From Sinorhizobium meliloti (lineage in GTDB: Bacteria; Pseudomonadota; Alphaproteobacteria; Rhizobiales; Rhizobiaceae), in assembly GCF_035610345.1 (NCBI RefSeq), contig NZ_CP141214.1, positions 280,230-344,229 of the forward strand: a DNA stretch of 64,000 nt. The letters run 5' to 3'. Below the pieces are notes generated by a model, which saw nothing but the letters and a program-made list of their open reading frames with translations, made no database searches and was not told the DNA's origin. Made by a program: the position numbers and the translations under genes. Of this stretch, positions 1-64,000 are shown one piece after another (within the stretch, counting starts at the first letter, position 1; each line of letters starts with the position of its first letter).

Positions 1-1
1 G

Positions 2-562
2 GGTGCCGCGCTGGCGCTCCGGGTCGTCCAGCGCCTTGCGGAAATCCCTTCCGTCGAGACGCATCTGATCGTCTCGGATTCCGCAAGGCGCACGCTGCTC
101 CACGAGGTCGGCCCGCACGCGCTGCATCAATTGCTGACGATCGCTGATCGTAGCTATCAAATACGGGACATTGGAGCGGCAACGACCAGCGGCTCGTTTA
201 GGACTGCCGGTATGATTGTCGTTCCCTGTTCGATGCGGACTCTGGCGGCGATCGCTGCCGGTCTTGCGGACAATCTCATCGTGCGAGCGGCGGACGTGCA
301 CCTCAAGGAGCGGCGAAGGCTCGTGCTGATGACGCGCGAGACGCCGCTGCATCTCGGTCACCTGCGCAACATGACGGCAGTTACCGAAATGGGAGCGGTC
401 GTGATGCCGCCGGTGCCGGCCTTCTATCAACGGCCGCAAAGCGTCGAAGAGATCATCGACCATCTTGCAGCGCGCGCGATCGATCTGGTCGGCCTGCCGG
501 GGGAGCCACTTGCAACCGAATGGGATCCGCAGTCCCACCGTCAGCACACTGCGGCGAGATAG
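2..562 (+). CDS. UbiX-like flavin prenyltransferase, 5' end outside the window
   Basis: The frame is open from base 2 and ends at a stop at 560-562, so only the start (about 15-20 residues of the nucleotide-binding loop) is missing. The translation carries UbiX/Pad family marks: a VVPCSMRTLAAIAAGLADNL segment, then the basic block KERRRLVLMTRETPL and an MPPVPAFY segment. UbiX enzymes prenylate FMN to make the cofactor of UbiD-type decarboxylases. No ubiD is visible here, so the partner may lie upstream of the window. The gene converges on nnrU. The family is clear; the physiological role is not. Confidence 0.85.
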   Translation, partial: GAALALRVVQRLAEIPSVETHLIVSDSARRTLLHEVGPHALHQLLTIADRSYQIRDIGAATTSGSFRTAGMIVVPCSMRTLAAIAAGLADNLIVRAADVHLKERRRLVLMTRETPLHLGHLRNMTAVTEMGAVVMPPVPAFYQRPQSVEEIIDHLAARAIDLVGLPGEPLATEWDPQSHRQHTAAR

Positions 563-686
563 GGTTCCGGGACAAGCGCCGCATTACCGCTGGTGGCGAG
601 CGGCATGAAGCCAAGCAAGGCGGTTGAATCCGCTACGTCCGAGGTTCGGGTCGGGAGGCCAGTGAGATGGACTGAGGCATGGCTAA

Positions 687-1373
687 CTATTGTGCTGTCG
701 CGAGGAGTAGAGGGTCGGCATAGAACAGGGCGGCATGGCCTCCGGCAAGCAGCCATAGGGTCAATACTGCCGTTGCCACGGTGGCGATGGCGATTGGCGT
801 GTCGCCGGACAAAAGGGTGCGCCCGGAGAAGAGGGCGGCGAACGGCAGAATGGAGGTCTTCGCAGACTGGTGCTGCCATTGATCTCCAAGTCGGCGCCGG
901 GCGCGCTTTTCGATCATAGGTATGGTGCCGAGAGCAAAAAGCGCAAAGCCGCCGAAGAGGATCAGCGAGCGCACGTCGCCGTTGGCGACGAGATGGCCGA
1001 TCGCCCAGATGGCGAACCCCCAGAGAACCGGATGGCGAGTAACCGAGACGATTGAGCCCGGGCTCTGTCCTTGGCGGATCGAGACCGATAGCGGATTGAT
1101 ACTGAAGAGACCGGCAAGCACGAGAAACACGCCGACCGGAGCGGCGATCAAGGTCGCCCAAGCCTGCCAAGCCGCAGGCTGCCAGAGCGGGATGTAGTCG
1201 ACGTCAAGCGCCGCGTAGAGCACCCAAGCGAGTGCGAGTATGGAAGCGAGCGAATAGATCGAGAAATAGGCCGCCCTGCCGAGCAGGATTAACAGCCGCT
1301 CGCGGATGGCGGGGATCGCCGGAACCGAGTGAAGGATGAGAAAGACGAACAGTGCCAGAAGGAACTCGGCCAT
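687..1373 (-). CDS. nnrU: NnrU family membrane protein
   Basis: 228 aa with several hydrophobic segments (around residues 3-20, 38-58, 75-95 and 120-165). It contains RHPVLWGFAIWAIGHL, the isoprenylcysteine-methyltransferase-like stretch typical of NnrU. NnrU is a membrane protein repeatedly found with nitrite and NO reductase genes; its biochemical job is unsettled. I placed the start at the ATG beginning MAEFLLALF; the reading frame runs further upstream but that part is hydrophilic and overlaps the neighbouring gene. It is the last gene of a leftward group of three that points away from norE, with an NnrR-type box in the shared promoter region. Confidence 0.88.
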   Translation of the reverse strand: MAEFLLALFVFLILHSVPAIPAIRERLLILLGRAAYFSIYSLASILALAWVLYAALDVDYIPLWQPAAWQAWATLIAAPVGVFLVLAGLFSINPLSVSIRQGQSPGSIVSVTRHPVLWGFAIWAIGHLVANGDVRSLILFGGFALFALGTIPMIEKRARRRLGDQWQHQSAKTSILPFAALFSGRTLLSGDTPIAIATVATAVLTLWLLAGGHAALFYADPLLLATAQ

Positions 1374-1384
1374 AGTCGTCTTCC

Positions 1385-1786
1385 TCAGTGCGCTGTATTC
1401 GACCGCTTTATCGCGGCGATGATTGCCTGTTCCGCTGCAACATGGTGGCGGAGCCCCTCGAGGAAAGCGTGTAGCATCAAAGCGACTGTCTCCCAAGAAA
1501 CTGCGCATCGATCTGATGCGGCCGATCGGAGCGTGTCTGCGACGTGGCTACCGTCTAAGGCGACTGCTCGACCCGCACGGGTCGTACGTACATCAAGCGG
1601 CAAAGGCTGCGGCTCATTGGACGTTTGTCCAAGGCTCAATGACCGGATCTTTGCCGCGGTCGCTATGCAGAGGTCCCGGTCCATGGGGCCCCCAAGCGAA
1701 TCGATGATGGACTCGACCGCATCGCAAAGCGCGAGCAACTCGCCATACTTCGCCTCAAGTCGATGGAGCGGAGATGAGATAGCCAC
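1385..1786 (-). CDS. Hypothetical helical protein between nnrU and a small membrane protein
   Basis: 133 aa using a GTG start preceded by GGGAG about seven bases upstream; no ATG gives a sensible start. The protein is soluble and probably all-helical. It has His residues near the C-terminus in a FLEGLRHHVAAEQAIIAAI segment and an acidic helix around residues 15-35 (EAKYGELLALCDAVESII). The spaced His and Glu suggest, weakly, a hemerythrin-like or metal-binding bundle; I cannot name a family. It sits 11 bases from nnrU and 16 bases from the upstream small gene, so it is probably cotranscribed with both. Codon use resembles its neighbours. Confidence 0.6.
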   Translation of the reverse strand: MAISSPLHRLEAKYGELLALCDAVESIIDSLGGPMDRDLCIATAAKIRSLSLGQTSNEPQPLPLDVRTTRAGRAVALDGSHVADTLRSAASDRCAVSWETVALMLHAFLEGLRHHVAAEQAIIAAIKRSNTAH

Positions 1787-1802
1787 GTTGTTTCTCCCGC
1801 AT

Positions 1803-1958
1803 TCAGCGTTCAATGAACAGCACGGCGGCGCAGGCGAGCGACGCCAGCACGGCGGCGGCCGTTCCAGTCCGTTGCAGGACACCCATGCGATAGAGCACGA
1901 GCGCGAAGATGATGATGATCGGGGTGGCTACCGAGAGGCCGATCTGCGCATCAGACAT
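1803..1958 (-). CDS. Small membrane protein, first gene of the nnrU cluster
   Basis: 51 aa starting MSDAQIGLSV, with two hydrophobic segments (about residues 9-23 and 30-47) joined by a short basic turn (YRMGVLQRTG). The start is supported by an AAGGAG Shine-Dalgarno sequence eight bases upstream. The reading frame extends further upstream but across the norE promoter region, so the longer form is unlikely. It is transcribed away from norE, with the NnrR-type box at 2005-2020 about 47 bases from its start. The family is not recognised. Its size and position suggest an accessory subunit or assembly factor; that is inference. Confidence 0.65.
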   Translation of the reverse strand: MSDAQIGLSVATPIIIIFALVLYRMGVLQRTGTAAAVLASLACAAVLFIER

Positions 1959-2004
1959 GGTGATCTCCTTTTGGTCGGAACATAGCGGGTCGGCTGGACC
2001 GGTC

Positions 2005-2020
2005 TTTGATCGAGAGCAAA
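2005..2020. promoter_or_regulatory. NnrR/FNR-type box between the nnrU cluster and norE
   Basis: The sequence TTTGATCGAGAGCAAA fits the TTTG-N8-CAAA pattern found before several nitrogen-oxide genes in this window. It lies 56 bases before the norE start and 47 bases before the divergent 51-aa gene, so one site could serve both promoters. Binding by NnrR (encoded at 20713) is inferred from pattern and context. Confidence 0.65.
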
Positions 2021-2075
2021 GAACCGGGCGCTCCTTTCTCCTATTCCGCTTCGGCAACCGATGCGGAGATGCGGC

Positions 2076-2627
2076 ATGGAAAACGCGATGACGGCCGGCG
2101 CGGCCGACGAAGAGGAAGCCGATACGTTCATCCTCTGGGTCCTGATCTGGAGCGAGCTCACCGCCTTCGGGATCCTTATCGCCGCCTTCCTGGTCGCCTC
2201 GCTGATTGCTGCCGACGATTTCGCCGTCGCACGGCTGCACCTCAAACCGGCTATAGCCGCCTTCAACACGCTCGTCCTGCTGACGAGCGGCTGGCAGGCG
2301 GCGGTTGCGGCAGGAAAGGGCGCGTCAGTCGCCAGGCGGCGCCGGGCACTTGTGCTGGCGGCGCTTCTCGGCTTCGCCTTCGTTGCCATAAAGATCTACG
2401 AGTACGGCACGGAGATCCGTTTTGCTGGCGAGGTCGCGTTTCACTCATTCTTTGAACTCTATTTCCTCCTGACCGGCTTTCATCTCGTCCATGTCGGCTT
2501 CGTCGCCATCGTGCTGCTCGTCGTCGCCTGGAAGCCGCGCCGCGCCAATGTCGACCTCGTTACCACTCTCTGGCATGTGATCGATCTCGTCTGGATCGTC
2601 ATGTTCCCCATTCTCTATCTGGTTTGA
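2076..2627 (+). CDS. norE: NorE, cytochrome c oxidase subunit III-like NO reductase accessory protein
   Basis: 183 aa, about five membrane segments, in the subunit III/NorE family: FHSFFELYFLLTGFHLVHVG is the characteristic stretch, with W-V-I-W-S-E near the N-terminus. NorE helps maturation or activity of cytochrome-c-type NO reductase but is not catalytic. I prefer the ATG at 2076, which has GGAGA six bases upstream, over the in-frame ATG at 2061, which has no ribosome site. It overlaps or abuts norF and precedes norCBQD, the usual rhizobial arrangement. Confidence 0.9.
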   Translation: MENAMTAGAADEEEADTFILWVLIWSELTAFGILIAAFLVASLIAADDFAVARLHLKPAIAAFNTLVLLTSGWQAAVAAGKGASVARRRRALVLAALLGFAFVAIKIYEYGTEIRFAGEVAFHSFFELYFLLTGFHLVHVGFVAIVLLVVAWKPRRANVDLVTTLWHVIDLVWIVMFPILYLV

Positions 2628-2632
2628 GCACC

Positions 2633-2923
2633 ATGACCGACCACGACCCCCGACAGTTGCAGAAGACCTGGATGGTCCTTGTCCTGATGGTTCTCGCCGG
2701 CATGCTGCTCTCCCTCAAGGTCCAGGATCCCGCAGCTCCCCTGGTGGTCACGCTCGCCTTGCTGACGCTCGCGTTGTTGAAAGCCCGTCTCGTCGTGCTG
2801 GACTTTCTAGGCTTGCGTTCGGGACCGCGGGTCTTGCAGGTCGGCCTGATCGCCTGGCCGTTCTTCTTTGCGCTCGCGGCTGCGGCAAAAGCGCTCATCG
2901 CGACCGTCTCGCCCCTCGGTTGA
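2633..2923 (+). CDS. norF: NorF, small subunit IV-like NO reductase accessory membrane protein
   Basis: 96 aa beginning MTDHDPRQLQKTWMVLVL with three hydrophobic segments and a central LLKARLVVLDFLGLRSGP stretch, as in the NorF/cytochrome oxidase subunit IV-like family. It starts five bases after the norE stop; a TTG codon overlapping that stop is an alternative start three codons earlier. NorF proteins assist cNOR function. The gene lies between norE and the norC promoter region, consistent with a norEF transcription unit. Confidence 0.82.
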   Translation: MTDHDPRQLQKTWMVLVLMVLAGMLLSLKVQDPAAPLVVTLALLTLALLKARLVVLDFLGLRSGPRVLQVGLIAWPFFFALAAAAKALIATVSPLG

Positions 2924-2941
2924 AGGGCTCTTCGTCACTTG

Positions 2942-2957
2942 TTTGCCGAAACGCAAA
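2942..2957. promoter_or_regulatory. NnrR-type box upstream of norC
   Basis: TTTGCCGAAACGCAAA is an inverted repeat (TTTGC / GCAAA) of the TTTG-N8-CAAA type. It lies 130 bases before norC and just after norF, so norCBQD probably has its own NO-responsive promoter in addition to any read-through from norEF. Confidence 0.75.
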
Positions 2958-3086
2958 GAACGCCGGCGCGCAGACTTTAGAAGAGATCGCGTTTACCGGT
3001 GGGGCGGGGGGATCCGCGGCCGACCGGCGGGAATTGCTCAGGCCGGCCCGCGCAATGCGGCCTGCGGGAATTGAAAGGACCACGGG

Positions 3087-3539
3087 ATGGCAGAACGCCT
3101 TACCAAGACAGGGGCACGCAACGTCTTCTACGGCGGCTCCATCTTCTTCTTCGCGATCTTTGTCGGCCTGACGGCCCACAGCCACTACTACATGAGAACC
3201 GTATCCACCGACGAGTCGACGCTGACCGACTCCGTGGCGCGCGGCAAGCACGTCTGGGAGAAGAACTCCTGCATCAACTGCCACACTCTCCTCGGCGAAG
3301 GCGCCTATTTCGCGCCGGAGCTCGGCAATGTCTGGAAGCGGTGGGGCGGCGAGTCCGACCCGGAAGGCGCGCGCGAGACGCTCAAATCCTGGATGGCGGC
3401 GCAGCCCTCCGGCGCCGAGGGGCGGCGGCAGATGCCGCAGTTCGATCTCACCGAGCAGGAACTGAACGACCTTGGCGATTTCCTCGAATGGACGAGCCGC
3501 ATCAAGACGCAGAAGTGGCCCCCGAACGAGGCCGGCTGA
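3087..3539 (+). CDS. norC: NorC, cytochrome c subunit of nitric oxide reductase
   Basis: 150 aa. One N-terminal membrane anchor (about residues 12-30) is followed by a periplasmic cytochrome c domain with the heme-binding motif CINCH at residues 62-66 and a likely axial Met in RRQMPQF. NorC passes electrons from periplasmic donors (cytochrome c or pseudoazurin) to NorB. It is the first gene of norCBQD and has an NnrR-type box upstream. Length and domain order are normal for the family. Confidence 0.96.
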   Translation: MAERLTKTGARNVFYGGSIFFFAIFVGLTAHSHYYMRTVSTDESTLTDSVARGKHVWEKNSCINCHTLLGEGAYFAPELGNVWKRWGGESDPEGARETLKSWMAAQPSGAEGRRQMPQFDLTEQELNDLGDFLEWTSRIKTQKWPPNEAG

Positions 3540-3563
3540 GACGACGGGACAAGGAGAAAAGAC

Positions 3564-4910
3564 ATGAAATATCAAACCCAAAAGGTCGCGATGCTGTATT
3601 TCTACGGTGCGCTCGGCCTGTTTCTCGCCCAGATCCTTTTCGGTGTGCTCGCCGGCACCATCTACGTGCTTCCCAACACGCTCTCCGAACTGCTGCCATT
3701 CAACATCGTTCGCATGGTGCACACCAACGCGTTGATCGTCTGGCTGCTGATGGGTTTCATGGGCGCCACCTATTACCTGCTCCCGGAAGAGGCGGAGACG
3801 GAGCTCTATAGTCCCAAGATCGCGGTCGCACAGTTCTGGATCTTCCTGGTGGCCGCGGCCGTTGCGGTCGTCGGGTATCTCCTCCATATCCACGAAGGCC
3901 GCGAATTTCTTGAGCAGCCCTTCGCCATTAAGGTCGGCATCGTCGTCGTGGCCCTGATGTTCCTCTTCAACATCACCCTGACAGTGCTGAAGGGCCGCAA
4001 GACCACGGTTACGAACATCCTGATCTTCGGCCTCTGGGGCGTGGCGATCTTCTTCCTCTTCGCCTTCTACAACCCGGTCAATCTCGCGCTCGACAAGATG
4101 TATTGGTGGTACGTCGTCCATCTGTGGGTCGAAGGCGTCTGGGAACTGATCATGGCCTCGGTTCTGGCCTTCCTGATGATCAAGCTCAACGGCATCGACC
4201 GCGAGGTCGTCGAAAAGTGGCTCTATGTCATCGTCGGCCTGGCGCTCTTCTCCGGCATCCTCGGTACCGGCCACCATTATTACTGGATCGGCGCACCGGG
4301 CTACTGGCAGTGGATCGGCTCGCTCTTCTCCACGCTCGAGGTCGCCCCTTTCTTCACCATGGTGGCCTTCACCTTCGTCATGACCTGGAAGGCCGGCCGC
4401 AAGCATCCGAACAAGGCCGCGCTCCTGTGGTCGATCGGCTGCTCGGTGATGGCCTTCTTCGGCGCCGGCGTCTGGGGCTTCCTGCACACGCTTTCGTCGG
4501 TCAACTATTACACCCATGGCACCCAAGTCACCGCTGCGCACGGGCATCTCGCCTTCTTCGGCGCCTATGTGATGCTCAACCTCGCCGTGATGGCCTATGC
4601 CATTCCGGAGATCAAGGGACGAGCGCCCTATAACCAGTGGCTGTCGATCGCCAGCTTCTGGGCCATGTGCAGCGCCATGTCCGTCATGACCTTCGCGCTC
4701 ACCTTCGCCGGTGTCGTCCAGGTCCACCTGCAGCGCGTCCTCGGCGAGAGCTTCATGGCCGTGCAGGAGCAGCTGGCCCTCTTCTACTGGATCCGCCTCG
4801 GATCCGGCGTCGTCGTACTCATCTCGGCGCTGATGTTCTTCTGGGCAGTCCTTGTACCCGGCAGGAGCGCCAGCGCGGCCCTCAACCAAGCCGTCCAACC
4901 CGCCGAATGA
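3564..4910 (+). CDS. norB: NorB, catalytic subunit of nitric oxide reductase
   Basis: 448 aa, about 12 membrane helices, a heme-copper oxidase superfamily subunit that reduces two NO to N2O at a heme b3/FeB centre in the cytoplasmic membrane. Visible marks include the low-spin heme His in VRMVHTNALIVWLL, the HLWVEGVWELI helix with a metal-ligand His and the NorB Glu, and the HHYYWIG and AAHGHLAFFGAYVM segments. An AAGGAG ribosome site sits before the start. The short length and lack of an N-terminal quinol-oxidase extension mark it as the cytochrome-c-dependent form, in agreement with norC next door. Confidence 0.97.
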   Translation: MKYQTQKVAMLYFYGALGLFLAQILFGVLAGTIYVLPNTLSELLPFNIVRMVHTNALIVWLLMGFMGATYYLLPEEAETELYSPKIAVAQFWIFLVAAAVAVVGYLLHIHEGREFLEQPFAIKVGIVVVALMFLFNITLTVLKGRKTTVTNILIFGLWGVAIFFLFAFYNPVNLALDKMYWWYVVHLWVEGVWELIMASVLAFLMIKLNGIDREVVEKWLYVIVGLALFSGILGTGHHYYWIGAPGYWQWIGSLFSTLEVAPFFTMVAFTFVMTWKAGRKHPNKAALLWSIGCSVMAFFGAGVWGFLHTLSSVNYYTHGTQVTAAHGHLAFFGAYVMLNLAVMAYAIPEIKGRAPYNQWLSIASFWAMCSAMSVMTFALTFAGVVQVHLQRVLGESFMAVQEQLALFYWIRLGSGVVVLISALMFFWAVLVPGRSASAALNQAVQPAE

Positions 4911-4918
4911 AGGGAAAT

Positions 4919-4939
4919 GGCCGGCCCACTTGGCCGGCC
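4919..4939 (+). other. Hairpin between norB and norQ
   Basis: A perfect 8-base stem (GGCCGGCC, loop CACTT, GGCCGGCC) lies just after the norB stop. No U-rich tail follows, so it is more likely an mRNA processing or stability element that sets the ratio of NorCB to NorQD than a full terminator. Confidence 0.55.
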
Positions 4940-4972
4940 GCCTCCTTTGAAGTTCGAACTCGGAGATTGTTT

Positions 4973-5791
4973 ATGAACATCGCCCTCAAGACTCCGCCCA
5001 TTCCGAACTCGGCCATCCCGGCCTATTCCCCTTCAGGCCGGGAATGCGAGCTCTTTGAAAGCGCCTGGACGCGCCAGCTTCCGCTTCTGCTGAAGGGCCC
5101 GACCGGTTGCGGAAAGACGCGCTTCGTGGCCCATATGGCGGCGAAGCTCGGCTTGCCGCTTTCGACCGTGTCGTGTCACGACGATCTCGCCGCCGCAGAC
5201 CTGACTGGCCGCTATCTCCTCAAAGGAGGCGACACCGTCTGGGTCGACGGCCCCCTGACCAGGGCCGTGCGCGAGGGCGGCATCTGCTACCTCGACGAGA
5301 TCGTCGAGGCTCGCAAGGATGTCGCGGTGGTGCTGCATCCGCTCACCGACGACCGGCGCATCCTGCCCCTCGAACGCACCGGCGAGCTCCTGGAGGCGCC
5401 GCCCGGCTTCATGCTGGTGGTCTCCTACAATCCCGGTTACCAGAACCTGCTCAAGGCCCTCAAGCCGAGCACGCGGCAGCGCTTCGTTGCCATCGAGTTC
5501 GACTTCCTGCCGAGGGTGAGCGAGATTGCCGTCGTTTCCGAGGAGAGCGGGCTCGACGAGAGCCGGGTCGCGCAGCTTGTCGATCTCGCGCATCGGCTAC
5601 GGGGTCTCAAGGGGCATGATCTCGAGGAGGGTGTCTCGACGCGCCTGCTCGTCTATTGCGCCAGCCTTGTCGAAAACGGAGTGTCGGTGCGCGACGCCGT
5701 CCTGGCGACCATGATCGAACCGCTAACCGACGAGCCGGACGTCAAGGCCGCGCTCATCGAGATTGCGGACGCGGTCGTCCGCCAGGGATAA
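4973..5791 (+). CDS. norQ: NorQ, MoxR-type AAA+ ATPase for NO reductase assembly
   Basis: 272 aa. It has a Walker A motif GPTGCGKT at residues 42-49 and a Walker B-like stretch GGICYLDEI near residue 105, followed by VVSYNPGYQNLLKALKPSTR, the diagnostic NorQ/CbbQ block. NorQ works with NorD to insert the non-heme iron of NorB or otherwise activate the enzyme. A longer in-frame reading that starts inside norB exists, but the ATG at 4973 matches family N-termini. norD begins four bases after its stop, so the two are translationally linked. Confidence 0.95.
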   Translation: MNIALKTPPIPNSAIPAYSPSGRECELFESAWTRQLPLLLKGPTGCGKTRFVAHMAAKLGLPLSTVSCHDDLAAADLTGRYLLKGGDTVWVDGPLTRAVREGGICYLDEIVEARKDVAVVLHPLTDDRRILPLERTGELLEAPPGFMLVVSYNPGYQNLLKALKPSTRQRFVAIEFDFLPRVSEIAVVSEESGLDESRVAQLVDLAHRLRGLKGHDLEEGVSTRLLVYCASLVENGVSVRDAVLATMIEPLTDEPDVKAALIEIADAVVRQG

Positions 5792-5795
5792 GAGA

Positions 5796-7691
5796 ATGCT
5801 GGACTTCCTCGAACTTGAAGAAACGGTCGGCCGCGCCTGGCACCGCTTGATCGGCAATACGCGCACCTGGCCGCGCTTCCCGGACGAGGTGGTCCGGCTC
5901 GATGAGGTCCAGGCCGTGCTCGCGGTATACTTCCGCGGTCTTGGCGGCGAGCGGGCGGTGCAGATCGCACCCGCCCGCGGCCGGACCTCCGCGCATCGGC
6001 TGCGCTTGCGCCAGCGCATGGGCCTTGGCGAGGAGAAGCTCGTCCAGCCGGCGCGCGACCATGCGACGTTGATGCTGCCAGCAGAGGTCGATCTCTTTCC
6101 CCTGCGGCGTCTCAATCGCGACCTGTATTTCTGGCTGGCGGCGATGATGGCCGTCATGCCGCTCAAGCCCGTCGGCGCCGCCGAGCCGCTATCGCGCGAT
6201 CTGGCACTCCTTTCGCGTGCCGGTGAGACGGTAAGGTCGGTGCTCGCCACCTATCCCGCGATGCGCCAACGCTATCGTCGTCTCTGCAGGGCGGTGCTCA
6301 AGGTCCGACAGCGGCGCTCGCTTCCTTCGGTCGAGCAGCATGTCGAAAACCGGATACTCTACATGCTGAGAGACGGCGCCGGCCTGAACGACGACGTGCC
6401 GCCGGTCATCTTTCCCCGGAATGCGCCACCCGGCTACCTGCCGATGCTTCCAGTGCCGCTCTGGCCCGACGCGCTCCTGCGTGAAGAGACGGAGCGGCGA
6501 AACGGCGAAGACGAGCCCGCTCGCGATGGCGACAGAGTGGGAGGGCCGGAGACGACGCGCCATGTGGCGACACGCGAGGCACAGCGCCAGTCCGAGCGGA
6601 GCCCGTTCATCCTCAACCGCTTCGAAAAGATCCTCGCCATGGCCGAAATGGTCAATGTCGATCGTCCGGCGGACGACAGCGATGACCACGACGCCAGCGC
6701 CGCCGACGAGCTCGACGACATGACACTCGGCGAACGCAACGGGCGCCCGGCCGCTCGCTTTCGCTTCGACCTCGACCTTCCCCCGGAAGCGCTGGACCGC
6801 ACGCCGCTCATGGCGGAAGTCACCTATCCCGAATGGGACTATCGCAGCGGCGGCTACCTTAAGGACCATTGCCGGGTGCTTGCGGCGCCCGCCTCGGCGG
6901 AAGGCCTGCCGGGAGAAGCGGATCCGACGACGAAGAGCCTGATCCGGCGTGTGCGTCGTCAGTTCGAGGTGTTGCGGCCGCGACACGAGATGCTGAGGGC
7001 GCAGATCGACGGCGCCGATCTCGATCTCGATGCGGTTGTCCGGGCTCGCACAGACCTGAGAGCCGGTGGGCAGGGCAGCGACCGCATCCACATGATGAGC
7101 CGCCCCCAGGCGTACGACCTTGCGGTGACGATCCTCGTGGACGTGTCGCTCTCGACCGACGCCTGGTTCGATGATCTTCGCGTCCTCGATGTCGAGAAGC
7201 AGGCGCTTCAGGTGCTGGCGCATGGGCTTTCGGCCTGTGGCGACGCCCATGAAATCCTCACCTTCACGTCCCGACGGCGGGATTGGGTGCGGATGGAGAC
7301 CGTTAAGGCCTTCGACGAGGTGATGAGCGCGACGATCGAGGCACGCATCGCGGCGCTGAAACCCGGCTACTACACCCGAATGGGCGCGGCCATCCGCCAC
7401 GCCGCAGCGGGGCTTATCGAACGGCCGAACCGCCGCAAGCTCCTCATCGTCCTGACCGACGGCAAGCCGAACGATGTCGACCACTACGAGGGACGTTTCG
7501 CGCTAGAGGACAGCCGCCGCGCAGTCGGCGAAGCGCGCCGCTCGGGCATCAGCGTCTTCGGGGTGACAGTGGATCGCGAGGCGAGATCCTATCTGCCGGC
7601 CATATTCAGTCAGAACGGCTACGCCGTCGTCAGTAACATCGGCAGGCTACCTGCAGCCCTGCCGGCGATCTATCGCGGCCTTGTAAGATAG
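5796..7691 (+). CDS. norD: NorD, von Willebrand factor A protein for NO reductase activation
   Basis: 631 aa. The C-terminal third is a VWA domain with the MIDAS motif in ILVDVSLSTDAWF and a later IVLTDGKPND. The middle is acidic and low-complexity (around residues 230-300), as in other NorD proteins. It acts with NorQ as a MoxR/VWA chaperone pair in the cytoplasm. The chosen ATG follows norQ by four bases; an upstream in-frame ATG lies within norQ and is not needed. The gene closes the norCBQD operon and is followed by a terminator-like hairpin. Confidence 0.94.
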   Translation: MLDFLELEETVGRAWHRLIGNTRTWPRFPDEVVRLDEVQAVLAVYFRGLGGERAVQIAPARGRTSAHRLRLRQRMGLGEEKLVQPARDHATLMLPAEVDLFPLRRLNRDLYFWLAAMMAVMPLKPVGAAEPLSRDLALLSRAGETVRSVLATYPAMRQRYRRLCRAVLKVRQRRSLPSVEQHVENRILYMLRDGAGLNDDVPPVIFPRNAPPGYLPMLPVPLWPDALLREETERRNGEDEPARDGDRVGGPETTRHVATREAQRQSERSPFILNRFEKILAMAEMVNVDRPADDSDDHDASAADELDDMTLGERNGRPAARFRFDLDLPPEALDRTPLMAEVTYPEWDYRSGGYLKDHCRVLAAPASAEGLPGEADPTTKSLIRRVRRQFEVLRPRHEMLRAQIDGADLDLDAVVRARTDLRAGGQGSDRIHMMSRPQAYDLAVTILVDVSLSTDAWFDDLRVLDVEKQALQVLAHGLSACGDAHEILTFTSRRRDWVRMETVKAFDEVMSATIEARIAALKPGYYTRMGAAIRHAAAGLIERPNRRKLLIVLTDGKPNDVDHYEGRFALEDSRRAVGEARRSGISVFGVTVDREARSYLPAIFSQNGYAVVSNIGRLPAALPAIYRGLVR

Positions 7692-7714
7692 TTGGGGGCA
7701 GGCCGCGAGACGGA

Positions 7715-7744
7715 AGGCCCGGCATGCGCGTACTTGCCGGGCCT
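7715..7744. terminator. Terminator-like hairpin between norD and hemN
   Basis: A perfect 10-base stem (AGGCCCGGCA / TGCCGGGCCT) with a 10-base loop lies between the converging norD and hemN genes, followed on the + strand by a pyrimidine-rich CTCTGTTCTC. It probably works in at least the norD direction. Confidence 0.7.
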
Positions 7745-7769
7745 CTCTGTTCTCAGCTTGAGGCGGCCT

Positions 7770-9122
7770 TCACGCCGCCTTGCTATGCGTCCGTCCAGAT
7801 TGATCGATATAGGCGTCGAAGGCTGCAGCGGCGGCACGGATAAGGAAGCGTCCCCCATCGCGCAGCCGTATTACGCCGTCGGCGATATCAAGGATGCCGT
7901 CACTTTGTAACATTGCGAGCCTGGTATTGCCGCGGAGCAGCATCTCCGGATCGAAGCCGTGCGCGGTGGCTAGAGCGGGAACATCGACGCCGAAGTCGCA
8001 CATCAGCCGCTCGATGATGCTTGCCCGCAACCTATCCTCCCGCGTCATCCGGTAGCCTTTCACCGTTGCAAGCCGATCCGAGGCAATGTGTTGCGCGTAC
8101 AGGCCCGGCGGCACCTCGTTCTGCACATAGCCGTCGTCCATCCGCCCGATCGCCGACGCACCGAGGCCGATGAGAGTCTCGCAGGCATCGGTCGTGTAAC
8201 CCTGGAAATTTCGGTGCAATCGACCGCTCGCCTGCGCGATCGCCAGGCTGTCGTCCGCGAGGGCGAAATGATCGAGTCCGATGCGGCGGTAGCCGGCGGC
8301 GGCAAGTGTCGCGGCTATGGCCTCGGCCTGGGCGACGCGGCCCTCCGCGTCAGCAAGCGCCTGCTCGTCGATCAGCTTCTGGTGCTTCTTGAACGAGGGG
8401 ATGTGGGCGTATCCGAATACTGCGAAGCGCTCGGGTCCCATCCGGATCGCCGCCTCGGCGGTTGCGATGCAGGATTCGACAGTCTGGTGCGGCAGGCCGT
8501 AGATGAGATCGAAATTGATGCTGTCGACGCCGGACTGACGCAGGCGCGAAACGGCCTCCATCGTCTGCTCTTCGCTCTGGATCCGGTTGATCGCCTTCTG
8601 TACCACCGGATCAAAGCTCTGCACCCCGAGGCTTGCCCTACGGACACCGGCTTCGCCCAGGGCCGTCGCCATTTCCGGCTCGAGGGTTCGCGGGTCTATT
8701 TCCACGGCGATCTCAGCAGTGCTCGCGAACTCGAAATGCTTGCGCAGCAGTGCTATTAGCGCCCGGAACTCCTCCGGCTGCATGATTGTCGGCGTGCCCC
8801 CGCCGAAATGCACGTGGTCGATGCTGAGCGGCGCACACGTGTTTGCCGAGACTATACGGACCTCCTCACGAAGCATGTCGAGATAATCGAGGATTGGCTG
8901 GTCGCGCTGCGTAATTGTGGTATGGCAGCCGCAGTACCAGCACATCGACCGGCAGAAAGGAATGTGGAGGTAGAGCGACGTCGGCTTTCCCGGCGCGATG
9001 GCTGCGAGCCAGTCGCCATAGGTGCTGGCGTCGACGGCGGGCGAAAAGCGGGGCGCCGTCGGATAGCTTGTGTAGCGGGGCAGGCGTGCCTCGCCGTATT
9101 TTGCGACAAGAGCCGGTTGCAT
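7770..9122 (-). CDS. hemN: Oxygen-independent coproporphyrinogen III oxidase (radical SAM)
   Basis: 450 aa. The radical SAM cluster motif CRSMCWYC follows LYLHIPF, as in HemN, and downstream come HFGGGTPT and the FDLIYGLPHQT block. It makes protoporphyrinogen IX without oxygen and so supplies heme for cbb3 oxidase, NorCB and cytochromes under microoxia. The start beginning MQPALVAKYGEARLPRYTSY has AGAAGGA upstream; the frame runs 75 codons further but that part does not look like HemN. No complete FNR-type box was found just upstream, although this gene is FixK/NnrR-controlled in relatives. Confidence 0.96.
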   Translation of the reverse strand: MQPALVAKYGEARLPRYTSYPTAPRFSPAVDASTYGDWLAAIAPGKPTSLYLHIPFCRSMCWYCGCHTTITQRDQPILDYLDMLREEVRIVSANTCAPLSIDHVHFGGGTPTIMQPEEFRALIALLRKHFEFASTAEIAVEIDPRTLEPEMATALGEAGVRRASLGVQSFDPVVQKAINRIQSEEQTMEAVSRLRQSGVDSINFDLIYGLPHQTVESCIATAEAAIRMGPERFAVFGYAHIPSFKKHQKLIDEQALADAEGRVAQAEAIAATLAAAGYRRIGLDHFALADDSLAIAQASGRLHRNFQGYTTDACETLIGLGASAIGRMDDGYVQNEVPPGLYAQHIASDRLATVKGYRMTREDRLRASIIERLMCDFGVDVPALATAHGFDPEMLLRGNTRLAMLQSDGILDIADGVIRLRDGGRFLIRAAAAAFDAYIDQSGRTHSKAA

Positions 9123-9527
9123 GGAGAATCCTTCTGGTGGGTCGAACCTTGATTGGGGCCATTTTAGGGGCGAACCGGAGCCTCCTCTTTGAGCGATGTC
9201 AACGATGTCGACTGCATAGTGGGAACGGCCGCATTCAGCGTCGGAGCGGGTGTCGTGATCACCGAGGCGACGCCGATGTTTCCGGCATCGGTCAGCGCAT
9301 CGCCGAAGCAGGGCGAGCCAGACCGACACCGGTTCATCCAGCACCAAACCGGTCTCCGGGTGGTCGAGGCACTCGTCGGGTCGATGGGTAAGATGAAGCG
9401 ATATGCCGAAGGGTTTCGCGCAACTGAAGCACTTCCGGCGTATATTACACCATTCGAAGACTTATACCCCGCGCGCAGGCCGAGTGGCTTCGACCTTGGA
9501 GCCCGGTCCGCGAGGGAGAGAGCGGCC
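9123..9527. other. Unassigned stretch between hemN and an NYN pseudogene
   Basis: About 400 bases with open frames on both strands, none of which I recognise or can support with a ribosome site. It holds the hemN promoter (leftward) at its left end. The long frames across it mostly reflect GC-rich codon periodicity. It may be decayed DNA like the pseudogene that follows. Confidence 0.4.
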
Positions 9528-9975
9528 ATGTTCGTTCAGCGGGAGAAGATCGGCTCCTCATCGGCGCCAATGTCTGTACAGCCTCGAAGGCGCTCGGCTT
9601 CGCACCACCGCAAGTTAAGTGGCTGGACTACAACGGATACCAGGTGGTCACCAAGCCGGTCAGAGAATTCACCGACAGCTCGGGCGACGCAAAATTAAAA
9701 AAACATGGACGTCGAGTTGGCGGTTGACGCCATCGAACTCGCCAAGAGTGCGGATCATCACAAGCCTTGTCGCAGCCTTGCAGCGAAAGGGGTGCAAGGT
9801 CTCGGTGGTGTCGACCATGGCGACGCGGCCGCCAACATTTTCTGCCAAACTACTGCGGAAAGCCGATCATTTCATCGGGTTGGCAAAACTCCGGGGCGAG
9901 ATAATTCGGGAGCACGCAGAAGGCGGCCCAGTGTGGGAGAGAAATGCCATTGGGAACGTAGAAACTGAGGTGTGA
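9528..9975 (+). pseudogene. Degenerate NYN-domain (LabA/DUF88-type) gene
   Basis: Pieces of one protein family appear in order but in different frames: MFVQREKIG at 9528, then LLIGANVCTASKALGF after a frame change, then WLDYNGYQVVTKPVREF, then MDVELAVDAIELA at about 9705, and finally LQRKGCKVSVVSTMATRPP and KADHFIGLAKLRGEI. Intact NYN proteins carry a further segment of some 40-50 residues between the second and third pieces, so there is an internal deletion as well as at least three frameshifts. NYN proteins are predicted PIN-like RNases. The ATG at 9528 resembles the family start. The gene cannot make a full product. Confidence 0.75.
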
Positions 9976-10182
9976 CTTGCCCTTAGCTCTCGCTGACCAG
10001 GGAACGTAAAGTACGACTTATCAATAGACCCTTATTTTCTATTGTCTCGCTACAACATTCGAATATATCCTTTCTGCGACGAAACACCTTCCCCGTATTG
10101 CTCTTAGAACCTGCTGTTTGGCAGGGGGAGAAGTATTGCCGTGACAATGCTTAGTATTGCGACAGATACAGTTTGAACATGA
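9976..10182. other. AT-richer intergenic stretch, no gene seen
   Basis: This stretch is visibly more AT-rich than its surroundings (for example the TTATTTTCTATTG region near 10030). I see no convincing gene, box or repeat. Confidence 0.4.
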
Positions 10183-10398
10183 TTAAGCCCGGATGGCCAG
10201 GATCCGGGCTTCCTTCGAGCCTGGATTGCCGGTGCCCTGCAGGAAATCAGTCGGTCGAGGCAACCTGAGGTAAGGGCAGTGTTCGGCGTACCCCTTCTTT
10301 GCGCCTTCTCGTATGTATGCTGCGGGCTGTACCCGCTTCACGGGACTAAGAGTCTGGCCACTTAGGAAGACCGCCTCCAATTCCGCAGTTGTCTCCAT
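10183..10398 (-). CDS. Possible 71-aa ORF overlapping the end of the pirin gene
   Basis: A 71-aa frame starting METTAELEAVFL overlaps the pirin 3' end by 37 bases. It is mostly hydrophilic, with a YAEHCPYLRLPRP segment, and belongs to no family I recognise. Its last codons and stop lie inside a perfect 10-base inverted repeat (10185-10194 with 10202-10211) that could be a weak terminator for the leftward pirin unit. The ORF may be spurious; the hairpin is certain as sequence. Confidence 0.3.
   Translation of the reverse strand: METTAELEAVFLSGQTLSPVKRVQPAAYIREGAKKGYAEHCPYLRLPRPTDFLQGTGNPGSKEARILAIRA
10185..10211 (-). terminator. Inverted repeat downstream of the pirin gene
   Basis: AAGCCCGGAT and ATCCGGGCTT form a 10-base perfect stem with a 7-base loop. 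No long U tract follows on either strand. Its place after a leftward gene suggests a transcription end or RNA-stabilising hairpin. Confidence 0.5.
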
Positions 10399-11192
10399 TT
10401 CTTCAGCACTCGGATGAGGATGGCTGGTGGGATTTTTCGGTGGTCGCCCACCGTCCCCTTCCGGGCGATCGGTGCGTCAGGATCGATCAAGAATGCGATG
10501 GCCAGACTCCGGGTCTTCGATTCTAGCAATAGCGCCCGATCGGAAAGCAGCAGACCTTGCTCGCCCTCGGCAAACGCCTGGTCCTCCGCAAGCAGCAACC
10601 CGCTGAAAACATAGAAGTAGAGGTTGCGACCTCGCATATGCGGGAATACTAACCTCGCACCTGGCTCGAGCCGGATGTCAAAAAGGTCGATTGTATTACG
10701 AACGTGGAAAGGGGCGTCGCCTTCTTCAGAGCCCACCAGGTGTCGCCAGGTGTTTGGGCTCTGCGAGGGGATCGGCCCGTGCTGTATCCGGGGATCAAGA
10801 TCGACTGCACGCGGCCGGACAAAGATCTGAAGCATGCGCAAGGGCGGATCGGATGAAAACGTCTCTTCAGAATGCCAGAAACTGCGTCCGGCGTTCATCA
10901 CCATCAAATGCCTGCTGTCCGTTACCAGGCGGCCGGTAGTCTTGTCGTCGTGGCGCATGACGCCGTCAGGCACCCACGAAATGATTTCGTCATTCCGGTG
11001 CTCGTGCATGGCGATGAGTCGCCCGGGATCAAGGCTCGATTCCACGATCATGGCAAGCGGACCGTGACCGTGATCCGTTGGCCTCGGTTTCAGCCATCCG
11101 GGCATGTTGACGCGAACGACAAATCCTCCCATGTCGCGCACAATAAACGTGCGATCGCCTTTGAGCAGCACGGCGTCCTCCAGCGTGGACAT
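10362..11192 (-). CDS. Pirin-family (bicupin) protein
   Basis: 276 aa. The N-terminal cupin has the pirin metal-site pattern: HEHRNDEIISWVPDG, GRLVTDSRHLMVMNAG and HSEETFSSDPPLRMLQIFVRP. Pirins are Fe-binding bicupins; some are quercetin dioxygenases, but the substrate here is unknown. The start at MSTLEDAVLL follows TTGGGGTG; an ATG four codons earlier (MIGVMST) is an alternative. The frame continues far upstream but across the NnrR-type box at 11375. The gene is divergent from the DUF2249 cluster and may share that box, which would tie it to NO or nitrite response. Confidence 0.82.
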   Translation of the reverse strand: MSTLEDAVLLKGDRTFIVRDMGGFVVRVNMPGWLKPRPTDHGHGPLAMIVESSLDPGRLIAMHEHRNDEIISWVPDGVMRHDDKTTGRLVTDSRHLMVMNAGRSFWHSEETFSSDPPLRMLQIFVRPRAVDLDPRIQHGPIPSQSPNTWRHLVGSEEGDAPFHVRNTIDLFDIRLEPGARLVFPHMRGRNLYFYVFSGLLLAEDQAFAEGEQGLLLSDRALLLESKTRSLAIAFLIDPDAPIARKGTVGDHRKIPPAILIRVLKKWRQLRNWRRSS

Positions 11193-11374
11193 CACCCCAA
11201 TCATTAGCCGCCCGCCGGAAGGTCCCGTCAATCGAAAGCAACAGCGTTTCGTCGATTGTGGCGTCTGTCGCGGCTGGTTACGGACTTCGTAGCCGAATCC
11301 CTGAATGGTGCCGGACTTGCGTGTCGAGCCGAATTCGAGGCCCGGAACACAGTCCGAGACCGTTTCTCCAATTG

Positions 11375-11390
11375 TTTGCTCCCCGTCAAA
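11375..11390. promoter_or_regulatory. NnrR-type box between the pirin gene and the DUF2249 cluster
   Basis: TTTGCTCCCCGTCAAA differs by one base from the nirK box at 18322-18337. It is 103 bases before the DUF2249 gene on the right and about 180 bases before the pirin gene on the left. The near identity with the nirK box is the best evidence that NnrR controls this uncharacterised cluster. Confidence 0.75.
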
Positions 11391-11493
11391 GTGTGACTGC
11401 CCTCGCAGGGATAGGGTCGGCAAGTTCCGATCCGGTTCCAGCCGCCGCCGCATCGGAATGCACGAGGGGCGGTCGACAGGGAACTCCACCACA

Positions 11494-11775
11494 ATGACGG
11501 AAACACAGCCGAAACCATCCATCGACGTCCGCACCGTCCCGCCGCGCGAGCGTCATCCGCGCATCTTCGAAATGCTCGGAACGCTTCGGGCTGGCAGTTC
11601 TATGCTGATCACCAGCGACCATGATCCGCGCCCGCTCCACTACCAGTTGGAAATGAATTTCCGAGGCGAGTTCGGCTGGGATTATCTGGAAGAGGGGCCC
11701 GAAGTCTGGCGAGTCGAGATCGCCCGTCTGGAGGGCGGTTCCGGCTGCGAATGCTGCTGCGGGTCGGATCATTGA
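11494..11775 (+). CDS. Single DUF2249-domain protein
   Basis: 93 aa. After a short leader it has a DUF2249 domain: VRTVPPRERHPRIFEML, then ITSDHDPRPLHYQLEM and FGWDYLEEGPEVWRVEI. It ends in a Cys-rich tail (ECCCGSDH) that could bind metal. DUF2249 proteins are small, related to the TusA/SirA fold, and often sit near NnrS and RIC genes; their role is not established. The ATG is the last that keeps the whole domain, and upstream sequence contains the NnrR-type box. It heads a rightward cluster with the 12-TM gene. Confidence 0.8.
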   Translation: MTETQPKPSIDVRTVPPRERHPRIFEMLGTLRAGSSMLITSDHDPRPLHYQLEMNFRGEFGWDYLEEGPEVWRVEIARLEGGSGCECCCGSDH

Positions 11776-11812
11776 TCCGGCCGGTGACCCGCTAGCGAAC
11801 ACGGTGATTTAG

Positions 11813-13171
11813 ATGCCAGGAACCACGCTTTCCCCATGGACGATGTCCTATTTCGCCGCCGCCTGTATTTTTCTGGTGGTCGGCCAGGGCGCGATGGTCG
11901 CGGGCTACGGCTACCCGTTCGCCGCCGTCGAAGCCCCGGGCACCTTGGCGGTTGTGCACGTCGTCGCCATCGGCTGGCTCGGCCTGCTGATGGCGGGGGC
12001 GCTGTTGCAGTTTGTGCCGGTGCTGGTTGCAGCGCCCCTTCGTGGCGGGCGGCTCGCACCCCCGGCTTTGGCGCTGCTCATTCCCGGACTTCTTTTGCTC
12101 GTCGGCGGCTTTGCCGCACTTGGCGGTGCTGAAGGAGTTTCGCCAGCCATGTTGCCGTCTGGCGCGCTACTTCTGGCGATGGGTTTTGGTCTCGTTATCA
12201 TCATGCTCGCGACGACGCTCCTTATGGTGCGTCCGCTGCCGCTTCCCGCGCGCTTCGTGGCCGTGGGTCTCGGCGCGCTCATAGCCGCGGTCCTCGCCGG
12301 CGCCGCCTTCACGCTTGTCCTTTCGGGCACGGTCACGAATTACGCGGCGATCGCCCTTCTCCTCAATGGAGTGCCGCTGCACGCGGCGCTTGGCCTTGGA
12401 GGCTGGCTGACCTTCACCGCGATCGGCGTCAGCTATCGGCTGCTGCCGATGTTCATGCTTGCGCCGGATGACACGCGAGCCACAAGCAGGGCTGTCTGGT
12501 GGACGGGCGCCGCGGCACTGGCGATCGTCGTTGCCAGCATCGTCTCGATTGCAGTGGACAGCGACGGCATGGAAGGGGCGAGGAGCGTCGCAACATTTCT
12601 GGCCGTCTCCGCCGCCGTCCTCTATTCCGCCGACGTCTTGCGCCTGTTCCATGAGCGCCGCCGCAAAATCGTGGAACTCAACATCCGCGCGAGCTATGCG
12701 GCCTTTGCTGCACTTTTCGCTTCCGTCGTCATGTTCGCCCTGCCAATCACACGGGCCGCGGCCGGCGAACGAGCCGCGGCTCTCGTCTACCTTTTCGTCT
12801 TTGGTTGGTTGACCGGCCTCGGCCTCGCGCAGCTCTACAAGATCATTCCGTTCCTGACCTGGCTCGAATGCTATGGCCCCGTTCTCGGGCGGAGCGCAGT
12901 GCCGCGTGTTCAGGACTTGGTCGAGGAGAAACGCGCAAGTATTTGGTTTTTTGTCTACTATTCGGCGGTGATTGCGGCTACGCTTTCGCTCTTTGCCGAA
13001 AGTCCGGCGGCGTTCCGCGTCGCCACGCTAGCGCAACTCTGCGCGACGGTCGGCCTGATGGTGGAGCTCGTCCGCGCCCGCATGCTCTCCTACGTCGCAG
13101 CGCCCCTGCGCCTTCCCGCGGGCGCGCCAAGGCCGCATCTCTTTCTCCCCATCTCTAGACCACAGGAGTAA
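11813..13171 (+). CDS. Polytopic membrane protein, heme-copper oxidase I/NnrS-like
   Basis: 452 aa with about 12 membrane helices. Two helices carry His residues in settings like heme ligands of oxidase subunit I: VVHVVAIGWLGLLMAGAL near residue 45, and HAALGLGGWLTFTAIG near residue 190, followed by YRLLPMF. It lacks the full set of catalytic His seen in NorB or FixN, so it is not a complete oxidase. I think it is a heme-binding membrane protein of the broad NnrS/oxidase-like group. It lies 37 bases after the DUF2249 gene and 3 bases before the double-DUF2249 gene, so the three are one operon. Confidence 0.65.
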   Translation: MPGTTLSPWTMSYFAAACIFLVVGQGAMVAGYGYPFAAVEAPGTLAVVHVVAIGWLGLLMAGALLQFVPVLVAAPLRGGRLAPPALALLIPGLLLLVGGFAALGGAEGVSPAMLPSGALLLAMGFGLVIIMLATTLLMVRPLPLPARFVAVGLGALIAAVLAGAAFTLVLSGTVTNYAAIALLLNGVPLHAALGLGGWLTFTAIGVSYRLLPMFMLAPDDTRATSRAVWWTGAAALAIVVASIVSIAVDSDGMEGARSVATFLAVSAAVLYSADVLRLFHERRRKIVELNIRASYAAFAALFASVVMFALPITRAAAGERAAALVYLFVFGWLTGLGLAQLYKIIPFLTWLECYGPVLGRSAVPRVQDLVEEKRASIWFFVYYSAVIAATLSLFAESPAAFRVATLAQLCATVGLMVELVRARMLSYVAAPLRLPAGAPRPHLFLPISRPQE

Positions 13172-13174
13172 TCA

Positions 13175-13714
13175 ATGACTATCGAAACCCAGAACCCAGC
13201 ACCAAGAGAATTCGACGTCCGACCTATACTGAGGAGCGGCGGCGAGCCGTTCCAAGCGATCATGGAGGCGGTGAACGGGTTGAGACCAGCCCAAGCGTTG
13301 CGGCTTCTTGCTCCCTTTCGTCCGCAGCCGCTATTCAAAGTCATGGAGGGCCGCGGCTTCAGCTACCAGGCACAGGAGATACAAGACGGCGACTGGGAAA
13401 TCTTGTTCACGCCAAAGGCAGCAGGAGCCTCCGTCGAGGTCTCTGCAGATGCCGACAATCCGGACTCCTGGCCCGATCCCGTCGAAAACCTCGACCTGAC
13501 CGAGCTCGATCCCCCGGAGCCCATGGTCCGCATCCTCGCGGCTGCAGAGCGGCTGCAGCCGGGCGAGGTGCTGTTCGCGCTTCTCTCCCGTGAGCCCATC
13601 TTCCTCTTCCCGGAGCTTTCGAATCGGGGGCACCAGTGGGCGGGCAATTTCGACGAAACACGAACCACTTTCCGTATCTTCGTCCGCATCGGTAATAAGG
13701 CGCCGAAGCTATGA
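13175..13714 (+). CDS. Protein with two DUF2249 domains
   Basis: 179 aa. The first DUF2249 copy (about residues 14-85) reads [34 protein letters not shown] and WEILFTPK. The second (about 107-178) reads [34 protein letters not shown] and [10 protein letters not shown]. It starts three bases after the membrane-protein stop and overlaps the next gene by four bases, so the genes are translationally coupled. The tandem form next to a single-domain form suggests a complex or a relay, perhaps of sulfur or metal; this is inference. No catalytic residue assignment is possible by eye. Confidence 0.8.
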
Positions 13715-14002
13715 ACGAACGTGGGAACGCGACTACCTGCGATGCAATCCGCGATGCACTGCGCATGATCATCGATCCTGAACTTGGCCGCAACATAGTC
13801 GATCTCGGTCTTATCTACGATGTATTCGTCGAGGAAGGCGGCATCGCCCATGTGACGATGACAACGACCACGAAGCTGTCCGGCCAGCGAATATCTAAAG
13901 GAGGCAGTGCGCAACTGCGTCTGGTATGTGCCGGGTGGTGAGTACGCAGAAGTCCGGCTAACCTACGAGCCGGCTTGGACGCCGGATATGATGGCCGGCT
14001 GA
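13711..14002 (+). pseudogene. Frameshifted MIP18/PaaD-like (DUF59) Fe-S assembly gene
   Basis: The frame starts [18 protein letters not shown] and runs through [17 protein letters not shown] and [10 protein letters not shown], the DUF59 core. In the first frame the protein then goes off into unrelated residues and stops at 13941. In another frame the expected family sequence resumes at once: [20 protein letters not shown], then EVRLTYEPAWTPDMMAG, ending at 14000-14002. The loss of about two bases after the TTTTK codons explains this. The Cys of the CPA motif, needed in the family, is lost from the truncated product. It overlaps the previous gene by four bases, so it was the last gene of the DUF2249 operon. 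Confidence 0.8.
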
Positions 14003-14472
14003 CCGAGGCGAGTGCTAATGACGACGTCGATAACGGGTATCTACGGAAGGATGCAGAGGACGGTGAGATCGTACATCTCATCGCCCAGCGTCGTTTCGAC
14101 TTCTACGCTGATCTCCGAAGCCTCGGCGATGGCGGACTTTCCGGTGCCGCATGGTCACGGCGACCAGGTCAGGCGTGGTGGCGCCCCGGATCCTCGGGAC
14201 AAGGCCAACCTGCAGTGCAGGCGAGGGACATCCACCTCCCCGACCTCCCATCGCCGCGCCGAAGGTGCGAAGCCGGAACTCGGCCGGAAACCTGAAGTGC
14301 AATTCAAGCCTGCTCTGCGTCCAACCGCTGCGCGCAGGGAAAGAGGACATTGCTGTGCATGTCGTCAAAGGGTCACGGCAATGGCCGGACTATAGGCTCT
14401 CGGGACCGGCGGCGGCTCCAAAGTGTTAGCCAGCATGGCCGCAACTCTCCGGCGCCCGTCGCGGAGAACCGC
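14003..14472. other. Non-coding or decayed stretch
   Basis: About 470 bases between two broken genes. Open frames on both strands are short and match nothing I know. I see no box or repeat. It is likely decayed DNA at an old insertion or deletion boundary. Confidence 0.4.
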
Positions 14473-14738
14473 ATGTCCAGAATGAACCGCAAATCCGGCG
14501 CCAGGAGTGACCGGACCAATCTCTATTCCGAGGTCATCGACAAGATCATCACCGAGCTGGAGGCCGGGCGCGTGCCCTGGGTCCAACCATGGGGCACGGC
14601 GGCGGCGAAGGCACCGCTCGGCCTTACGAAGAACGCCTCGACCGGCCGGACCTATTCCGGGATCAACGTGCTGCTCTTGTGGGGCGCGGTAATCGAACGC
14701 GGCTTCTCCAGAGCTGGCTCACCTTCCGCCAGGCGCTG
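14473..14738 (+). pseudogene. ArdC-type antirestriction gene fragment (N-terminal part)
   Basis: From MSRMNRKSG the frame gives DKIITELEAGRVPWVQPWG and TGRTYSGINVLLLWGAVIE, the conserved start of ArdC/DUF1738 antirestriction proteins, which are spread by conjugative plasmids. A frameshift follows near 14705, and the next family block, SWLTFRQAL, is found in another frame. The gene then ends at about 14738, where DUF2493-family sequence begins. The zinc-peptidase-like C-terminal part is absent. This is a relic, not a functional gene. Confidence 0.75.
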
Positions 14739-15329
14739 TCGTCGAGCTCGAGCGGCTGATCGAGGTCGGCAAGAGCCTCCTTGAACGCCGCGACAGCCTG
14801 GAGGTCTTCCGCGAAAGTGCCGCCGAGCATTATCTACGCACCACCGGCACGCCCTGGTCACCGCGTACCGGATCACGGGTCAACCCGCGCGCTGACGTCG
14901 GCAATGGTCGACAGCCGCGACTACATTGCTGCCCGGAAACGCGCCGACGCACAAGTGCTTCTGCCCGATGGACCGAAGGTCGCCCTCACCGGCGGGCTCG
15001 ACTTCATCGACCACAGGCTGATCTGGGACAAGCTCGACCAGGTTCATGCCAAACACCCCGACATGGTGCTGATGCACGGCAAGTCACCGAAAGGCGCCGA
15101 GAAGATCGCCGCCCGCTGGGCCGATCACCGCAACGTGCCCCAGATCGGCTTCGCGCCCGACTGGACGAAGCACGGCCGCGCTGCACTTTCAAGCGCAACG
15201 ACCAGATGCTCGATGTTTTGCCAATCGGCGTCATGGTCTTTCCCGGCTCCGGCATTCAGGAGAACCTCGCCGACAAGGCCAGGAAGCTAGGCACCCCCGG
15301 TCTGGAAATTCGGCAGCGGCGGCACGTGA
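14738..15329 (+). pseudogene. DUF2493 (SLOG-like) plasmid gene fragment, frameshifted
   Basis: The stretch begins mid-protein with VVELERLIEVGKSLLERRDS, then in another frame gives LPDGPKVALTGGLDFIDH, KHPDMVLMHGKSPKGAEKIA and VPQIGFAPDW, the DUF2493 core. After a further shift near 15185 it gives FKRNDQMLDVLPIGVMVFPG and finally VWKFGSGGT before a stop at 15327-15329. Intact proteins of this family are common on Rhizobium and Agrobacterium plasmids and are usually near 300 aa. Here the N-terminal third is gone, and it is joined directly to the ArdC fragment, so a deletion fused two plasmid genes. Confidence 0.78.
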
Positions 15330-15486
15330 GCGCCGCTTTCCCGTGCTAGATTGTCAAGACGTTGAGAAACGTCGCCGGACTTGCGAACGCTGCGCCATTC
15401 CGGATCGCTGGCGTCCGTCGCGGATTGTTTAAGGAGCGTGCTATCATACTTCAGTGATTTCGGCCGAGTGATGAGGGTCCGCGACG

Positions 15487-16383
15487 GTGTTTACCGGATT
15501 TGAAGCAGAGACCGTACGTACTGCGGAATGCACGTACTTCGTTCGAGTCGCTGGCTCGGGACCTCCGCTCTTGCTCCTTCACGGCTTTCCGGAAACCCAC
15601 CTCATGTGGAGAGACGTTGCGCCGATCCTCGCTGAGACTTTCACAGTCGTATGCGCAGACCTGCGCGGTTATGGACAGAGCGGATGCCCGGCATCTTCAC
15701 CTGACCATCTCCCCTATTCGAAGCGCGTGATGGCGTCCGACCTCGTGCACGCGATGGAGCAGTTGGGGTATGAGCGATTCGCTGTCGCCGGACACGATCG
15801 CGGCGGTCGGGTTGGCTACCGAATGGCGCTCGATCATCCCGGCAGTGTCTCGCGGCTCGCTGTTCTCGATATCCTACCGACGGCCACCGTATGGGATCGT
15901 GCCGACGTTCGTCTGACGCTCGGGTTCTGGCCGTGGAGCCTACTGGCGCAACCCGAACCCTTGCCAGAACGTCTCGTCGACGGTGCGGCCGAGGCGATTA
16001 TTGCGAACGCCATCGATCAGTGGGGGTCGCGAAACGAAGCCTTTCCATCCGAAGTCCGCGAGGCCTATGTCGACGCGCTGCGAGATCCTAGCCACGTCCA
16101 TGCAATCTGCGAAGAGTATCGCGCCGCCGCGAGCATCGACCGCGATCATGACGCTGCGGACGAGAAGGTGGGAAACAAGATCTCATGCCCTGTACTCGCG
16201 CTTTGGAGCGCCGAGGGAGGGCTGCAGAATTGGTACGCTGACGAAGGCGGCCCCTTGAAGCTTTGGCAGACATGGGCCGATAACGTGAGCGGCGGTCCTG
16301 TCGCCGGGGGGCACTTCTTTCCGGAGGAATTTCCCCGGGATACCGCAGTGGCTTTGCAGGAGTTTATGGAGCACGGCCACTAG
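15487..16383 (+). CDS. Alpha/beta hydrolase, haloacetate dehalogenase-like
   Basis: 298 aa. It has the oxyanion-hole motif HGFPETHLMW, DLRGYGQS, the nucleophile elbow GHDRGGRVGYRMALDHP (Asp nucleophile, two Arg), and a late GGHFFPEE with the catalytic His. These match haloacetate (fluoroacetate) dehalogenases more closely than general epoxide hydrolases. In the characterised fluoroacetate enzyme a His-Trp pair helps hold the halide; here the corresponding stretch reads FWPWSLLAQPEP, with Pro in place of that His. So the halide site is altered and the substrate uncertain. The start codon is GTG. It stands alone among plasmid relics and may be a transferred gene. Confidence 0.8.
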   Translation: MFTGFEAETVRTAECTYFVRVAGSGPPLLLLHGFPETHLMWRDVAPILAETFTVVCADLRGYGQSGCPASSPDHLPYSKRVMASDLVHAMEQLGYERFAVAGHDRGGRVGYRMALDHPGSVSRLAVLDILPTATVWDRADVRLTLGFWPWSLLAQPEPLPERLVDGAAEAIIANAIDQWGSRNEAFPSEVREAYVDALRDPSHVHAICEEYRAAASIDRDHDAADEKVGNKISCPVLALWSAEGGLQNWYADEGGPLKLWQTWADNVSGGPVAGGHFFPEEFPRDTAVALQEFMEHGH

Positions 16384-16613
16384 GTTGCCGCCGAAAACGC
16401 GCCGATGTCTTGCTTACGACCTCCCACCTGTCGCGAAGTTATGCATCTCGGCATCCTGGTCTGGAAGTTCGGAAGCGGCGGCGCATGAGCGCCGCCGTCA
16501 CCTTATCGGTCGCGCCGAGACGGGGCGGATTTCCACTCCGGGCGTTTCGGCCATATGTTCAATGCGGTGGTGGTAGGCGCGGCCTTTCGATCATTCGTCA
16601 CGGAGGCACCACC

Positions 16614-16919
16614 ATGATGATCCTCAGCATTTTTCTCGGCATGGCCGCCATCGGCTTCTGCTGCTGGCTGCTATTTATCCTTGCCATATTCGCGCTACCG
16701 GCCTTTGCCGGCGTCACCATCGGCCTATGGGCGCATCATGCCGGCGCTGGCGTTGCCGGGGGCATTGCCGTCGACGCCTTCCTCAGCCATAACTGGCGCG
16801 CAAACATGAGGCCGACCTGCAGGACCACGAACGTGGCCCTTGCCCCGGCCTTGGTGGTCTTTGCTCATCGACGCGCTGCTTGGTCTGAGGTCGCTTCCAA
16901 TAAAGCGCCCGCTGGCTAG
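16614..16919 (+). pseudogene. Small membrane protein gene, probably frameshifted near its end
   Basis: The start MMILSIFLGMAAIGFCCWLL has GGAGG eight bases upstream. Two hydrophobic segments follow, with the phrase FALPAFAGVTIGLWAHHAGAG, which I have seen in small conserved rhizobial plasmid membrane proteins. After AVDAFLSHNW the sequence turns hydrophilic and basic and no longer looks like that family, which suggests a frameshift near 16790. The gene ends at a hairpin shared with nnrS. If the C-terminus is genuine, it is an unusual 101-aa protein. Confidence 0.5.
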
Positions 16920-16929
16920 CTGGCGCTTT
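16902..16929. terminator. Bidirectional terminator-like hairpin before nnrS 3' end
   Basis: AAAGCGCC pairs with GGCGCTTT across 12 bases, and a T follows on the right (A on the left). It separates the small membrane gene from the converging nnrS gene and has an A/T-rich base on both sides, as expected for a bidirectional terminator. Confidence 0.65.
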
Positions 16930-16954
16930 TGTGAGGCGGTTGGAAACCAACGCT

Positions 16955-18166
16955 CTACTGCACTACCCGGCGCTTGCGCGCCAGGATCGGGCCATACTCA
17001 ATGCAGAACAGCGCAAAGGCCAGGATCCACGCGCTTCCGGAGACGGCATAGAGGCTCGCTGCAACGACGGGAAGTATTTCCGCCAGCGGGCGCAACAGCG
17101 CCGACGACACGACCGCGGCGTAGGAGGCGGTCGTCAATCGCGATGCGGTAAGCGGATATCCCGTGTGGCCGCGGCTCGCACGGGTCATGACCGCTAGCAT
17201 CATCGCGGCGATGGCGCCCACCGTGAGCAAATGCATGACCGAACGTTCTTCGACGAAGCCGAGCGCGCCGATGCCGATTGCGGCGAAGCCCAGGGGAACG
17301 AAGGCATAGGCGACGTGCAGTATGACCAGCAGCATTTCCGGCCAGGTAGACCAACCGCGCCAGCGGGCGAGTCGGACGGTGTGCAGCAGTGCGGCGGCAA
17401 AAGCCGCCACCGCCGTGAACGAATGGTCGGGAACAAGCGTCCATGCGCCAAGCGCCGCGATGCCCGCAAGAATGGCGACTGTGTCGAATTGGTTGTAGGG
17501 AACCGGAAATTCGGTCCGGCCGGCACGGTTCAGCCAGTTGCGGGTGAAACTCGGCAAGATCCGACCGCCGATGATGGTGACGAGTACCACATAGGCGGAA
17601 ATGCCGAGGCGCGTCGCGATATGGACATGGTCTCCCGTGACCACGGCGAAATGAAAGCAGGCGTTGGCGAGCGACAGTGCGAGGAGACCGCCCAGCACCT
17701 TCAGATCCTTCCATTTGCGACCGGCGATTACCTCGCGGGCGCAGATCAAGAGCAGCGCCGGGAGGAAGAGGCCGTCTATAGCCGCGGCGGGCGGGATGCC
17801 GATCATATCCGGGGAAAGCAGCGCAGCGCGTCCCGCCAGCCAAAGCGCGAACAGTCCGGCGAGCGGCCAGCCGGAGACGGGGAGGCGGCCCGTCCAGTTC
17901 GGTACCGCGGTCAGCAAGAATCCGGCAAGGACAGCCGGGGCGAAGCCAAACAGCATCTCGTGCGCATGCCAGGCATGAGCCCCATAGCTGCCGGCGACTT
18001 CGAGATGACCCGCGAGGGCCGCAACCCAGAGGGTCATGGCGACGACCGCCCAAACAGCGGCGCCGAGAAAGAAGGGTCTGAATCCGTATGAAAAGAGCAC
18101 CGGGCCCGTGCGGGCGAGGCCCCGCGGCACGTAGCCTTCCCGCTTGGCCACCTTTGATCCATTCAT
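16955..18166 (-). CDS. nnrS: NnrS, heme-copper membrane protein
   Basis: 403 aa and about 12 membrane helices. It shows NnrS marks: FSYGFRPFFLGAAVWA at the N-terminus, AWHAHEMLFGFAPAVLAGFL with the likely metal-binding His, TAVPNWTGR, and GGRILPSFTRNWLNR. NnrS is a heme- and copper-containing protein that protects against NO-related metabolic stress. It is divergent from nirK, and an NnrR-type box lies in the shared region closer to nnrS. A second, different member of the family lies at 48338. Confidence 0.95.
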   Translation of the reverse strand: MNGSKVAKREGYVPRGLARTGPVLFSYGFRPFFLGAAVWAVVAMTLWVAALAGHLEVAGSYGAHAWHAHEMLFGFAPAVLAGFLLTAVPNWTGRLPVSGWPLAGLFALWLAGRAALLSPDMIGIPPAAAIDGLFLPALLLICAREVIAGRKWKDLKVLGGLLALSLANACFHFAVVTGDHVHIATRLGISAYVVLVTIIGGRILPSFTRNWLNRAGRTEFPVPYNQFDTVAILAGIAALGAWTLVPDHSFTAVAAFAAALLHTVRLARWRGWSTWPEMLLVILHVAYAFVPLGFAAIGIGALGFVEERSVMHLLTVGAIAAMMLAVMTRASRGHTGYPLTASRLTTASYAAVVSSALLRPLAEILPVVAASLYAVSGSAWILAFALFCIEYGPILARKRRVVQ

Positions 18167-18222
18167 GATTCAACTCCTAATGTCTGGGTCGCCTCTGACT
18201 ACCGGAGTTGAGCAATGTCTTC

Positions 18223-18238
18223 TTTGACAATTGGCAAA
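18223..18238. promoter_or_regulatory. NnrR-type box upstream of nnrS
   Basis: TTTGACAATTGGCAAA fits TTTG-N8-CAAA and lies 57 bases before the leftward nnrS start. A separate box serves nirK in the same intergenic region. Confidence 0.75.
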
Positions 18239-18321
18239 GACATGGCAGCTGGGTACCGGCGGAAACGCCGTACGGAGTTGTCGCCCTGCTGGCAAAATGT
18301 CGCACCAGGGCAATTTGCCTG

Positions 18322-18337
18322 TTTGCTCCCCCTCAAA
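18322..18337. promoter_or_regulatory. NnrR-type box upstream of nirK
   Basis: TTTGCTCCCCCTCAAA lies 74 bases before nirK. It is nearly identical to the box before the DUF2249 cluster at 11375. Confidence 0.78.
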
Positions 18338-18410
18338 GAGCCTGCCCGCCACCACCCTAGAATGAGCATGACCGGGCGATATTCGCTCCGTCTTCTCAAG
18401 GAGAGGTTCC

Positions 18411-19541
18411 ATGTCTGAGCAATTCCAGATGACACGTCGCAGCATGCTGGCCGGCGCCGCGATCGCAGGCGCACTGACGCCGCTGGTTGGCGCCGTATCG
18501 GCCCATGCGGAAGAGGCGGTAGCCAAGGTGGCCTCCCTCGACGTCGCGTCGCTGCCGCGCGTCAAGGTAGATCTCGTCAAACCGCCCTTTGTCCACGCCC
18601 ATACGCAAAAGGCCGAAGGCGGGCCGAAGGTCGTCGAGTTCACGCTGACGATAGAGGAAAAGAAGATCGTCATCGACGAGCAGGGTACGGAGCTCCATGC
18701 CATGACCTTCAACGGTTCGGTTCCCGGTCCGCTGATGGTCGTGCACCAGGACGACTATGTCGAGCTGACGCTCATCAACGCGGACACGAACACGCTGCAG
18801 CACAATATCGACTTCCATTCGGCAACCGGCGCGCTGGGGGGCGGCGCACTGACGGTCGTCAATCCGGGCGAGACCACGGTGCTGCGCTTCAAGGCGACCA
18901 AGGCGGGCGTCTTCGTCTACCATTGTGCACCTCCCGGCATGGTTCCGTGGCACGTCACTTCGGGGATGAACGGTGCGATCATGGTGCTGCCGCGCGAAGG
19001 ACTAACCGACGGCAAGGGCAAGCCGCTTACCTATGACAAGGTCTACTATGTCGGTGAGCAGGACTTCTACGTGCCGCGCGACGCAAGCGGCAAGTTCAAG
19101 AAGTATGAAAGCGTCGGGGACGCCCATGCCGATACGCTCGAAGTGATGCGCACGCTTACCCCGTCCCACATTGTCTTCAACGGCGCGGTCGGGGCGCTCA
19201 CCGGCGACAACGCGCTCAAGGCCGCCGTCGGCGAGAAAGTCTTGATCGTCCATTCGCAGGCGAACCGCGACACGCGCCCGCACCTGATCGGCGGCCATGG
19301 CGACTATGTCTGGGCGACCGGCAAGTTCCGCAATCCTCCCGAGGTCGATCAGGAGACCTGGTTCATACCCGGCGGCACGGCGGGCGCTGCCTTCTACACC
19401 TTCGAGCAGCCCGGAATCTATGCCTACGTCAACCACAACCTGATCGAGGCGTTCGAGCTCGGCGCTGCCGCTCATTTCGCCGTTACCGGCGATTGGAACG
19501 ACGACCTGATGACCTCGCTCCTTGCTCCATCGGGTACCTGA
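18411..19541 (+). CDS. nirK: NirK, copper nitrite reductase
   Basis: 376 aa, periplasmic, reduces nitrite to NO. The N-terminus [15 protein letters not shown] is a Tat-type signal. Type 1 copper ligands are His131, Cys172, His181 and Met186; type 2 ligands include His136 and His171, with catalytic Asp134. These fall in [10 protein letters not shown] and [19 protein letters not shown]. The second cupredoxin domain is complete and length is normal. It starts after GGAGAGG. nirV follows after a strong hairpin. The probable electron donor is the pseudoazurin encoded at 21518. Confidence 0.98.
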
Positions 19542-19546
19542 CTGAA

Positions 19547-19583
19547 GCCGGTCGCCCCGATGGCCCGCGTCGGAGCGACCGGC
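19547..19583 (+). terminator. Hairpin between nirK and nirV
   Basis: GCCGGTCGC pairs with GCGACCGGC, and the inner CCGA/TCGG can pair too. There is no clear U-run, so it may be a partial terminator that lowers nirV expression relative to nirK. Confidence 0.55.
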
Positions 19584-19644
19584 ACACTCGCCGCCAGATC
19601 TCTCGGTGAGACCGGCAAGGAACGACAGTCGAAAGGAGGCCGCC

Positions 19645-20559
19645 ATGGACGCACTTCCAAAAGGCAGAGAAGTCGCTCCCATCTCGCTTGCAATACCCTC
19701 CGCGCTCTTTCTGATACTCGCCGGACTCCTCGCAATTGAGACAGGGCTGCTGGGCAGCGCTCCGTCGGGCAGCGCCCTTGATGAACCGCCCGTCGTAACC
19801 GTAGCTCCGAGGGATTTCCGGTATCGTGCAGCCGGGGAGTTCTTCAAGAACGGCTATGCCGTCGACGGGCCGGTGGAGACTGTGCGCATGAGCGCGCCGC
19901 TCATCATCATGAAATATCAAGTAACCGCCGCAGACTACACGCGCTGCGTCGCGGAACAGGCATGCCCGCCCGCCGAACCCGAGCACGTACCCGCAGATCC
20001 TGGAAGCACGCCGGCAACGGGCGTCAGCTTCGACGATGCGCAAGCTTATGCCGCCTGGCTCAGCCGGCGAAGCGGCACGATCTGGATGCTGCCGACTGAC
20101 GAGCAGCTCGCCTTTGCGGCCGGCAGCCGTTTTCCCGACGACGCGCTCGACGTCGAGGACGACGGCTCCAATCCAGCCTTGCGGTGGCTTGCCGACTACT
20201 ACCGCGAGACCGCGCGCAAGGCCTCCCGCGAGCCGGAGCCGCAGCGACTCGGACATTTCGGCGAAAGCGAGACGGGCCTCACCGACTTTGGCGGCAATGT
20301 CTGGGAATGGACGACGACCTGCGTTAGGCGTGTCACGCTCGACCGCACAGGAAGCATTACCAGCGACACCTCATCCTGCGGCATCTACATAGCCACGGGC
20401 AAGCATCGCGCCGCGCTCAGTTCCTTTATCCGCAAGCCCAAGGGGGGCGGCTGCGCCGTCGGCGCGCCCCCAGACAACGTCGGCTTCCGTCTAGTGAAGA
20501 ATACCCGTTGGTATGCACCCCTGCTGCAGGCGCTTCGCGAGAAGGGCCTCGACGTCTGA
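19645..20559 (+). CDS. nirV: NirV, formylglycine-generating-enzyme-like protein
   Basis: 304 aa. One N-terminal hydrophobic segment (about residues 13-30) anchors or exports it. The rest is an FGE-sulfatase-type fold: VTAADYTRCVAEQAC, GVSFDDAQAYAAWLSRRSG, LPTDEQLAFAAG, GNVWEWTTTC and the end block NVGFRLVK. NirV accompanies nirK in rhizobia, but no enzymatic activity has been shown to my knowledge. The start has AAAGGAGG ahead of it; the frame opens 13 codons earlier without a ribosome site. Confidence 0.92.
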   Translation: MDALPKGREVAPISLAIPSALFLILAGLLAIETGLLGSAPSGSALDEPPVVTVAPRDFRYRAAGEFFKNGYAVDGPVETVRMSAPLIIMKYQVTAADYTRCVAEQACPPAEPEHVPADPGSTPATGVSFDDAQAYAAWLSRRSGTIWMLPTDEQLAFAAGSRFPDDALDVEDDGSNPALRWLADYYRETARKASREPEPQRLGHFGESETGLTDFGGNVWEWTTTCVRRVTLDRTGSITSDTSSCGIYIATGKHRAALSSFIRKPKGGGCAVGAPPDNVGFRLVKNTRWYAPLLQALREKGLDV

Positions 20560-20712
20560 GGTGCATCGCATTGAAGGGTGCTTCTCAAGCACTCACGACA
20601 ACCGCGTTCTGTCGCGCCGCGGATACTCTGCTTTGTTCCCTCCTTCCGCCATGATAGTGAGATCATGGTCGCGTTGGTTCCGATCCAAGGAATCCTGCAG
20701 TAGGAAAATCGA

Positions 20713-21408
20713 ATGAAGATCGACCGGAGTGTCGTACGGTCGCTTGCCCTGTTCGACAGGATGAGCGACGCGGATCTGGACAGGATGCTCGCCCATGCGA
20801 CGGCAAGGCGCGTGCCCCAAGGTGACGCTGTTTTCGAGCAAGGTCAGAGAGCCACAAGCTTTTTCCTGCTCCTGCACGGGCGGCTGAAGGTGACCCAGGT
20901 CACTGAGGACGGTCAGCAGATCATCGTGCGCGTCGTCCATCCGGGTGACCTCTTCGGATTTGCAAAGGCGCTGCAGCGTTCGGATTATCCCGGTACTGCT
21001 ACGGCCGTTACGGAAAGTCTTGCTCTTTCCTGGCCTACGGATCTCTGGCCGCAATTCGTCGAGCAGAATCCGCATCTAGCCGTCAGCACCATGCAGACGA
21101 TCGGCCAGCGCCTCGAAGAGGCACACACGCGGATTCGCGAGATGTCGACCCAGGAGGTGGAGAGGCGCGTCGCCCATGCGGTGCTGCGCCTTTCGCGGCA
21201 GGCGGGCAAGCAGGAAAAAGGCGGCGTCCGCATAGACTTTCCGATCTCCCGCCAGGACATAGCTGAAATGACCGGAACCACACTGCATACGGTGTCGCGC
21301 ATTCTCAGCGCCTGGGAGCAGAAGGGGCTGGTCGAGGGCGGGCGGCAAAAGCTCATCGTCTGCGACCTGCCAGGCTTGACGGCGCTCGCAGACGGCGGGC
21401 GCGACTAG
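20713..21408 (+). CDS. nnrR: NnrR, Crp/Fnr regulator of denitrification
   Basis: 231 aa. N-terminal cyclic-nucleotide-like beta-roll (about 15-125), a long dimer helix, and a C-terminal winged helix with FPISRQDIAEMTGTTLHTVSRILSAWE as the recognition element. It lacks the N-terminal Cys cluster of Fnr, as NnrR does. It responds to NO (probably through heme in relatives) and activates nir, nor and nnr genes. It sits between nirV and pseudoazurin. The TTTG-N8-CAAA boxes listed across this window are its predicted sites. No good box was found before its own start. Confidence 0.93.
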   Translation: MKIDRSVVRSLALFDRMSDADLDRMLAHATARRVPQGDAVFEQGQRATSFFLLLHGRLKVTQVTEDGQQIIVRVVHPGDLFGFAKALQRSDYPGTATAVTESLALSWPTDLWPQFVEQNPHLAVSTMQTIGQRLEEAHTRIREMSTQEVERRVAHAVLRLSRQAGKQEKGGVRIDFPISRQDIAEMTGTTLHTVSRILSAWEQKGLVEGGRQKLIVCDLPGLTALADGGRD

Positions 21409-21427
21409 ACGGACTTTCCGATGGCTA

Positions 21428-21443
21428 TTTGACAAGCATCAAA
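21428..21443. promoter_or_regulatory. FNR-family box upstream of pseudoazurin
   Basis: TTTGACAAGCATCAAA fits both the NnrR-like pattern TTTG-N8-CAAA and the FixK pattern TTGA-N6-TCAA. It lies 75 bases before the pseudoazurin start, so either NnrR or FixK could act here. Confidence 0.72.
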
Positions 21444-21517
21444 GAGCAGGTGCTCTTTCTATTCTATCTCCTTGTCGCAAGAACCGAACAGGGTTCTGAA
21501 ACCAAGGAGAATTTCAA

Positions 21518-21961
21518 GTGCGCATAATCGCAAAGGGCATGGCAGTCGCCGCAGTTCTTGCCGCCTTCACCGGCACAGCATTCGCCGCCGATTTCGAGGT
21601 CCACATGCTTAACAAGGGCTCCGAGGGAGCAATGGTCTTCGAGCCGGCATTCGTCAAGGTCAATCCGGGCGACAGCGTCACGTTTGTTCCGACCGACAAG
21701 GGACATAATGTCGAGACGATCAAGGACATGATTCCCGACGGGGCTTCGGCATTCAAGAGCAAGATGAACGAGACCTACAAGGTGACTTTCGACGTGCCAG
21801 GAGTCTACGGCGTGAAGTGCACGCCGCACGTCGGCATGGGCATGGTCGCGGCAGTCGTCGTCGGTGACGCGCCCGCCAATGTCGAAAAGGTAAAGGCAGT
21901 GAAGCTGCCCAAGAAGGCGCGGGAGCGCCTCGACGCGGCGCTCGCCGTTGCTCTCCAATAG
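21518..21961 (+). CDS. azu: Pseudoazurin, periplasmic blue copper electron carrier
   Basis: 147 aa. A signal peptide ends near residue 24 (TAFAADFEV). The mature cupredoxin has copper ligands His63, Cys101, His104 and Met109 (in KGHNVE and CTPHVGMGM). Pseudoazurin carries electrons from the bc1 complex to NirK and probably NorC or NosZ. The start is GTG, preceded by AAGGAG. In S. meliloti the nap genes lie next to this gene; here only a napC remnant follows. Confidence 0.95.
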
Positions 21962-21984
21962 TATCGGCAGCACGCCAATTAATA

Positions 21985-22017
21985 ACCCGGCGCAGTACAA
22001 GCCCGTCTGCGTCGGGT
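21985..22017 (+). terminator. Terminator-like hairpin after pseudoazurin
   Basis: ACCCGGCGCAG pairs with CTGCGTCGGGT (one G-U pair) over an 11-base loop and is followed by CTGTTTA. It lies 24 bases after the pseudoazurin stop and just before the napC remnant. Confidence 0.7.
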
Positions 22018-22024
22018 CTGTTTA

Positions 22025-22483
22025 GTGCTGTCATTGTTGGTTTCAGCGATATCGCATAAATGGACGGACAGGATCGCCCGCAAAGATGCAGGCCTCCAAG
22101 GAAGTGTGGGGAAGATCTTCGGGACCATCAACACGCGCGAAAAGTTCCTCGACCACCGCCTGGAACTCGCCAAGCACGAGCGGGCGCGGTTCAAGGCCAA
22201 CGACATCCTCGAGTGCCGCAACTGTCACTCGTCGGTAGCGATGGACCTTTCCAAGCAGACTAAGCGTGCCGCAGAAATCCATACACGCTACCTGCTGCCG
22301 GGCAGGGCGACCTGCATCGACTGCCATAAGGGCATCGCTCACGAACTGCCCAACATGCAGGGCGTTGAGCCCGGATGGAAGCTGCCTCCGGAACTGGAAG
22401 GTGAGACGCTGCCCTCCGCTTCCGCGATCGATGAGCTAAAGCGAGTCTTGGACGAGGCTCACAGCGCCGCGCTCGCGAATTGA
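22025..22483 (+). pseudogene. napC: napC remnant (C-terminal half of tetraheme cytochrome NapC)
   Basis: From about 22055 the translation follows NapC: HKWTDRIARK, then GKIFGTINTREKFL, ECRNCHSSVAMD, ATCIDCHKGIAHELPNMQ and PELEGETLPS. Two of four heme motifs (CRNCH, CIDCH) remain. The membrane anchor and the first two hemes are missing; what precedes HKWT is unrelated. Between RIARK and GKIF the protein reads wrongly, but the other frame gives KMQASKEVWG, the true NapC sequence. One inserted base and one lost base explain this, so the fragment carries paired frameshifts. No napEFDAB is nearby. The product cannot work in quinol oxidation. Confidence 0.85.
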
Positions 22484-22547
22484 GACCGCCTGCTCCGACG
22501 CATTGGGCGGCGCTTCTGAAGCCTCCCGGCAGAGGGAGAACAAAGGA

Positions 22548-23372
22548 TTATCGAACCATCAAGACCGGCAGGATCGGTGCGTCAATCATCGTCTTAGTTA
22601 CGCCGCCGAATATCCTCTCGCGGATGCGCGAGTGCCCGTAGGCGCCGATCACGATCAGGTCGGCCGAAGTGTCGCGTGCGTACTGGACGAGTACCTCTTC
22701 GACCGGGCGGCCGGCACTCGGAAGCCGGGCGACTGTTACTTTGACCCCGTGGCGTGCAAGATAGGTGGCGATATCGGCGCCGGGTTCTTTGCCGTTCTTG
22801 ATCTTTGGATCGACGAGCACCAGGTTCACCCCCTCGGCATCTCTCATCATGTCCAGCGCTTCGCGGGCGGCCCTTGTGGACTCAATGGTCGAGTTCCACG
22901 CAAGAAGGACGTTCTTCGGTTGCAAGGTGGCCGATCGGAGATTCGCAGCGAGCAGGACAGGCCGTGCCGAAAAGAAGAGAGCACCTTCTATGACTCCCCG
23001 CCGGAGGAGGTCATCTACCCTTAGACTTGTGCCGATCAAGGTGACATCCGCATACCGGGCACGCTCTCCGACGTCTTGCCCGAGCCGCGTCGTCTCTGAG
23101 TATCGCCCAGCCACATCGAATGAAGTCCCGGTATTTCCGAGGATCTCCTTAGCTCCTCTGACAGCTTGGCGCAGTTGCTCCATGTCACTGTCACGGCTGT
23201 CAATCCAGGCGTCGGAGATCGCTGAGAGGTCTCCCATCGGAGGGAGAGTGGCTATCTTGCTAGCGAGAACCGAGAGGTGCGCACCCTCCGATGCACAAAG
23301 ATCTGCCGCTGCTCTCAGGTCATCTTCGAATTGGCTGACACCAACGACGAGGAGGATCGTCTTGTACGTCAT
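22548..23372 (-). CDS. Universal stress protein with two UspA domains
   Basis: 274 aa starting [18 protein letters not shown]. The N-terminal UspA half is degenerate, and the C-terminal half (about 155-274) ends with [20 protein letters not shown], the ATP-binding motif G-2x-G-9x-G-T. Usp proteins of this kind are induced under low oxygen in rhizobia. The start has GGGAG ahead; the frame continues another 138 codons antisense to the fixL upstream region and is not used. A FixK-type box (23437-23450) lies 65 bases upstream, so oxygen control by FixK is probable. Confidence 0.9.
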
Positions 23373-23436
23373 TGATCTGGTCTCCCGAACCCAATTTAAA
23401 TGCAGAGCGATCCTACTCTGCGTCTCGGCGGCTACA

Positions 23437-23450
23437 TTGATCACGGTCAA
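23437..23450. promoter_or_regulatory. FixK-type anaerobox upstream of the usp gene
   Basis: TTGATCACGGTCAA fits TTGA-N6-TCAA. It lies 65 bases before the leftward usp start and 155 bases before fixL. By distance it most likely drives usp. Confidence 0.75.
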
Positions 23451-23604
23451 GAGCGTCGTGATGGACTCCCGTCCTGAAGCGATTCGGAGCAAGCGGCGGG
23501 TTGGCTGTTTACTCCAGCATGGTCTATGGAAGAGTCTGCATGGTGCAAATACAGCGAAGACGCTAGACACTGCAGCGGTAAATAGTCCTTTGATGGATGA
23601 TGGG

Positions 23605-25122
23605 ATGCATTCAGAGAGCGTTTTTGAGAGGGCTCGGGTGGGAAGGTTGCTCTTCAGGTGGAGAGGCCACGGCGTCGCAGCGTATGTTGTCGCCGCGATA
23701 GTCACGTCGAGCGTTCTCGCCCTCAGCGTGACACTAGGCGAACAAATCGGCGAAGGCCTTCTTCTCTTCTCGCTTATCCCTGCCATGCTCGTCGTGGCGC
23801 TGGTCGGCGGCCGGAATGCGATCCTCTTTGCGGCCGGGCTGTCGCTTTTTGCAGCGGTTCTTCATCAGCAGATCACGAGTGCCGACGGTCCGAGTCTCGT
23901 GCAACTGGTAGTCTTCGGGTCGGCAGTGCTTCTGATCGTGGCACTGGGAGAAGTGCTTGAGGCGGCAAAACGCGCCATCGACCGGACCGAGAACGTCATA
24001 AGAGCCCGCGACGCTCATCTGAGATCGATTTTGGATACTGTTCCCGACGCCACAGTGGTCAGCGCTACCGATGGCACAATCGTGTCCTTCAACGCCGCGG
24101 CCGTGCGGCAGTTCGGATACACGGAGGAGGAGGTTATCGGCCAAAACCTGCGCATATTGATGCCGGAACCCTACCGCCACGAACACGACGGATATATGCA
24201 GCGCTACATGAGAACGGGGGAAAAGCGCATCATCGGTATCGATCGCGTTGTCTCCGGGCAGCGGAAGGATGGATCGACGTTTCCGATGAAGCTCGCCGTG
24301 GGAGAGATGCGGTCCGGCGGCGAGAGGTTCTTCACGGGCTTCATCAGAGACCTGACGGAGCGGGAGGAGTCCGCCGCAAGGCTCGAGCAGATACAAGCTG
24401 AACTGGCGCGCCTTGCCCGCCTCAACGAGATGGGCGAGATGGCCTCGACGCTCGCCCACGAACTGAACCAGCCCCTTTCGGCGATCGCCAACTATGCGCA
24501 TGGCTGTACGAGGCTGTTGCGTGACATGGACGACGCCATAGCTACACGAATGCGCGAGGCACTCGAAGAGGTGGCGAGCCAGTCGCTGCGGGCCGGCCAG
24601 ATCATCAAACATCTCAGGGAGTTCGTCACAAAGGGGGAGACGGAGAAGGCGCCGGAAGACATCCGCAAACTGGTGGAGGAGGCCGCCGCGCTGGCTCTGG
24701 TCGGCTCCCGCGAGCAGGGCGTCAGAACCGTGTTCGAATATCTGCCCGGGGCCGAAATGGCAATGGTGGACCGTATCCAAGTCCAGCAGGTCCTCATCAA
24801 TCTGATGCGCAACGCGATCGAGGCAATGCGCCTCGTCGACCGCCGAGAGCTGACGATCCGCACCATGCCGGCCGGTGGGGGGGAGGTTGCCGTCCTTGTC
24901 GAAGACACGGGTGGAGGTATTCCGGAGGAAATCTCCGGCCAGCTCTTCAAGCCGTTCGTCACGACCAAGGCTAGCGGAATGGGCATCGGGCTGTCCATTT
25001 CGAAGCGGATTGTCGAGGCGCACGGCGGTGAGATGACAGTCTCGAAAAATGCGGGAGGCGGAGCCACTTTCCGGTTTACGCTTCCCGCCTATGTAGATGA
25101 ACGGATCGTTGCAAATGACTGA
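23605..25122 (+). CDS. fixL: FixL, oxygen-sensing heme PAS histidine kinase
   Basis: 505 aa from this ATG, the length of S. meliloti FixL, with heme ligand His194 (in RHEHDGY) and phospho-acceptor His285 (in LAHELNQ) at the known positions; an ATG four codons earlier is possible. Order: four membrane helices (about 20-115), PAS heme domain (about 127-250), dimerisation helix with H box, ATPase domain (N box LMRNAIEAM, then [11 protein letters not shown] and GMGIGLSIS). Under low oxygen it phosphorylates FixJ, whose gene overlaps its end by eight bases. Confidence 0.98.
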
Positions 25123-25729
25123 TTATACGGTGCACATTGTTGATGACGAAGAGCCGGTCAGGAAGTCGCTGGCCTTCATGCTGACAATGAACGGATTCGC
25201 CGTGAAAATGCATCAATCCGCCGAGGCCTTTCTGGCTTTCGCGCCGGACGTCAGAAACGGGGTTCTCGTCACGGACCTGAGAATGCCGGACATGTCCGGC
25301 GTAGAGCTTCTGCGCAATCTCGGCGATCGCAAGATCAATATGCCCTCGATCGTAATTACGGGGCACGGCGACGTACCCATGGCGGTGGAGGCTATGAAGG
25401 CGGGGGCCGTGGATTTCATCGAAAAGCCTTTCGAAGATACCGTGATCATCGAGGCAATCGAGAGGGCATCTGAACATCTGGTCGCTTCGGTAGCCGATGC
25501 GGACGAAGCCAACGATATCCGAGCAAGGCTCCAGACGCTAAGCGAGAGAGAACGCCAGGTGCTCTCGGCAGTCGTCGCGGGCCTTCCCAACAAGTCGATC
25601 GCTTATGACCTGGACATCAGTCCTCGCACCGTCGAGGTGCACCGCGCCAACGTGATGGCCAAGATGAAGGCGAAGAGCCTTCCCCATCTTGTGCGAATGG
25701 CTCTGGCCGCAGGTTTCGGCCCTTCCTGA
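25115..25729 (+). CDS. fixJ: FixJ, response regulator of FixL
   Basis: 204 aa. Receiver domain (1-125) with acidic pocket DDEEP at 10-14 and phospho-acceptor Asp54 in [12 protein letters not shown], and Lys in FIEKPF. The C-terminal LuxR-type helix-turn-helix carries [20 protein letters not shown] and [19 protein letters not shown]. Phosphorylated FixJ activates fixK and nifA. The start at [11 protein letters not shown] overlaps fixL; an earlier in-frame ATG is six codons upstream. A FixJ-type site before fixK lies 440 bases downstream. Confidence 0.98.
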
Positions 25730-25829
25730 TCCGCCGAGTTGATCTCGCGCAATGCGGTGCGTTGCCGCAAGCGGCTTAATGGCGGCTCATTGCTGCCAGT
25801 TGCAGGGCAGATTGCGCGGGACTTAAATT

Positions 25830-26174
25830 TTGGATGCGAAAACCATTATCGTCGTTGCAGCGGACCAGGGCATCCGGCGGTCCGTGGCATTCGCCCTCGA
25901 GGTCGAAGGATATTCCACCGAATCCTACGACACTGTGCAGAAGGCTGAAGCCTCTTGCCGGGAAGCGCTCTGCACCATTCTCGACGATGACGTACTGAGA
26001 TCCGAGCCTCAGGCCGCGGCGCAACTCCTTAGCAATAGGGGCCACCGGGCCATACTGCTAGTTGATGGCCTGTCGGCCCTTCAGCAACGTGTTGACAATG
26101 CGACATTGACGAAGCCGTTCACCGGTGCCGACCTGCTTGGCGTGATCAACAGCCTGATCGAGGCGGCTAAGTAG
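25830..26174 (+). CDS. fixT: FixT, antikinase for FixL
   Basis: 114 aa, starting MDAKTIIVVAADQGIRRSVAF. It is a single receiver-like domain without an acidic phosphorylation pocket: where FixJ has LVTDLRMPD it has TILDDDVLRSEP. In S. meliloti FixT proteins inhibit FixL and so dampen the cascade, and they lie next to fixK. The best start is TTG, as the nearby ATG is out of frame; GGGA lies nine bases ahead. Its stop lies inside the FixJ-type site of fixK. Function is inferred from family and position. Confidence 0.82.
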   Translation: MDAKTIIVVAADQGIRRSVAFALEVEGYSTESYDTVQKAEASCREALCTILDDDVLRSEPQAAAQLLSNRGHRAILLVDGLSALQQRVDNATLTKPFTGADLLGVINSLIEAAK

Positions 26175-26183
26175 TCTCCCTTA
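26168..26183 (+). promoter_or_regulatory. FixJ-type binding site before fixK
   Basis: TAAGTAGTCTCCCTTA resembles the FixJ site of the S. meliloti fixK promoter as I remember it. It overlaps the fixT stop codon and lies 70-85 bases before fixK, so fixK transcription would start from inside the fixT-fixK gap. Confidence 0.7.
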
Positions 26184-26252
26184 GTGATCTAACCGAATTT
26201 CTCCAAGTCACGCGAATTGGCAATCTGTCCCCACATCGAACGGGGGATAACC

Positions 26253-26888
26253 ATGTACGCCGCTGCACAAGCCAAACCACAGTCCATCGAGGCCGAACAC
26301 CTTGGACCGGCCCCAATTGCTGGGCCCCATCTTGTCGCCACCTACAAGCCGGGTCGCGAGATCTATGCCCAGGGCGATCTCAACGACAAGTGCTATCAGG
26401 TTTCGATCGGAGCCGTGCGTGTCTACCGTCTCCTTTCAGATGGACGCCGACAAGTCGTGTCCTTTCATCTCCCAGGCGAAATGTTCGGTTTCGAAGCGGG
26501 ATCCAACCATTCTTTCTTTGCCGAAGCCATCACGGAAACAACATTGGCCGTTTTCGGGCGCCGGCATATGCAGGAGCGTTCGCGGGAGCTTCTCGCGCTC
26601 GCCTTGACCGGCATGGCGCGGGCTCAGCAGCATCTTCTGGTGATCGGCAGGCAATGTGCCGTGGAGCGGATCGCCGCATTCCTCGTTGATCTTTGCGAAC
26701 GTCAGGGAGGAGGCAGGCAGCTACGCTTGCCCATGTCGCGACAGGATATCGCGGACTATCTCGGCCTGACGATCGAAACGGTATCGCGCGTGGTGACAAA
26801 ACTGAAGGCGCGCAGCGTCATCGCGCTCAGGGACGCAAGGACGATCGATATCGTCAAGCTGGAAGCTCTGCGTTCGCTCTGCGACTAA
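26253..26888 (+). CDS. fixK: FixK, Crp/Fnr regulator of microaerobic genes
   Basis: 211 aa starting MYAAAQAKPQSIEAEHLGP, after GGGGGAT. Beta-roll sensor (about 25-115), dimer helix, and winged helix with LPMSRQDIADYLGLTIETVSRVVTKL: the E-xx-SR recognition residues expected for TTGAT half-sites. It lacks Fnr's Cys cluster, as FixK does, so oxygen is sensed through FixLJ. Predicted targets in this window are the boxes at 23437, 27677, 31339 and 35931. Confidence 0.97.
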   Translation: MYAAAQAKPQSIEAEHLGPAPIAGPHLVATYKPGREIYAQGDLNDKCYQVSIGAVRVYRLLSDGRRQVVSFHLPGEMFGFEAGSNHSFFAEAITETTLAVFGRRHMQERSRELLALALTGMARAQQHLLVIGRQCAVERIAAFLVDLCERQGGGRQLRLPMSRQDIADYLGLTIETVSRVVTKLKARSVIALRDARTIDIVKLEALRSLCD

Positions 26889-26971
26889 GACTGGCCGGGG
26901 CCGCGCAATAGGCCCCTCTGATTCTCCGCCGCCGCCAATCCGGCGTGGTCTAACGGGAGGAGGGAAGAGCC

Positions 26972-27424
26972 ATGTTTGTGAGGGAAATGTCTCGTGAGGA
27001 ATGCCAAGGCGTCGTGGCAGCCGGAGATCTCGCGCGGCTGGCATGTTGCAGGGGCGGCCAGCCCTACATAGTGCCGATCACGTACGCGCATTCGGGTAAA
27101 GCATTTTATTTCTTTTCCATGCCTGGCCAGAAAATCGACTGGATGCGCAGCAACCCAAAGGTGTCGCTGCAGATTTCCGAATTTGCCAGCAATCGACGGT
27201 GGAAGAGCGTGGTCGTGACGGGCACGTACAGAGAACTACCGGCGCAAGGCTGCGGTAACGAGCGGCTTCACGCCTGGTCCCTGCTCCAAAAGAAGGCCAA
27301 CTGGTGGGAACCCGGGGGCTTCAAACCTGTACCGCAAGAGATCTCAGGGGCGTCTGCGCATATCTTCTTCTGCGTCGAGATGGACGAGATGACGGGCCGG
27401 GCAGCCTGCGCCGGCGAGCAATAG
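26972..27424 (+). CDS. Pyridoxamine 5'-phosphate oxidase-like flavin-binding protein
   Basis: 150 aa. Split-barrel fold: GDLARLACCRGGQPYIVPITYA, FFSMPGQKIDWMRSNPKVSLQI and WKSVVVTGTYREL resemble the FMN- or F420-binding PPOX group often labelled nitroimidazole-resistance-like. No substrate can be deduced. It starts after GGAGGGAAGAG. Gene and position between fixK and fixN are as in S. meliloti as I recall, so it may belong to the microaerobic set. No FixK box is visible just ahead, so it might be read from the fixK promoter. Confidence 0.85.
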   Translation: MFVREMSREECQGVVAAGDLARLACCRGGQPYIVPITYAHSGKAFYFFSMPGQKIDWMRSNPKVSLQISEFASNRRWKSVVVTGTYRELPAQGCGNERLHAWSLLQKKANWWEPGGFKPVPQEISGASAHIFFCVEMDEMTGRAACAGEQ

Positions 27425-27676
27425 TCTCCCACATCCGCAGGCGATCGCCCGATGGATCCTACGCCCCCAGTCTCCGTCGCTTGTATATACCTTTGCAGCT
27501 CCGTTGGGCCGGCCGATCCCACTATTCCAAGCCCGCAAACTTCCGGCGCCTTCGCGACCTCACGGTCCGCACCGCTGTGCTGAGCGGAGGAGGTCGCATC
27601 GTTGCATACCGATGTCTTTCCGCTCTTGTCCGGCACTTTTTGCCCTGGCAGCACGTCTCGCGAGCTCCCAAGCAAC

Positions 27677-27690
27677 TTGATCTGGATCAA
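27677..27690. promoter_or_regulatory. FixK box upstream of fixN (first copy)
   Basis: TTGATCTGGATCAA is a perfect TTGAT-N4-ATCAA anaerobox. It lies 95 bases before fixN. The rest of the 360-base gap (27425-27784) holds no gene I can support. Confidence 0.92.
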
Positions 27691-27784
27691 GGTGCCACGG
27701 GCCGGCCTCTGACAATTCTCGCAATAGTTTTGCGGTCCCCACCGCGTGCGTCAGTCAGCGATTAGAGAGGGTTGGAGCCCAATC

Positions 27785-29404
27785 ATGAAACACACAGTCG
27801 AGATGGTCGTGCTTGCCGTGGGCGCCTTCCTGGCGCTGGTCGGAGCCGGCCTTGCGCAGGACCGCCAGTTCGGCGCGCACATGTGGGTGCTGTTCTTCGT
27901 GCTGCTCGCCGGCACCCTGGTGCTCATGCGCCGCGTTGACTTCCGTCCGGCTATCGCGGGTCATCCCGGCCGTCGAAACGAATACTTTGACGAGGTCGTG
28001 AAGTACGGCGTAATCGCGACGGTATTCTGGGGCGTGGTCGGCTTTCTCGTCGGTGTGGTCGTTGCCCTTCAGCTCGCCTTTCCCGATCTCAACGTGGAGC
28101 CTTGGTTCAACTTCGGCCGGGTACGGCCGCTTCACACGTCCGCCGTCATTTTCGCCTTCGGGGGCAACGCGCTTATCGCAACTTCGTTTTATGTCGTGCA
28201 GCGTACCAGCCGCGCACGGCTCTTCGGTGGGGACCTCGGTTGGTTCGTCTTCTGGGGATACCAGCTCTTTATCGTCCTCGCGGCTACCGGCTACCTGCTC
28301 GGAATTACCCAGAGTCGCGAGTATGCGGAGCCGGAATGGTACGTCGACCTCTGGCTCACCATCGTGTGGATCGCCTACCTCGTCGCCTTCCTCGGCACGG
28401 TCCTGAAGCGCCAGGAACCGCATATCTATGTGGCGAACTGGTTCTACCTCGCCTTCATCGTCACCATCGCGATGCTGCACGTCGTCAACAATCTGGCGGT
28501 GCCCGTCTCCTTCCTTGGTTCGAAGAGCTACTCCGCATTTTCCGGCGTGCAAGACGCGCTGACGCAGTGGTGGTACGGGCACAACGCGGTGGGCTTCTTT
28601 CTCACGGCGGGCTTCCTGGCGATGATGTACTACTTCATCCCGAAACAGGTGAACCGCCCTGTCTATTCCTACCGTCTGTCGATCATCCACTTCTGGGCGA
28701 TCATCTTCATGTACATCTGGGCCGGTCCTCACCACCTGCATTACACGGCACTGCCCGACTGGGCGCAAACGCTCGGCATGGTCTTCTCCATCATGCTCTG
28801 GATGCCCTCGTGGGGCGGCATGATCAACGGCCTGATGACGCTGTCTGGCGCCTGGGACAAAATCCGGACCGATCCGGTGGTCCGCATGATGGTGATGGCC
28901 GTCGCCTTCTACGGCATGGCGACCTTCGAAGGCCCGATGATGTCGATTAAGACAGTCAACTCGCTCAGCCACTACACTGACTGGACCATCGGCCACGTCC
29001 ATTCCGGCGCGCTCGGGTGGAACGGACTGATCACTTTCGGCGCGATCTACTATCTCGTGCCGAAGCTGTGGAACCGCGAACGGCTCTATAGCGTGCGCAT
29101 GGTCAACTGGCACTTCTGGCTCGCCACCCTCGGCATCGTCGTCTACGCCGCTGTTATGTGGGTCGCCGGTATTCAGCAAGGTTTGATGTGGCGCGAATAC
29201 GACGACCAAGGCTTCCTCGTGTACTCCTTCGCGGAAACGGTCGCGGCCATGTTCCCCTACTATGTCATGCGCGCCGCCGGCGGCGCCCTGTTTCTCGCCG
29301 GCGCGCTCCTCATGGCCTTCAACGTAACCATGACGATACTCGGGCGCGTCCGCGATGAAGAACCGATCTTTGGTGCTGTACCGCTGCCGGCGCCTGCAGA
29401 ATAG
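27785..29404 (+). CDS. fixN: FixN (CcoN), catalytic subunit of cbb3 oxidase, first copy
   Basis: 539 aa and 12-14 membrane helices. It reads like S. meliloti FixN. Conserved blocks: [25 protein letters not shown] (low-spin heme His), [19 protein letters not shown] (CuB ligand His), [16 protein letters not shown] (two CuB His), [19 protein letters not shown] (heme His pair). It reduces oxygen to water with high affinity and pumps protons. The frame opens 13 codons earlier with no ribosome signal. Member of fixNOQP, driven by the FixK box upstream. Confidence 0.98.
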
Positions 29405-29417
29405 GAGAGCAAAGACT

Positions 29418-30149
29418 ATGTCCATTCTCGACAAACACGCGATACTCGAGCGCAATGCCACGCTGCTGCTGATAGGCTCGCTCCTGGTCGTTTCCATCGG
29501 CGGAATCGTCGAAATCGCGCCGCTCTTCTATCTCGAAAACACCATCGAGAAAGTCGAGGGCATGCGGCCATACTCCCCGCTTGAGCTTGCCGGCCGAGAC
29601 ATCTACATCCGCGAGGGATGCTACGTCTGTCACAGCCAGATGATCCGTCCTTTCCGTGATGAGGTGGAGCGGTACGGCCATTACTCGTTGGCGGCGGAGT
29701 CGATGTACGACCATCCCTTTCAATGGGGTTCCAAGCGAACCGGACCGGATCTCGCCCGCGTCGGCGACCGCTATTCCAATGAATGGCATGTCCAGCACAT
29801 GATCGAGCCCCGCTCAGTCGTACCGGAATCTGTAATGCCGAGCTATGCGTTCCTGAAGGAGACACCGCTCGAGGTGACGAATATTGCCATGAGCCTTAAG
29901 GCGAACAGAGCTGTCGGGGTCCCCTACACCGACGAGATGATCGGAAACGCGGCTGCGGACCTTAAGGCCCAGGCCGATCCGAATGCCGACGGTTCGGGCG
30001 TGAAGGCACGCTATCCCAAGGCCAAGCTCGGCGACTTCGACGGTGATCCGCAAAGGCTTACGGAGATGGATGCGCTCGTCGCCTATCTCCAGATGCTGGG
30101 CACGCTCGTCGACTTCTCCACCTACGACGACGCCGCCGGCTATCGCTGA
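29418..30149 (+). CDS. fixO: FixO (CcoO), monoheme cytochrome c subunit, first copy
   Basis: 243 aa. N-terminal anchor (about 15-33) then a periplasmic domain with heme motif CYVCH, followed by [18 protein letters not shown] and [13 protein letters not shown]. The axial Met is probably in [11 protein letters not shown]. It passes electrons from FixP to FixN. It starts 13 bases after fixN; a longer in-frame reading overlaps fixN. Confidence 0.97.
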
Positions 30150-30161
30150 GAAGGAGGCAAC

Positions 30162-30314
30162 ATGGAAACGTACACGGCCATGCGCCATTTTGCTGATAGC
30201 TGGGGATTGCTCGCGATGACGTTGTTCTTCCTCGGTGTCGTTTTTTTCATCTTCCGCCCCGGCGCCAAGAAGGCTGCCGCTCAGGCGTCTGTCATCCCGC
30301 TGAAGGAGGACTGA
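30162..30314 (+). CDS. fixQ: FixQ (CcoQ), small cbb3 subunit, first copy
   Basis: 50 aa: METYTAMRHFADSWGLLAM, one membrane helix, then FRPGAKKAAAQAS and a charged tail. It stabilises the interaction of FixP with FixNO. AAGGAGG lies ahead of the start. It sits between fixO and fixP with spacing of 12 and 3 bases. Confidence 0.93.
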   Translation: METYTAMRHFADSWGLLAMTLFFLGVVFFIFRPGAKKAAAQASVIPLKED

Positions 30315-30317
30315 TCT

Positions 30318-31187
30318 ATGGCCGACAAGCACAAGCACGTCGACGAGGTCAGCGGCGTAGAAACCACCGGGCATGAGTGGGACGGCATCCGCGAACTCAA
30401 TAATCCGATGCCGCGCTGGTGGGTCTACAGCTTTTATGCCACGGTCATCTGGGCGATCGGCTATGCGATCGCCTATCCCTCGTGGCCTATGCTGACGGAG
30501 GCGACCAAGGGCGTGCTCGGCTATTCGAGTCGCGCCGAAGTCAGCGTCGAACTGAACGCTGCCAGGGCTGCACAGGCCGGCAACCTGGAGCAGATCGCAT
30601 CGAGCTCGGTCGAGGAGATCATCGCAAATCCGCAACTGCAGAAATTCGCCGTTTCAGCCGGGGCTTCCGTCTTCAAGGTGAACTGCGCCCAGTGCCACGG
30701 CTCGGGGGCTGCGGGCGGGCAGGGCTTCCCGAATCTCAATGACGACGACTGGCTCTGGGGCGGCAAGCCGGAAGAAATTTATCAGACCATAGCTCATGGG
30801 GTTCGCCACGCCCCCGACGGGGAGACTCGGGTTTCGGAGATGCCGCCCTTCGGCGACATGCTGACGCCAGAGCAGATGCAGCAGACGGCCGCCTACGTCG
30901 TGAGCCTCACTCAGGCACCGTCGCAACCGCACCTCGTCGAGCAGGGCAAGCAGGTCTTCGCCGACAATTGCGCTTCCTGCCATGGCGCAGACGCGAAAGG
31001 AAACCGTGAGATGGGAGCACCCAACCTCGCCGATGCGATCTGGCTCAAGGGCGAGGGCGAGCAGGCGGTCATCGCGCAGATGAAGACGCCGAAGCATGGC
31101 GTGATGCCCGCATGGCTGCCGCGCCTCGGCGACCACGCCGTCAAGCAGCTCGCGGTGTTCGTCCACTCGCTGGGCGGCGGCGAGTAG
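30318..31187 (+). CDS. fixP: FixP (CcoP), diheme cytochrome c subunit, first copy
   Basis: 289 aa. Cytoplasmic N-terminus HVDEVSGVETTGHEWDGIREL typical of FixP, one membrane helix (about 34-52), then two cytochrome c domains with CAQCH and CASCH. Axial Met residues are likely in SEMPPFGDM and HGVMPAWL. It accepts electrons from the bc1 complex. Its end is followed by a 230-base gap holding the FixK box of fixG. Confidence 0.98.
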   Translation: MADKHKHVDEVSGVETTGHEWDGIRELNNPMPRWWVYSFYATVIWAIGYAIAYPSWPMLTEATKGVLGYSSRAEVSVELNAARAAQAGNLEQIASSSVEEIIANPQLQKFAVSAGASVFKVNCAQCHGSGAAGGQGFPNLNDDDWLWGGKPEEIYQTIAHGVRHAPDGETRVSEMPPFGDMLTPEQMQQTAAYVVSLTQAPSQPHLVEQGKQVFADNCASCHGADAKGNREMGAPNLADAIWLKGEGEQAVIAQMKTPKHGVMPAWLPRLGDHAVKQLAVFVHSLGGGE

Positions 31188-31338
31188 AGGTCCACGACCG
31201 ATTGGCCGTGCACGCGTGCGGCCGATTTTCCTGGTCACGGGTGGGGTGGCCAGCTTTCGTTCGTCTACGGGCAGGGGAGACCGGCCCGTTCAAAGCCCGT
31301 GGGGTGCCCACCGCAACGTTCGGCATCCGAGCGCGGAC

Positions 31339-31352
31339 TTGATGCAGATCAA
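31339..31352. promoter_or_regulatory. FixK box upstream of fixG
   Basis: TTGATGCAGATCAA is a perfect TTGAT-N4-ATCAA site, 66 bases before the fixG start. Confidence 0.92.
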
Positions 31353-31417
31353 GGTGACCGGAGTGCACATCGGCAAAGGTCGCCTCACAAGCGAAACCAT
31401 CGCCGGGACCTGCCTGC

Positions 31418-32992
31418 ATGCTCCACCAGCCGATAACCAAAGCTTCAGTCGAACGGCTCGATGCCGAAGCGGTCAATGCCGCGCGCGTGCGAGGGCCGCT
31501 CTACGAGAAGCGTCGGAAGATCTTCCCGAAGAGGACCGAGGGTCGCTTCCGCCGGTTCAGGTGGCTGGTGATGCTGATGACGCTCGGCATCTACTATCTG
31601 ACGCCGTGGATCCGTTGGGACCGCGGGGCGCATGCGCCGGATCAGGCAGTCCTTATCGACCTCGCTTCCCGGCGTTTCTATTTCTTCTTCATAGAGATTT
31701 GGCCGCAGGAGTTCTTCTTCGTTGCGGGGCTCCTCGTCATGGCGGGCTTCGGTCTCTTCCTGGTGACTTCGGCGGTCGGGCGGGCCTGGTGCGGCTATGC
31801 CTGCCCGCAGACCGTCTGGGTCGACCTTTTCCTCGTCGTCGAGCGCTTCATCGAGGGCGACCGCAACGCGCGCATGCGCCTCGACGCTGGAGCGTGGAGC
31901 CTCGACAAAATCCGCAAGCGCATGGCCAAGCATTCCGTCTGGCTGGCGATCGGGGTTGCGACCGGCGGTGCGTGGATATTCTATTTCGCCGATGCGCCCT
32001 CGCTTTTGGCGAGCCTGGTCGCGCTCGATGCGCCGCCGGTCGCCTATACCACGATCGGCATTCTGACCGCGACGACCTATGTCTTCGGCGGACTGATGCG
32101 CGAGCAGGTCTGCACTTACATGTGCCCATGGCCGCGCATCCAGGCGGCCATGCTGGACGAGAACTCGCTCGTCGTCACTTACAACGACTGGCGGGGGGAG
32201 CCGCGCTCGCGGCATGCGAAGAAGGCGGCGGCTGCCGGCGAAGTCGTCGGGGATTGCGTCGACTGCAACGCCTGCGTCGCCGTCTGTCCCATGGGCATCG
32301 ACATTCGCGATGGCCAGCAGCTCGAATGCATCACCTGCGCCCTCTGCATCGACGCCTGCGACGGCGTGATGGACAAGCTCGGCCGCGAGCGCGGGCTGAT
32401 CTCATACGCGACGCTCAGCGACTATGCCGCCAATATGGCCCTTGCGACCAGCGGCGGGACTGCGGAGATCGACCCGACCCGCGTGCGCGACGCCAATGGC
32501 GCCTTCCGTGACAAGGTGCGGCATCTCAACTGGCGCATCGTCTTCCGGCCCCGCGTTCTCGTCTATTTCGGCGTCTGGGCGATTGTCGGACTCGGTCTTC
32601 TTTTCGGCCTGCTGGCGCGCGACCGACTGGAACTGAACGTCCTGCACGACCGCAACCCCCAGTTCGTCGTAGAATCCGACGGCTCGGTGCGCAACGGCTA
32701 TATGGTGAAGCTGCTCAACATGATCCCCGAACAGCGTACCATCAGCCTGACGATCGAGGGTATGCCCGCCGCCACCATGCGCGTGGCCGGCCAGGCGACC
32801 GGCGACGGGCGCAGCATCACCATCGGCGTCGAGCCGGACAAGGTCACCCCACTCAAGGTCTTCGTCACGTTGCCGAAGGGTAGACTCGCCGAAGCGGAAG
32901 AGGGCTTCTCCCTCATTGCGGAGGATCCGTCCAGCCACGAACGCGATGTGTACCAGGCCAATTTCAATCTGCCGGGAGCAGCAAGACGATGA
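31418..32992 (+). CDS. fixG: FixG (CcoG), ferredoxin-like cbb3 assembly protein
   Basis: 524 aa. About five membrane helices, CGYACPQTVW and CTYMCPWPRIQ (membrane Cys pairs), then two 4Fe-4S motifs: CVDCNACVAVCP and CITCALCIDAC. CcoG reduces copper for insertion into FixN. The C-terminal periplasmic domain begins near residue 400. First gene of fixGHIS, with ATGA overlap to fixH. Confidence 0.97.
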   Translation: MLHQPITKASVERLDAEAVNAARVRGPLYEKRRKIFPKRTEGRFRRFRWLVMLMTLGIYYLTPWIRWDRGAHAPDQAVLIDLASRRFYFFFIEIWPQEFFFVAGLLVMAGFGLFLVTSAVGRAWCGYACPQTVWVDLFLVVERFIEGDRNARMRLDAGAWSLDKIRKRMAKHSVWLAIGVATGGAWIFYFADAPSLLASLVALDAPPVAYTTIGILTATTYVFGGLMREQVCTYMCPWPRIQAAMLDENSLVVTYNDWRGEPRSRHAKKAAAAGEVVGDCVDCNACVAVCPMGIDIRDGQQLECITCALCIDACDGVMDKLGRERGLISYATLSDYAANMALATSGGTAEIDPTRVRDANGAFRDKVRHLNWRIVFRPRVLVYFGVWAIVGLGLLFGLLARDRLELNVLHDRNPQFVVESDGSVRNGYMVKLLNMIPEQRTISLTIEGMPAATMRVAGQATGDGRSITIGVEPDKVTPLKVFVTLPKGRLAEAEEGFSLIAEDPSSHERDVYQANFNLPGAARR

Positions 32993-33492
32993 GCACGACA
33001 ACGAAACAGCGCGACCCGGAGCGCGGATTCACCGGTTGGCACATGGTGGCGGTCATGGGCCTCTTCTTCGGCACCATCATCTCCGTCAACCTCGTCATGG
33101 CTTGGAACGCCAGCCGAAGCTGGAGCGGCCTTGTCGTCGAGAACACCTACGTCGCCAGCCAGCAATTCAACGGCAAGGTGGCTGAGGGCCGCGCCTTTCA
33201 GGCAAGCGGCATCAAGGGACGACTAACGGCCGAACCCGGCGCAATCCGCTACGTCCTTACCCGCAACGGAGAACCGGACCGACAAATCGACAAGGTAATC
33301 GCCGTTCTCAAACGACCGGTTGAGGAGCATGAGGACCTTCGCGTCGAGCTCCATCCGCGGGGCGAGGGTGCTTTCATATTGGCCGAAGAGCTGAAGCCCG
33401 GTCAATGGATAGCCGCCATGACGGCCATGGCGGGGGGTGCGGTAGTTCACCGTCAGACTATCCGCTTCATCGCAGGGGGAGGTGACAAATGA
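32989..33492 (+). CDS. fixH: FixH (CcoH), cbb3 assembly protein
   Basis: 167 aa. N-terminal membrane helix GWHMVAVMGLFFGTIISVNLV, then a periplasmic domain with NTYVASQQFNGKVAE, the hallmark of FixH. Needed for assembly of FixP with FixNO. Overlaps fixG and fixI by ATGA. Length is as expected. Confidence 0.96.
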   Translation: MSTTTKQRDPERGFTGWHMVAVMGLFFGTIISVNLVMAWNASRSWSGLVVENTYVASQQFNGKVAEGRAFQASGIKGRLTAEPGAIRYVLTRNGEPDRQIDKVIAVLKRPVEEHEDLRVELHPRGEGAFILAEELKPGQWIAAMTAMAGGAVVHRQTIRFIAGGGDK

Positions 33493-35762
33493 GCTGCTGC
33501 GCCGTTGGTGCGGCAACCATGCTTGCCGAAGGAGGGCAGGCGTCGCCCGCCTCCGAGGAACTTTGGCTTGCGAGCCGGAACCTCGGAGGCGGGTTGCGCC
33601 AGTCGGAGCTGAGCGTCCCCGACGCCTATTGCGGTGCCTGCATCGCCACGATCGAAGGAGCGCTGCGCGCCAAGCCCGAAGTCGAACGCGCCCGCGTCAA
33701 TCTCTCCTCCCGTCGGGTTTCAATCGTCTGGAAGGAGGAGGTTGGCGGTCGGCGCACCGATCCCTGTGACTTCTTGCATGCCATCGCTGAGCGTGGTTAT
33801 CAGACACACCTCTTTTCGCCCGGCGGGGAAGAGGGCGACGACCTGCTGAAGCAGTTGATCCTCGCGGTTGCCGTTTCCGGCTTCGCCGCAACCAATATCA
33901 TGCTGCTCTCCGTCTCAGTCTGGTCCGGGGCGGATGCGGCCACCCGCGATCTCTTCCACTGGATCTCGGCGCTGATCGCCGGACCAGCGCTGATCTATGC
34001 TGGCCGCTTTTTCTACAAGTCGGCATGGAACGCCATTCGCCACGGCCGAACCAACATGGATGTGCCGATCGCGCTCGCCGTCAGCCTTTCCTATGGCATG
34101 TCGCTCTACGAGACGATTGGTCATGGCGAACATGCCTGGTTCGATGCATCCGTGACCTTGCTGTTCTTCCTGCTGATCGGCCGTACGCTCGATCACATGA
34201 TGCGGGGCCGTGCACGAACGGCGATCAGCGGTCTCGCACGCCTGTCGCCGCGCGGGGCCACGGTTGTCCATCCGGATGGCTCGCGCGAGTACCGCGCCGT
34301 CGACGAGATCAAGCCAGGCGAACGCCTGATTGTCGCGGCTGGCGAGCGTATCCCCGTCGATGGACGGGTGCTGTCCGGGACAAGCGACCTCGATCGCTCC
34401 GTAGTTAACGGCGAGAGCTCGCCGACCGTGGTCGCCACAGGGGACACGGTTCAGGCCGGCACGCTCAACCTCACCGGTCCGCTCACGCTGGAGGCGACCG
34501 CCGCGTCGCGCGACTCGTTTATCGCCGAAATCATCGGATTGATGGAGGCTGCCGAAGGGGGCAGGGCGCGCTACCGACGCATAGCCGACCGCGCTGCCCG
34601 CTATTACTCGCCGGCCGTCCATCTGCTGGCACTCCTGACCTTTGTCGGCTGGATGCTAGTGGAGGGAGATATCCACCATGCCATGCTGATCGCAGTGGCG
34701 GTGCTCATCATCACATGCCCCTGCGCTCTTGGACTCGCGGTTCCCGTTGTCCAGATCGTTGCGGCCGGGCGGCTGTTCCAAGGCGGTGTCATGGTCAAGG
34801 ATGGCACAGCGATGGAGCGTCTCGCTGAGATCGACACAGTGCTCCTGGATAAGACCGGCACGCTGACCATCGGCAGACCACGGCTCGTGAATGCGCACGA
34901 GATCGCAGGGGGTCGGCTCGCCATTGCGGCGGCTATCGCGGTGCATTCGCGCCATCCGATCGCAATAGCGATTCAGAATTCGGCAGGGGCGATCCCTGCG
35001 CTTGCCGGCGATATCCGGGAAATTCCCGGCGCCGGCATCGAAGTGAAGACCACGGACGGCGTCTATCGGCTCGGAAGCCGCGGCTTTGCGGTCGGCGATC
35101 CGGGCTCCGGTGGCGGGCAATCGGAGGCTATCCTGTCGTTTAATTTTCGTGAGCTTGCCTGCTTCCGGTTCGAGGATCGGCCGCGCCCCGCGTCGCGCGA
35201 ATCGATCGAAGCCCTTGGCCGCCTGGACATTGCGACGGGAATCCTATCCGGCGACCGGGAGCCTGTGGTCGCGGCCCTCGCCAGAAGTTTGGGGATTTCA
35301 AACTGGCATGCCGAACTCTCGCCACGCGAAAAAGTCGAGGCATGCGCCGCTGCCGCCGAGGCAGGTCACAAGGCCCTGGTAGTGGGGGACGGCATAAACG
35401 ACGCGCCGGTTCTGCGTGCGGCACACGTTTCCATGGCTCCGGCGACTGCCGCCGATGTAGGGCGCCAGGCTGCCGACTTCGTCTTTATGCATGAAGCCCT
35501 TTCGGCAGTTCCCTTCGCCATCGAGACTTCGCGGCACGCCGGACGACTTATCAGGCAGAACTTCGTGCTGGCGATTGGCTACAACGTCATCGCCGTGCCG
35601 ATCGCAATTCTTGGCTACGCGACTCCGCTCGTTGCCGCTGTCGCTATGTCCACCTCGTCGCTCGTGGTGGTCTTCAATGCTCTGAGACTGAAGCGCAGCC
35701 TTGCCGCAGGTAAGGCCGCGACGCCATCCCCATTGATGCATTCAGACGCGGTGACCTCATGA
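33489..35762 (+). CDS. fixI: FixI (CcoI), copper P1B-type ATPase, first copy
   Basis: 757 aa. N-terminal MSCCAVG and a heavy-metal-associated domain with AYCGACIATIEG, eight membrane helices, the metal-path motif CPCALGLAVP, phosphorylation DKTGTLTIG, and hinge GDGINDAPVL. It exports copper for the CuB site of the oxidase. The CC and CxxC at the N-terminus are typical of FixI. Overlaps fixH and fixS. Confidence 0.97.
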   Translation: MSCCAVGAATMLAEGGQASPASEELWLASRNLGGGLRQSELSVPDAYCGACIATIEGALRAKPEVERARVNLSSRRVSIVWKEEVGGRRTDPCDFLHAIAERGYQTHLFSPGGEEGDDLLKQLILAVAVSGFAATNIMLLSVSVWSGADAATRDLFHWISALIAGPALIYAGRFFYKSAWNAIRHGRTNMDVPIALAVSLSYGMSLYETIGHGEHAWFDASVTLLFFLLIGRTLDHMMRGRARTAISGLARLSPRGATVVHPDGSREYRAVDEIKPGERLIVAAGERIPVDGRVLSGTSDLDRSVVNGESSPTVVATGDTVQAGTLNLTGPLTLEATAASRDSFIAEIIGLMEAAEGGRARYRRIADRAARYYSPAVHLLALLTFVGWMLVEGDIHHAMLIAVAVLIITCPCALGLAVPVVQIVAAGRLFQGGVMVKDGTAMERLAEIDTVLLDKTGTLTIGRPRLVNAHEIAGGRLAIAAAIAVHSRHPIAIAIQNSAGAIPALAGDIREIPGAGIEVKTTDGVYRLGSRGFAVGDPGSGGGQSEAILSFNFRELACFRFEDRPRPASRESIEALGRLDIATGILSGDREPVVAALARSLGISNWHAELSPREKVEACAAAAEAGHKALVVGDGINDAPVLRAAHVSMAPATAADVGRQAADFVFMHEALSAVPFAIETSRHAGRLIRQNFVLAIGYNVIAVPIAILGYATPLVAAVAMSTSSLVVVFNALRLKRSLAAGKAATPSPLMHSDAVTS

Positions 35763-35926
35763 ACACCCTCATCTATCTCATTCCAATCGCACTCAGTCTC
35801 GGTGGTCTGGGGCTCGTCGCATTTCTGTGGGCGCTCAAGAGCGGACAGTACGAGGACCTCGATGGAGCCTCCTGGCGCGTACTCGACGACGGCGATGGCA
35901 AGGGTGAATCGAGCCGGACTTTCTAG
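35759..35926 (+). CDS. fixS: FixS (CcoS), small cbb3 assembly protein, first copy
   Basis: 55 aa: MNTLIYLIPIALSLGGLGLV, one membrane helix, then ALKSGQYEDLDGASWRVL, the CcoS signature. Translationally coupled to fixI by ATGA. Needed for cofactor insertion into FixN. Confidence 0.95.
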   Translation: MNTLIYLIPIALSLGGLGLVAFLWALKSGQYEDLDGASWRVLDDGDGKGESSRTF

Positions 35927-35930
35927 CTAT

Positions 35931-35944
35931 TTGACCAAGATCAA
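35931..35944. promoter_or_regulatory. FixK-type box before the Crp/Fnr gene
   Basis: TTGACCAAGATCAA fits TTGA-N6-TCAA. It begins four bases after fixS and is 35-55 bases before the regulator start, close for an activator but suitable for either activation or feedback repression. Confidence 0.75.
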
Positions 35945-35999
35945 CTTACCGAAACCAGCGTAGCGCTAGACTGATGGCATGTTTATTGGGACATGCGCA

Positions 36000-36680
36000 A
36001 TGAAGACGCTGCAATTGACTTCGAGCGATAGGACGACCTTCCTGAGTTCGCGCTTCTTCGGACGGCTGCCGTGCTCCACCGTCGACGCCATTATCGAGGA
36101 CACAAGGCTATCGACCTACAAGGAGCACGATATCCTCTTCCACAAGGGCGACAGCATCGACGACGTGTTCTTTGTACTTTCAGGTCTGATCCGCCTCTAC
36201 CGTGTTGGAAAAGACGGGCGCGAGGCCGATGTGGCGGTGTTCTCCAAAGGCGAAATGTTTGCCGAGAACGTCATGTACCTGGGGCGTGCCACCGCCAGCG
36301 CGGAGGCTGCCGAAGCATCCAACATTGCGCGTATTGACAGCGCCAAGCTTCGCCAATTCGCCGCCGCAGACCCCGATGTGGCGCAGGCTTTCATCGAGCA
36401 TCTCTGCCATCGAGGCAATATAACGGAAGACCTGCTCGCACAAGATCGCCTGCTCACCGCTACGCAGCGCGTTGCAAGCTACATCCTCAGCCATTGTCCA
36501 AACGGCACCACCACAAGCTTCTCGTTCCGCTTGCCGTTCCAGAAGTACGTGCTTGCGGGGAAGCTTGGCCTGGCCCCGGAAGCCCTGTCACGCGCCTTTT
36601 CGACGCTGCGCCAGTCCGGGGTCACCGTAAAGGGTCGGATGATTGAGATTCACGACCGGCACGAGCTGGAGCGGATCTAA
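36000..36680 (+). CDS. Crp/Fnr-family regulator downstream of fixGHIS
   Basis: 226 aa from MKTLQLTSSDRTTFLSSRFF (an ATG seven codons earlier is possible). Beta-roll (about 20-120), dimer helix, and a winged helix with LAGKLGLAPEALSRAFSTLRQSG, which keeps the E-xx-SR pattern. No Fnr-type Cys cluster. It has a different recognition helix from FixK and NnrR, so it may read a related but distinct site. Such a regulator lies downstream of fixS in S. meliloti too. Target genes are not known; the second cbb3 operon immediately downstream is an obvious candidate. Confidence 0.88.
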   Translation: MKTLQLTSSDRTTFLSSRFFGRLPCSTVDAIIEDTRLSTYKEHDILFHKGDSIDDVFFVLSGLIRLYRVGKDGREADVAVFSKGEMFAENVMYLGRATASAEAAEASNIARIDSAKLRQFAAADPDVAQAFIEHLCHRGNITEDLLAQDRLLTATQRVASYILSHCPNGTTTSFSFRLPFQKYVLAGKLGLAPEALSRAFSTLRQSGVTVKGRMIEIHDRHELERI

Positions 36681-36973
36681 GCCGGAGCAGCAGCACGACC
36701 GATCCGAAAATACACGCACAACGTATAATTTACTAATGATTGAGGAGTTGACACAATACATCTCCCGGTAAGACATGGTCCGGTTCCAGAAGACTGCGGA
36801 TGCTTGGTTTCGCTATCCGCGTCGCGCGAGGATGGGGAACCATGTGCCGTGCCGTCAAGCATCGACTTCAAGCCCTGGATGCGATCGGCAAAGATCGACA
36901 GAAGCCTTGATTTGTCCCCCTTGGGGGATAGATGCTCGTTGCTAGGGGCTGTTCATGACGAGGGAGCAACTTC
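36681..36973. other. Promoter region of the second cbb3 operon, with a palindrome
   Basis: 293 bases without a gene. No TTG-N8-CAA box was found. A palindrome, TCCCCCTTGGGGGA at 36915-36928, lies 46 bases before fixN and next to a TTGATTTG half-site. This could be an operator for a regulator other than FixK. The left part is AT-rich. Confidence 0.55.
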
Positions 36974-38629
36974 ATGGGACAGTTGACGACGCGAGAACGG
37001 GATCGAGCCGCGGCAATATTGCTCGTCCTGGCTATTGTGGGCATAGCCATGGCGGCAGCAGGCCGGTTCGACCCGCTCGGAGTACATGGCGCGATTGTCC
37101 TCTTATACAGCCTCGGCCTGCTGTATGTTATAATGTCGAGCTCGTTCGGACCTCCGCCGGATCCGTCGCGGATCTCCCGCTACTACGACGATCCCATCAA
37201 GGTCGGCGTCTGGTTCACGTTGTTTTGGGCGATCTTCGGCATGTTCGTCGGAGTCTGGGCCGCCGCGCAGCTCGCCTGGCCTAGCCTCAATTTCGATACC
37301 GCCTGGGCGAGCTTCGGGCGGATCAGGCCGGCCCACACGACCGGGGTGATTTTCGGGTTCGGCGGCAACGCCCTGATCGCAACCTCGTTCCACGTGGTTC
37401 AAAGGACCTCGCGCGCCCGGCTGGCGGACCAACTCAGCCCATGGTTCGTGCTGTTCGGCTACAATCTCTTCTGCATTCTGGCCGTGACCGGCTATTTCAT
37501 GGGCGTCACGCAGTCGAAGGAATATGCCGAGGCAGAATGGTATGCCGACCTCTGGCTCGTCATCGTCTGGGTCACCTATTTCATCCTCTACATCCGGACG
37601 CTGGCGCGGCGCAGGGAGCCTCACATCTACGTCGCCAACTGGTACTACATGGCCTTCATCGTGGTCGTGGCGATCCTGCACATCATCAACAACCTGACAG
37701 TTCCGGTCTCCCTGGGGCATGCCAAGAGCTACACGATCTGGGCGGGCGTGCAGGACTCGATGGTGCAGTGGTGGTACGGGCACAATGCGGTCGCTTTCTT
37801 CCTGACGGCAGGCTTCCTGGCGATGCTCTATTACTACCTGCCGAAGCGTGCCGAGCGGCCCATCTTTTCCTATCGGCTGTCTATCCTCAGCTTTTGGGGC
37901 ATAACCTTCTTCTACATGTGGGCCGGCTCGCACCACCTTCATTATACGGCCCTGCCGCATTGGGTGCAGAACCTCGGCATGACATTCTCTGTGATGCTGC
38001 TTGTTCCCTCATGGGCATCGGCCGGCAACGCGCTGCTGACCCTGAACGGCGCCTGGCACAAGGTTCGCGACGACGCGACGCTGCGCTTCATTATGATGGC
38101 CGCCTTCTTTTACGGCCTGTCGACCTTCGAGGGATCTTTCCTCGCGGTCCGTCCCGTCAATTCGCTTTCGCACTACACCGACTGGACAGTCGGCCATGTC
38201 CACGCAGGGGCCCTGGGCTGGGTGGCGTTGATCACCTACGGTTCGCTCTACACGCTCGTGCCGGCGATCTGGAAGCGCGAGAGGATGTATTCGGCAGCCC
38301 TCGTTGAGGTCCATTTCTGGCTCGCCTTCGCCGGCACCGTGATCTACGTCTTCGCAATGTGGAACTCGGGCATCATTCAGGGCCTGATGTGGCGGACCTA
38401 TACCGGGGAGGGGACGCTCGCCTATTCCTTCGTGGATTCCCTGGTGGCGATGTACCCCTACTACATTGCACGCGCCTTCGGCGGCCTGCTGTTCCTGATC
38501 GGAGCCGTTGTCGCCACCTACAACATCTGGATGACCGTTCGCGGCGTCCCTGTGCTGGCTGAACGGCACGACGACGTTCCGGTCGCCGCGCCATTGCCGA
38601 AAGGCGCGGCAACGGGACCGGCGGAGTAG
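36974..38629 (+). CDS. fixN: FixN (CcoN), second, divergent copy
   Basis: 551 aa. All oxidase marks are present: [55 protein letters not shown] and [17 protein letters not shown]. It differs from the first copy throughout, and has an extra N-terminal part ([17 protein letters not shown], two hydrophobic segments) and a longer C-terminal tail ([17 protein letters not shown]). This resembles the fixN3-type oxidase of S. meliloti. It is followed at short distance by its own fixO, Q and P. A high-affinity terminal oxidase is likely but expression conditions may differ from the first copy. Confidence 0.95.
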
Positions 38630-38633
38630 GATC

Positions 38634-39386
38634 ATGCGCGAACTTATCCATCGAAAGCTCGAGCGGACGGCGATCGGTTTCGTGCTGGCGATCATCCTGG
38701 CGGCCAGTGTCGGCGGCATCGTGGAGATCGCTCCGCTGTTCACAATTGACGAGACCGTCGAGGACGTCGAGGACATGCGGCTCTACACGCCGCTGGAGCT
38801 CGCCGGCCGCAACATCTATATCCGCGAGGGCTGCTATGCCTGCCACAGCCAGATGATCCGCACGCTGCGCGACGAGGTCGAGCGCTACGGCCCGTATTCG
38901 CTGGCGGTCGAATCCAAATATGATCACCCGATGCTGTGGGGGTCGAAGCGAACCGGACCGGATCTCGCCAGGGTAGGAGGCAAATATTCCGATTTCTGGC
39001 ATGTAGCCCATCTCACCAACCCGCGCGACGTCGTGCCGGAGTCGAACATGCCGGCCTATGCCTGGCTGGCGCGGACACCATTGCGCCTGGATGACCTCGG
39101 TCTTCATCTGGAGGCGCAGCGAAGCGTCGGAGTGCCCTATACCGACGAAATGATCGAGAACGCCGCGCAGGACGCCTTCGGCCAGGCCATGCCCGACAGC
39201 GAGCAGGCGTCGGGCGTCACCGAACGATATGGCGAGGAGACCCAGGTCAGCGCCTTCGACGGGGTGGCAACACGGGTCACGGAAATGGATGCGCTCGTCG
39301 CCTATCTGCAGGTCCTCGGACGGCTGACAAAGGCGGCGTACCAGAACACGGCAGCGCCGGAACAGGTACCCGATCCAGCCGATTGA
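38634..39386 (+). CDS. fixO: FixO (CcoO), second copy
   Basis: 250 aa. Anchor helix (about 14-33), heme motif CYACH in [16 protein letters not shown], then [17 protein letters not shown]. Likely axial Met in [11 protein letters not shown]. Starts four bases after fixN. It differs from the first copy mainly in the C-terminal third, which is longer. Confidence 0.94.
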
Positions 39387-39407
39387 ACGAGAAAGGGACA
39401 ATTCGTC

Positions 39408-39578
39408 ATGGACGTGACGCACGAGACACTGGTGGAGGCGGCGAAAAGCTGGGGGCTCTTCTATCTCATCGGATTCTCGATCTGCGTCATCGTCTACACG
39501 TTCTGGCCGGCTAACCGCGACCGTTTCGATCGCGCCAAGAAGGCGATTCTCGACAAGGATGATCAGCCATGGACGTAG
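39408..39578 (+). CDS. fixQ: FixQ (CcoQ), second copy
   Basis: 56 aa: MDVTHETLVEAAKSWGLFYL, one membrane helix (about 16-35), then ANRDRFDRAKKAILDKDD. GAAAGGGA lies ahead of the start. It overlaps fixP by ten bases. The WPANRDRFDRAKK tail is typical of CcoQ. Confidence 0.88.
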   Translation: MDVTHETLVEAAKSWGLFYLIGFSICVIVYTFWPANRDRFDRAKKAILDKDDQPWT

Positions 39579-40450
39579 AAGAAGTCGATCCAATCAGCGG
39601 CCGGAAGACCACCGGGCATGAGTGGAACGGCATCAAGGAGCTCGACACCCCGGTTCCGCGCGGAGTGCTGCTTTTCCTCGTCATCACTCATGTCTTCGCG
39701 CTTATCTGGTGGGTTCTGCTGCCCACGTGGCCGCTGGGCACCACCTACACCAAGGGCCTGCTTGGGATCGACGAGCGCGACGTTGTCGAGGAAAAACTAA
39801 CCGCCGCGGCTGCCGCCAGAGCGACCTGGGAGAACCAAATCGATACGCTCTCCTACGACGAGATAAGGGCGGACGAACGCCTTATGGCGACGGTGCGCTC
39901 AACCGGCCATCAACTCTTCGGCGACAACTGCGCCGTTTGCCACGGCGTCGACGGAAAGGGTCGCAGCAACTATCCGGATTTGACCGATGACGACTGGCTT
40001 TGGGGCGGCGGACCGGAGGATATTGAGCAGACTCTGAGGGTTGGCATCAACACCAGGCACCCTGAGAGCCGCGTCGGGCAGATGCCCTCGTTCGGACGCG
40101 ACCAGATGCTCGAACGCAATCAGGTCCGTGATGTCGCCGCTTACGTCTATTCGCTCACCAATCCCCAATACTCCACGCCGGAGAACATTGGCCGGATCGA
40201 GGCGGGTAGAGAAGTGTTCCTCACCACTTGCGCCGCCTGCCACGGCGAAGACGCGAGAGGCAGTCGGGCGGTCGGCGCTCCGAACCTGACCGATGCCTAT
40301 TGGATCTACGGCGGCTCGATGCAAACCATCATCGAGTCGGTCCATGGCGGACGCCAGGGCCACATGCCGACATGGGACGAGCGGCTGACACCGGCGGAGA
40401 TCAAGATCCTGGCCCTCTATGTCAACGCGCTGGGCGTGGAGAAGCCGTGA
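39569..40450 (+). CDS. fixP: FixP (CcoP), second copy
   Basis: 293 aa. VDPISGRKTTGHEWNGIKEL then one membrane helix, and two cytochrome c domains with CAVCH and CAACH. Likely axial Met in GQMPSFGRDQM and GHMPTWDE. Its stop overlaps the next small gene by ATGA type overlap. Length is normal. Confidence 0.94.
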   Translation: MDVEEVDPISGRKTTGHEWNGIKELDTPVPRGVLLFLVITHVFALIWWVLLPTWPLGTTYTKGLLGIDERDVVEEKLTAAAAARATWENQIDTLSYDEIRADERLMATVRSTGHQLFGDNCAVCHGVDGKGRSNYPDLTDDDWLWGGGPEDIEQTLRVGINTRHPESRVGQMPSFGRDQMLERNQVRDVAAYVYSLTNPQYSTPENIGRIEAGREVFLTTCAACHGEDARGSRAVGAPNLTDAYWIYGGSMQTIIESVHGGRQGHMPTWDERLTPAEIKILALYVNALGVEKP

Positions 40451-40641
40451 TGACGAAGGTTGTTGCCAGACGAAGCAGATCGGCGCTGGCCTGGTGGGGC
40501 CTCGTTGCTGCGGCGATTTTCCTCGGCGCTAACGCCCACATGCTTTACGTCGCGATCGATAGCGATCCCGGATGCGTCGCCCACCTCAAGGAGACGGGAC
40601 CGACACCGGGACAGTACAGGGCCGCAAAATCATCCTGCTGA
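40450..40641 (+). CDS. Small membrane protein in the second cbb3 operon
   Basis: 63 aa starting MTKVVARRSRSALAWWGLVA, one membrane helix (about 12-33), then a periplasmic tail AIDSDPGCVAHLKETGPTPG and a final Cys. Two Cys could bind metal or heme. It overlaps the fixP stop, so it is coupled to the oxidase operon. Family unknown to me. A copper chaperone or oxidase assembly role is a guess. Confidence 0.7.
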   Translation: MTKVVARRSRSALAWWGLVAAAIFLGANAHMLYVAIDSDPGCVAHLKETGPTPGQYRAAKSSC

Positions 40642-40668
40642 CGGCATGGTGTACCCGTGGAGAGACAT

Positions 40669-41475
40669 ATGTCTGGAACTCGAAAGTTACAGCGTTGGGT
40701 AGGCGAGGTCTCAGGCATAGAGGAGACCTGGAACCCGAAATGGCAGCGCCATTTACCGGCCCAGGCGCCCTTCGAGTGGTTGGCGAAAGGTTGGCGTGAC
40801 CTGATCACTTTCCCGATGCTCAGCCTGAGCTACGGGATAACCGTCTTCGTCGTTTCCTTCCTGATCATCTGGCTCCTCTTCGCGACCGGACGCGACTATT
40901 TCTTGTTCCCCGCCGTTGCAGGTTTCATGATCATCGCGCCGCTCCTCGCCACGGGCCTTTACCTGAAGAGCTCGCGCCTCGAGCGCTCCGAGCCGGTCAC
41001 TCTTGGGAGCATGCTCCGCGTCAGACCGGTGGCCGGCGCCCAGGTGTTCTTCACGGGGCTTCTGCTCTGCATGCTCATGCTGCTCTGGATGCGTGCGGCC
41101 GTGCTCATCTATGCCTTGTTTTTTGGAGTTCGGCCGTTTCCGGGCCTAGGGCATGTCACGCAACTGCTTCTGACGACGCCGACCGGTTGGGCCATGCTTG
41201 CAGTCGGCATTTTCATAGGCGCGCTTTTTGCGGGCTTTTCCTTTGCTATAAGCGTGTTCTCCATCCCGATGCTTCTGGACCAGCGCATCGATGCGTTCAC
41301 GGCAATGGGGATCAGCGTGGCGCTTGTCTGGAACAATCTCCGTCCGATGCTCGTCTGGGGCGCGATTGTGCTTGGACTGTTCCTGGTAAGCGTCGCCACC
41401 GGGCTGATCGGTCTGGTCGTGATCTTCCCCTTGCTCGGGCATGCAACGTGGCACGCCTACAAGGCGGTGCACTAG
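40669..41475 (+). CDS. DUF2189-family membrane protein
   Basis: 268 aa, about six membrane helices. LAKGWRDLITFPMLSLSYG near residue 40 and AMGISVALVWNNLRPMLVWG near residue 215 are features of DUF2189. I chose the ATG at 40669 (GGAGA ahead) over a GTG four codons earlier. It lies between the second fixP and fixI, where such genes are often found in rhizobia. Role unknown; perhaps oxidase assembly or membrane stress. Confidence 0.8.
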   Translation: MSGTRKLQRWVGEVSGIEETWNPKWQRHLPAQAPFEWLAKGWRDLITFPMLSLSYGITVFVVSFLIIWLLFATGRDYFLFPAVAGFMIIAPLLATGLYLKSSRLERSEPVTLGSMLRVRPVAGAQVFFTGLLLCMLMLLWMRAAVLIYALFFGVRPFPGLGHVTQLLLTTPTGWAMLAVGIFIGALFAGFSFAISVFSIPMLLDQRIDAFTAMGISVALVWNNLRPMLVWGAIVLGLFLVSVATGLIGLVVIFPLLGHATWHAYKAVH

Positions 41476-41477
41476 TC

Positions 41478-43745
41478 ATGTCCTGCTGTTCCGGGATAGC
41501 CGTTGCAAGCGCTGGGGCCGCTCCTCGGACGAGCCCGCAGGCTGAGGAGATCCGGCTTGCGAGCCGCGATCTCGGCGACGGCCTTCGCCAAACCGTATTG
41601 GCGCTGCCCGACATGCATTGTGCCGCCTGCATCGCTGCCGTCGAAGGCGTGCTTAGGAAACTCCCCGGCGTGGAACTCGCACGAGTGAATCTGTCCTCCC
41701 GGCGCGTGACCATCAACTGGCGCGGCAATGACGACGAGAGCCCGGATTTCACCGCCGCACTTGTGAAAATCGGCTATGCCTCGCATCTGGCCTCCATTGA
41801 GGAGGACACCCAGGATCCGGTGCTTTCTTCCCTTCTAAAGGCGCTCGCGGTTGCCGGCTTCTCGGCGATGAACATCATGATTCTCTCGGTATCGGTCTGG
41901 TCCGGGGCTGATCCCGCGACGCGCCATGCTTTCCATCTGATCTCGGCCGCGCTCGCTCTGCCGGCGATCGTCTATTCCGGCAGGATTTTTTATCGCTCGG
42001 CCTGGGCGGCGCTGCGGCACGGCCGCACCAATATGGACGTTCCGATCAGCGTCGGCGTTCTCCTTGCCTTCGCCCTGAGTGTTTACGACACCCTACACAA
42101 CGCGGCTTATGCCTATTTCGACGCGAGCACGTCCTTGCTGTTCGTCCTGCTGGCAGGGCGAGCACTGGATCACCTGGTGCGGGGCAAGGCGCGTTCCGCC
42201 GTCGGAGCGCTTGCGAGGCTCGCGCCGCGGGGCGCCAATGTGATCCGGGCGGACGGCGCGATTGATTACGTCTCGCTTTCCGAGATCAAGCCTGGCATGC
42301 ATCTGCTGGTCGCCGCCGGCGAGCGCGTGCCGGTCGACGGCGTTGTTGTCAAAGGCGCCTCGGAGCTTGATTGTTCGCTCGTTTCAGGGGAGAGCGAGTG
42401 GAAGCGTGCAGCGCCGGGAAGCGCATTGCAGGCGGGAGTGATGAACCTCGCCAATCCGCTGACACTGGTGGCGACCGTATCCGCCGACGGTTCTTTCCTG
42501 GCCGAGATGACCCGCATGATGGAGGCTGCCGAGAGCGGGCGCTCCAATTACCGCCGAATCGCTGATCGCGCCGCAAGCTTGTATGCGCCCGTCGTGCACG
42601 GTGTCGCCCTCCTTTCCATGTTCGCATGGCTTTACGGAACCGGAGATCTCCACAAGTCAGTCAGCATTGCCATCGCCGTGCTGATCATTACCTGCCCATG
42701 CGCCCTTGGACTTGCCGTGCCGATGGTACAGGTGGTGGCGGCACGGCGCCTCTTCGAACGCGGCATCATGGCGCGCGACGGGTCCGCATTCGAGAGACTG
42801 AACGAAATCGACACCGTACTCTTCGACAAGACCGGGACGTTGACCTTCGGCGAGATGCGTCTGGTCAATGCGGACGACATTGAGCCCCGGCTCTTGTCTC
42901 TGGCCGCGGCGATGGCGAGGGTCTCGCGGCATCCCGCCTCCGCGGCCATTGCCATGGCGGGCGCAGGACGGCACGGGTCCCCTCTGGAGTTCGAGAGTCT
43001 GGAGGAGATTCATGGCTGCGGAATCGAGGGGCGGGCAGGGAATGCGGTCTACCGTCTCGGGCGCCCGTCGTGGGCGTCGAATGCAAGGCAGGTCGACCTG
43101 GGAGCGGCGTCGGTAGCCGTGCTGTCGAAGGACTGCGAAACGATAGCGGTTTTCGCATTTGAGGACTCCATCCGTCCTGGCGCTCGAGAGCTTGTACAGA
43201 CACTCCGCTCCGCCGGCTATTCACTAGCGATAGTTTCAGGAGATGCCCATCCCGCGGTTTCGTCCGTCGCCAAGCAGTTGGGCATCGAGAAGTTCTCGGC
43301 CGAGCTACTTCCCGGTGAGAAGGTGAAGGCCATCCGGTCATTGGCCGAGGCGGGCAGCAAGGTGCTGATGATCGGCGACGGTCTCAACGACGCGCCGGCT
43401 CTTTCCGCCGCACACGTGTCGATCGCCCCGTCGTCGGCGACGGACATCGGACGAAGCGCGTCCGATTTCGTGTTCCTTGGTCACAGCCTGCTGGCTGTCC
43501 GAGAAGTCATTGAAGCCGCGTCCAGGGCCGATGTGCTGATCCGCCAGAACTTCGGAATGGCAGTCGCCTACAATATCGTCAGCGTGCCCTTCGCAATCGC
43601 AGGACTGGTCACGCCGCTCGCTGCGGCGCTGGCCATGTCCTTGTCCTCGATCGTCGTCGTTGGAAACGCGCTGCGCCTCCGTGCAAAGGTTAGAAAGGGC
43701 CCGCGCTTTTTCCGGGCGACCAAACCAGTCACGGCAAAGCCATGA
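41478..43745 (+). CDS. fixI: FixI (CcoI), copper P1B-type ATPase, second copy
   Basis: 755 aa starting MSCCSGIAVASAGAAPRTSP. HMA domain with MHCAACIAAVEG, CPCALGLAVPMV, DKTGTLTFGEM, GDGLNDAPAL. It begins two bases after the DUF2189 gene. The sequence is a paralog of the first FixI with many differences, so the operon has its own copper supply. A longer in-frame reading upstream overlaps the DUF2189 gene and is not used. Confidence 0.96.
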   Translation: MSCCSGIAVASAGAAPRTSPQAEEIRLASRDLGDGLRQTVLALPDMHCAACIAAVEGVLRKLPGVELARVNLSSRRVTINWRGNDDESPDFTAALVKIGYASHLASIEEDTQDPVLSSLLKALAVAGFSAMNIMILSVSVWSGADPATRHAFHLISAALALPAIVYSGRIFYRSAWAALRHGRTNMDVPISVGVLLAFALSVYDTLHNAAYAYFDASTSLLFVLLAGRALDHLVRGKARSAVGALARLAPRGANVIRADGAIDYVSLSEIKPGMHLLVAAGERVPVDGVVVKGASELDCSLVSGESEWKRAAPGSALQAGVMNLANPLTLVATVSADGSFLAEMTRMMEAAESGRSNYRRIADRAASLYAPVVHGVALLSMFAWLYGTGDLHKSVSIAIAVLIITCPCALGLAVPMVQVVAARRLFERGIMARDGSAFERLNEIDTVLFDKTGTLTFGEMRLVNADDIEPRLLSLAAAMARVSRHPASAAIAMAGAGRHGSPLEFESLEEIHGCGIEGRAGNAVYRLGRPSWASNARQVDLGAASVAVLSKDCETIAVFAFEDSIRPGARELVQTLRSAGYSLAIVSGDAHPAVSSVAKQLGIEKFSAELLPGEKVKAIRSLAEAGSKVLMIGDGLNDAPALSAAHVSIAPSSATDIGRSASDFVFLGHSLLAVREVIEAASRADVLIRQNFGMAVAYNIVSVPFAIAGLVTPLAAALAMSLSSIVVVGNALRLRAKVRKGPRFFRATKPVTAKP

Positions 43746-44005
43746 ACTATCTTGCCGTTCTTATACCGGTGGCATTGGCGATGGGCGCTGTCGGACTGCT
43801 GGCATTTCTCTGGTCGCTGCGTGCGGGTCAATATGAGGACCTGGACGGGGCGGCTGAAAGAGTCCTGTTGGACGATGAGGAAGACGAAGGGCCGCCGGCG
43901 GACCCGGCCATGGACGGAACCGCCAGCACAGGCCAGCGTTCTGGACCGAAAGAAGACGATGAAGCGACGCTGCACCCCGGAGGATCCAATGCCAAACACG
44001 GATGA
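43742..44005 (+). CDS. fixS: FixS (CcoS), second copy with long acidic tail
   Basis: 87 aa: MNYLAVLIPVALAMGAVGLL, one helix, then SLRAGQYEDLDGAAERVLLDD (family core) and an acidic tail to residue 87, longer than the 55-aa first copy. Overlaps fixI by ATGA. The extra 30 residues are low-complexity. Confidence 0.92.
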   Translation: MNYLAVLIPVALAMGAVGLLAFLWSLRAGQYEDLDGAAERVLLDDEEDEGPPADPAMDGTASTGQRSGPKEDDEATLHPGGSNAKHG

Positions 44006-44318
44006 ACACATGGACAACCGCTCCCCGGAGCAAGCTGTGGAGAGGTCAAGTTCGAAACAGAACGACATGCCGGACCGCCAGATTGATCCTTCGGAGTCCG
44101 TGACCTTGTTTGCAATTGCCCTTGGCGCGATCGGCGGTCTAGTCGGCCTCGTCACCGGGATCACTCTCCTGTCGAATTCCGGACTCGGGGCCGCTGTCCT
44201 CAATTGTCTAATTGCAGTCCTTGCTGGTGGGTCTGCGGGGATCGTCGCCGGGGGGACGCTGGGAGCGGCGATCGGCATCACGCGCGGCATCCGGGTGCCT
44301 AGACAAGTCGGGCCTTGA
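43989..44318 (+). CDS. Hypothetical membrane protein after fixS
   Basis: 109 aa starting MPNTDEHMDNRSPEQ, overlapping the end of fixS by 17 bases. Charged N-terminus (to about 36), then two hydrophobic segments rich in Gly (LFAIALGAIGGLVGLVTG and AVLAGGSAGIVAGGTLGAAI). Overlap suggests coupling to fixS. I know no family. It might be spurious, but codon use is good and the membrane pattern is clean. Confidence 0.55.
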   Translation: MPNTDEHMDNRSPEQAVERSSSKQNDMPDRQIDPSESVTLFAIALGAIGGLVGLVTGITLLSNSGLGAAVLNCLIAVLAGGSAGIVAGGTLGAAIGITRGIRVPRQVGP

Positions 44319-44549
44319 TCATCACGGCTATCGCGTCGCTTGAAATCGGACCTATTGCGACGCTGGTTTTATCGCTGTTGCCCAAGCGTCGGTGGTAAAC
44401 GCCAATCGTTAGGGCGAATGCGGCCAGCTGATCCGCGAATAACTGCGCTTATCTCTCCGACCCCGCGTTTGTTGATCTGGAACAAGGATTGTTCCAACAG
44501 GCTCGTCTATTTGCTGCATCGAGTGCTGCGCCCGTATGGAGAATGGACG

Positions 44550-45017
44550 ATGGCGAGACGACGAACGGGATTGAGCCGAGGGCTGGCGCTGGTCGCCGCT
44601 TGCATGCTCGTCCTGCAGTCCGTTGTCCACGCTTTTGTCGGCCAAGGACCGGTTGTCCGACAATTGGATCCCTTCGGCGATCCCCTCTGCATTACGGGGG
44701 CAAGCCACTCCGACACTGACCCTGGCGGCGGCGATCACGACAGGCTGGCCGAGTGCTGTATCCTCGGATGCGGCCTGTCCTCGGCTTTGCCTGCCCCACC
44801 TGGCGGTATCGCGTCGGTTCCTGTAACGCCGCGGTCTTCAAGCGCTGTCCTGCCCCCATCCTGCGAGCTGTTGGTTCGCAGAAGCGACCATGATCCCGGC
44901 TGTCCCCGAGCTCCGCCGCCGACTGCCGAGATCGCGTCGAGCGTGTTTTCCCACGCCGGAAACTTCCTGACGCCTGGACCAACGTTAGTCGAGGTGCAGG
45001 CTATCCGAACTTCGTGA
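44550..45017 (+). CDS. DUF2946-like copper-cluster protein
   Basis: 155 aa from MARRRTGLSRGLALVAACML. Signal-like hydrophobic segment (about 9-28) followed by HAFVGQG, DPLCITGASHSD, a CCILGC cluster and a Pro-rich tail. This matches the loose DUF2946 pattern (small exported proteins with His and Cys near copper genes). The frame opens 70 codons upstream without support. It precedes the YcnI and CopC-CopD genes in the same direction, so a copper role is likely. Confidence 0.6.
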   Translation: MARRRTGLSRGLALVAACMLVLQSVVHAFVGQGPVVRQLDPFGDPLCITGASHSDTDPGGGDHDRLAECCILGCGLSSALPAPPGGIASVPVTPRSSSAVLPPSCELLVRRSDHDPGCPRAPPPTAEIASSVFSHAGNFLTPGPTLVEVQAIRTS

Positions 45018-45134
45018 ACTGCGGGCTGCTGTCCAGTCCCCAACTCAACCCCTTCAGCTGTGAAGCGGACCGGCGACGCTGGTCCTCGCGAATCCCGCCG
45101 ACGCGAGCCGGCATTCGATAAGGAGAAAAGTCCA

Positions 45135-45665
45135 ATGCTAAAGAAACCGGTGCTGACCGCCGCCCTGATTGCCGTTGGTGCGGGAGCGGCGATCGCTCAC
45201 ACCTCGCTCGAAACGAAGGAAGCTCCGGTAGGCGCGAGCTATAAGGCCGTCTTCCGCGTGCCGCACGGCTGCGACGGGAAGCCGACCAACGCGGTGCGCG
45301 TCCAGATTCCGGAGGGCGTTATTGCCGTTAAGCCGATGCCCAAGCCCGGCTGGACCCTGGAGAAGGTAAGCGGCGCCTACGAGAAGTCCTACGACAACCA
45401 CGGCACCCCGACGAAGGAGGGCGTGAAGGAGGTGCTGTGGAAGGGGGGCCATCTGGGAGACGACGAGTACGATGAGTTCGTAGTGCGCGTTTATCTGACG
45501 TCGGACCTGCCGGCGGGCAAGGTGCTCTATTTCCCTACCGTGCAGGAGTGCCCCGACGGCGCGGCTGAACGATGGATCGAGATCCCGGCAGAAGGCCAGA
45601 GCGGCGACGATCTCGAGTTTCCGGCTCCCGGTGTAAAGCTCCTCGAAAAGGCGGGCAGCCACTAA
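45135..45665 (+). CDS. YcnI-like (DUF1775) periplasmic copper protein
   Basis: 176 aa. Signal peptide MLKKPVLTAALIAVGAGAAI ends just before AHTSLETKEAPVGASYK. Cleavage there would leave His at the N-terminus, as needed for the Cu(II) site (histidine brace) of YcnI proteins; the segment FRVPHGCDGKPTNAVRVQIP is the family core. It has AAGGAG ahead. Its neighbour is a CopC-CopD fusion, the usual partner. It probably takes part in copper import or delivery to the periplasm or oxidase. Confidence 0.85.
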   Translation: MLKKPVLTAALIAVGAGAAIAHTSLETKEAPVGASYKAVFRVPHGCDGKPTNAVRVQIPEGVIAVKPMPKPGWTLEKVSGAYEKSYDNHGTPTKEGVKEVLWKGGHLGDDEYDEFVVRVYLTSDLPAGKVLYFPTVQECPDGAAERWIEIPAEGQSGDDLEFPAPGVKLLEKAGSH

Positions 45666-45733
45666 AAACAATGAGAGGCGGAGGGAAGCGTGCACTCGAG
45701 GCGCGCTTCCCTATATGGCTGACGGAGATTGGC

Positions 45734-47359
45734 ATGATCAACCCGCGCTTGGAGGGACGCCGATGCCACGCCCCGGCTCGCATGCTGGCGCTTTCGGTGC
45801 TGGCCTGTTCTGCATGGCTCTGGCTCGCCGCAACGGCCTTCGCGCATGCATCGCTGGTCGAGACCAACCCGGCAGACAACGCCGTGCTCGCCGAGGCGCC
45901 TGCGGCGTTTTTGATGACCTTCAGCGAGGTGATCTCGCCGCTCTCCCTAAGACTGGTCGGGCCGCACGGCTCGAGCGTTAGCCTCGAACACTACGAGCTA
46001 CGCGATCGAACACTGAAAATCGAACCACCGTCCAGACTCGTCCGGGGCACGCATGTGCTTTCCTGGCGTGTGGTCTCCGAAGACGGACATCCGATCGGTG
46101 GTTCGGTGATCTTCACGATTGGGGCGCCGAGCGCAACGCCTCCCGCAGCCGCAGTGGGCATAGACTGGGAGGTTGGCACGGCAATATGGATGGCAAAGCT
46201 CGCCCTCTATCTCGGCCTCTTTCTAGGAATTGGCGGGTCGTTCGCGCTGTCGTGGCTTGGAAAGGGCGAGCGCTCCGGAACCGTGGCCATTCACATCATT
46301 CTCGGCGTCGGACTCGTCGGAGCGCTGCTGTCTGTCGGCTTCCAGGGTCTCGACGCGCTCGCCGTTCCTCTTCGGCGCCTCGTGCATTTGGCGACCTGGC
46401 AAGCTGGAATGAGCACTAGCTTCGGCCGGACCTCCGTCGTCGCCGTTCTTGCTTCTGTGATGGCAACCTTTGCGCTGGTTGCGAAGGGCGGCTGGGGGCG
46501 CCTTCTTTCTCTGGCTGCGCTCAGCGGGACCGGTTTGGCACTTGCGCTGAGCGGCCATGCCAGCGCCGCGGAACCGCAATGGGTTACGCGCCCGATGGTC
46601 TTCCTTCACGGCGTCGGGATTGCGTTCTGGACAGGAGTGCTTACACCGCTGGGACTAGCGCTGGCACGTCGCACACCAGAGTCTGCGGGCATGCTGCGCC
46701 GCTTCTCCACCACGATCCCGCTCGTTCTCGCCTTGCTGATCGTCGCTGGCATGGTGTTGGCCGTGACCCAGGTTCGCAAACCGGCAGCATTGGTTGAGAC
46801 CGCCTACGGGGTGGTACTCCTCGCCAAATTGGCTTTGTTTGTTCTGCTTCTTGCTCTTGCGGTGTTTAATCGCCTGCGGCTGACGGAGCCGGCAGAGCGA
46901 CGTGACGCACCGGCTGCAGGGCGCCTCGCTCGGTCGATCGCCATCGAAACCGTCGTCGCCGTCTTGATCTTCGGCGTAGCCGCAGTATGGCGGTTCACGC
47001 CCCCGCCGCGCGCATTGGAAGTTGCCGCTTCCCGACCTGCAGCCGTTCATCTCCATGCAGCGCGAGCCATGGCGAATGTGCGGCTCTCGCCAGGCCGTGT
47101 CGGTCAGGTGGCGGCATTCATCGAGGTGTTCGGCAAGGACGGGCAGGTCCTCGCGCCAAGGGAGGTGACGCTCGTCCTTTCCAATCCCGCGTCTGGCATA
47201 GAAGCGATCCGGCGGCCCGCGCAGCCCACCGGGGAGAGAAACTGGCGCGTCGATGGTCTCGTGGTGCCCTTGCCCGGCGCTTGGCATGTGCGGCTTGATC
47301 TCCTGGTCTCCGATTTCGAGCTCGTGAAGCTCGAGGGCAAGGTTGGAATCCGGCCCTGA
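45734..47359 (+). CDS. CopC-CopD fusion, copper uptake protein
   Basis: 541 aa. Signal peptide (about 17-37), then a CopC domain starting HASLVETNPADNAVL and ending GHPIGGSVIFTIG (the two His ends of the copper site), then about eight membrane helices of CopD (160-420) with LHGVGIAFWTGVL, and a C-terminal periplasmic domain (about 430-541). Fused CopC-CopD proteins import copper. Start at ATG 45734 has GGAGATTGGC ahead; the frame runs further upstream without signal. Probably supplies copper for the cbb3 oxidases, NirK or NosZ. Confidence 0.88.
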   Translation: MINPRLEGRRCHAPARMLALSVLACSAWLWLAATAFAHASLVETNPADNAVLAEAPAAFLMTFSEVISPLSLRLVGPHGSSVSLEHYELRDRTLKIEPPSRLVRGTHVLSWRVVSEDGHPIGGSVIFTIGAPSATPPAAAVGIDWEVGTAIWMAKLALYLGLFLGIGGSFALSWLGKGERSGTVAIHIILGVGLVGALLSVGFQGLDALAVPLRRLVHLATWQAGMSTSFGRTSVVAVLASVMATFALVAKGGWGRLLSLAALSGTGLALALSGHASAAEPQWVTRPMVFLHGVGIAFWTGVLTPLGLALARRTPESAGMLRRFSTTIPLVLALLIVAGMVLAVTQVRKPAALVETAYGVVLLAKLALFVLLLALAVFNRLRLTEPAERRDAPAAGRLARSIAIETVVAVLIFGVAAVWRFTPPPRALEVAASRPAAVHLHAARAMANVRLSPGRVGQVAAFIEVFGKDGQVLAPREVTLVLSNPASGIEAIRRPAQPTGERNWRVDGLVVPLPGAWHVRLDLLVSDFELVKLEGKVGIRP

Positions 47360-47525
47360 AGATGCCCCTTGCTTAGCTTAACATCCACTGGGGGGCGAAG
47401 TCTCGAGCGGCCAGGACGCCGTGTTCGACAAGACATTCGGCAAGCCACTTTCCTGCAGGCACAAAGGCGCGCGTGCTCTCTCTCTGCGAAAGCACAATTC
47501 TGGAGCGCGACGTTGAAAAGCACTG

Positions 47526-47541
47526 TTTGCGCAGGCGCAAA
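47526..47541. promoter_or_regulatory. Perfect palindromic NnrR-type box before ric
   Basis: TTTGCGCAGGCGCAAA is a perfect inverted repeat (TTTGCGC-AG-GCGCAAA) and the best TTGCG-N4-CGCAA site in the window. It lies 126 bases before ric. The rest of the 307-base gap (47360-47666) shows nothing else I can support. Confidence 0.82.
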
Positions 47542-47666
47542 GACGTGCGGACCAAAATTCTGCACAAGGAATGTCGAATTCAGGGACGCGAATTCGGCGC
47601 GATACTGGCTTCGGCCAGCGGAATCCAAGCACACACCTGGGAAGAAACACGGCAAAGGAAAAGCTC

Positions 47667-48341
47667 ATGACGGAAATAAGCCTCGACAACACCGTGTCAG
47701 CGATCGCAGCAGAGCTGCCCGGAGCCGCGGAACTATTCCGGGGACATGAAATCAGCTTCTGTTGCGGCGGCGACGTCCGACTCTCGGAAGCCGCCGTCAA
47801 GGCGGGTCTCGCACCGTCGGCGCTGCTTGCAGAGTTGCAAGCCCTCGTAGTGGCCGCGAGACGAGATGCACCTGAGCAGACATCGGACCTCATCGGACAC
47901 ATCCTGGACAGATATCACCAGACGCACCGTGCGGAGCTCGCCTGGCTCATCCCGCTCGCCCAGAAGGTGGAGCGGGTGCACGGAGACCACCCCTCGGCAC
48001 CGATCGGGCTCTCCCAGGTTCTTGAGCACCTGCGGGACGACCTTGAGAGCCACATGATGAAAGAAGAGCAGGTCCTCTTCCCGATGATGCAACGCGGCGG
48101 CAGTGCGGTGATCGCCCATCCGATCATGCGGATGCGAGACGAGCACGAGGAGGAGGCGGAGCATCTCCGGACGATCGAACATGTGACCCATGGGCTTTCG
48201 CTGCCGCCAGGCGCCTGCGGCTCGTGGACCGCGCTTTATACGGGACTGCGCAAGTTCACCGACGACTTGATCGCGCACATGCATCTCGAGAACGCCGTGC
48301 TGTTTCCGCGCTTCGAAGACCAGTCCCAGGCGGCCCTTTGA
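47667..48341 (+). CDS. dnrN: RIC/DnrN, di-iron repair of iron centres
   Basis: 224 aa. N-terminal ScdA_N domain ending GAAELFRGHEISFCCGG (Cys32, Cys33), then a hemerythrin-like bundle with paired His and Glu: RYHQTHRAELAWL, HLRDDLESHMMKEEQVLFP, MRDEHEEEAEHL and HMHLENAVLFP. RIC proteins repair Fe-S clusters after NO or oxidative damage. Upstream there is a strong NnrR-type box. The stop overlaps the next gene (TTGA), so the two are coupled. A longer upstream reading frame lacks a ribosome site. Confidence 0.92.
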   Translation: MTEISLDNTVSAIAAELPGAAELFRGHEISFCCGGDVRLSEAAVKAGLAPSALLAELQALVVAARRDAPEQTSDLIGHILDRYHQTHRAELAWLIPLAQKVERVHGDHPSAPIGLSQVLEHLRDDLESHMMKEEQVLFPMMQRGGSAVIAHPIMRMRDEHEEEAEHLRTIEHVTHGLSLPPGACGSWTALYTGLRKFTDDLIAHMHLENAVLFPRFEDQSQAAL

Positions 48342-49564
48342 CTTACGAGTCGACCGATTGGGGTTCCATCTGGCGGGCGCCATACCGACCCCCGTTTTTT
48401 CTCGCGGGACTATGGGCGCTTGTCGTGCCCATGGTCTGGCTCCTCCCGCAACAACTCGCACCGGACAGGGTCGAGTGGCACAGCCGCGAACTTGTGTTCG
48501 GCATGGGGGGAGCTGCGGCAGGGGGCTATCTCCTGTCGGCCCTGCCAGCCTGGACGAAGAGGAGGGCGGTCTCGCCGGCCGCCACTATGATTGCAACCTG
48601 GCTCTGGTGCGTCGCCCGTCTTACCGGCGCGCTCTCGGACCATTTGCCCTTTATCGCTGCCGCGACCGGGGTGTCCGCCTATTTTGCGTTCCTGACTGCG
48701 ATGTTGATGCATGGCATTGTTGTCTCCGGGGCGTGGGATCGGTGCTGGGCGCCGCTTGGGACGGGCGCGCTTGGCATAAATGCCTTGGTTAGCATCGGCG
48801 ATGGCCCGGGTCCCAAGCCGCTGCTTTATGCCGTGCTGATCGTTTTAATAGGCGGACGCGCCGTGCCCGCCTTCACGCGATCCTGGCTGGACCGGAGAGG
48901 AAGAGGGAAGCTGCTCTACACTCGGCGGAATCTTTCCCACCTGGCGATAGCGGGCACTCTCCTCGCAGCCTGTCTTCATGGCGCTTGGCCGCCCACGCTG
49001 CCAGGTCTCCTGCTGTTGTTTTCGGGCGCTGTGCTGCTGTGGCAGATGAGCGCATGGCGGAGCCTCTGGACCCGCCGCTATCCGGCCTTGTTCATCCTGC
49101 ATGTTGCCTTCGCCTGGACACCGACGGCGCTCATTCTCGGCGGTCTTTCAGCTATTATACCCGACCAGGTTCCAGCAGATGACGCCCTGCACGCGCTGAC
49201 GATGGGCGCGATGAGCACGATGATCGCCGCCTTGATGATGCGGCCAGCCATGGTCCGCGACGGCGAGTCCCTGATCCTCGGTCGGGCCATGGCGGTCGCG
49301 TTCTCACTCGTGTCGCTCTCGGCGCTGCTGCGGATTTCCGGCGGCTGGTTGAATGAAAACGCTTTCGACACCGTCGCTGCTGCCGCAATCTGTTGGATGG
49401 CGGGGTGGACGCTCTTCCTCGTCGCATATTTTCCGGCCATGAGCGGTCCTGTTCCTAGACCCGCGTTCAGCGCCGCACTCGGCAATAAGGTCGAGCGTGG
49501 CAACGGCATCACGGCCGCGGAAGGGGTTTCTATGTCCGCAGAGCACCAAGGTGCCGGTGCTTGA
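48338..49564 (+). CDS. NnrS-family membrane protein, second copy
   Basis: 408 aa from a TTG that overlaps the ric stop. About 12 membrane helices: YRPPFFLAGLWALVVPMVW, then EWHSRELVFGMGGAAAGGYLL, LSALPAWTKR, VLIGGRAVPAFTRSWLDRRG. This is the NnrS pattern but distant from the copy at 16955. In many proteobacteria NnrS follows RIC, so this pair forms an NO-protection operon. The frame extends upstream inside ric, so the TTG start is the only reasonable choice. Confidence 0.88.
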   Translation: MTYESTDWGSIWRAPYRPPFFLAGLWALVVPMVWLLPQQLAPDRVEWHSRELVFGMGGAAAGGYLLSALPAWTKRRAVSPAATMIATWLWCVARLTGALSDHLPFIAAATGVSAYFAFLTAMLMHGIVVSGAWDRCWAPLGTGALGINALVSIGDGPGPKPLLYAVLIVLIGGRAVPAFTRSWLDRRGRGKLLYTRRNLSHLAIAGTLLAACLHGAWPPTLPGLLLLFSGAVLLWQMSAWRSLWTRRYPALFILHVAFAWTPTALILGGLSAIIPDQVPADDALHALTMGAMSTMIAALMMRPAMVRDGESLILGRAMAVAFSLVSLSALLRISGGWLNENAFDTVAAAAICWMAGWTLFLVAYFPAMSGPVPRPAFSAALGNKVERGNGITAAEGVSMSAEHQGAGA

Positions 49565-49604
49565 GAATGCCCCTCCGATTAGATGTATCTTGCAGGAGAG
49601 AGTC

Positions 49605-49898
49605 ATGCAGGTTCAACGAGATCAAAATGGAGATTTCACATTCGACCCCGCTGCGCTCGCGGATCGTTTCCAGCTCTCAAGCGACGACTTGCGCCGGAAC
49701 ATCCGTAGGGGGCTCGTCACCAGCACGGTCGAGCGCGGCGAGGGTGAAGACGCTGGCACGTGCCGCTTGCGCGTCAAAATCGGGAACCGAATATGGACCG
49801 CAATCCTGAACAGCGAGGATCGCGTGATCAGCGAAGAAATGACCTTTTATCGCGCGAGCTCGCGTACTGAGATCAAACTGGCGTCAGACGGATCTTGA
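49605..49898 (+). CDS. DUF6522-type small protein
   Basis: 97 aa: MQVQRDQNGDFTFDPAALAD, LQLSSDDLRRNIRRGLVTST-like helix (residues 23-43), then VERGEGEDAGTCRLRVKIGNRIW. The pattern fits the small DUF6522 family known mostly from alphaproteobacteria, often near respiratory genes. GCAGGAGAGAGTC precedes the start. Third gene of the ric operon. Function unknown. Confidence 0.7.
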   Translation: MQVQRDQNGDFTFDPAALADRFQLSSDDLRRNIRRGLVTSTVERGEGEDAGTCRLRVKIGNRIWTAILNSEDRVISEEMTFYRASSRTEIKLASDGS

Positions 49899-49990
49899 CC
49901 CAGACCATTCGCAGGGGAAGGCCAACCGCGGCCAGTCTGAAGGCCGGCCCCTCGGCCCTTGGTCGAAAACCGCTTCGTCCGGTGGTACCC

Positions 49991-51343
<1,353 letters not shown>

Positions 51344-51422
51344 TCAGCAATAGAGCGGAATTGCGCGGATTGAGCTTCAGATCTTGTCGTTTTCTGACCC
51401 CCGGATCTTTGGACCACCGGCG

Positions 51423-52424
51423 TCACGCACGGCCGCACCGCTCGTGCGCACCCGAAGTAGAGATCATTTCAACGGTCAGTTCCGAATGGTGCTCGCACGC
51501 GATGCGAACAGCCGAACTGCCCATGAGGCTGAAGGCGGTTGAGAAGGCGTCGGCAGCCGTCGCAGTCGGGGCTACGACGCTGACCCGTCGATAGAGTCTT
51601 GGCGTTGCCCCGCTCAGCGGGTCGAGAATGTGGCCGAACCGGCCGGAGCCGCCGAATTGGAAGCCGTCCGGGCTCGAGGTCGCGACGGCCCTGTTGACGA
51701 GGCTCAGTACGCTGTCCGGCGTGCCGGCATCTTCTCGCGTCGCAAGTCCGACCCGCCACGGCCGGCCGTCGTGCTGCGCCCCGATGGCGCGTGTTTCGCC
51801 CATGCTGACGAGACTGTTTGCCATACCCGCATCCTTGAGCAGGCCGACGATCCGGTCGGTGATGTAGCCCTGCGCTATGCCATTGAGGGTCAGCCCCATT
51901 CCCGGTTGGGAGAATACGACGCGATCGCGGTTGAACTTGAGCTTGTCCATGCCGACGCGCGACAATGCGCGCCTCTTCGCGGCCTCCGGCGGTCCCGCAG
52001 GATCAGCGTCGCTGGCGGAAAAGTGCTCTGCATAGAGCGTCCACAGAGGTTGAACGGTGGGGTCGAAGGCACCACCAGTCGCCACCCAGAAGTCATGGCT
52101 CGCCTCGAGCAGGTTCACCAGATCCGACGGCGGAGCGGCGATCGCTCCGGTTCGGTTCAGTTCGGAGAGGACGGAATCGCTCTGGTAAAGACTGAACACC
52201 CTCTCGAGGCGCGACACCTCGGCAACGACACGGTCTATGAGCCGCGCCGCGGCTGCCTGGCTCTCTAAGTTCAGGATCAGTGTCGCGGGCGCGCCCAGGG
52301 CGCGGCCTCTCCACGTCAACGCGGCCACTGCGGCTTCGGCACGTCCGCCAAGGTCCAGCAGCGGGAGTCCGGCGGCAGCGGCCATGATGCAGATCGCCCG
52401 GCGGCGCGTAATCGGGCTAACCAT
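51423..52424 (-). CDS. nosX: NosX, ApbE-type FMN transferase for NosR
   Basis: 333 aa. Signal-type N-terminus MVSPITRRRAICIMAAAAGL (twin Arg). ApbE core: SLYQSDSVLSELNRTG, TGGAFDPTVQPLW, GLTLNGIAQGYITDRI, SMGETRAIG and HILDPLSGATPR. NosX transfers FMN to Thr of NosR (SGAT motif). Last gene of nosRZDFYLX, overlapping nosL by eight bases. Confidence 0.94.
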   Translation of the reverse strand: MVSPITRRRAICIMAAAAGLPLLDLGGRAEAAVAALTWRGRALGAPATLILNLESQAAAARLIDRVVAEVSRLERVFSLYQSDSVLSELNRTGAIAAPPSDLVNLLEASHDFWVATGGAFDPTVQPLWTLYAEHFSASDADPAGPPEAAKRRALSRVGMDKLKFNRDRVVFSQPGMGLTLNGIAQGYITDRIVGLLKDAGMANSLVSMGETRAIGAQHDGRPWRVGLATREDAGTPDSVLSLVNRAVATSSPDGFQFGGSGRFGHILDPLSGATPRLYRRVSVVAPTATAADAFSTAFSLMGSSAVRIACEHHSELTVEMISTSGAHERCGRA

Positions 52425-52977
52425 GAGTTTGAGCCTCCCCATGGCTCTCGGTTTCGATTCCCGCGCCGTACTCGGAGGCCCCGGTCCCCAGTACATAGTC
52501 CTTGGGAATTTCCTCGAATCCGGTCACCCGGCCGCCATTCCTTGCAGCGAAATCCCGTGCAGCGCGTTCGCTCGAAAACGGCACCGCCTCCTCGGCCCCC
52601 ATTCCGCCCCTTACCTTGCTGCCGATGACGTAGAACGCCTTTGTCGCGTCGATCCAGTTCTGCGTTCCCGGCTCCCCCCAGCTCGGCGCTGCGCCCATGT
52701 CCGATACATAGATCGCGGCGACGTCCTTGGGTTCCTCCGGTAACATCGTAAAGGCGACGGCGTCCCGCGCCGAAGAGAACCAGATGGGTTCGGGGATGTC
52801 CTGCAGGATGATCTGGCCCTTCGGCCCCGGATGCTCGAGGACGTTCATGCCGCAGTAGCGTCCCATTGCGTCGGCCGTGAGCGCATAGGGGGAGGGCATC
52901 ATCGCATCCTCCTCCTTCTGGCAGCCGGCAAGGACAAGCGTTGCGGCGAGGATGGCAGTGGCGACCGTGAACCTCAT
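52417..52977 (-). CDS. nosL: NosL, copper-binding lipoprotein
   Basis: 186 aa. Lipobox LVLAGC with Cys19. Copper site region MGRYCGMNVLEHPGPKGQI with the family's CGM motif. NosL delivers Cu(I) for the CuZ centre of NosZ. Overlaps nosY by ATGA-type join and nosX by eight bases. Confidence 0.95.
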   Translation of the reverse strand: MRFTVATAILAATLVLAGCQKEEDAMMPSPYALTADAMGRYCGMNVLEHPGPKGQIILQDIPEPIWFSSARDAVAFTMLPEEPKDVAAIYVSDMGAAPSWGEPGTQNWIDATKAFYVIGSKVRGGMGAEEAVPFSSERAARDFAARNGGRVTGFEEIPKDYVLGTGASEYGAGIETESHGEAQTHG

Positions 52978-53801
52978 AGCTCCCTCCTTGAGAAGATCAA
53001 CGTGGCGAATCCGAGCGGTGCGAGCGTCCAGAACCCGAACGCTGCAAGCAGGACGGGCGCGGAAAGGCCGGTGTGGTCGGCGACGCCTCCCAGGGCCGAA
53101 AGAGCGCGTGCCCCACCGGAACCGAGGTTGAGCAGGCGGTAGACGTCGGTCGGGTTGGCGAGCAGGAGCAGGTTGAGCAGCCCGGTCGGAATGGCCAGCC
53201 CCTGCGCGGCAACGAGACCGCCGAGCAGCGCCATGTCGTAGATCAACACGAAGAACAGCCAGATTCCAATCGCGATGCCCCCGGCCGTCGCGCGCTCCCT
53301 GGCCATCGAGCTTATAAGATAGCCGATCGACGCAAACACGGCCCCAAGGAGGATCGAGGACGCGATCATCGACCCGAAGGCCCGCCAGCTATCCGGTCCG
53401 ACAGCGCTTCCCGTCGCGACCAGCGCGGCAGCAGCCGCGCCGTAGCCGAAGAGCGTTGCGAAGGCGAGTATCGCCAGATGACCGAGGAACTTCCCGAAGA
53501 CGACCTCGCGGCGTCCGATAGGATAGCTGAGGAGAAGCAGCATCGTTCCTCGCTCCATCTCGCCGACGATCGCGTCATGCGACAGCAGGAGGGCGATCAA
53601 CGGCACGAGGAAGATGGTGAGGCTCGAGAGGCTGACGATGACGACATCAAGCTTGTCGACGCCCACGCTACCGGTCGGCACGCTGCCAAGGAAGGACAGC
53701 GTCAGGGCAAGTGCGGTCAGTAGCAAGGTGGTTGCCAGTACCCACCGGTTCCGCATGCCTTCCTGGATCTCTTTCCCGGCGAGGGTGAAGATATTGCTCA
53801 T
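52974..53801 (-). CDS. nosY: NosY, ABC transporter permease for CuZ assembly
   Basis: 275 aa, six membrane helices. EIQEGMRNRWVLATTLLLT at the N-terminus and EMERGTMLLLLSYPIGRREV are typical. Partner of NosF and NosD. Start overlaps nosF end by four bases. Confidence 0.95.
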   Translation of the reverse strand: MSNIFTLAGKEIQEGMRNRWVLATTLLLTALALTLSFLGSVPTGSVGVDKLDVVIVSLSSLTIFLVPLIALLLSHDAIVGEMERGTMLLLLSYPIGRREVVFGKFLGHLAILAFATLFGYGAAAAALVATGSAVGPDSWRAFGSMIASSILLGAVFASIGYLISSMARERATAGGIAIGIWLFFVLIYDMALLGGLVAAQGLAIPTGLLNLLLLANPTDVYRLLNLGSGGARALSALGGVADHTGLSAPVLLAAFGFWTLAPLGFATLIFSRREL

Positions 53802-54712
53802 TTCGTTACCCCACCCTTGAGAAAATGCGCGTAAAGGTCATCAAGCGTCGGTTCAGTGATCGTCAAGCCGGAGAGCAGCGCAGCATCTGCGGTGATCTCA
53901 TGCAGCAGCGAGATCTTGCGGTCCGAGGAAACTTCCGCGTCGAGGACGCCGTGCGGGCTGCGGCACCATTTCATGCCGCCGTTCAGCCAGGCAGGCGTGG
54001 CGTCGGCCTGGGAGAACGTCAGGCTGATTCGCGTCGGCAGCCGGGCGATGCCACGAAGCTCCTCAAGTGTTCCGTCTGCGATCTTCACGCCTTTGTTGAC
54101 GATGATCACGCGATCGGCCCGGCCCTCGAGTTCGGTAAGGGCGTGCGACGAGAGCAGCACGGTGGTGCCCTTTGCCCGCAGTTCGGTGATCAGCTCGTAG
54201 AAGTTCCGCCGCAGGGCCGGGTCGAGTCCGCTAGTGGGTTCGTCGAGGAGCAGGATCCGTGGCGTGCCGAGCAGGGCCTGCGCCAGGCCCAGGCGTTGTC
54301 GCATGCCCTTGGAATAGGTCCGGACGGGCCGGTCGACGGCTTCCTCGGCTAGCCCGACGCGCTCGAAAAGATCGCTGGCGGCTACACAGTCCACCCGCTT
54401 CAGCCGTGCGTAGAAGCGCAGAGTCTCCCGCCCTGTCAGCGCCATGTTGAAGGAGACGCTCTCCGGGAGATAACCCAGGCGTTGCCGTACCGCGAAGTCG
54501 CCCGTCGCCGGGTTCTCTCCGAGGACACGCACCAGACCTTTTGTCGGCCGGATAAGGCCGAGCATCAGCTTGATGAGGGTGGTCTTGCCGGCGCCGTTAT
54601 GCCCGACGAGCGCGACGGTTTCGGCTGCTCCCAATCCGAAAGAAATGTCCCGCACTACGGTCGAGTTTCCGTAGCACTTGCTGACGTTGACTATCTCGAC
54701 TGTCCCGGTCAT
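53798..54712 (-). CDS. nosF: NosF, ABC ATPase for CuZ assembly
   Basis: 304 aa. Walker A GHNGAGKTT at about 37, signature YSKGMRQRLGLAQAL, Walker B ILLLDEPTSGLDP, and switch His in SSHALTEL. Powers NosDFY, which moves a factor for NosZ maturation. Overlaps nosD and nosY by four bases. Confidence 0.96.
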   Translation of the reverse strand: MTGTVEIVNVSKCYGNSTVVRDISFGLGAAETVALVGHNGAGKTTLIKLMLGLIRPTKGLVRVLGENPATGDFAVRQRLGYLPESVSFNMALTGRETLRFYARLKRVDCVAASDLFERVGLAEEAVDRPVRTYSKGMRQRLGLAQALLGTPRILLLDEPTSGLDPALRRNFYELITELRAKGTTVLLSSHALTELEGRADRVIIVNKGVKIADGTLEELRGIARLPTRISLTFSQADATPAWLNGGMKWCRSPHGVLDAEVSSDRKISLLHEITADAALLSGLTITEPTLDDLYAHFLKGGVTK

Positions 54713-56070
54713 TGCACGACCTTCCTGTCTGCCGGCACCATCAGCGGGTGGCTGTCGACGACGCCGCCGGGCAGGATTGCCGGAAACTGCGCCTGCGCCC
54801 AGCGGATCACCTGGACGGCGGGGCTAGTGGTCAGCAGCTTTGCCTGCGGGGAAGTCCATAATACCTTGTCGATTAGATCATTCGGTCTGTAGGGGCTATC
54901 GCCAACACCGTCGCCGTTGAGGTCGAAGGCGGGGTTGTCGCTCCAGTAATTGCCCTGTCCTTCAGACGACCAATCGAGGTGGCGCGTACCAACATACTTG
55001 ACCTGATTTCGATTGCTGATGAAGGAGTTGCCGCTGATCAGGTTGCCCTCCGAGCCTGCGGTGAAGTGGATGCCGATCGCGCAGCCCTCGAACACGTTGT
55101 TCCGAAAGCGGTTCTTGTTAGCATTGTAGATGAATACGCATTTTTCCGGCCCAAGTCGGCGGACTTCAACTCCTGTCTGTTTCTCGTCCTCGGCCTTCGG
55201 AACGCCGTGCTCCGAGGACCGCGCCTTCAGCCAGCGGTCCGCCGGCTGAAGGCGGCCGACGACGATGTTCCCGGTGATCCGGGAGTTGTTCGCGTAGTTC
55301 AACAGAAGTCCGTGGTCGCGATCCCCGTCCGAGCGATTGCCTTCTATCTTGAGGCGGTTGGAATACATGATCGCATAGCCGACAGCGTTGCCCGTCGAGA
55401 CGTTGTCGCTGATTTCGCTGTCATTCGTGTACATGTAATGCACTGCGAACCGCAGTTGACGAAAGCGATTGCCGCTGAAGACATTCCGCTTGCTCGTTTT
55501 GCTGAAAATACCATCGCGCCCGTAGCTGACGTCATTGTCGACGACCCGCGCGCCCGGCGCATTCCAGACCGATATGCCGTCCCCCGCCTCGCTAATCCTG
55601 CCCTCGCGCAAGCCGATGATCCGGTTGCCTAGTGCCCAGGCGTCTCGTGCACCGTGAAGATAGATGCCGACGAGATTGCCGATGATCGCGTTCTTCTCCA
55701 CGCGCGCTCCGGTCGCCGTCTGTGCCACGAAGATGCCGGAGTCCATTCCAGAAAGGTCCTTGCCCGAGCCTCTGATTTCGAGGCCGCGGACGATCGACTG
55801 CGGCGCCTTCACGGTTATCACGCTGCCTTTGCCGTTGCCCATGATAAGGGCTCCGGGTTCGCCTTCGAGCGTCAGCGTTTTGCCGATTGTAACCGGTCCC
55901 TGATGTTCGCCTTGCAGCACGATGACGTCGCCGGGCGAGGCGCGGTCGAGCACAGGCTGGAGCGGCAACCCGTCGGCAGCCTTCCGAATCGTCGCGGCCG
56001 AGACGGGACAGGCGAGGATGACGGCGGCAAGCGCCGTCATCCCGAAAGCCGATATGTTCGACCGAACCAT
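54709..56070 (-). CDS. nosD: NosD, periplasmic beta-helix protein for CuZ assembly
   Basis: 453 aa. Signal peptide (ALAAVILACPVSA), then right-handed beta-helix (CASH-type) repeats with NRIIGLREG, NDVSYGRDGIF, NSRITGNIVVG-like turns. NosD binds NosFY and NosL and prepares NosZ. Its start overlaps the nosZ end by one base. Confidence 0.95.
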   Translation of the reverse strand: MVRSNISAFGMTALAAVILACPVSAATIRKAADGLPLQPVLDRASPGDVIVLQGEHQGPVTIGKTLTLEGEPGALIMGNGKGSVITVKAPQSIVRGLEIRGSGKDLSGMDSGIFVAQTATGARVEKNAIIGNLVGIYLHGARDAWALGNRIIGLREGRISEAGDGISVWNAPGARVVDNDVSYGRDGIFSKTSKRNVFSGNRFRQLRFAVHYMYTNDSEISDNVSTGNAVGYAIMYSNRLKIEGNRSDGDRDHGLLLNYANNSRITGNIVVGRLQPADRWLKARSSEHGVPKAEDEKQTGVEVRRLGPEKCVFIYNANKNRFRNNVFEGCAIGIHFTAGSEGNLISGNSFISNRNQVKYVGTRHLDWSSEGQGNYWSDNPAFDLNGDGVGDSPYRPNDLIDKVLWTSPQAKLLTTSPAVQVIRWAQAQFPAILPGGVVDSHPLMVPADRKVVQ

Positions 56071-57989
56071 CAGGCGCCCTGCGCCTCCACGAGCATGCGG
56101 CCCTTCATTTCCATGTGCATCGCATGGCAGAACCAGGTGCAGTAGTACCAGTAGACCCCCGGCCTGCTCGCCTTGAAGGTGACGGAAGCGGTCGCTTGCG
56201 GTGCCACCTCCATGTTGATGCCGTAGTTGACGATGCAGAATCCATGCGTGAGGTCCTCGACCTCGTCGATATTTGTCACATAGACCGTGACCTCGTCGCC
56301 CTGCTTGACGGTGAAATCTTCCAGCCCGAAGGCCGGGGCGGCGGACGTCATGTAAACGCGGACCTTGTTGCCGTCTCGGATGACTTCCGAATCGACCATC
56401 AGGTCGATGTTGTCGGCCTTAGCCTGGGCGACCGCATCGGCGAAGAAAGGATCGGCCCTGTTCCAGACATGGACGGGGTTGATCTTGGAGGCATGGACGA
56501 TCGTCGCGTCATGGGGTTCGGCAAAGGTCGGGTTGTCGTGCACGAGTACCATCTCGTCGCCCGAAATGTCGATCAGTTGGTCGTTTTCCGGCTTGAGCGG
56601 GCCGACGTTCAGGTAACGGTCCTTGGAGAACTTGTTGAGCGAAATTAGCCATTTGCCGTCCGCTTCCTTGGTCTGCCCCATGGACGTGTGGTTGTGGCCG
56701 GGCTGGTAATGGACATCGAGCTTGTGGCGAATGGGATCGACCTTCTCGCCCGCATAGGCCCGCTTGGCGTCCTCGATGTTCCATTTGCAAATTTGGCTGT
56801 CGATGAACAATGTCGTGTAGGCGTTGCCCTTGCCGTCGTAGGCGGTATGCAAGGGACCGAGACCGAGTTCCGGCTCGGCGACAACGGTGTCGCGGGGCTG
56901 GATCTTGTCATCGAAGAGATCATCGAACTTGCGTACGTCGAACACGGTCACGGTCGGCGAGAGCTTGCCGTTCGCAACGACGTGGATGCCGTCGGGCGCC
57001 GTGTTGATGCCGTGCGGACTGTTCGGCACGGGCACGTAGCGCGTGTAGGGCGAACCCTTGCGGCCGTCCAGCACCGGTACGCCGCCGATTTCCTTGTAGT
57101 CGCCCTTTGCGACCGCCTCCTCAATCCGCTTCAGGTTGAAGATGACGACCCAGTCCTGCTCGCTCGCCATCATGTCCGCCAGGGTAAAGCCCTCTTCGGA
57201 GTTGTAGCAGGTGGCAAAGCAGTACTTGCCCTGGTAGTCGGCGTCGACGTTGTCGAGGTTGCCGTCGACCATCACCTGCCAGGCGACCTCCATCGTCTCA
57301 CCGTTCACGGCGGTGAATATCGCCTGGTAGGAGTTCTGGTCGCCCATAGTCTTGCCGTCATTCGGGACTGGCACGGCGTCCTCGCCATTGCAGAAGACAT
57401 ACCCGGTCTTCGGATATTTCTGGACCCGAAGCCCGTGGACAGTGTGCTGGTTCGGAAGCTGGATGATCTTGTCGCACTTCATGACGTCGAGCCGAATGCG
57501 GCAGACGCGGGAGTTGGATTTGTCGTTGGCGTAGAGGTAGCGCCCGTCATAAGTGCCGTCGGTGAACGACGGATGCGGATGGTGAAGGTCGCCGTTCAGG
57601 TAAAGCCCCCCCTGATCCTTCAGGAACTCGACCGTTTCCGGCAGCAGCCCCTCGGTCATGATCTTGCGGCTTTCGTTGGTCTGGCCCCAACCGGTGGCAC
57701 TGCACCGGTTGAAGACGGGTATCCGCATCATCTCGCGCATCGAGGGTGCGCCGAGAATACGGATTTCGCCCGACTGCCCGGATGAGAAGAACACATAGTA
57801 TTCGTCGAGCTCGCCCGGTTTTACTTCGTAGCTTCCGTCGGAAGCCGCCTGCGCCTTGGCCGGGGTCGCAGTGCCGCCAGAAAGCGTCAGCGCACCGCCT
57901 GCACTCATAGCGCCGGCTGCCGCCATGAAGGCGGTGGTGCCGAGGATCTGTCGTCTGTTCAGACGCATCTTGGTTTCTTCATTTGACAT
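56070..57989 (-). CDS. nosZ: NosZ, nitrous oxide reductase
   Basis: 639 aa. Tat signal with [15 protein letters not shown]. Beta-propeller domain with CuZ His residues ([10 protein letters not shown] near 155, and others such as [10 protein letters not shown] and PHDATIVH). C-terminal cupredoxin CuA site with Cys617, Cys621, His625 and Met628 in [12 protein letters not shown]. Clade I type. Reduces N2O to N2 in the periplasm. It follows nosR by 24 bases. Confidence 0.98.
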
Positions 57990-58013
57990 TGTGCCTCTCC
58001 TTGGATGTTGGCT

Positions 58014-60281
58014 TCAGACGGGATTTTCCGGCGCCGTTTCAGTCTTTCTGATCGGGGCACCCTTGTGTGTCACGACGGTCTTCGGCGGCACTTCCCCCCG
58101 GGAAGCCGGGGTCGAAAGCGCCATGAATTTTTCGCGCTTCAGCCGCACCTGGATCATGTGCGGACAGCGCTGATCGTCGTGGTAAAGCTCCTGGCAATGC
58201 ATGCAGTAGATGCATTCGTTGACGTTGATGGCACCCTCCGGATGGATGGACTGGACCGGGCATTCCTTGGCGCAGCGCTGGCAGGGCGAACCGCATTCCG
58301 GCCACCGTTTCAGCCACTCGAACATGCGGATCCGGCCAGGAATGGCGAGTGCAGCGCCCAGCGGGCAAAGGTAGCGGCAGTAGAACCGTTCGATGAAAAG
58401 GCCGGCGGCGAGCACGGTGAGCGCAAACACGACGAAGGGCCATTCGCGGGCGAACTTCAGGATGAGCGCCGTCTTGAACGGCTCCACTTCAGAAAACATC
58501 TCGGCAAGCGCGAGAGAGTAGAGCGACAGTCCAAACAGGCCGAGGAAGATGATGTATTTGATCGGCCAGAGACGCTCATGCAGGCCCCAGGGCACTCTCA
58601 CCTGAGGCACCTTCAGCAATCGCGCGACATTATTCGTCAGTTCCTGCAGGGCGCCGAACGGACATAGCCAACCGCAGAAGGGGCCGCGCCCCCAAAACAG
58701 CAGAGCAGCGGCCACGCTGCCCCACAGAAGGAAGACCAGAGGTGCGGAGAGAAAGAACTCCCAGTGGAATCCCGTCATCAGGGAGTTAAAGAATGTCAGG
58801 ACGTTGACAACGGAGAGCTGGGCGTTCGCGTACCAGCCGAGCCACACCAGCGTGAAGAGCAGATAGCCGCGTCTGACCCAGGCAAACAGCGCCGGCCGCT
58901 TCACCAGCCAGTCCTGGAAGAAGAAGATCAGCGTTAGGACGAGCACGGCGGCTACCGTGACCGCCACCGACAGCCGGTTCATGTCCCACATTTTCACCCA
59001 GAGGGGCTGCTCTTCCGCAATCGGGTCAGCGGGTGCGGCCTGTTCGGCGGCGCTGACCGGCGGTGCCTGTACGGTGGCTGTCTCGACGCTTACATACGCG
59101 TCGGGGAGGGTGTAACCCAAATTATAGGGCAGAACGGCCTTTTCGCGCCCGCCGGCACTTCGCTGCACCAGCAACTGGAGCTCCCAGGGGGCGGTAATAT
59201 CAAAATCAAACTCTGCCGGAATCACAAATAGGGCGATTTCGCGCAGCCGCGGCGCCTCGACCGCCGCGAGCGCCGGCAGCCTCGTATGATAGCGGTCGCG
59301 GAACCGGAGCCCCTGGCCCTCCTGGAGCAGTTCGATGCGGTCAAAAATACCGCCCCGAACGTAGCCCGAACCCTTGAACGAATAGGCGCCATCTCCCGCG
59401 ACGATTATCGCTTCCTCTCCGGGTTTCAGCTTATGGCGCATCTGCTCGTAACGAGCATCTCCGAGCAGCGACCTTCCGATTGCCGGCACGCTCACCGGCG
59501 CGACGAAGAGATCTATGAACCTGTCGCCGGGGTTGTGGGTCTCGGGCCGGCCTGCGGCGGCTAGCTGACCGGCCTGCCGAAACGCTTTGGAAACCTCGCC
59601 GACGGTCAGCCGTAGACTTCGAACGGAGCCGTCGCCGATCAAGGTCCGCCAGTCGCTCGTATCCGTCTTGTCAAGATCAAGCTTGCGAATCTCGGTGTTG
59701 GATCCGGCCGCCATGCCAGCATCCATACCAAGCCTGCCGCTGCGGATCAGCTTGACGGAGGAACGGACGATGCTGTCGCCCATGACGAGGACGGTTACGG
59801 TGGCACCGCTGACGATATCGACTTGCGGGGGCCGATCGGCCCCTGCCGAGACGCGCCCGAGGTCCTTGCCGATGAGGGCATTGACCGAGGCGACGACCTT
59901 CGCTTCCGGAATGCCTATTAGAACGATGGGTTCCTTATGGTCGACCAGCTTAAGCCCGCGTACGACGCCTTTCGGATCGATTCCAACTACGACATGGATG
60001 GGCTTGCCGGAATAGCCGACGGAGCTTGTGACGTCGGAATTGAGATACGCGTAACCCAGCAGGCTGTCGCCGCGGAAGACGGGTGCGATCGGCGGATCGC
60101 CGATGACCTCGCCGAAGCGGGTTGCACCTGGAAAAATTTCCTGCGGCTGCACTTTTTGAAGATAGGTGGAAAGTTGGCCCGTGGCCATGCTTGGACCGGC
60201 CAACAAGATGGCGATGCAGAGAGCGACGAGGCCGCGCAAAAGGCGTTTGATTTGGTTTTTTTGTATCGCTGCTTGGTACAT
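58014..60281 (-). CDS. nosR: NosR, membrane iron-sulfur flavoprotein for N2O reduction
   Basis: 755 aa from MYQAAIQKNQIKR. Periplasmic FMN-binding domain with DIVSGATVTV (the Thr that NosX flavinylates), about five membrane helices, CGWLCPFGALQEL and CRYLCPLGAALAIPGR, then two 4Fe-4S motifs CGSPCQRCAKECP and CIYCMHCQELYHDDQRCP. NosR passes electrons to NosZ and is needed for its expression. CAGGAAAT precedes the start. Upstream is a double FNR-type box. Confidence 0.96.
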   Translation of the reverse strand: MYQAAIQKNQIKRLLRGLVALCIAILLAGPSMATGQLSTYLQKVQPQEIFPGATRFGEVIGDPPIAPVFRGDSLLGYAYLNSDVTSSVGYSGKPIHVVVGIDPKGVVRGLKLVDHKEPIVLIGIPEAKVVASVNALIGKDLGRVSAGADRPPQVDIVSGATVTVLVMGDSIVRSSVKLIRSGRLGMDAGMAAGSNTEIRKLDLDKTDTSDWRTLIGDGSVRSLRLTVGEVSKAFRQAGQLAAAGRPETHNPGDRFIDLFVAPVSVPAIGRSLLGDARYEQMRHKLKPGEEAIIVAGDGAYSFKGSGYVRGGIFDRIELLQEGQGLRFRDRYHTRLPALAAVEAPRLREIALFVIPAEFDFDITAPWELQLLVQRSAGGREKAVLPYNLGYTLPDAYVSVETATVQAPPVSAAEQAAPADPIAEEQPLWVKMWDMNRLSVAVTVAAVLVLTLIFFFQDWLVKRPALFAWVRRGYLLFTLVWLGWYANAQLSVVNVLTFFNSLMTGFHWEFFLSAPLVFLLWGSVAAALLFWGRGPFCGWLCPFGALQELTNNVARLLKVPQVRVPWGLHERLWPIKYIIFLGLFGLSLYSLALAEMFSEVEPFKTALILKFAREWPFVVFALTVLAAGLFIERFYCRYLCPLGAALAIPGRIRMFEWLKRWPECGSPCQRCAKECPVQSIHPEGAINVNECIYCMHCQELYHDDQRCPHMIQVRLKREKFMALSTPASRGEVPPKTVVTHKGAPIRKTETAPENPV

Positions 60282-60346
60282 CGGATTTCCTGGGCCCACG
60301 GAGCCACTGCATCGCGGCCATTTCGCACGGCCGGAAATGTATTTCT

Positions 60347-60375
60347 TTGCGCCAGATCAACTTGATTAACTTCAA
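60347..60375. promoter_or_regulatory. Two adjacent FNR-family boxes between nosR and a ferritin-like gene
   Basis: TTGCGCCAGATCAA (60347-60360) has one NnrR-like half (TTGCG) and one FixK-like half (ATCAA). One base later comes TTGATTAACTTCAA (60362-60375), of the TTGA-N6-TCAA type. The first lies 66 bases before nosR. Tandem boxes with mixed halves suggest that FixK and NnrR both act here. Confidence 0.7.
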
Positions 60376-60452
60376 CTCGGTCCAATGTGTCGAAGGTCCA
60401 GAAGACCGAGCTCAAGCTGCGCTACTTGCGCGTGCCACCGGGAGAGCAGGAC

Positions 60453-61283
60453 ATGCCGCAAAAGAGAACCGAACCCTGGGTAATGGCGTCGATGACAGAG
60501 TTGCTGTCGTTCGCCCGAGCAATGGAGCAGGAGGCTGTCGACGGCTATGTCGCCTTGGCCGCGCGCATGCGCGCCGAAGAACGCCCCGACCTCGCCGCAG
60601 TCTTCGACGGCCTTGTGGCGGAAGAAGAGGGGCATCTCGGAAAGGTGGACCAATGGCTAGGCGAGAGAGCGCCACAACCGGTCAACCTCCCAGAACCGTT
60701 CTTTGACGACGAGGGGGCGGGAGTTGTCGCTCCGGAGCTACTCACGTCGTACCGCGCGTTTTCCATGGCCGTGCGCAACGAGGAGCGGGCCTTCGTCTTC
60801 TGGACCTATGCGGCGGCGCATGCGCCTTCCGAGGCAATCAGGCAGGCCGCCGAGCGACTGGCAAGGGAGGAACTCGGCCATGTGGCGACACTGCGTCGCG
60901 AGCGCCGCCGCGCCTTTCACGAAATGCGCCACGCGGAAGGCGGCTCAATAGGGGACGACTTGCCGACGCTCGAAGGGCGGCTCGCCGAACTGTTGATACG
61001 CATCCCTGCGGCTGCACCCGGAGAAAGTGCGGAGCGGTTGCGCGGCTTGGCGAACGAGGCGCAGGAGCGCGCGACCGCCCTAATAGCAACGCCGCCTGGC
61101 GAAACGCCTCTCTTACAGCACGTTCCCGCGAACGTCACCGGGCGGCTGGTCCCGCTCTGCGAATTCCTGCTCGATTGCTATCTCGACCTTGCGGAACACG
61201 AAGGCACCGAGTCGGCAAGAGCTCGGATGCAGTCGTTCGCCAGCGACATCATCCGCTGCCTCTATGCAGCACGGGAACTTTAG
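60453..61283 (+). CDS. Ferritin-like/rubrerythrin-type protein divergent from nosR
   Basis: 276 aa from MPQKRTEPWVMASMTELLSF (GGGAGAGCAGG ahead); a GTG 22 codons earlier is possible. The first 150 residues form a ferritin-like bundle: ARAMEQEAVDGYVALAARM, LVAEEEGHLGKVDQWL and AREELGHVATLRRER, with the paired EExxH patterns of rubrerythrin-type di-iron sites. There is no rubredoxin domain; the C-terminal half is a second helical domain. Perhaps a peroxide- or NO-scavenging or iron protein. The shared box region ties it to the denitrification response. Confidence 0.82.
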   Translation: MPQKRTEPWVMASMTELLSFARAMEQEAVDGYVALAARMRAEERPDLAAVFDGLVAEEEGHLGKVDQWLGERAPQPVNLPEPFFDDEGAGVVAPELLTSYRAFSMAVRNEERAFVFWTYAAAHAPSEAIRQAAERLAREELGHVATLRRERRRAFHEMRHAEGGSIGDDLPTLEGRLAELLIRIPAAAPGESAERLRGLANEAQERATALIATPPGETPLLQHVPANVTGRLVPLCEFLLDCYLDLAEHEGTESARARMQSFASDIIRCLYAAREL

Positions 61284-61457
61284 GCTGCTGCCCGGTGACA
61301 TCACCGTCACAGGCCCTGGGCCACTCCGGCGCTAAAAGCCACTAATCCATAGACGATTAGCTTTGATTTCGGCGTCCGCTGGTACATCGGCGAAGCGGAG
61401 AGGTATTACCCAGACGCTCCGAGCCTTTTTGGTCGGTTTCCTGCGGTGAAGAGGAGA

Positions 61458-61471
61458 TTGATCCGGAACAA
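61458..61471. promoter_or_regulatory. Possible FNR-family box before the acetyltransferase
   Basis: TTGATCCGGAACAA fits TTG-N8-CAA with one good FixK half (TTGAT) and a weaker right half. It lies 91 bases before the acetyltransferase start. Confidence 0.4.
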
Positions 61472-61561
61472 TGCGCTCCATTCTCCTTTGACTAAATGTT
61501 CAGCAATCATCTTCCGCTTGCATTTGTCGGAAGGGAGAAGGCGCAGCCAAAGGAGACCACT

Positions 61562-62080
61562 ATGGGAAACGGGACCGCAGATCTGATGACCCGAACAGGA
61601 CTTAAAATTCACGTCAGGCCCGTTCGGGCCGAAGATGAGCCGATGCTTGCCGAATTCTTCACCCATGTCACCAAAGAGGACCTGAGTTTTCGTTATCTTG
61701 CTGGCCTGAACGAGGTCGGCAAGGAGCGGATCGCGGCCCTCACCAATGTCGATCACGTCCGGACGGAGAATTACTTGGCTTTCGGCGAGAGCGGCGATCC
61801 GTTGATCGCCACTGCCATGCTGGCCTGTGATCCCGCATTCGAGCGCGGCGAGGTGGCAATCAGCATTCGCTCGGACTACAAGAATCTGGGCGTTGGCTGG
61901 GAGCTCCTCGGATTTCTCTCGCAGGTCGCCGAGGCAAAGGGCGTCAAGGTGCTCGAGTCGATCGAGCGGCGCGAGAACCGTGCGGCGATCGAAATCGAGC
62001 AGCAGATGGGATTCACCACCGTGACCGATCCCGACGACCCCACGATCCTCCTCGTCCGGAAGGAACTTAGAGCCGCGTGA
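61562..62080 (+). CDS. GNAT acetyltransferase
   Basis: 172 aa starting MGNGTADLMTRTGLKIHVRP. GNAT fold: IHVRPVRAEDEPMLAEFF, SFRYLAGL, then ISIRSDYKNLGVGWELLGFL (acetyl-CoA binding region) and RRENRAAIEIEQQMGFTT. It is related to stand-alone versions of the Pat C-terminal domain, which can acetylate protein lysines; the substrate is unknown. AAAGGAGACC precedes the ATG. A possible FNR box lies upstream. Confidence 0.82.
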   Translation: MGNGTADLMTRTGLKIHVRPVRAEDEPMLAEFFTHVTKEDLSFRYLAGLNEVGKERIAALTNVDHVRTENYLAFGESGDPLIATAMLACDPAFERGEVAISIRSDYKNLGVGWELLGFLSQVAEAKGVKVLESIERRENRAAIEIEQQMGFTTVTDPDDPTILLVRKELRAA

Positions 62081-62464
62081 GACGCCGCCGCGCTTAAGCA
62101 ATTTTGTTCGGCCGGAGCATGCTTTCCGGCCGGAGTGCTGACATCTCCGGTCTGGACCACGATACCGTGAATGACTGTGGCAAGTTCAACCGCAACCGCG
62201 GAAGCTGGAGCTCGCTCCACTTCCAGACTTGCGAGGACGGCCAGCTTTCTCGGTTGTTCCAATTTCCGCCGTAGCTCGCCGCCATGAGTCAAGCCGGCTG
62301 CGACGGCCACGAAACCGTAATTCCCAGCTATCCTTCCGTTCAGCAGAGGCCTACCGACAAGCCGATCGTGAGGGCAGCCGGTTAGTGGCCAGATAACTGA
62401 TTTCGGTGGCTGCGCTTACACTGTGTTATCGGTGCGGGCGTTGATCCGCGACGATGGACGAGGA
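62081..62464. other. Intergenic stretch without a gene I can support
   Basis: About 380 bases. Open frames on the - strand cover much of it but show no family features or ribosome site. It also holds the 3' side of the cytochrome c gene. A simple terminator (GTTCGGCCGGAGCATGCTTTCCGGCCG) with stem CGGCCGGA/TCCGGCCG style pairing lies near 62107-62135. Confidence 0.4.
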
Positions 62465-62782
62465 CTATTTCGCCTTTATGTACGCAACGAGGTCGGCAAT
62501 CTCAGTACGTGTCAAGGATAGGTTTGGCATGCGGGAGTGGTGCGGCGTAGCCAAGAACGCCGAAAGGCTTCTCTCGCCAAATCGTTCGGATCCACCAATC
62601 TCAGCGAATGTCGGAACAGTGTCGGAGCCGCGAACCTGTCCAGGTGTAACGACGTGACACTCGCTGCACCAGCGTTGTGCGATGGCGCGGCCGCGGAATT
62701 GATCGGCCGCGGTGCTCTCGCCAGTGACAATCAGAAGGAGGGCAACAGTGCCAGCACATTGCAGACCACATATTCGCTTCAT
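62465..62782 (-). CDS. Small periplasmic cytochrome c
   Basis: 105 aa. Signal peptide (about 1-25, VTGESTAADQF), then a class I cytochrome c domain: GRAIAQRWCSECHVVTPGQ with heme motif CSECH, and a likely axial Met in SRMPNLSLTRTEIADL. Probably an electron carrier to the oxidases or nitrogen-oxide reductases. It reads leftward after the 96-aa gene. Confidence 0.88.
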   Translation of the reverse strand: MKRICGLQCAGTVALLLIVTGESTAADQFRGRAIAQRWCSECHVVTPGQVRGSDTVPTFAEIGGSERFGERSLSAFLATPHHSRMPNLSLTRTEIADLVAYIKAK

Positions 62783-62843
62783 TGCAGCCGTGTCCTAATG
62801 GTTGACCAGCAACTCGTACCAGCTTGGTTGCGATCGATAGATC

Positions 62844-63134
62844 TCAAGTCGCGTCAGGGTGATTAACTTTCCAAACAGACACATCAGTCGCGGTTACTGC
62901 GACGCGCCCGTCGGGCGCGAGCTCCTTGCCATCGAATTTCTTTGACGCGATGTCGCTGAAGACGGTGACGTATTGCTGCAGTCGGCACTCGTTGCAGAGC
63001 GGCGGATCGGCGATATCGAGAAGGGCTTCCTTCGTAACAAGAACGATTTCGTCGCCTCCGACGTCTCTTTCCATGATCAGAAGCGCCTCGTCTCCCGATG
63101 CCTTCATCATTCCACTGAGCAGCTTCAAGGGCAT
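62844..63134 (-). CDS. Hypothetical protein downstream of a FNR-type box
   Basis: 96 aa from MPLKLLSGMMKASGDEALLI (GGGAGGACG ahead). No membrane segment. It has two Cys in ADPPLCNECRLQQYV and many acidic residues. Family not recognised. It lies between the quinone reductase and the cytochrome c gene, all leftward, with a TTG-N8-CAA box 85 bases upstream, so it is probably part of the microaerobic set. Confidence 0.6.
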   Translation of the reverse strand: MPLKLLSGMMKASGDEALLIMERDVGGDEIVLVTKEALLDIADPPLCNECRLQQYVTVFSDIASKKFDGKELAPDGRVAVTATDVSVWKVNHPDAT

Positions 63135-63218
63135 TTTCGTCCTCCCGGCACGAGTGCGAGTCGAGCCAACCAAAAAGGCGTTCGCTCAAGCATTATGCTT
63201 CGCGCGCACGGAAACTCC

Positions 63219-63232
63219 TTGATCAAGCTCAA
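63219..63232. promoter_or_regulatory. FNR-family box before the 96-aa gene
   Basis: TTGATCAAGCTCAA fits TTG-N8-CAA, with a good TTGAT half and CTCAA on the right. It is 85 bases before the leftward 96-aa gene. Confidence 0.6.
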
Positions 63233-63268
63233 AGTCGGACCTCCAATCGCGATCCGTTCGAGGCTAAA

Positions 63269-63850
63269 TCAACCGCCCCGTGTGCCGTAATCGTGCATCT
63301 CGTCGAGCCAGCGCGCGCGCTTCTTCTCGTCGGCAAACGAGAGGCCGTAGAAGCTCTCGCGAATGGGTTTGATCCCGGCGAGGCCCAACATGCTGCGCTC
63401 GAAACCTCGAACGCCATACGCGCCGAAATACCACCGGTAAGGAAGCACCGGCATGCCCATGGTGACGATTATGCGGGCGGAGCGCCCGGCAAGCAGCCGT
63501 TTGAGAAAGCCGCGCTTCTTGTATTCCATCGCGAAGCCCGGCCTGAAAATGTGCTCGAGGAAGCCCTTGAGCAGGGCCGGCATCGTTGTATGCCAAAGAG
63601 GAAACAGAAAGACCCAGTGCTCTGCCCAGCGCATGTCCTCCCGCGATTGCTCCAGGCTGGTTGGCAATGTGCCGGTTTCGAAATCTTCCTGGGTCCGCAG
63701 CAGCGGGAACTCGAGCTTGGTCACTTCTATACGCCGCACCTCGTGTCCCGCGGCCGTGGCGGCCTCGGCGTAAGCGTCAGCCATGGCGTGCAGGAGGTGG
63801 TGCCTAGCCGGGTTCGGGTGGACCTGGACAATCGCTATGTGCCTGGTCAT
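63269..63850 (-). CDS. NAD(P)H-dependent flavodoxin-like oxidoreductase
   Basis: 193 aa starting MTRHIAIVQVHPNPARHHLL. Flavodoxin-like fold 2: AEHWVFLFPLWHTTMPALLKGFLEHIFRPGFAM is the family FMN and dimer block, as in MdaB/KefF-type quinone reductases. Two-electron reduction of quinones or similar. The start overlaps the stop of the upstream gene (ATGA), so the pair is coupled. Confidence 0.88.
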   Translation of the reverse strand: MTRHIAIVQVHPNPARHHLLHAMADAYAEAATAAGHEVRRIEVTKLEFPLLRTQEDFETGTLPTSLEQSREDMRWAEHWVFLFPLWHTTMPALLKGFLEHIFRPGFAMEYKKRGFLKRLLAGRSARIIVTMGMPVLPYRWYFGAYGVRGFERSMLGLAGIKPIRESFYGLSFADEKKRARWLDEMHDYGTRGG

Positions 63851-63999
63851 CTGCTGCGCTTCGTAAATACCTGAGGCACACCTTGCGTGCCTCTTAGCTG
63901 TTCCCTCATGACCGCGTCGACGATACCGCGGGTGCGGGCGAATTTGGCCGAACAGGCGTTCGGGCACCAGATCCCGAGGGCTCCATTGTGCCTGTCTGA
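63847..63999 (-). CDS. C-terminal end of a gene extending past the window
   Basis: A leftward frame open from the right edge encodes about 50 residues, including GALGIWCPNACSAKFARTRG and IVDAVMREQLRGTQG, and stops at 63847-63849. The stop overlaps the start of the oxidoreductase gene (ATGA), which supports it being real. The family cannot be told from this part. A WCPNAC Cys pair is the only notable motif. Confidence 0.5.
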   Translation of the reverse strand, partial: SDRHNGALGIWCPNACSAKFARTRGIVDAVMREQLRGTQGVPQVFTKRSR

Positions 64000-64000
64000 C

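Follow-up and report, generated by a model that had tools for sequence, protein, structure and literature searches.

Examination of a 64-kb window of Sinorhizobium meliloti DNA (the whole stretch analysed here, part of a 997-kb contig in a genome of 6.63 Mb) revealed a row of four genes coding for a single DUF2249 protein, a protein with 12 predicted transmembrane helices (12-TM protein), a double DUF2249 protein and a DUF59/MIP18 protein, preceded by a box of the NnrR/FNR type (Table 1). The region is about 91% identical to megaplasmids of Sinorhizobium meliloti and S. medicae; 45 plasmid records match it, 37 of them at 90-95%. Successive genes of this module are separated by 37 nt, then by 3 nt, and finally overlap by 4 nt, which suggests a single operon. 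A search of the genome gave no DUF2249 match other than those of the module.

The earlier note had placed these genes, as four coupled genes, between hemN and nnrS. Their order stands, all four being on the + strand, and both DUF2249 assignments were confirmed by matches to PF10006; the last gene proved incomplete, its reading frame being open only to 13941. The position holds overall with two corrections: a pirin-like gene intervenes between hemN and the box, and some 2.9 kb, in which further ORFs lie, comes between the cluster and nnrS. The window also holds norCB and two nnrS genes, and the Crp/Fnr-family gene listed in the table is presumably nnrR.

Table 1. Features of the module and of its surroundings in the window.
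Feature	Positions	Strand	Remarks
NnrR/FNR-type box TTTGCTCCCCGTCAAA	11375..11390	+	centre about 111 nt 5' of first start codon
Single DUF2249 protein, DrpA-like, 93 aa	11494..11775	+	Pfam PF10006, E 7.5e-29
12-TM protein with predicted heme-copper oxidase fold, 452 aa	11813..13171	+	conserved His: H49 and H190 only
Double DUF2249 protein, DrpB-like without DUF1858, 179 aa	13175..13714	+	PF10006, E 6.3e-34
DUF59/MIP18 gene, frameshifted	13711..13941	+	PF01883, 6.8e-12, profile positions 2-44 of 73
nirK box (context)	18322..18337	+	one mismatch to module box
hemN (context)	7770..9122	-	Radical_SAM and HemN_C
Pirin-like gene, divergent from module (context)	10362..11213	-	
nnrS (context)	16955..18166	-	PF05940, 1.4e-112
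nirK (context)	18411..19541	+	synteny with annotated nirK
Crp/Fnr-family regulator in nnrR position (context)	20713..21408	+	
RIC-type protein, ScdA_N and hemerythrin, same island (context)	47571..48341	+	

Conservation and genomic context of the module

A profile search of genome contigs with the 12-TM protein yielded 342 confirmed relatives, of which the best 80 were used, so that near kin are over-represented in the counts that follow. The complete order DUF2249, 12-TM, double DUF2249, DUF59 was found in 63 of these best 80; 13 lacked the first gene and four lacked both the first and the last, the MIP18 gene being present in 76 and not found in four. The gene-neighbourhood survey proposed in the earlier note therefore shows a real and conserved co-occurrence, with 13 three-gene sets in addition to the 63 full ones. 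A denitrification marker lies within the locus in 74 of the 80 (nnrS in 60, nirK in 53, nor genes in 44, nosZ in 12), and the other six contain none of the markers searched. One recurring order is norECBQD, hemN, module, nnrS, nirK, nirV and a Crp/Fnr gene. S. meliloti Rm1021 likewise carries the four genes, on pSymA (L116).

Among 199 genomes sampled from the order, ten carry the 12-TM gene. nirK is present in eight of these carriers, against 38 of the 199 overall (Fisher p 3e-5), and norB in five, against 34 of the 199 (p 0.015). A ninth carrier (G560) has a NirK-labelled ORF nearby, and G770, which has the 12-TM gene, gave no norB or nirK match. In the same sample the 12-TM gene is missing from 30 of the 38 nirK genomes and from 29 of the 34 norB genomes. 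The gene thus travels with denitrification yet is accessory to it, since its carriers are enriched for these markers and most nirK or norB genomes do without it. Across the phylum, 36 of 398 sampled genomes code for related proteins; none of the 17 distant loci opened (L120-L136) contains the four-gene set, and a single DUF2249 gene lies nearby in four of them.

Plasmid matches provided further contexts, as chosen examples and not as a census. Four Agrobacterium plasmids were examined among the 17 Agrobacterium records matching the first DUF2249 protein; all four keep both DUF2249 genes in place and lack the 12-TM and MIP18 genes there, and no Agrobacterium appears among the 111 plasmid records matching the 12-TM protein. 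The 12-TM and MIP18 genes therefore seem to belong together. DUF2249 genes recur beside genes of iron-sulfur or iron metabolism. In Paracoccus sp. TOH, the 12-TM, DUF2249, MIP18 and nirK genes have ric nearby; a four-domain DUF2249 protein adjoins ric in Haloarcula, as does one of similar length in Halorussus; Defluviimonas has a DUF2249 gene near nifU, a P-loop NTPase gene and an Rrf2 gene; and one Thermus plasmid adds feoAB. The Azospirillum example has nnrS, nos genes and a hemerythrin gene in its vicinity, with MIP18 not in view. In Haloferax mediterranei, four DUF2249 genes rise under denitrification, one of the four being combined with an iron-sulfur carrier P-loop NTPase (PMC11218638).

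Boxes upstream of the module

Comparison of the two boxes confirmed that the module box differs from the nirK box, which starts 89 nt 5' of the nirK ATG (18411), by one mismatch, as the earlier note had read it. Within three mismatches the window holds three matching sites against 0.41 expected, and three sites were found in none of 100 shuffles. Boxes of the form TTG-N8-CAA were then counted within 350 nt upstream in 79 loci, one of the 80 being dropped for missing sequence. Such a box precedes the module in 70 of the 79 (57 of 62 loci that begin with the DUF2249 gene and 13 of 17 that begin with the 12-TM gene). In the same loci it precedes nirK in 52/53, norC in 41/41, hemN in 43/43 and nnrS in 52/59 cases (pooled 188/196), against 0/42 for norQ, 3/41 for norD and 0/51 for nirV, which are internal genes (pooled 3/134). 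The module box therefore behaves as those of nirK, norC, hemN and nnrS, and the module carries the Crp/Fnr-type box that marks the NO-responsive NnrR regulon. As hemN and the module lie side by side in divergent orientation at many loci, some boxes may serve both.

The published alphaproteobacterial NnrR motif is ctTTGcgnnnncgCAAag (PMC1274295), with which the module box agrees in the outer TTTG and CAAA and only partly in the inner bases. A summary of NnrR targets in E. meliloti names nirK, norC, azu1, hemN, nnrU and nnrS, and the module genes are absent from that summary (PMC6710368). From its box, the module is probably co-regulated with the genes handling nitrite and nitric oxide.

Rrf2-family genes of the NsrR/RirA group occur in 13 of the 80 loci, namely in six of the nine boxless loci against seven of the 70 boxed ones (p 4e-4), that of L105, one of the six, being 9 kb away; one locus counted as boxless (L044) does have boxes if another start codon is used. 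When eight of these Rrf2 proteins were scanned against NCBIfam, five were nearest to NsrR and three to RirA, all below cut-off. A scan upstream of the loci gave no case of the gamma-type NsrR palindrome. The excess of Rrf2-family genes at boxless loci gives only a hint of a regulator swap.

Predicted folds and conserved residues

The 12-TM protein matches no Pfam or NCBIfam family. Its predicted model has the 12-helix fold of heme-copper oxidase subunit I, with CcoN and NorB as the closest structures, which would place the protein in the heme-copper oxidase superfamily by fold. The heme-ligand-like histidines reported in the earlier note were confirmed as two invariant residues, H49 on TM2 and H190 on TM6, in what the model predicts to be a heme-protein fold. 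Catalytic subunits I of heme-copper oxidases and NO reductases bind their metals through six histidines on TM2, 6, 7 and 10. Only H49 and H190 are kept here, on TM2 and TM6, and a binuclear centre of the usual kind is therefore not expected. Comparisons of the family profile were weak (hhalign probability 0.8% with NorB, 13% with CcoN, where TM1-4 aligned onto TM9-12, and 2.2% with NnrS), so that the assignment of H49 and H190 to TM2 and TM6 follows the helix order of the model and not a residue alignment. An identity with NnrS itself was rejected, the protein having no PF05940 match in Pfam and an NnrS profile probability of only 2.2%. The heme-copper oxidase homology (HCOH) proteins of Pei et al. 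2014, NnrS included, are said to have the heme-copper oxidase fold and two conserved histidines, found reportedly in most three-unit members, and to be able to bind a single heme. With its predicted fold and two histidines, the 12-TM protein would be a candidate for this group.

The single DUF2249 protein has a Cys-rich C-terminal tail and a DHDPxPL motif. The second domain of the double protein has a TusA fold in which the TusA cysteine is missing. In TusA, the catalytic cysteine sits in a CPxP motif; the equivalent position is Pro in 88 of 88 DUF2249 rows, none of which has the catalytic residue of a TusA sulfurtransferase. Sulphur transfer of the TusA type is unlikely for proteins without this cysteine.

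The MIP18 reading frame of the window codes for 76 aa. Aligned with six intact relatives it shows the same single 2-nt gap in all six comparisons, at the conserved Cys motif, and a remnant of the tail continues to 14002 in another frame. On this alignment, the gene is broken by a frameshift in this genome, and the copy does not hold a full PF01883 domain with its conserved cysteine. Intact rows have D22-P23-E24 and C57-P58-A59 in 84 of 84 cases (the ml56 copy counted twice). Three other places in the genome match PF01883, and the MIP18 step in this strain is probably either lost or covered by one of these genes. Relatives of MIP18 (SufT) act in Fe-S maturation (PMC4982691, PMC9045647).

A Thermus counterpart, proposed role and known systems

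Of the 15 Thermus plasmid records matching the first DUF2249 protein, four were examined, and in all four a 12-TM homologue and a MIP18 gene follow drpAB. The megaplasmid of Thermus thermophilus NAR1 carries, in order, nar, DrpA, DrpB, a transposase, a hypothetical protein, a protoglobin, a 383-aa hypothetical protein and MIP18. The transposase is absent from the otherwise equivalent rows of AA2-2 and SNM7-6, and the SNM7-6 row adjoins feoAB, a Crp/Fnr gene and a hemerythrin gene. In T. brockianus TF21 the row was matched by position and length, most of its genes being annotated as hypothetical only. The row directly follows nar only in NAR1; other genes lie between in TF21, and no nar gene is present in the stretches of AA2-2 and SNM7-6 shown. 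The 383-aa protein of AA2-2, to which the NAR1 copy is 99.0% identical, matches the 12-TM protein at 27% identity (BLASTP 8e-13; hhalign 99.9%). The first module protein and DrpA share 52.6% identity over 76 aa, AA2-2 DrpB is 34% identical to the third module protein, and AA2-2 MIP18 49% identical to the S. meliloti copy.

drpAB has been described as a two-gene nitrate-sensing operon (PMC6282519; 2020 NAR1 review), and the main texts of both sources make no mention of globin, metal-sulfur, heme-copper or DUF59. In the double mutant, nar is transcribed without nitrate, the nar and dnr promoters lose their nitrate dependence, and nitrate reductase protein is present but reaches only 90 U of activity, the wild type having 900 U. 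In air, the NarG contained in single drpA or drpB mutants is without activity; anaerobically these mutants grow like controls, and the drpA mutant has similar nitrate reductase activity under anoxia with nitrate (PMC6282519). DrpA was located in the periplasm, DrpB was both cytoplasmic and membrane-associated, and the authors name maturation as a possible limit (PMC6282519). Since the NAR1 transposase splits drpAB from the later genes, the mutant data are silent on these.

The earlier note, whose observations were partly confirmed and whose interpretation was partly supported, had seen here its best candidate for an undescribed system. That description is not supported, as PMC11218638 credits Pei et al. 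2014 with linking DUF2249 to heme-copper oxidases, and a pair of single and double DUF2249 proteins, DrpA/DrpB, has been studied in Thermus (PMC6282519). The individual parts and this link are already known; as far as the searched literature shows, the combination into one module, the recurrence of an NnrR-type box before it in relatives, the predicted oxidase fold with two histidines and the Thermus correspondence are new.

The reading we propose, which in our estimate has an even chance of being right, is that the module is an NnrR-regulon operon for the membrane-anchored upkeep of iron centres, probably Fe-S clusters, during N-oxide production. A role in Fe-S maintenance is suggested by the MIP18 gene, by the neighbours and by the enzyme activities of the Thermus mutants. 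The 12-TM protein would bind one heme at most, through H49 and H190, would sense or scavenge NO or pass electrons, and would offer a conserved surface on its cytoplasmic side, on which the double DUF2249 protein, being TusA-like, may dock as an adaptor; client enzymes that are damaged or newly made, for example nitrate reductase, may receive iron-sulphur units from the MIP18 protein. We count against upkeep of iron centres the MIP18 gene, broken in this genome and not found in four of the 80 relatives, the retention of the DUF2249 pair alone in Agrobacterium, the control-like anaerobic growth of single mutants with the similar nitrate reductase activity of the drpA mutant under anoxia, and the low share of nirK and norB genomes in the order sample that carry the 12-TM gene (8 of 38 and 5 of 34). 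The nitrate-independent transcription after drpAB deletion suits a sensor and is counted in the same way, and DrpA, being periplasmic, is at odds with acting as an adaptor in the cytoplasm.

A rival reading, which we consider rather improbable, is a signalling circuit in which the DUF2249 pair and the heme-type membrane protein would sense nitrate or NO and tune Crp/Fnr-type denitrification regulators, as proposed for DrpA/DrpB. The lost nitrate dependence of the nar and dnr promoters and the periplasmic DrpA (PMC6282519) speak for such a circuit, as does the protoglobin gene within the Thermus module, and the loss of the TusA cysteine suits binding over an enzymatic role. However, signalling leaves the MIP18 gene, present in 76 of the 80 modules, without a role, several neighbours are iron-centre genes, and the drpAB mutants hold inactive or weakly active nitrate reductase (PMC6282519).

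Two further readings fare less well. One, in which NO is removed or buffered by the 12-TM protein itself and the other genes just mature or protect that protein, is unlikely: its predicted fold is nearest to CcoN and NorB and nnrS, whose product has been proposed to remove or buffer NO, accompanies the module in 60 of 80 loci, but only two histidines are conserved (on TM2 and TM6 by helix order), without the usual binuclear centre, and norCB and two nnrS genes are already present in the window. Slightly more improbable still is that the module is dedicated to the assembly of a single denitrification enzyme (the iron site of cNor or the copper of NirK). The 53 loci with nirK and 44 with nor genes would agree with such a factor, but in Thermus NAR1 the module comes after nar, six of the 80 loci have none of the searched markers, and above cut-off the ten carriers in the order sample include eight with nirK and five with norB.

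Beyond the proposed iron-centre upkeep, a wider statement can be made, which we regard as doubtful: that the alphaproteobacterial operon and Thermus DrpAB belong to a single system, a new class of N-oxide-induced, membrane-anchored complex for iron-centre repair in which an oxidase fold would have become a one-heme sensor or electron relay, with Cys-less TusA-like adaptors and MIP18 delivering the cluster. Three loose ends would thereby be joined, namely DUF2249 in denitrifiers, a two-His oxidase relative without a Pfam family and the DrpAB nitrate sensor. If this is one module, the question of DUF2249 function becomes testable in two laboratory strains, the sensor model of DrpAB has to be examined afresh together with the downstream genes, and the findings would bear on how denitrifiers, nodule bacteria included, keep Fe-S enzymes working while making NO.

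Among known systems, TusA sulfurtransferases differ from the DUF2249 proteins by the CPxP cysteine that Pro replaces in the latter, and the catalytic subunits NorB and CcoN differ from the 12-TM protein, which has no conserved His on the helices equivalent to TM7 and TM10. With HCOH proteins the 12-TM protein shares the predicted 12-TM fold, two conserved histidines and a context of N-oxide genes; it differs from their member NnrS, to which it has no significant match. SufT and MIP18 proteins (DUF59) are alike in PF01883 and in the DPE and GCPA motifs of the intact rows; the module copy differs in being tied to DUF2249 and a membrane protein, and in being frameshifted in this strain. The Thermus row differs by the 4-TM and protoglobin genes between, by another order and by its regulators, DnrS/DnrT and not NnrR. 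DrpB has an extra N-terminal DUF1858, absent from the double DUF2249 protein here, and the 72-aa DrpA is without the Cys tail. DrpA/DrpB and the module are alike in joining a single and a double DUF2249 protein within a cluster for N-oxide respiration, that of nitrate in Thermus, where the two genes are adjacent; here the 12-TM gene lies between them.

Frameshift and apparent decay of module genes

In the window, the MIP18/DUF59 gene that closes the module carries a 2-nt frameshift, the gene being intact in all six relatives aligned (6/6). The frameshift could be a true loss or an error of assembly. A copy of the gene for the heme-copper-oxidase-fold membrane protein (12-TM gene) in G560, a genome of the order sample, contains an internal TAG (G560:C88:97636-98985, loci L011 and L141), and no double DUF2249 gene is labelled adjoining it; this copy appears to be in decay. 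In four Thermus plasmid records (H180-H183: T. thermophilus HB8 and three others), the match to the 383-aa Thermus homologue of the membrane protein is confined to the final third of that protein and falls under a MIP18 annotation. Such a partial match resembles what would remain once the cluster had been lost.

A possible fifth component

Inside or adjoining the module, seven of the loci compared (L137, L138, L104, L105, L111, L112 and L114) encode a conserved protein of about 88 amino acids, which is possibly a fifth component. The two copies tested gave no Pfam family, and searches with two seeds added no further locus among those tabulated.

Genes surrounding the module

Among the loci tabulated, a pirin gene is labelled beside the module only in the window, L041, L116 (S. 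meliloti Rm1021 pSymA) and L117, so it may have entered the interval from hemN to the box recently.

Features of the window discussed in this section
Feature	Window position
Pirin gene	10362-11213
Frameshifted MIP18/DUF59 gene	13711-14002
YspA-like SLOG domain ORF and alpha/beta hydrolase, between module and nnrS	14100-16400
cbb3 oxidase subunit I (CcoN-type) gene	27746-29404
cbb3 oxidase subunit I (CcoN-type) gene	36974-38629
RIC-type iron-centre repair protein gene and, immediately after it, the second NnrS gene	47571-49564

The two cbb3 oxidase genes lie within a span of about 11 kb. The stretch between the module and nnrS has a counterpart of only about 1.1 kb in S. meliloti ml56.
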